Positions 1 to 17,670 of a stretch of 17,670 bases of DNA are shown here, one piece after another. This DNA comes from Desulfobacteraceae bacterium 4572_89 (GTDB lineage: Bacteria; Desulfobacterota; Desulfobacteria; Desulfobacterales; Desulfobacteraceae), in contig NBML01000019.1 in NCBI GenBank assembly GCA_002085465.1, positions 1 to 17,670 of the forward strand. The letters run 5' to 3'. Made by a program: the position numbers and the translations under genes. Numbering within the stretch: position 1 is the first letter of the stretch; each line of letters opens with the position of its first letter. A model generated the notes under the pieces. The model made no database searches, was not told the DNA's origin, and was given only the letters and a program-made list of their open reading frames with translations.

Positions 1-2
1 AT

Positions 3-149
3 CCTGACATGGTGATCTGGCCCGAGGAAAAAATTTCATGGACCAATGCCGTGGCCCTCATGGCCGCAGACTCCCTGTATCATATTACCCCGGCATCCTC
101 CATGTTTGATCATTCTGCCTGGCAGGGACATTTATACCTGGAATTATAA
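3..149 (+). CDS. 3' end of an unrecognised protein (partial)
   Basis: An open frame enters from the left edge and gives 48 codons before a TAA at 147-149. The peptide starts PDMVIWPEEK and ends GHLYLEL. It is well mixed in composition and has no repeats or membrane segment. I do not recognise the family from this fragment. The next gene begins 2 nt after the stop, so the two are very probably co-transcribed and translationally coupled. Only the extreme C-terminus is visible, so no function is proposed. Confidence 0.55.
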   Translation, partial: PDMVIWPEEKISWTNAVALMAADSLYHITPASSMFDHSAWQGHLYLEL

Positions 150-151
150 TA

Positions 152-874
152 TTGATAAAAGACAATAGGCCCTATTATATTAAGAAAGCCTGGTACAGGC
201 TCCAGAATTTATATGTCCGCCATCACTTCGTCCCCCAACTGGAGTCCCTGGGTCCCAACTCCTTTATCGTCAAACCCTGGCATATTGAGTTGTTTGGCAG
301 CCCAATACGAATCGGCAGCCATATTACTCTTTTGGGGTGTTCAGATAAAAAAACAAGGCTGACTGTGTGGTCAGGCAACCCGGATATTAACGGCATTACC
401 ATTGGGGACCATGTGTTGGTTTCTCCCGGAGTACGCATCTCTGCCGCCAATAGCATCAGGATTTCCGATTCATGCATGCTGGCCAGTCATGCCTATATTA
501 CAGATTCAGACTGGCATGGTATCTATGACAGATCCCTTCCACCCAAAGGGGTTAGCAGGGTTGTGCTTGAGGAAAATGTATGGGTCGGGGACAGTGCCAT
601 TGTGTGTAAGGGAGTCACCATTGGAAAGAACAGTATCATTGGTGCAGGCGCAGTGGTTACCTCTGATATCCCTGCCAATGTGATTGCTGCTGGTAATCCT
701 GCAAAAGTGATTCGTGATCTGGACCCTGAAAGGGAGATCATAACCCGCAAAGACCGCTACTCAGATACAGAGAAAATGACCCAGATGCTGGAATCATCTG
801 AAAAAAAGTTCCTGCACGGCAATACTTTTTGGGGGTGGATCAGAGCCAGTTTGTTTCCTGAAAAGAAAAAATAA
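152..874 (+). CDS. Hexapeptide-repeat (left-handed beta-helix) acyltransferase, XAT/WcaF-like
   Basis: This 240-residue protein is probably an O-acetyl- or acyltransferase that modifies a sugar or surface polysaccharide. Residues about 75-180 carry the imperfect [IV]-G-x4 turns of a left-handed beta-helix (VWVGDSAIVCKGVTIGKNSI, then GAGAVVTSDIPAN). The end AAGNPAKVIRDL is the usual closing segment of this family. The candidate catalytic histidine is H122 in the motif DSDWHG. The acyl donor and acceptor cannot be read from the sequence. The start is a TTG 2 nt after the upstream stop. No ATG or GTG lies between the in-frame stop at 107-109 and this TTG, and the ribosome binding site is weak, so translation probably depends on coupling. 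The C-terminal ~50 residues are charged and lie outside the repeat. Confidence 0.85.
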   Translation: MIKDNRPYYIKKAWYRLQNLYVRHHFVPQLESLGPNSFIVKPWHIELFGSPIRIGSHITLLGCSDKKTRLTVWSGNPDINGITIGDHVLVSPGVRISAANSIRISDSCMLASHAYITDSDWHGIYDRSLPPKGVSRVVLEENVWVGDSAIVCKGVTIGKNSIIGAGAVVTSDIPANVIAAGNPAKVIRDLDPEREIITRKDRYSDTEKMTQMLESSEKKFLHGNTFWGWIRASLFPEKKK

Positions 875-900
875 TTTGCTTTTTAATCCAAATAGTATAG

Positions 901-955
901 GAATTTGCATTTAGCCGTTAGCTGAAAGCCGTGCGATAGCGCACTAATTCAAGCC
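901..955. repeat. Dispersed palindromic repeat, copy 1
   Basis: The short gap between two convergent genes contains AATTTGCATTTAGCCGTTAGC (902-922 region) followed by a hairpin, GTGCG (931-935), loop ATAG, CGCAC (940-944), then CTAATTCAA. The left and right parts recur in the same order at 11373-11456. The hairpin has no T-run on either side, so it is not a classical terminator, although it could stop or stabilise both convergent transcripts. The right end overlaps the last codons of the histidine kinase. Confidence 0.5.
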
Positions 956-3285
956 AGGTGTTCCAGTGATGTGGAAAGCTGTGCAAGGCAGAGATTGATG
1001 TTTTCAACATCAAAGGATTGGGTATGCTGGAATAATTCCCTGCCAAATGCTTCAAACTCCATGATCTGGAAGTCGCTGCCCATTTTTATGATTGTTTTTG
1101 CCAGTTCCTGGATATCATTTATTTTCATTCCTTCCTGTAGCTCCGGCAAAAGGGGCAGGATACTATTCTGTAAACTGGTTTTAACTTCATAGTTACTGTT
1201 GATATGCTCCATTGTTTTGTTTAGCAGGTAATGACCGGATTCTTGATCATCCCATACAAGTGTTTTCTCTTTGGGAGATTCATTTTTCTCCATAAAGTCT
1301 TCTAGTACCCTGCCGGGTTCTTTTTTGCTGATCTCAATATCAGGCAGAAAAATTTCAAAGAGGGTCCCTTTTTCAAGTGCGCTGGTCACAAAGATGCTTC
1401 CTTTCATGAGTTTTACCAGGCTCTTACAAATTGAAAGCCCAAGACCTGTGCCGCCGAATTTCCGGCTTGTGCCTGAGGATTCCTGCTGAAAGGATTCAAA
1501 AATGATATCTGTTTTATCCTGTGGAATACCTATACCGGTGTCTTCTACCTGGATGACAAGGTCAATAAAACCCTCAGTATGGTAAAGTGGTGTTTTGGTT
1601 TTTGCAGTCAGCCGGATTTCTCCTGCAGGGGTAAATTTTATTGCATTGTCAATGAGATTTGTTAATACCTGGCGAAATCTCATATCGTCCAAAAAGAGAA
1701 ATTCTGGAATCTTGTTGTCAATTTCATATATAAACTCCAGGGATTTTTCTTTTATCCTGGCCTTAAACATGCGATGGGTTTCGTCAAAGAGAACTTCCAA
1801 TGAAACAGGAACCTTATGGATTGTAAGCTTTCCTGCCTCCATTTTTGACAGATCAAGAATGTCATTGATCAGCTTCAGCAGATTTTTTCCGGATGTGGTA
1901 ATGGCCTTGATATAACTGGACTGCTGCTTTTCCGTTGTCATCTTGGATAAAAGCTCACTAAATCCCAGGACAGAATTTAGCGGAGTTTTGATTTCATGGG
2001 TGACATTGGCCAGAAATTCACCTTTGGCCTGGTTTGCCTTTTTCAATTCTTTCTCTTTTTGTTTCCGTATCAAGATCTCCTTGTTCAGGGTTCTGTTCAA
2101 ATTGAGAAGCTCCCTTGTCCTTATTTCTACCCTGGTTTCAAGCTCCTGGTGGGATTCCTTAAGAGCATTTTCAGCAAGTTTTCTTTTGCTGATATCACGG
2201 GAGTTGATTACCATACCGTTGATGGCGGGATGTTTCAGAAGATTTCGACTTATGGATTCCATTGTACACCAATATCCCTCCTTATGCCTGGAACGGTGTT
2301 CAAAGAATCGCGCTTTAACAAGGGATTGAGTTCTGAGAGTATATTGTTTTAAAGTTGCCTCTTTGTCTTCCGGATGAATGAGATCAAAGTAATTGGTTCC
2401 CACCAGCTCTTTGGGAGAATATCCCAGTACCCTTTGTGTGGAGGGGCTGGCATAGATGAAATTTGCATGGGCATCCGAAATCCATATCAGATCATTGGCA
2501 TTTTCAATGAGGGCGCGAAAGTGTTCTTCACTGTACCGCAGGGCTGTAAGTGTTTTTTGCAGGCGCAAAGCCATATTATTAAATTCTTTTGCCAAATTAC
2601 CTACTTCATCATTGGTATGTACTGCTATCCTGGTTTCCAGATTTCCTTTTCCAATCTTTTCAGCTCCCTGTACCAGTTCATGAAGAGGGCGTATCAATCG
2701 TCGAGTAAAAAACATCAGAGCCAGGGAAATTATAACCGAGGCAAGAATACCAAGGGAATATAGCAAGGGCTTCATACGTTCGGTTACCCCGTATACCTCT
2801 TCCATGGGGTCTACAGCCAGGATAAACCATTCCCACTCTTTAAAATATCCAAATCGGGCAAGGCTTGGCTTTTCATCCATATGCAGCACCAGTCGTTCTT
2901 TTCCTGAATTCATATCATTGAACCATTTTTCCGAATAAACATTTTTGCCGATCATTTCCTTGGAAGGATGAAATATAATAATGCCGTTTATGTCCACAGC
3001 AAAAATATATCCCTGCTCCCCAACTCCAATGCCGGCGCTTTGGGCTGCTGCATCCAGTTTTGCCTTTGCAATGCTTGCGGGGATTTTTTCCAGTCCATAT
3101 TCCTGGAGCATCTTATTCTGGTTCCTGGCAAAGTCCATGGCCTCGAACAATCGGGTGTCCAGCCAGGTTTCACCAAGCTCAACCAGGGCTTTTTTTGAAA
3201 AATAATAGGTGGTCCCAACTGTTGTGAAAAGGAAGAAAACCACCAAAGGCAATGTTGTCAGCAGTATTTTTGAAGAAATTTTCAT
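949..3285 (-). CDS. Membrane-bound sensor histidine kinase (Cache-HAMP-PAS-HisKA-HATPase_c)
   Basis: This 778-residue kinase should sense a ligand outside the inner membrane and phosphorylate a response regulator. Residues 8-29 form TM1. About 35-170 resemble a single Cache sensor domain (GEQGYIFAVDINGIIIFHPS). About 174-194 form TM2, followed by HAMP to ~250, a PAS domain at ~255-365 and a coiled linker. HisKA contains the phospho-acceptor H430 in NVTHEIKTPLN. The ATPase domain has an N-box (NLIDNAIKF, ~543-551), G1 DTGIG (582-586) and G2 GTGLGLS (612-618). The last ~110 residues form a helical tail without a receiver domain. I chose the ATG at 3285 because it places TM1 directly at the N-terminus. 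A TTG at 3345 would add 20 unlikely residues. No response regulator is adjacent, so the kinase is an orphan in this window. Confidence 0.93.
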   Translation of the reverse strand: MKISSKILLTTLPLVVFFLFTTVGTTYYFSKKALVELGETWLDTRLFEAMDFARNQNKMLQEYGLEKIPASIAKAKLDAAAQSAGIGVGEQGYIFAVDINGIIIFHPSKEMIGKNVYSEKWFNDMNSGKERLVLHMDEKPSLARFGYFKEWEWFILAVDPMEEVYGVTERMKPLLYSLGILASVIISLALMFFTRRLIRPLHELVQGAEKIGKGNLETRIAVHTNDEVGNLAKEFNNMALRLQKTLTALRYSEEHFRALIENANDLIWISDAHANFIYASPSTQRVLGYSPKELVGTNYFDLIHPEDKEATLKQYTLRTQSLVKARFFEHRSRHKEGYWCTMESISRNLLKHPAINGMVINSRDISKRKLAENALKESHQELETRVEIRTRELLNLNRTLNKEILIRKQKEKELKKANQAKGEFLANVTHEIKTPLNSVLGFSELLSKMTTEKQQSSYIKAITTSGKNLLKLINDILDLSKMEAGKLTIHKVPVSLEVLFDETHRMFKARIKEKSLEFIYEIDNKIPEFLFLDDMRFRQVLTNLIDNAIKFTPAGEIRLTAKTKTPLYHTEGFIDLVIQVEDTGIGIPQDKTDIIFESFQQESSGTSRKFGGTGLGLSICKSLVKLMKGSIFVTSALEKGTLFEIFLPDIEISKKEPGRVLEDFMEKNESPKEKTLVWDDQESGHYLLNKTMEHINSNYEVKTSLQNSILPLLPELQEGMKINDIQELAKTIIKMGSDFQIMEFEAFGRELFQHTQSFDVENINLCLAQLSTSLEHLA

Positions 3286-3292
3286 GAAAAAT

Positions 3293-3320
3293 ATTATACA
3301 TGAATAATGATTAAATGCAA
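3293..3320 (-). promoter_or_regulatory. Candidate promoter of the histidine kinase (near-leaderless)
   Basis: On the minus strand TTGCAT (3320-3315), a 16-nt spacer and a perfect TATAAT (3298-3293) lie just upstream of the chosen ATG. Only 7 nt separate the -10 box from the ATG, so transcription would start at or next to the start codon. There is no Shine-Dalgarno sequence, which fits a leaderless message. In AT-rich DNA this could be chance. Confidence 0.3.
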
Positions 3321-3386
3321 AATTATAGGCCTGATGGTTTGTCAAAGCATGGATTTGTGGTTACATTAATTTTATAAAAGGAAACT

Positions 3387-3413
3387 ATGAACAGTCCAGA
3401 GAGCTTGTTTTGA
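3387..3413 (+). CDS. Possible 8-codon leader peptide upstream of copA
   Basis: An ATG preceded at good spacing by AAAAGGA starts the short frame MNSPESLF and ends with TGA at 3411-3413, 52 nt before copA. It lies in the only untranslated stretch between the divergent kinase and copA. It could be an upstream frame that modulates copA translation. The only support is the ribosome binding site and the position, and no attenuator hairpin is evident. Confidence 0.15.
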   Translation: MNSPESLF

Positions 3414-3465
3414 ATCAATGAATTAGAATCCAGGGAAATGAGCAGATTCCCCAGGGAGTTTCACA

Positions 3466-5730
3466 ATGGAAGAACAGACAATAATCCTGCCGGTCACCGG
3501 TATGAGCTGTGCCAATTGCGCGGCCAATATAGAAAGAACTCTGAACCAGGACACTCCAGGGGTGATAAAGGCCAATGTCAATTTTGCATCGGAGCGTTTA
3601 TCTGTTTCCTTTCGGCCGTCTGCTATTACCATGGAAGAAATTGTATCCCGGATTAAGGATCTGGGGTTTAATTTGATCCTGGCAGAGAAAGGAATGGATG
3701 AGGTAGATGTGGAAGAAATCGCAAGGAACAGGGAGATCCATGATCAGACAAAAAAATTTATTGTTGGAGCATGTTTTGCCCTGCCTCTGTTTTTATTGAG
3801 CATGGCCAGGGATTTCAGCCTGGTTGGAGCCTGGAGCCATGGCGCATGGGTAAACTGGTTCTTTTTTTTCCTTGCCACTCCAGTACAGTTTTATACAGGA
3901 TGGGATTATTATACAGGTGCCTGTAAAAATTTGAAAAACAAAACTGCCAACATGGATGTGCTCATTGCTCTGGGATCATCCGTGGCCTATGTTTATTCCC
4001 TGGCCATTTTATTGTTTTCAGGCCTTGGCCACCATGTGTATTTTGAAACATCTGCCGTGATCATAACTTTGATAAAATTTGGCAAGTTATTGGAGGCCCG
4101 GACCAAGGGAAAGACTGGCGGGGCCATTAAAAAGCTCATGGGACTGGTGCCCAAAACTGCCACAAAACTTGTTAATGGCTCTGAGACACAGGTCCCCATT
4201 ACCAGTGTCAGCACAGGGGATATAATACTGATCCGCCCTGGAGAAAGGATCCCGGTGGATGGGGTGGTAACAAAAGGCAGGTCAGCCGTGGATGAATCCA
4301 TGCTCAGCGGTGAGCCCATTCCAGTGGATAAAAAAACAGGGGATATGGTGACTGGGGGCACGGTGAACAAGGATGGTCTTTTACAGTTTGAGACCACCCG
4401 GGTAGGTAAAGACACGGCCCTGGCTCAGATTATACGAATGGTCCAGGAAGCCCAGGGCAGTAAAGCCCCGATCCAGGCCCTGGCAGATCAAGTGGCAGCA
4501 GTTTTTGTGCCGGCAGTTATATTGATAGCTTTGATTACATTTGGTATCTGGTGGGGGGTAACCAATGAGTTTGTCCCATCCATGATTCGCATGGTTGCAG
4601 TTTTGGTTATTGCCTGCCCCTGTGCCCTTGGCCTTGCAACCCCTACGGCTATCATGGCCGGAACCGGCAAAGGTGCTGAGAACGGTATCCTGTTCAAGCG
4701 CAGCCAGGCACTTGAGCTGGCGGCAAAACTGAACACCATTGTGCTGGATAAAACCGGCACTATCACAATTGGCAGACCCACGGTTGTGGACCTGGTGCCT
4801 GATGAAACCAGCGGATTAACAGAAAATGATCTGCTGGTTTTGGCAGCTTCCCTGGAAAAAGGATCTGAACATCCCATTGGAAAGTCCATTGTAGCCTATG
4901 CCCTGGAAAAAGGTGCTGTGTTGAGTGATCCTGAAGATTTTAAAGCCCACAGCGGATTCGGTGTTGAGGGGAAGGTCCAGGGAATGGAACTGAGGCTGGG
5001 CAAGCCAGGATGGTTTGCTGATTTGCTTCTTGAAAATATTTTCCAGCAGATTCTAAAATTGCAGGATCAGGGCAAAACCGTTATGGTGCTGTCCGGAGAA
5101 CAAGGCGTGCTTGGTATTTTGTCTGTATCAGATGTGCTGAAACCAGATTCAAAACAGGCCATTTCTTCTCTCCGTGAAGAGGGCCTCAAGGTTGTCATGC
5201 TCACGGGAGATAATCTTGCCACTGCCAAGGCAATTGGAGAGGAAGTGGGGGTGGATGATATTGAAGCAGATGTCAGGCCGGAAGAAAAATCCGGCAAGAT
5301 CCAGGAGCTTCAGACCCATAACTCCCTGATCGGCATGGTGGGAGACGGGATTAATGATGCACCTGCCCTAGCCCGGGCTGATATAGGGTTTGCCATTGGC
5401 ACGGGAACGGATGTGGCCATTGAAACCGGGGATGTCATCCTTTCCAGCGGCAGACTAACGGGTATCCCTTTAGCTATCCATATCAGCCGGCGAACTATTA
5501 ATACCATACGCCAGAATCTCTTTCTGGCATTTGTTTATAATATTGTTTTAATTCCTGTGGCTGCCGGAGTCCTTGCACCCTTTGACATGTTCCCGGATTT
5601 TCTGCGCCAGCTGCATCCCATCCTGGCCGCCCTTGCAATGGCAGTATCCAGCATATCTGTTGTGACCAATAGTCTCAGGCTTTACAGGGCTGATTTCAGC
5701 CGGCCACCCAATAGTGATGTCTCTCCATAG
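3466..5730 (+). CDS. copA: Copper-exporting P1B-type ATPase CopA
   Basis: This 754-residue inner-membrane pump exports Cu(I) from the cytoplasm at the expense of ATP. One N-terminal heavy-metal-associated domain has the metal site GMSCANC (C15, C18). The transport site in the membrane is C384-P-C386. The actuator loop has SGEP (281-284). The phosphorylated aspartate is D428 in DKTGT, the nucleotide-binding motif is SEHPIG (467-472), and the hinge is GDGIND (626-631). TM7 contains Y691-N692 and TM8 has M725-x2-S728, the signature of the Cu(I) subgroup P1B-1 rather than Zn/Cd pumps. Length is normal for a single-HMA CopA. The ATG has a good upstream AGGGAG. No CopZ chaperone or copper regulator is adjacent, and I saw no CueR/CsoR-like operator in the 180-nt divergent gap. 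Confidence 0.96.
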
Positions 5731-5815
5731 AATTTTTTTTACAAAGGGGATGTCCCTCTGATATTACTTTAGTAATCAAAATTCATTAATAATTGCAGCC
5801 AGATAGCATTCATGA

Positions 5816-7704
5816 TTGAATGATATCCAGGCCAGACCACTACTCTTTGTTTTCGGAAACAAGGCTATTTTTTTTTACTCAGGCCATGGAAACGAGTTTG
5901 CACACATTTTATTTGCCCTAGTGCCAGTTCTTGAGATCCGGGGTGCTGTCGGCAGAGGCAGCGTCAATCATAATGAGGATGTGGAAAAAATTATCAGAGC
6001 ATTGACCTACGCTGGGTTGCTTGAACCTGACACACCAGCAAATGATTTCAATGCACTCTACCAGGCCATTGAAACCTATCAACGAAGGCTTGGCTCAAAC
6101 AGCCCTGACGGTCGTGTAGATCCCAAGGGACGTACTATTCGCGCCCTACGCTTCGAGATCACTGATAAACTTGTTGTCTATCTTCACAAACACAGGCAGC
6201 ATGGTGATGAATCCAATCCTGGTGATTATTCCTTAAGCAATTGTGTTGTTTTTAATGCGCCTGCTCAACCAGGTGTTTATACCATTGGGTACCAGAGGTT
6301 TCCTTTTATCACCGAGTACCCTTTAACAATTGATAAGGCTAATGAACTTAAGGGTAAACACGGGGAATATGTCAGGAAGATTTTACGATCAGAAAGATAT
6401 CGCCGCTGGGATCAACTGGCAAACTTTAGGGTTACATCAGCCCAGGAGCCAAAGGCAATAAAAAGAAATCTTGCCACCTATTTGCGAATTAACGATAAAT
6501 TTCCTGGAGTAGTGGGGAATATACGCCCGGGGAATTCAACAATACCTATTACATTCGGCTGGCACACAAAACCTGGTTTTGATGACACCGAATTCAGGTA
6601 CCGTCTTTATCCGGATCAACCAAAGTTTTCAAACTGGAGCAACCGGAAGGCCATGGATTATTTTTTCATTGGCCGGGGCTCCCATTCCTTTGAAGTACAA
6701 ACCCGCTATCCCGACGGAAGAGGGCAGTATATTGTTTTGCCTGTCGCAGATTATAGTTTCTTTCTTGAACAGCCTTTTATTTCAAAACCTGTTATTTATA
6801 AGGCAAGCGGGGATCTCATTGATGGGGATCTCATTGATAGTGTTGAAGAGATGCCGGATTTAAAAAATCTCTATGCCAGGAGCAAAGCCCTGCTCATTGG
6901 TATCAGCGAATTTGAGAAAATGAATTTATTACCCTATGTCAATAAAGATATTCAGAAAATAGAGGGTATTCTCCAAAAGCACGGGTTTCAAATCACTACA
7001 ATTTTAGGTAAAAAGACCAGGGATCAAGTCATCACGGCAATGGAGGATTTTCTTGCCGGCCTGGAATCCAATGACAGGGTTATTATTTATTTTTCCACCC
7101 ATGGGTTCCAGGACAAAATCGTTAAGAGTAAAGCCTATATTGCGCCTTATAACTGTGATCCTGACAGGCCCGGTATAAATTGTATTGAACTGGGAGATTT
7201 AGAAAGGCGTATGGAAACAGCACTGGCTAAGTCAGTCAAACATCTTCTTGTGGTGCTTGATGCCTGTTCTTCCGGCCTTGGAGTCGTTGCCAAGAGCCCG
7301 GAATACAAAGAACTGACCATTGCTACTGAACCTGGTGCTCACATGATTACAGCAGGAATGGTTAACTAGAAAGCTGAAATGGACAATGTGGAACAGATCA
7401 GCACCTTTACCCGTTATTTGGCAGAGGGGCTTGATGGGGCAGCAGATTACACGGACGATCAGGTTGTATCCCTTACAGAATTGCTATTGTATGTCAGGTA
7501 TGAGGTAGCCCGGAAAACCCATGGTACACAGACACCCATGATAGGTCGGCTGGACGGAAGCGGAGAGATGATATTTCAATTTCACATGATGCAGCTGTTG
7601 CCGATTCCATTGCAGCCAGAATGGCTGGAGCAATCACCAAAGCCTCGGCAGGGGAGGTAATTGAAAACTGGGGTATTTACCGTCTGAGTTACCAGGTTGA
7701 GTAA
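5816..7704 (+). pseudogene. Caspase-like (peptidase C14) protein gene with PG-binding-like module, interrupted by amber codon and frameshift
   Basis: The first open segment (to TAG at 7367-7369) encodes 517 residues. About 40-112 resemble a peptidoglycan-binding-like repeat (AVGRGSVNHNEDVEKIIRAL, then PDGRVDPKGRTIRAL). About 245-305 resemble a Y_Y_Y/Ig-like beta domain (EFRYRLYPDQ, SHSFEVQTRYPDG). From ~355 comes a caspase fold with the catalytic His429 in YFSTHGF and Cys484 in VVLDACSSG. The TAG interrupts the fold in the same frame. Immediately after it the normal end of the fold resumes (FTRYLAEGLDGAADYTDD, VARKTHGTQTPMIGRLDGSG), ending in that frame at 7660. Between about 7561 and 7588 reading probably shifts into another frame that stays protein-like (DAAVADSIAARMAGAI through IYRLSYQVE) and stops at TAA 7702-7704. 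The start is uncertain: TTG 5816, or GTG 5921, which gives MPVLEIRGAVGRGS directly before the first domain. Neither has a clear ribosome binding site, and no signal peptide is visible. Sequencing error is the main alternative to decay. Confidence 0.75.
6809..6838 (+). repeat. 15-bp perfect tandem duplication inside the caspase gene
   Basis: GGGGATCTCATTGAT occurs twice back to back (6809-6823, 6824-6838). It is in frame and duplicates GDLID in the linker between the beta domain and the caspase domain. It is consistent with replication slippage. Confidence 0.9.
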
Positions 7705-7721
7705 TAAAAAACGTCTTGGAT

Positions 7722-9152
7722 TTACAGGTTAGATTTTTTTTCAATACGATATTGAATCTGGATTTTGTTATTATTTTTCAGTTTAAGAGATGCCGGGTTC
7801 AAGACCAGAACAGCACTTGTTGTTCCGGATTCAGTGAGCTTGTCCAATGGTATCTGTTCTGTAAAAATTGTAGAAATATCTCTAAGTAACAGCCCCCCTC
7901 CAATTACCCCAATGGTTTTGGGGATTGGCTTTGCCTCTATCATGACCAGGCCCTTGGGCAATTTTCCTATCCAATAGGGCTGGATGGGCAGTTCTTTTTC
8001 AACAAGGGTATCCAGAGTGACATCAATTTCTGAGGGTTCAATTTTCTTTAATCTGATTCCCGGCGGAAGTACTATGTTTTCCTTGGTGATGGACAGCTGA
8101 TTACTGCCCACAGCAGACTGGGACAGGTTAAGCTTAACATTGATTTGTTCAGGTTTGAGGGCATTGATTAAGGGCCTTGCACCGCTGATCAAAAGCGTAA
8201 CATTGGAAGAGGAAGTTGATATGATTTCCATTTTTTGATCCGGGTTTATAAATTCCACAGGCACCTTGTGTGAAGCAAGGGTTTCCATTCCTTTTGAAAA
8301 ACTGAGCCAAATCCCTGTAATACAGAAAAGACTGATCAAGGCAACAATGGCTAACTCCTTTGTCTGGCGCCTGAGCCCTTTATCGCCAGTATCATTTCCA
8401 GCATGTTCCTGAAGCAATTTTTCAAGGGCGGAACGGTTATGGATATTATATATTTTGTTTTTTTTGAATATTGTTATTTTCCCTCTTTCTTCTGAAACAA
8501 CAATAACCAGAGCATCTGTAAGTTCGCTAACTCCGGATGCTGCCCTGTGACGGGTACCGAAAAAAGAAGGCAGATCCTCTCTTTTGGATAGGGGAAGGAT
8601 CACACCTGCGCTGGTGATCAGGTCTCCCTGTATGATACTGGCCCCGTCGTGTACTGGATTATCAGGCCAGAAAATACTTACAAGCATTTCTCTGGACAGC
8701 TTGCCCATTACAGAAATTCCTCCTTGAACAATATTGTCCATACCCTGTTTCAGGGGCAGTACGATCAAAGCCCCGATTTTTTTTTGGGCCAGCTCCTGGA
8801 CACTTTCAACAATAATATCCAAAGGAGTGTTGAATTGATGCCTGGGGATTCCCCATAAAAATGATTTCAGGTTTTTGGTCTGGATAATGCTGGAGATTTC
8901 ATTTCTGAAAACAATTATTATAACAAAGGCTGCCACGGTAATAACACCCTGCATTGCCCAGTTGGTTATTATTAAGCCCAGGGAAACCGCTGCCTGGCTG
9001 ACAGCCCATAAAGCACAAATGACCAGCAGTCCCCGGATAACGTTGGTTCCCCTGAAAAGTACATATAGTCGAAAGAAAATATAGGTGTTTAACAGGATAT
9101 CCAGTGCATCCTGCCAGCGAAATCCGGAAAATAAATAAAAAAGTTGTTCCAT
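7722..9152 (-). CDS. cdaA: Diadenylate cyclase CdaA (DisA_N) fused to a YbbR/CdaR-like C-terminal region
   Basis: This 476-residue membrane protein should make cyclic di-AMP from two ATP. Hydrophobic segments span about 17-34, 38-58 and 62-82. The cyclase domain covers ~95-250 with the signature VHDGA (D169-G-A) and the nucleotide-binding R201-H-R in GTRHRAASG. A fourth membrane segment (~266-286) is followed by a predicted extracytoplasmic region, ~292-470. That region resembles one or two YbbR repeats (KVPVEFINPDQKMEIISTSS; VEKELPIQPYWIGKLPKG). In Firmicutes these two parts are separate genes, cdaA and cdaR, with CdaR modulating CdaA. Here they form one chain. The usual partner glmM is not in the window. 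The ATG lies 6 nt after the DUF2914 stop, so the two are an operon. The gene converges on the caspase gene with a 17-nt gap. Confidence 0.93.
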   Translation of the reverse strand: MEQLFYLFSGFRWQDALDILLNTYIFFRLYVLFRGTNVIRGLLVICALWAVSQAAVSLGLIITNWAMQGVITVAAFVIIIVFRNEISSIIQTKNLKSFLWGIPRHQFNTPLDIIVESVQELAQKKIGALIVLPLKQGMDNIVQGGISVMGKLSREMLVSIFWPDNPVHDGASIIQGDLITSAGVILPLSKREDLPSFFGTRHRAASGVSELTDALVIVVSEERGKITIFKKNKIYNIHNRSALEKLLQEHAGNDTGDKGLRRQTKELAIVALISLFCITGIWLSFSKGMETLASHKVPVEFINPDQKMEIISTSSSNVTLLISGARPLINALKPEQINVKLNLSQSAVGSNQLSITKENIVLPPGIRLKKIEPSEIDVTLDTLVEKELPIQPYWIGKLPKGLVMIEAKPIPKTIGVIGGGLLLRDISTIFTEQIPLDKLTESGTTSAVLVLNPASLKLKNNNKIQIQYRIEKKSNL

Positions 9153-9158
9153 GGTAAA

Positions 9159-9584
9159 TCAGTCTACCATGCTGAATCGCAGGGTTTTCAGGAGGGTGTC
9201 GGCCGTATCCCTTATCTCCACCCGCCAGGGTCCCTTATCTGCCTCCCGGATCTGTATCCTGCTGAAGGAGGACCATTTTGGTGGAGAAAGGGTGAGCCGC
9301 ATGGAAAATATCAACTTATCCTTTTTATACCAATTGTGAAAAATATAGGTTTTTTCAAGAACCGGATCAAAACTTGAAAAACAAAAAACCTCACCAAGGG
9401 ATATTGAAAAGGCCACCGCAGGGTTAACCGGTTGAAAATTTTCAATGGCTTCACACATGACAGATTGAACCATGACCATTTTAGCCTTTGGCTGTTCTGA
9501 GCGAACATTTGCTACAGACAATACCAGGATGGTAAGAAAACCCACCCATACTTTGATTGATTTGCCGGAAAAGAACTCTTTCAT
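9159..9584 (-). CDS. Secreted DUF2914 domain protein
   Basis: This 141-residue protein has a signal-peptide-like N-terminus (KSIKVWVGFLTILVLSVANV, cleavage likely near residue 29). The rest matches DUF2914: the order CEAIENFQPVNPAVAFSIS, GEVFCFSSF, TYIFHNWYKKD, SPPKWSSFSRIQI, GPWRVEIRD and a closing hydrophobic strand. The function of DUF2914 is not established. A beta-sandwich outside the cytoplasm is likely. I chose the ATG at 9584 because it places the signal peptide at the N-terminus and has GTGGA upstream. An ATG at 9671 would add 29 residues. It is the first gene of an operon with the CdaA-YbbR gene, so it may work with the extracytoplasmic YbbR part. Confidence 0.85.
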   Translation of the reverse strand: MKEFFSGKSIKVWVGFLTILVLSVANVRSEQPKAKMVMVQSVMCEAIENFQPVNPAVAFSISLGEVFCFSSFDPVLEKTYIFHNWYKKDKLIFSMRLTLSPPKWSSFSRIQIREADKGPWRVEIRDTADTLLKTLRFSMVD

Positions 9585-9591
9585 GTATTCC

Positions 9592-9619
9592 ACTATAGCG
9601 CATGCCCTGTTTTTTTCAA
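9592..9619 (-). promoter_or_regulatory. Candidate promoter of the DUF2914-cdaA operon
   Basis: On the minus strand TTGAAA (9619-9614), a 16-nt spacer and TATAGT (9597-9592) precede the chosen ATG at 9584. As with the histidine kinase, the -10 box is only 7 nt from the ATG, which would give an almost leaderless message. Alternatively the true promoter lies further upstream. Confidence 0.3.
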
Positions 9620-9712
9620 GACAAAAACCAGAAGAAACCAGGATGATTTTAAAAAGGTCAAACAAATTCATTTCACCATGGACCAGGAGGTGGTGGAGTA
9701 AGGCATGGTATT

Positions 9713-9789
9713 TATTTTGGTCATTTGATCAATATTCCCCTTGACACCTTTCCGGAGCAAGCTTATATTATAGTCAAATGACCAAAATA
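9713..9789 (+). promoter_or_regulatory. Sigma70-type promoter of the DUF134 operon bracketed by a 16-bp inverted repeat
   Basis: TTGACA (9741-9746), a 17-nt spacer and TATATT (9764-9769) form a near-consensus promoter reading toward DUF134, with transcription expected near 9776. It is flanked by a perfect inverted repeat: TATTTTGGTCATTTGA at 9713-9728 and its reverse complement at 9774-9789. Each arm, with neighbouring bases, is itself a GTCA-N2-TGA(C/T) imperfect dyad, so the arms look like two operators for the same dimeric regulator. The downstream arm covers the expected transcription start, which suggests repression, and the pair could support DNA looping. The regulator is unknown. The DUF134 protein, which has a helix-turn-helix, is one candidate. 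Confidence 0.65.
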
Positions 9790-9822
9790 TATTACACATT
9801 GACCTTTTAAAGAGGAAGATTC

Positions 9823-10209
9823 ATGCCAAGACCCAAAAGACCCAGATATATTGTATCAAGGCCTGTCACAAGGGGATTCATCCCCGAGGGAACCCAGGAA
9901 ACAGGCCAGGTGATCCTTTCTCTGGAAGAGTTTGAAGCCATCAGACTCATCGACTTTAAGGGCATGGATCAAAGTCAGGCTGCAACCATGATGAATGTAT
10001 CAAGGCAAACTTTTGGAAGGATACTGAAAAGTGCCAGGTTCAATCTCTCCAAGGCCCTTGTAACAGGTCAACGGTTGACAGTAAAAGGCGGGTGCTATGA
10101 AATGTCAGGTCAAAGAGCTGGCAGAGGCCATGGACGTGGCAAAGGGCCGGGAGGTGGAAGAGGCAGAGGCCACGGAAAAGGCAACTGCAGTTACAGAAAG
10201 AACATCTAA
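9823..10209 (+). CDS. DUF134 family helix-turn-helix protein with Gly/Arg-rich tail
   Basis: This 128-residue cytoplasmic protein begins MPRPKRPRYI, typical of DUF134. Residues ~28-45 (GQVILSLEEFEAIRLIDF) and ~48-80 (QSQAATMMNVSRQTFGRILKSAR) form a sigma-region-4-like helix-turn-helix, so DNA binding is likely. The last ~35 residues are a Gly/Arg/His-rich tail (GRGHGRGKG repeated) ending with a lone Cys. DUF134 genes often stand beside genes for nitrogenase-cofactor-like (NifX/NifB-type) and Mrp/NBP35 ATPase proteins, but neither is present here. The ribosome binding site is GAGGAAG before the ATG. It is the first gene of an operon with DUF5320. Confidence 0.9.
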   Translation: MPRPKRPRYIVSRPVTRGFIPEGTQETGQVILSLEEFEAIRLIDFKGMDQSQAATMMNVSRQTFGRILKSARFNLSKALVTGQRLTVKGGCYEMSGQRAGRGHGRGKGPGGGRGRGHGKGNCSYRKNI

Positions 10210-10235
10210 ATTGTTTACACAAAGGAGGTATAATT

Positions 10236-10541
10236 ATGCCTGGATTTAACCAAAGAGGACCCATGAATGAAGGACCCATGACAGGAAGAAGACAGGGTGT
10301 GTGCGGAAGAGGAACCGATAGTGGCGCCCAGGGCGGTACATTTGATGCCATGGGATATGGCAGAGGCCGTGGAATGGGTAGAAGAGGAGGATCAGGCCCG
10401 GGCTGGGGAAGAGGCTATGGCCAGATGAACACGTCCTTCACCCCTCCAGCAACAGAGGAGAGTCTCAAAATGCGGGCACAAACCCTGGAAGCAGAGTTGG
10501 ATGCCATTAAAAATGATCTGGCAAAATTGTCCAAATCATAA
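10236..10541 (+). CDS. DUF5320 family small Gly/Arg/Met-rich protein
   Basis: This 101-residue protein has a low-complexity first half (GPMNEGPMTGRRQGVCGRG, then GYGRGRGMGRRGGSGPGWGRG) and a helical, probably coiled-coil end (~68-98, EESLKMRAQTLEAELDAIKN). This matches the DUF5320 layout. It follows DUF134 by 26 nt, has a perfect AAAGGAGG ribosome binding site and is followed by a strong terminator, so it should be highly translated. The function is unknown. Its Gly/Arg-rich segment resembles the tail of the neighbouring DUF134 protein, which hints at shared binding to nucleic acid, metal or each other. Confidence 0.85.
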   Translation: MPGFNQRGPMNEGPMTGRRQGVCGRGTDSGAQGGTFDAMGYGRGRGMGRRGGSGPGWGRGYGQMNTSFTPPATEESLKMRAQTLEAELDAIKNDLAKLSKS

Positions 10542-10559
10542 ACCCTCACTTACATCATT

Positions 10560-10590
10560 GCACCTGCCGACCTGGCAGGTGCTTTTTTTT
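10560..10590 (+). terminator. Intrinsic terminator of the DUF134-DUF5320 operon
   Basis: GCACCTGCC (10560-10568), the 5-nt loop GACCT and GGCAGGTGC (10574-10582) make a perfect 9-bp GC-rich stem followed at once by eight T. It lies 18 nt after the DUF5320 stop. Confidence 0.95.
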
Positions 10591-10596
10591 ATTTTT

Positions 10597-10638
10597 TTGA
10601 TTTAAATCAATTATCCTGCTGTGATTTTTTGGTAAATA
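10597..10638 (+). promoter_or_regulatory. FNR/CRP-type site and promoter upstream of DUF3786
   Basis: TTGATTTAAATCAA (10597-10610) is a perfect palindrome and an exact match to the FNR consensus TTGAT-N4-ATCAA. A TAAATA -10 box at 10633-10638 would place the start at about 10645, which centres the site at -41.5, the class II activator position. No good -35 hexamer is present, as expected for such promoters. The site lies after the preceding terminator, so it should serve DUF3786 alone. Which FNR-family regulator binds it is unknown. Confidence 0.5.
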
Positions 10639-10688
10639 TTAGATTGGATATTGGAAAATTTTATTTACTTAAAAACAAGTGATTTTTT

Positions 10689-11291
10689 ATGGATAACTCA
10701 AAGATATTTGACCAAAAATATGATAGGTGCATGTCACAGCTTAAAGAAATTGATTTCTCTGATAGAGCAGATATCCTTGGCGGGGGATACAAAAATAATT
10801 CTTTGAGTTTTGATTTCTTTAACCGCAGGCTTGTGGTTACTAAAGGAGGTATCAGTGATATCGATAACAAAGATGTTACTTTTGCCATAAAATTTTTATT
10901 GTGCCAGTATGTTTTATTATGCCCAGAACAATTGCCTGAAATTTCGAACAAATTAGTAACATTCAGGGAATTTAAAAATAGCGGGGCTTTATTTTCAAAC
11001 TTTACATCCAATACAAATAAAATTATCGAAACTTCTTTTTCAGGAAATATTGAAAAACTTGAAAAACAATGCCTGAAACTTGGGGGTATCATAATGGGAA
11101 CAAATTCATATGATATTTGTATAAGATTTAAAGCATTGCCCAGGATTCCCATCATCTTGAACTTTAACGACAGGGATGATCTCATGCCTGCAAAGGCAAG
11201 TTTTTTATATCATGGAGATGCTGAAAAATATCTTGACCTTGAATGCTTATCCATCACAAGTACCTACCTCACTGGTCAATTAATCAATTAG
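10689..11291 (+). CDS. DUF3786 domain protein
   Basis: This 200-residue protein is predicted to be cytoplasmic, with no signal peptide or membrane segment. The C-terminal third carries the DUF3786 pattern (LPRIPIILNFNDRDDLMPAK, then SFLYHGDAEKYLDLECLSIT and YLTGQLI). The middle has KNSGALFSNFTSN. The family occurs mainly in anaerobes and has no firmly known function, although homologues are sometimes found with corrinoid or Fe-S proteins. The ATG is the only reasonable start, and the ribosome binding site is weak (CAAGTGA). It is AT-richer than its neighbours. It appears to be a single-gene transcript controlled by the FNR-type site. No strong terminator follows, only the short palindrome AGGTGCACCT at 11304-11313. 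Confidence 0.85.
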   Translation: MDNSKIFDQKYDRCMSQLKEIDFSDRADILGGGYKNNSLSFDFFNRRLVVTKGGISDIDNKDVTFAIKFLLCQYVLLCPEQLPEISNKLVTFREFKNSGALFSNFTSNTNKIIETSFSGNIEKLEKQCLKLGGIIMGTNSYDICIRFKALPRIPIILNFNDRDDLMPAKASFLYHGDAEKYLDLECLSITSTYLTGQLIN

Positions 11292-11372
11292 TATAATTCC
11301 AAGAGGTGCACCTGGTAATCTTTTCTTGTATCCTGCCCGGGTATGGTTATGTTATTGTAAATAATTAAATAG

Positions 11373-11456
11373 AAATTTGCATATAACTGTTAGCCATTAG
11401 GTTTTAGCCAACAGCTAATGCTAATAACAGATCGCGCCCTAGCGTGCTAAGCTCAA
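11373..11456. repeat. Dispersed palindromic repeat, copy 2
   Basis: The 180-nt gap before the selenoprotein holds an element that starts AAATTTGCATATAACTGTTAGC and ends CTAGCGTGCTAAGCTCAA. Both ends correspond to copy 1 at 901-955 in the same order. The interior forms a long imperfect hairpin: CTGTTAGCCATTAG (11387-11400) against CTAATGC (11415-11421) and TAACAG (11425-11430). No open frame lies within it. It looks like a REP/MITE-type intergenic element, and it sits in the 5' region of the selenoprotein transcript. Confidence 0.5.
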
Positions 11457-11471
11457 TTTTGGGAGAGAAAA

Positions 11472-12110
11472 ATGGCCAAAGACCTGGTGCTTGAAATATT
11501 TTCTGATTATGTCTGACCCTGGTGTTACTTCATTACCGGGAGTATTGAAAAATTACAGAAAACCTATGGAATTCAAATTAAATGGAGGGCTTTTCCCCTT
11601 CATCCAGAGACCCCTGAACAGGGGCTTTCCCTTGAAAAGTTGTTTGCAGAAAAGGGAATCCCTGCAGATGTTGACAAGATCATGACCCGCCTCAAAGCCA
11701 CGGCTGCAAAATTTAATCTTCCCATGGGAGATCGGAAAATGACTTTTAACAGCAGGCTTGCCCAGGAATTAGGGCTCTGGGCAGAATCAAAGGGAAAGGG
11801 GCACGCCTTCCATGATGCTGCCTTTAAAGCTTATTTTGCGGATGGCCTTAACCTTGCCCGAAAAGAGGTGCTGCTGGAGATGGTCAACTTCCTTGGGCTT
11901 GATCCGGTTGAGGGGGAAGATGTTATTGATCAAAGGATTTTTAAGGCTGCTGTGGATGAAGACTGGGAATTGTCCAGGGCAAAGGGAATCACCGCAGTTC
12001 CCACAATGATAATGGGGCTGGACAGGCTGGTGGGGGCCCAGACCCATGAAGTCCTGGAAAAGCTTGTGGTTAAATATGGGGGAAAGATTCAACCCCTGGA
12101 ACAGGTCTGA
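11472..12110 (+). CDS. DsbA/FrnE-like thioredoxin-fold oxidoreductase, selenoprotein (UGA = Sec15)
   Basis: The gene encodes a 212-residue DsbA-family (FrnE/2-hydroxychromene-2-carboxylate isomerase-like) protein without a signal peptide, so it is probably a cytoplasmic thiol/selenol oxidoreductase. The ATG has an excellent GGGAGAG upstream. The frame reads MAKDLVLEIFSDYV, then TGA (11514-11516), then PWCYFITGSIEKLQKTYG, and stays open to 12110. The family's active site is normally CPWC at exactly this place, so the TGA replaces the first, nucleophilic Cys (Sec15; Cys18 is the partner). The cis-proline loop is conserved (GITAVPT, P177), as is the helical insert. Without recoding the protein would lack its first beta strand and active site. 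Selenoprotein forms of DsbA/FrnE-like proteins are known from deltaproteobacteria. A stop 9 nt before the DUF2868 gene suggests an operon. The substrate is unknown. Confidence 0.92.
11529..11549 (+). promoter_or_regulatory. Candidate bacterial SECIS element
   Basis: Downstream of the UGA, TTCAT (11529-11533) can pair with ATGAA-like sequence (TTGAA region 11544-11549, with bulged U), and AC (11535-11536) with GT (11542-11543). This leaves the apical loop CGGGA (11537-11541). The loop lies about 20 nt after the UGA and has a G in its first two positions with a bulged U in the stem, as expected for bacterial SECIS elements. A competing fold pairs CCC (11517-11519) with GGG (11538-11540) and GGU with ACC. 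No folding program was run. Confidence 0.5.
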
Positions 12111-12119
12111 CTTTGCTTT

Positions 12120-13796
12120 ATGGGTACAAACATGGCTATCCAATTGAAAGATATCATTGATCTGGATTTTCTTTTAGATATAGATGAGAACAACCAGTCA
12201 AAAAATAATAGAGAAGAGATCGCTGCAAGGGACAGGGATATCTTCAACCACTTGGATCTTACCGGTATAGATCAAACTGGTATAAATCAAATTGAAATGG
12301 ATGATAAATCCCTGATTTTTTCCTGGCTTGAATATCGAAAACTAGTGTATTTTCATGGGCCAGGTAAAGAAGAATCAGGTAAAAAAGAGTCAAACAAAAA
12401 AAAATCTAAAAGATTGCCGGGAACTGTATTCGCATCCCTATATCGATGTATGGTATATGTCATGCTGGCCGCGGGAGGGTTGTCCGGCATGTCCATGGCC
12501 TATTCTTTCCTTGCCTACCACGGGACCAGGCCCATTAATGTGGGTGTTTTTTTTATGGTTTTTATTTTACTCCCTGTGTTATTGCTTGCCCTGACTCTCC
12601 TGGTGCTGTTGGTTAGATTTATCAGGAAAAGGACAGGCATGGTTAATGGCCATAATTCCATGGTCCATATTCTGATTTCATTTTTCTTTTTCAGGGTTCT
12701 GCCAAGTATTATAAAAAAAGCAGGCAGGTTCATGGAGGAAAAGAAAATAGACAATATAGAATATGCGTCTTCCCTGATCCAGACAAAAAGCCGGGAATAC
12801 AAAGCATTGTTTTTTTTTCCTTTTTTTATCATGTCGTCTTTGTTTTCTGCTGCATTTTCAGCTGGAGCCCTGGCCAGTGTATTGTTCCGGGTAGCTGTCA
12901 GCGACATGGCTTTTGGCTGGCAATCCACCCTTATGACCTCAAGTGCCCGTCTACATGGCGCAATATCCATGATTTCTCTGCCCTGGTCCTGGTTTGTGCC
13001 AACCTCCCTTGCCCAACCAAACCTTGAACAGATAGAAGGTTCCCGGATATTGTTAAAGGAAGGTATTGCCTCCCTTGCCACAACAGATCTTGTTTCCTGG
13101 TGGCCTTTTCTCTGTATGGGCATCCTGTTCTATGGGGTTCTTCCAAGGGTTGTTCTGATCATGGCCTTTGCCATGGCCCAGAAAAAAGCCCTGGATCAAT
13201 TTGATTTTGAAAGGCCCCGGTTTAAAAGACTGGTGGTCAGGATGCGGTCCCCAGTCATGGATGTGGGGTTTAAGGAACAGCCAGTGAGCCAGGCCCGTCA
13301 AGGGAAAAATCCTCTGCCTGACCCCTTGTTGCAGGATGAGGCCTTAGCTGAAAAGGCTTTGGAAAAAGCTGCTCAATTCCCGGGAACCAGGGCTCTGGTC
13401 CTGGCATCAGGATCTGTCTACGGGGATGAAGCCCTTGGGATTGTCAACCAGTTTATCAACCATCAATTGTTTTTTGATGTGGGTTTAACTTCCTTTATTT
13501 TTTTTGATTATACCCAGGATAAAGAAACACTGGTGTCCCTTGCTGCAAAAGATCCTGCTGACCATATTATTGTTCTTCAGGAGGTCTGGCAGCCGCCTAT
13601 CCGGGGATTGCTCCATTATTTTGTTCAATTAAAGACCAAGGTGTTTATAAATAAATCTCTGTGGATCATTTTGACCCAGACTCCAGGAGAGGAAAGTCTG
13701 GCCGTGGACAGAGAAGATATGAATTTTAAGGTTTGGAAAAAAGCAGTGCGCCAGCTTGGCAACCCGGATATCATGCTGGAAAGGCTGAGTAAATGA
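12120..13796 (+). CDS. DUF2868 integral membrane protein
   Basis: This protein of up to 558 residues belongs to DUF2868, usually paired with a DUF3482 GTPase as here. Residues ~33-40 have the AARDRDI motif. A Lys/Ser-rich linker (~84-98) leads to LPGTVFASL. Membrane segments lie at about 108-133, 141-167, 228-257 and 325-350, and HGTRPINVG (134-142) between the first two is typical. The C-terminal ~150 residues are soluble, with alternating strands and helices (GTRALVLASGS, DHIIVLQEVWQPPIRGLLHYF, KSLWIILTQTPGE). The function is not established. The pair suggests a membrane-anchored GTPase system. Start choice: ATG 12120 or ATG 12132 (MAIQLKDIIDL); neither has a strong ribosome binding site. 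The stop overlaps the start of the GTPase gene by 4 nt (ATGA). Confidence 0.85.
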   Translation: MGTNMAIQLKDIIDLDFLLDIDENNQSKNNREEIAARDRDIFNHLDLTGIDQTGINQIEMDDKSLIFSWLEYRKLVYFHGPGKEESGKKESNKKKSKRLPGTVFASLYRCMVYVMLAAGGLSGMSMAYSFLAYHGTRPINVGVFFMVFILLPVLLLALTLLVLLVRFIRKRTGMVNGHNSMVHILISFFFFRVLPSIIKKAGRFMEEKKIDNIEYASSLIQTKSREYKALFFFPFFIMSSLFSAAFSAGALASVLFRVAVSDMAFGWQSTLMTSSARLHGAISMISLPWSWFVPTSLAQPNLEQIEGSRILLKEGIASLATTDLVSWWPFLCMGILFYGVLPRVVLIMAFAMAQKKALDQFDFERPRFKRLVVRMRSPVMDVGFKEQPVSQARQGKNPLPDPLLQDEALAEKALEKAAQFPGTRALVLASGSVYGDEALGIVNQFINHQLFFDVGLTSFIFFDYTQDKETLVSLAAKDPADHIIVLQEVWQPPIRGLLHYFVQLKTKVFINKSLWIILTQTPGEESLAVDREDMNFKVWKKAVRQLGNPDIMLERLSK

Positions 13797-15205
13797 CAGA
13801 TTTAATTGATACAGGTCATATTCCGGAATTTGCCGTTCTGGGCCACCCCAACGAAGGAAAATCTTCTGTTGTATCCACCCTGACCGAGGATGATCAGATC
13901 CGGGTCAGCCAGGTGCCTGGTGAAACAAGGGTCTCAAGGACCTATACCGTTAAAATTGATGGGAAAAAAATAATCAGGTTTGTGGATACTCCAGGATTCC
14001 AGACCCCCAGGCAGACCCTTGCCTGGTTCAGGGAGTATATTGGTGATCAGGAAAAGATCCTGGATCAATTTATTGATACCTTTCAAAAAGATCCCTTTTT
14101 CGCGGATGAGTGCGAACTATTGGCTCCCGTTGCCAGGGGTGCTGGAATCATTTATGTGGTGAACGGGTCCAGGCCGGTGAGAGATGATGATATTGCGGAA
14201 ATGGAAATTTTAAGGCTTACGGGCAGACCCCGAATGGCCATCATCAATTCCAAGACCAGGGAAAAGGATTATACCCGTGAATGGAAACAGGAGTTTCGTA
14301 AATATTTTAATTCCATCCGGGTTTTTAACTCCAATACAGCCAATTTCAAGGATCGTATTGGCATGCTTGAAAGCCTAAAATCCATTGACCAGGAGTGGGA
14401 AGACTCCATCTCAAAAGTGATACAGGCCTTTACTGACGAATGGCAAAAACGGAACCAGCTGGCCTCTGCCCATATCACCCATGCCCTGGAAAAAAGTCTG
14501 GGGTTTTTTGTATCGGAAAAACTTTCAGATCGTTCAGACCAGGCCCGGGTTCGGGAAAAATTAAATCAATCCTATCAAAAAAGTATCAGAAGGATTGAAA
14601 AGAAGATGTTTGGTCAGATTAGATCATTGTTTAAACACAATTTGTATGAATATCCCCTTCCCGAATATTCAATGCTACACCATGATTTATTTTCTAAAAA
14701 GACCTGGGAATTGCTGGGCCTGACCAAAAAGCAGCTGGCAGCTGCCGGAGCGGTTGTGGGCGGAACCATGGGTGTTGTGATAGATACTGCTGCGGCCGGT
14801 TTGACCTTTGGGGTGTTTACAGCCCTGGGAGGAGTTCTGGGCGCAGGGTCTGCCCTCATGGGCGGTAAAAAAATGGCCGGAAAATCCAGGTATGGTTTTA
14901 CGCTTGGGGGTGACCGCCTCCAGGTGGGTCCCAATGAAAATCTGCAGTTTTTATATATCCTCATTGACAGGGCCCTGATCTATTATTCCCATATCATAAA
15001 CAGGGCCCATGGCTGCAGGGACATGGGCCAGGGTGATAAAAATACCAGCCAGAAGATGGGAATATCCACGGGATTTTCCAGGGACCAGAGAAACGTGTGT
15101 GCCCGATTTTTCAAGTCAGCCAGGGGGAGATCCATCATCAGGGAAAAAAATGCCATACCTGAGTTTGAACTTCTGGTGGAATCTCTGCTGGATAAGATTG
15201 GTTAA
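13793..15205 (+). CDS. DUF3482 GTPase (Era/YfjP-like G domain)
   Basis: This 470-residue protein has an N-terminal Ras-like G domain: P-loop GHPNEGKS (17-24), switch I region with GETRVSRTYTV, G3 DTPG (65-68) and NSKT (152-155) in place of the usual NKxD. A DUF3482-type region follows. It includes a helical middle (~200-310) and a long Gly/Ala-rich hydrophobic stretch (~318-360, AAAGAVVGGTMGVVIDTAAA) that probably inserts in or sits on the membrane. The C-terminal block (~370-470) contains RYGFTLGGDRLQVGPNENLQFLYILIDRAL. The ATG overlaps the DUF2868 stop by 4 nt, implying coupled translation and a functional complex. The biological role is unknown. Confidence 0.9.
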   Translation: MTDLIDTGHIPEFAVLGHPNEGKSSVVSTLTEDDQIRVSQVPGETRVSRTYTVKIDGKKIIRFVDTPGFQTPRQTLAWFREYIGDQEKILDQFIDTFQKDPFFADECELLAPVARGAGIIYVVNGSRPVRDDDIAEMEILRLTGRPRMAIINSKTREKDYTREWKQEFRKYFNSIRVFNSNTANFKDRIGMLESLKSIDQEWEDSISKVIQAFTDEWQKRNQLASAHITHALEKSLGFFVSEKLSDRSDQARVREKLNQSYQKSIRRIEKKMFGQIRSLFKHNLYEYPLPEYSMLHHDLFSKKTWELLGLTKKQLAAAGAVVGGTMGVVIDTAAAGLTFGVFTALGGVLGAGSALMGGKKMAGKSRYGFTLGGDRLQVGPNENLQFLYILIDRALIYYSHIINRAHGCRDMGQGDKNTSQKMGISTGFSRDQRNVCARFFKSARGRSIIREKNAIPEFELLVESLLDKIG

Positions 15206-15254
15206 AAAGAGATCTGATTTTTTCCATTGGAAAAAAGTCTTGTGCAGGAACAGC

Positions 15255-15267
15255 AAATTTGCATATA
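15255..15267. repeat. Isolated end of the dispersed repeat (copy 3, partial)
   Basis: AAATTTGCATATA in the 119-nt gap before the flavoprotein gene is identical to the left end of copy 2 (11373-11385), but no palindromic interior follows. Chance in AT-rich DNA or a remnant are both possible. Apart from this the gap holds only the GGGAG ribosome binding site for the next gene. Confidence 0.25.
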
Positions 15268-15324
15268 TTAAAATCTTATTATTTTGAATCCATTGTATTT
15301 AAATTCAAAGGGAGTTGACCTGAA

Positions 15325-17250
15325 ATGCTATCAAATCTTTTTCGTCCCATTCACATTGGAAATATGAATGTAAAGAACCGGCTTATGATGTCTGCCATGA
15401 GTATTAACTTTGGTGTGGATGACAATTGTCATGTCACAGACCAGCTCATTGAGTATTTTGTAGAGCGGGCCAAAGGTGGAGTGGGCATGATGCTGGTAGG
15501 GGGCGGCAGCGTTCATCCAGGTGGTCAGGAATTGCCTGACCTTCCCCAGATGTATGATGATTCCTGTATCCCTTTTCTAAAAAAGATGGTTAGCCGGGTA
15601 AAAGAATATGACACTAAATTCGGTGTCCAGTTACTGCATGGTGGCCGCCAGTCCTATCTTCCTGAAAAGGTTGCTCCTTCACCCATTCCTGCCCCGGCTG
15701 TTGTTAAGGGCGAGGTCAGGGCCCTTGAGGTCAGGGAAATCAAAGAACTGGTTGCCTGTTTTGCCGATTCTGCCTGGCGGTGCCGGGAAGCGGGATTTGA
15801 TTTCATTGAAATTCACGGGGCCCACGGATATCTGATCAACCAGTTTATGGCTCCAAATTCTAATATAAGAACGGATGAATATGGCAGATCATTTGAGAAC
15901 CGGACCCGTTTTTTATTTGAGATTATAGAAGCAATTCAGCAAAGAGCAGGAAAAGATTTTCCAGTGGGCATCCGCATCAATGGAAACGACTATATTGAAA
16001 ACGGCTGGGAACTCAAGGACACGGTTCGCCTTGCCCCTTTGCTGGAAAAGACAGGTGTGGTCTATCTTCATATCTCCGGCGGAGTTTATGGGTCAACAGA
16101 ATTGACCATCCCGTCCATGTACACACCCCATGGCTGTTTTGTCCACCTGGCCGATGCTGTAAAGAAAGTGGTGGATATCCCTGTTATCACCGTGGGCAGG
16201 ATCAAAGATCCGAAACATGCTGAAAGGGTATTGGAAGAAGGCAAGGCTGACATGGTTTCCATGGGACGTTCTTTCCTGGCTGATCCCAATTATCCCCGCA
16301 AGGCCCAGAACGGTGATCTGGATCAGATCAGACCCTGTGTGGGATGCTGTCTTGGCTGTATCCATGCTGTTCTTGCCAAGGAGCCGGGCTCCTGCGTGGT
16401 CAACCCGGATGTGGGACGGGAATACAAACTCAGGGAAGAAAAAAAGCCGGCCCGGAAACTAAAAATTTTGGTGGTGGGAGCCGGGCCTGCAGGCATGGCC
16501 GCGGCCAGGATGTTTTCACTAAGGGGCCATGATACCCTGGTCTGCGAAAAGGAACCATCTTCGGGCGGGCTTCTGGCCCTTGCCTCAACCGCACCCGGCC
16601 GTGGAGAGCTGGATGATATTTTGAATTTTTTCAGGCAGGAAATAATCCGTCTGAATATTGAAATTCGCTATGATACCCCTTTATCCGCCAAACTCCTGGA
16701 TGAAGTCGATCCTGACAAAGTGATTCTTGCCACAGGTTCCATGCCGGACATGCCCGTAATAAAGGGATTGTTCCAGACAGATATGGCATTGATCACAAAT
16801 GTGGACCTGCTCAGGGGAAAGGAAAAAGCCGGGGAAAAGGTTGTGGTCCTTGGTGGCGGAATGACAGGTCTGATCACTGCAGATTTTCTGGCAGACCAGG
16901 GAAAAAAGGTTGTGGTCCTGAATCGGAAAAAGAGTTTTGCAGAAGAGATGTCCAGCAATGACCGGTATTATTTACGGGAACGCCTGAAAAAAGGAAAGGT
17001 CATGCTTTATAAAAATGTGGCTGTCCAGTCCTTTAGCGATGACGGGGCCGTGTTCAAGTCCAGTGGAGAGACCATTACCCTGGAAGGGTTTGACACTGTG
17101 GTTATTTCCGAAAAACAGCAATCCATAAGGGATGCTAAAAAGCTGGAAAAAAAAATCAGTGCCCAATTTCATTTTATCGGGGATGCCAAGTCCCCCCGGC
17201 ATTTGATGTATTGTATCAGTGAGGCTGAGGAAATTGCCAGATCTGTATAG
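15325..17250 (+). CDS. NADH:flavin oxidoreductase, old yellow enzyme/2,4-dienoyl-CoA reductase-like Fe-S flavoprotein
   Basis: This 641-residue cytoplasmic enzyme has the full three-part layout of the family that includes FadH, 2-enoate reductase and BaiCD. Residues 1-~335 form an FMN TIM barrel (NVKNRLMMSAM, QLLHGGRQS, IHGAHGYLINQFMAP with Tyr169). A 4Fe-4S site follows with C338-x2-C341-x3-C345-x11-C357. The C-terminal FAD/NAD module has GAGPAG (~385-390) and a second nucleotide fold VVVLGGGMTGL (~506-516). Electrons should pass from NAD(P)H through FAD and the cluster to FMN and then to an unsaturated substrate. The position equivalent to the FadH His252 lies in SGGVYGSTELTIPS and has no His, so a true dienoyl-CoA reductase is unlikely and the substrate is unknown. 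GGGAG lies about 10 nt before the ATG. Confidence 0.92.
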   Translation: MLSNLFRPIHIGNMNVKNRLMMSAMSINFGVDDNCHVTDQLIEYFVERAKGGVGMMLVGGGSVHPGGQELPDLPQMYDDSCIPFLKKMVSRVKEYDTKFGVQLLHGGRQSYLPEKVAPSPIPAPAVVKGEVRALEVREIKELVACFADSAWRCREAGFDFIEIHGAHGYLINQFMAPNSNIRTDEYGRSFENRTRFLFEIIEAIQQRAGKDFPVGIRINGNDYIENGWELKDTVRLAPLLEKTGVVYLHISGGVYGSTELTIPSMYTPHGCFVHLADAVKKVVDIPVITVGRIKDPKHAERVLEEGKADMVSMGRSFLADPNYPRKAQNGDLDQIRPCVGCCLGCIHAVLAKEPGSCVVNPDVGREYKLREEKKPARKLKILVVGAGPAGMAAARMFSLRGHDTLVCEKEPSSGGLLALASTAPGRGELDDILNFFRQEIIRLNIEIRYDTPLSAKLLDEVDPDKVILATGSMPDMPVIKGLFQTDMALITNVDLLRGKEKAGEKVVVLGGGMTGLITADFLADQGKKVVVLNRKKSFAEEMSSNDRYYLRERLKKGKVMLYKNVAVQSFSDDGAVFKSSGETITLEGFDTVVISEKQQSIRDAKKLEKKISAQFHFIGDAKSPRHLMYCISEAEEIARSV

Positions 17251-17310
17251 ATCCAGTCCGTGAAAACAGGCTCGGGTCAGTTTTATAGGTTCATCTCCAA
17301 CGGTCCTTAT

Positions 17311-17670
17311 TCAAAAATTGGTGGGCGGCTGATTTTTTTTGATAAGACCCAGGTCTCCGGTGCGGATCATGTCCTTTGCCAGCCTGCCAAATAATTTAAC
17401 CTGGTCCATTGGGTCTTTTTTCCCGGCCAAAAGGATTTCATAGAGTTCCTGTCGTGTTTCCGGGGGCCGTGTTTCAATATTTTCCGGCCGATGGGTCAGG
17501 CAGGTGGCAATCTCTGCCTGTTCGGGAGTGAATATGTGTTTCAGAATTCTGATTTCAGACTGGCCTTTAGTTGCGGGGAATCCCACGGCCTGACTGTCCA
17601 GGTGCTGCTGCAGTTTGATATAAACATTGTCGGGTGCAGCTTCAGGTGTCTTTTGTTTATAGGAGAGCCA
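17311..17670 (-). CDS. Partial protein resembling the N-terminal domain of 4Fe-4S ferredoxin-family proteins, possibly truncated
   Basis: The minus-strand frame is open from the right edge to TGA at 17311-17313, giving at least 119 residues (starting WLSYKQKTPEAAPDN in the window). The segment VYIKLQQHLDSQAVGFPATK, then IRILKHIFTPEQAEIATCL, resembles the helical N-terminal region of a family of 4Fe-4S proteins in anaerobes (pattern KLxxHLDxxPxGFPxT...LFTPEEAExA). Those proteins normally continue for ~200 more residues with cysteine clusters, whereas this frame ends at LIKKNQPPTNF, just after the first domain, with no cysteine cluster. It may be a naturally short protein, a 3'-truncated gene, or an assembly artefact. 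A GTG at 17586 exists but the homology-like region starts before it. The true start is outside the window. Confidence 0.55.
   Translation of the reverse strand, partial: WLSYKQKTPEAAPDNVYIKLQQHLDSQAVGFPATKGQSEIRILKHIFTPEQAEIATCLTHRPENIETRPPETRQELYEILLAGKKDPMDQVKLFGRLAKDMIRTGDLGLIKKNQPPTNF

Follow-up and report, generated by a model that had tools for sequence, protein, structure and literature searches.

The gene at positions 11472..12110 (+ strand) of the window, the whole stretch of 17,670 nt analyzed here, very likely encodes a thiol-disulfide oxidoreductase of FrnE type with a DsbA fold, probably cytoplasmic, in which an in-frame UGA at codon 15 is read as selenocysteine (Sec) by means of a hairpin just 3′ of that codon. 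DsbA-like UxxC selenoproteins are an already known kind, reported in 2005, and the window gene is a new member.

A DsbA-fold gene interrupted by an in-frame UGA

A Shine-Dalgarno-like GGGAG (11461..11465, + strand) is located 6 nt 5′ of an ATG at 11472. From this start codon, 14 sense codons lead to a TGA at 11514..11516 (+ strand, codon 15), which is followed in the same frame by PWCYF, and the frame then stays open until a second TGA, at 12108-12110, that terminates the gene. A sequence-only reading of the stretch had described this same arrangement of ribosome binding site, start, interrupting codon and open frame, and each element is found where it was placed. The read-through product has 212 residues and matches PF01323 (DsbA) over residues 7-198 (Pfam, 4.8e-32). 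Sec15 and Cys18 are its only Sec or Cys residues. Inspection by eye revealed no signal peptide and, judging from this absence, the enzyme is probably located in the cytoplasm.

It had also been predicted that standard gene calling would start late, near 11640, and lose the active site. Indeed, the mechanical list of open reading frames starts at a TTG at 11640 and yields 156 aa, and the public 156-aa product (P0002), which is 100% identical to the downstream part of the window gene, begins after the site. Such errors are frequent in this branch, the UGA being interpreted as a stop by automatic annotation. Among the best 120 of 5265 homologues, 69 begin downstream of the site, a number that counts the window's own P0002 and P0014; another 32 carry W there, in the case of P0004 by a doubtful alignment, and the other 19 carry Cys. 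The W records are probably cases of TGA read by table 4, many of them on short contigs; the exception is P0028, the only W record traced to DNA, where the W is real (TGG).

The predicted fold and active site resemble FrnE

A profile built from 45 homologues and compared with the PDB matched FrnE of Deinococcus radiodurans (8.6e-29), SCO1869 and HCCA isomerase. The sequence-only reading had asked whether Cys or Sec would align with residue 15 in DsbA/FrnE homologues; in the alignment, it is the first Cys of the FrnE CPWC that sits there. An AlphaFold2 model of the product, with Cys substituted for Sec, has a mean pLDDT of 93.9 and a pTM of 0.89, and its best fold match is again FrnE (PDB 5co3/5cnw; E 1.3e-14, TM 0.85 by query length). 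The predicted secondary structure places a strand at residues 6-11 and a helix at residues 16-20. With the PF01323 match, the strand at 6-11 and the FrnE-like predicted fold, the UPWC center lies after the first strand, the place that the sequence-only reading gave for CPWC in the DsbA/FrnE family, and the protein shows the thioredoxin domain of DsbA type in which CP(W/F)C follows strand 1, Sec replacing the first Cys. Pro177, invariant in the three alignments made, is probably the cis-proline of the fold.

While FrnE of D. radiodurans (5cnw, 5co3) is the best match by both profile and fold and its CPWC aligns with the UPWC, it differs from the window protein in having Cys in place of Sec and in possessing a C-terminal CXXXXC, which the window protein lacks. 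This CXXXXC has been proposed to regenerate the active site of the D. radiodurans enzyme, and FrnE of S. roseofulvus and D. maricopensis also lack it (PMC8945050); therefore, it is not a defining element of the FrnE subfamily. FrnE proteins are predicted cytoplasmic thiol oxidoreductases, and a D. radiodurans frnE mutant showed raised sensitivity to cadmium and diamide (PMC8945050). The SCO1869 DsbA oxidoreductase (3gl5), which keeps Cys at the site, and HCCA isomerase (2imd), a protein named as an isomerase, share the fold at a greater distance. Within NCBIfam, no model reaches its cut-off on the window protein. The DsbG-like (Rcas_1661) selenolipoprotein model NF041057, which resembles our protein in being a thioredoxin-like selenoprotein listed with UxxC in a review table (PMC13188914), differs in that the window protein scores 24.2 bits against a cut-off of 190, over the C-terminal part only.

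The breadth of the fold matches raises the question of what the enzyme acts on. A selenoprotein working on small molecules, by isomerase or glutathione/peroxide chemistry, rather than on protein disulfides would be compatible with Sec at the site and concerns function only; matches of the fold to HCCA isomerase (2imd), DsbM (5hfg) and GST kappa (1r4w), with E values of 5e-10 to 1e-8, and the missing C-terminal CXXXXC of FrnE speak for such a role. We nevertheless consider it unlikely, given that the best match by sequence and by fold is FrnE and that both redox positions are retained in the UxxC.

The UGA codon is conserved among relatives

A scan of genome contigs yielded 242 relatives, and the 80 most similar to the window were retained. 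At the codon corresponding to residue 15, TGA is present in 80/80 of these loci and in the window. Carriers of the gene include Desulfonema magnum 4be13 and Desulfosarcina alkanivorans PL12 (L035 and L038). Together with the PF01323 match of the read-through product, this places the TGA at 11514-11516 beyond chance. Because the 80 loci had been ranked by likeness to the window, further and wider tests were made. Within the phylum to which Desulfonema magnum (G018) belongs, 297 genomes were searched for the motif DYx-TGN-PWCYF; it gave 33 matches in 32 genomes, every one of them with TGA (33/33), and the reversed motif gave 0 matches in the same genomes. A slightly looser motif was found in its TGA form in 143 of 389 genomes of the class of Desulfonema magnum; the TGC, TGT and TGG forms amounted to 3 in total, one each. 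One genome, G407, has a TGT copy plus a separate TGA copy.

A search free of the motif, with P0001 as query against 146 genomes of the order (E<=1e-40), found 57 places in 53 of these genomes, and 54 of the 57 contain an in-frame TGA (two TGAs in one). The position of the TGA within the gene was located for 50 of the 54, all at the site: 47 coincide with motif matches and 3 were placed by reading, with the remaining four belonging to G679, G542, G347 and G541. Variant motifs, all with TGA at the site, occur in G476 (UQWC), G385 (UAWC) and G615 (DT for DY). The 3 homologues without TGA are two that were read as TGC in a CPFC motif and the TGT copy of G407. Homologues thus retain the in-frame UGA, and relatives without Sec at this position have Cys in its place.

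The same TGA form was observed in another phylum, in L062 (Thermodesulfovibrionia, Nitrospirota, according to its record title), which would be a case of transfer or a binning error. Paralogues are found as well, with two or three TGA motif matches per genome in G577, G254, G340, G341, G483, G558, G640 and others. Viral contigs gave 9 pattern matches with no relative among them, and plasmids gave no match.

Amino-acid constraint before the UGA and RNA constraint after it

We collected 111 TGA sources (L001-L110 and the window); a pattern applied to one strand found the site in 95 and missed 16 of L081-L110. The 92 distinct full-length stretches were used for the constraint and hairpin analyses, with 1500 sampled pairs for the rates. 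In the 8 codons before the TGA, pN/pS is 0.096, compared to 0.303 in codons +12..+35, and the codons 5′ of the TGA are therefore under strong purifying selection. In codons +1..+11 it is the synonymous changes that are scarce: pS is 0.319 there versus 0.826 before and 0.773 after. Synonymous choice in this segment is mostly frozen, namely at Phe5 (TTC in 92/92), Arg9 (CGT in 55/55), Ile10 (ATT in 82/84) and Gly8 (GGG in 78/85), while Cys3 (TGC in 66%) and Tyr4 (TAT in 59%) are not.

These patterns bear on whether the UGA is simply a true stop, with the protein starting downstream without an active site as the public calls have it. The 69 of the 120 listed homologues that begin after the site would agree with this. 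However, the codons before the TGA would not be expected to be under strong amino-acid constraint, nor the motif around it to be near invariant, and the truncated forms lack strand 1 together with the beginning of the active-site helix. We regard a true stop as very improbable.

A covarying bSECIS-like hairpin downstream of the UGA

Reading the UGA as Sec calls for an RNA signal, and a bSECIS-like hairpin is found at 11529..11549 (+ strand), UUCAUUAC-CGGGA-GUAUUGAA, recognized by the synonymous freeze and by covariation in the 92 distinct sequences. Its 8-nt arms (11529-11536 and 11542-11549) contain one unpaired position (U.U) and enclose a 5-nt loop (11537-11541), and the spacing from the UGA to the loop is 20 nt. 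The second loop position is G in 92/92 sequences, and the next base is G (85) or U (7). Standard pairs make up 0.891 of cells, whereas a null of 1000 codon redraws, which kept the amino acids and followed each gene's codon usage, gave 0.571 (sd 0.011, max 0.605). Covariation amounts to 12 double-change cells in 4 pairs, which 0/500 shuffles reach, in a comparison that ignores relatedness. In L088, the protein sequence is altered and the stem preserved (CGACAC/GUGUCG), and L117, which is not among the 92 sequences, shows G-C at one covarying pair and C.C at the mismatch.

The bSECIS model prescribes a loop of 3-9 nt, a stem of 4-16 bp, a G in the first two loop positions, a spacing of 16-37 nt and an energy <= -7.5 kcal/mol, and according to the same review some bSECIS elements fail it (PMC13188914). 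Our hairpin agrees with the model in loop, stem, G and spacing, and falls short in energy: the window hairpin alone has -2.6 kcal/mol, and only 5/92 sequences pass the threshold. The wider region folds to -10.2 by way of a different hairpin, CCCUGGU/ACCGGG, which is the predicted minimum-energy fold and pairs in 0.958 of cells versus a null of 0.676. We rejected this competing hairpin as the SECIS element. Its covariation is no better than in shuffles (1 double-change cell, reached by 301/500), 8 nt separate the UGA from the start of its loop, and it does not explain why third positions are frozen in codons 5, 10 and 11.

The hairpin also enters into the least credible of the readings, that the UGA is read as tryptophan through a reassigned code or near-cognate read-through to give WPWC: it would draw on the W records and on one relative, L112, that truly has TGG, but the selenoprotein gene itself terminates in TGA, as does the next gene (12120-13796), whose last bases overlap the ATG at 13793, the 14 W records included in our tree scatter beside TGA genes (12 changes) as expected of table-4 callers, and a conserved hairpin after the codon would be unexpected under Trp reassignment.

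In forms of the gene with Cys at the site, fewer pairs tend to be kept (6 of 8 in L111 and L115, 5 in L113 and L114) than in the Sec forms (7-8 in 83/92 and 6 in the other 9). Because the two ranges touch, decay of the hairpin in Cys forms is only suggestive.

Selenocysteine machinery in related genomes

Insertion of Sec further depends on dedicated machinery, and SelB and tRNA-Sec were sought, with cut-offs, in 22 of the genomes that contribute the 80 loci. SelB was over the cut-off in 21/22 and tRNA-Sec in 19/22. Neither exceeded its cut-off in G002 despite its TGA gene, and in G014 and G015 tRNA-Sec alone fell below. SelA was present in 12/14 genomes searched (it was not found in G022 and G622), and SelD in 7/7, each of its 9 matches containing an in-frame TGA. 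Neither SelB nor tRNA-Sec is encoded within the 17,670-nt window, which the tRNA search covered.

Proposed mechanism

Relative to Cys, Sec has a lower pKa and a higher reactivity, as is general in selenium chemistry. The sequence-only reading had proposed that Sec acts as nucleophile in a UPWC center of the FrnE/DsbA type, and the conserved UGA, the covarying hairpin, the Sec machinery of relatives, the alignment with the FrnE Cys and the predicted fold all argue for it. In our model, Sec is very likely the nucleophile. In the source organism, the hairpin would recruit SelB and Sec-tRNA, such that UGA-15 would specify Sec and the terminal UGA would end translation. The Sec15 selenolate would then react with a disulfide, or alternatively with a peroxide or oxidized sulfur of another kind, Cys18 would resolve the adduct as a Sec-Cys selenenylsulfide, and thioredoxin or a small thiol would reduce it. 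The reductase direction, the substrate and the reductant of this scheme are those that we infer.

Sec, Cys and Trp forms within the family

A quick tree of 113 rows was computed with the site masked and SH-aLRT as the only support measure, and was rooted on a chosen CPWCYL row; it took in 14/32 of the W records and 15/19 of the Cys records. One clade of 103 rows (support 100) holds 81 Sec, 14 W, 1 DNA-proven Trp and 7 Cys rows, and the other 10 rows are CPWCYL proteins. The first branch in the 103-row clade, P0094, has Cys, and thus the tree does not fix the state at the very base of the clade. Other Cys rows are placed deeper in the clade, beside Sec rows, as would be expected of changes from Sec to Cys; of these, P0038 and P0079/P0101 come from the database, and L111 and L113 are proven by DNA. 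The placement of L111 and P0065 is unsure due to their long branches.

The Trp row, L112 (genome G556), has TGG at the site, pairs with the Sec row L034 (support 85), shows no difference from P0028 across 206 residues and retains an intact SECIS-like hairpin. No SelB and no tRNA-Sec were found in the G556 assembly. We considered loss of Sec as the cause of the Trp form and rejected it: SelA is present, FdhA and SelD each have one in-frame TGA, and this genome therefore still uses Sec. The absence of SelB and tRNA-Sec is probably due to an incomplete assembly. A UGG codon with the hairpin intact means either that Sec is not indispensable everywhere or that there is a base error.

It is possible, although we lean slightly against it, that Sec is the ancestral and near-obligatory state in this branch, held by a weak covarying SECIS, and that the nested Cys forms and the one Trp form are later departures.

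Gene neighborhood and other features of the window

Downstream of the selenoprotein gene, a DUF2868 protein (Pfam; 12120..13796, + strand) has its ATG 9 bases after the selenoprotein stop, and the DUF2868 gene is a possible operon partner. Next in the same run is a GTPase with DUF3482 (Pfam; 13793..15205, + strand). Relatives of DUF2868 are co-oriented neighbors at 15/81 loci and those of DUF3482 at 10/81 (the window included, many loci having short flanks). We looked to these neighbors for a hint of function and obtained none, both being without known function. The other recurrent neighbors, such as a histidine kinase, heavy-metal ATPase, LysE exporter, ABC transporter and old-yellow-enzyme among others, share no common theme.

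Elsewhere in the window, a caspase-like reading frame (PF00656; 5816-7660, + strand) ends in TAG at 7367-7369 while the same frame runs on to 7660. The part after the TAG looks by eye like the rest of the caspase domain; Pfam finds nothing there. The TAG may reflect a broken gene, a base error or, less likely, pyrrolysine, which is used in related deltaproteobacteria (PMC8318568). On the opposite strand, a single protein encoded at 7722-9152 (−) combines a diadenylate cyclase domain (DAC) with a YbbR domain, and 9823-10541 (+) encodes DUF134 followed by a Gly-rich DUF5320 protein.

Discussion

We take COG2761 to be the FrnE group. The Sargasso Sea paper of 2005 placed a DsbA-like UXXC selenoprotein, with nine sequences, under COG2761 (PMC1088965), and a 2006 paper listed DsbA-like selenoproteins in deltaproteobacteria (PMC1794560). 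The UxxC form of PF01323 is also listed in a 2022 review (PMC9312934) and, as 'form 1', in a 2026 review (PMC13188914). The window protein has the same Pfam domain and the same UxxC arrangement as this DsbA-like selenoprotein (PF01323, COG2761). The 2005 sequences, which we liken to ours by description only, come from marine metagenomes, whereas the present branch is mostly Desulfobacterota by record titles. Among the papers listed by our literature search (FrnE, COG2761 or DsbA-like with selenocysteine or selenoprotein), none had FrnE-type selenoproteins of sulfate reducers as its subject. Selenoprotein counts have been given as 31 in Desulfobacterium autotrophicum (PMC2702500) and 34 in a Desulfobacula-like genome (PMC8318568), and the supplementary lists of these two papers may already name this gene.

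With 69 of the 120 listed homologues lacking the active site, 32 showing W and no NCBIfam model at its cut-off, surveys of selenium use or of Dsb proteins in these bacteria that rest on such records may undercount the family. If Sec is ancestral here, this would oppose the usual view, in which Sec arises from Cys in a scattered manner; the Trp form would be an enzyme retained after loss of its nucleophile. With one Trp and few Cys among many Sec forms, the family is a test case for what keeps Sec in place, and it also offers a covarying SECIS-like hairpin that is too weak for the standard energy rule.
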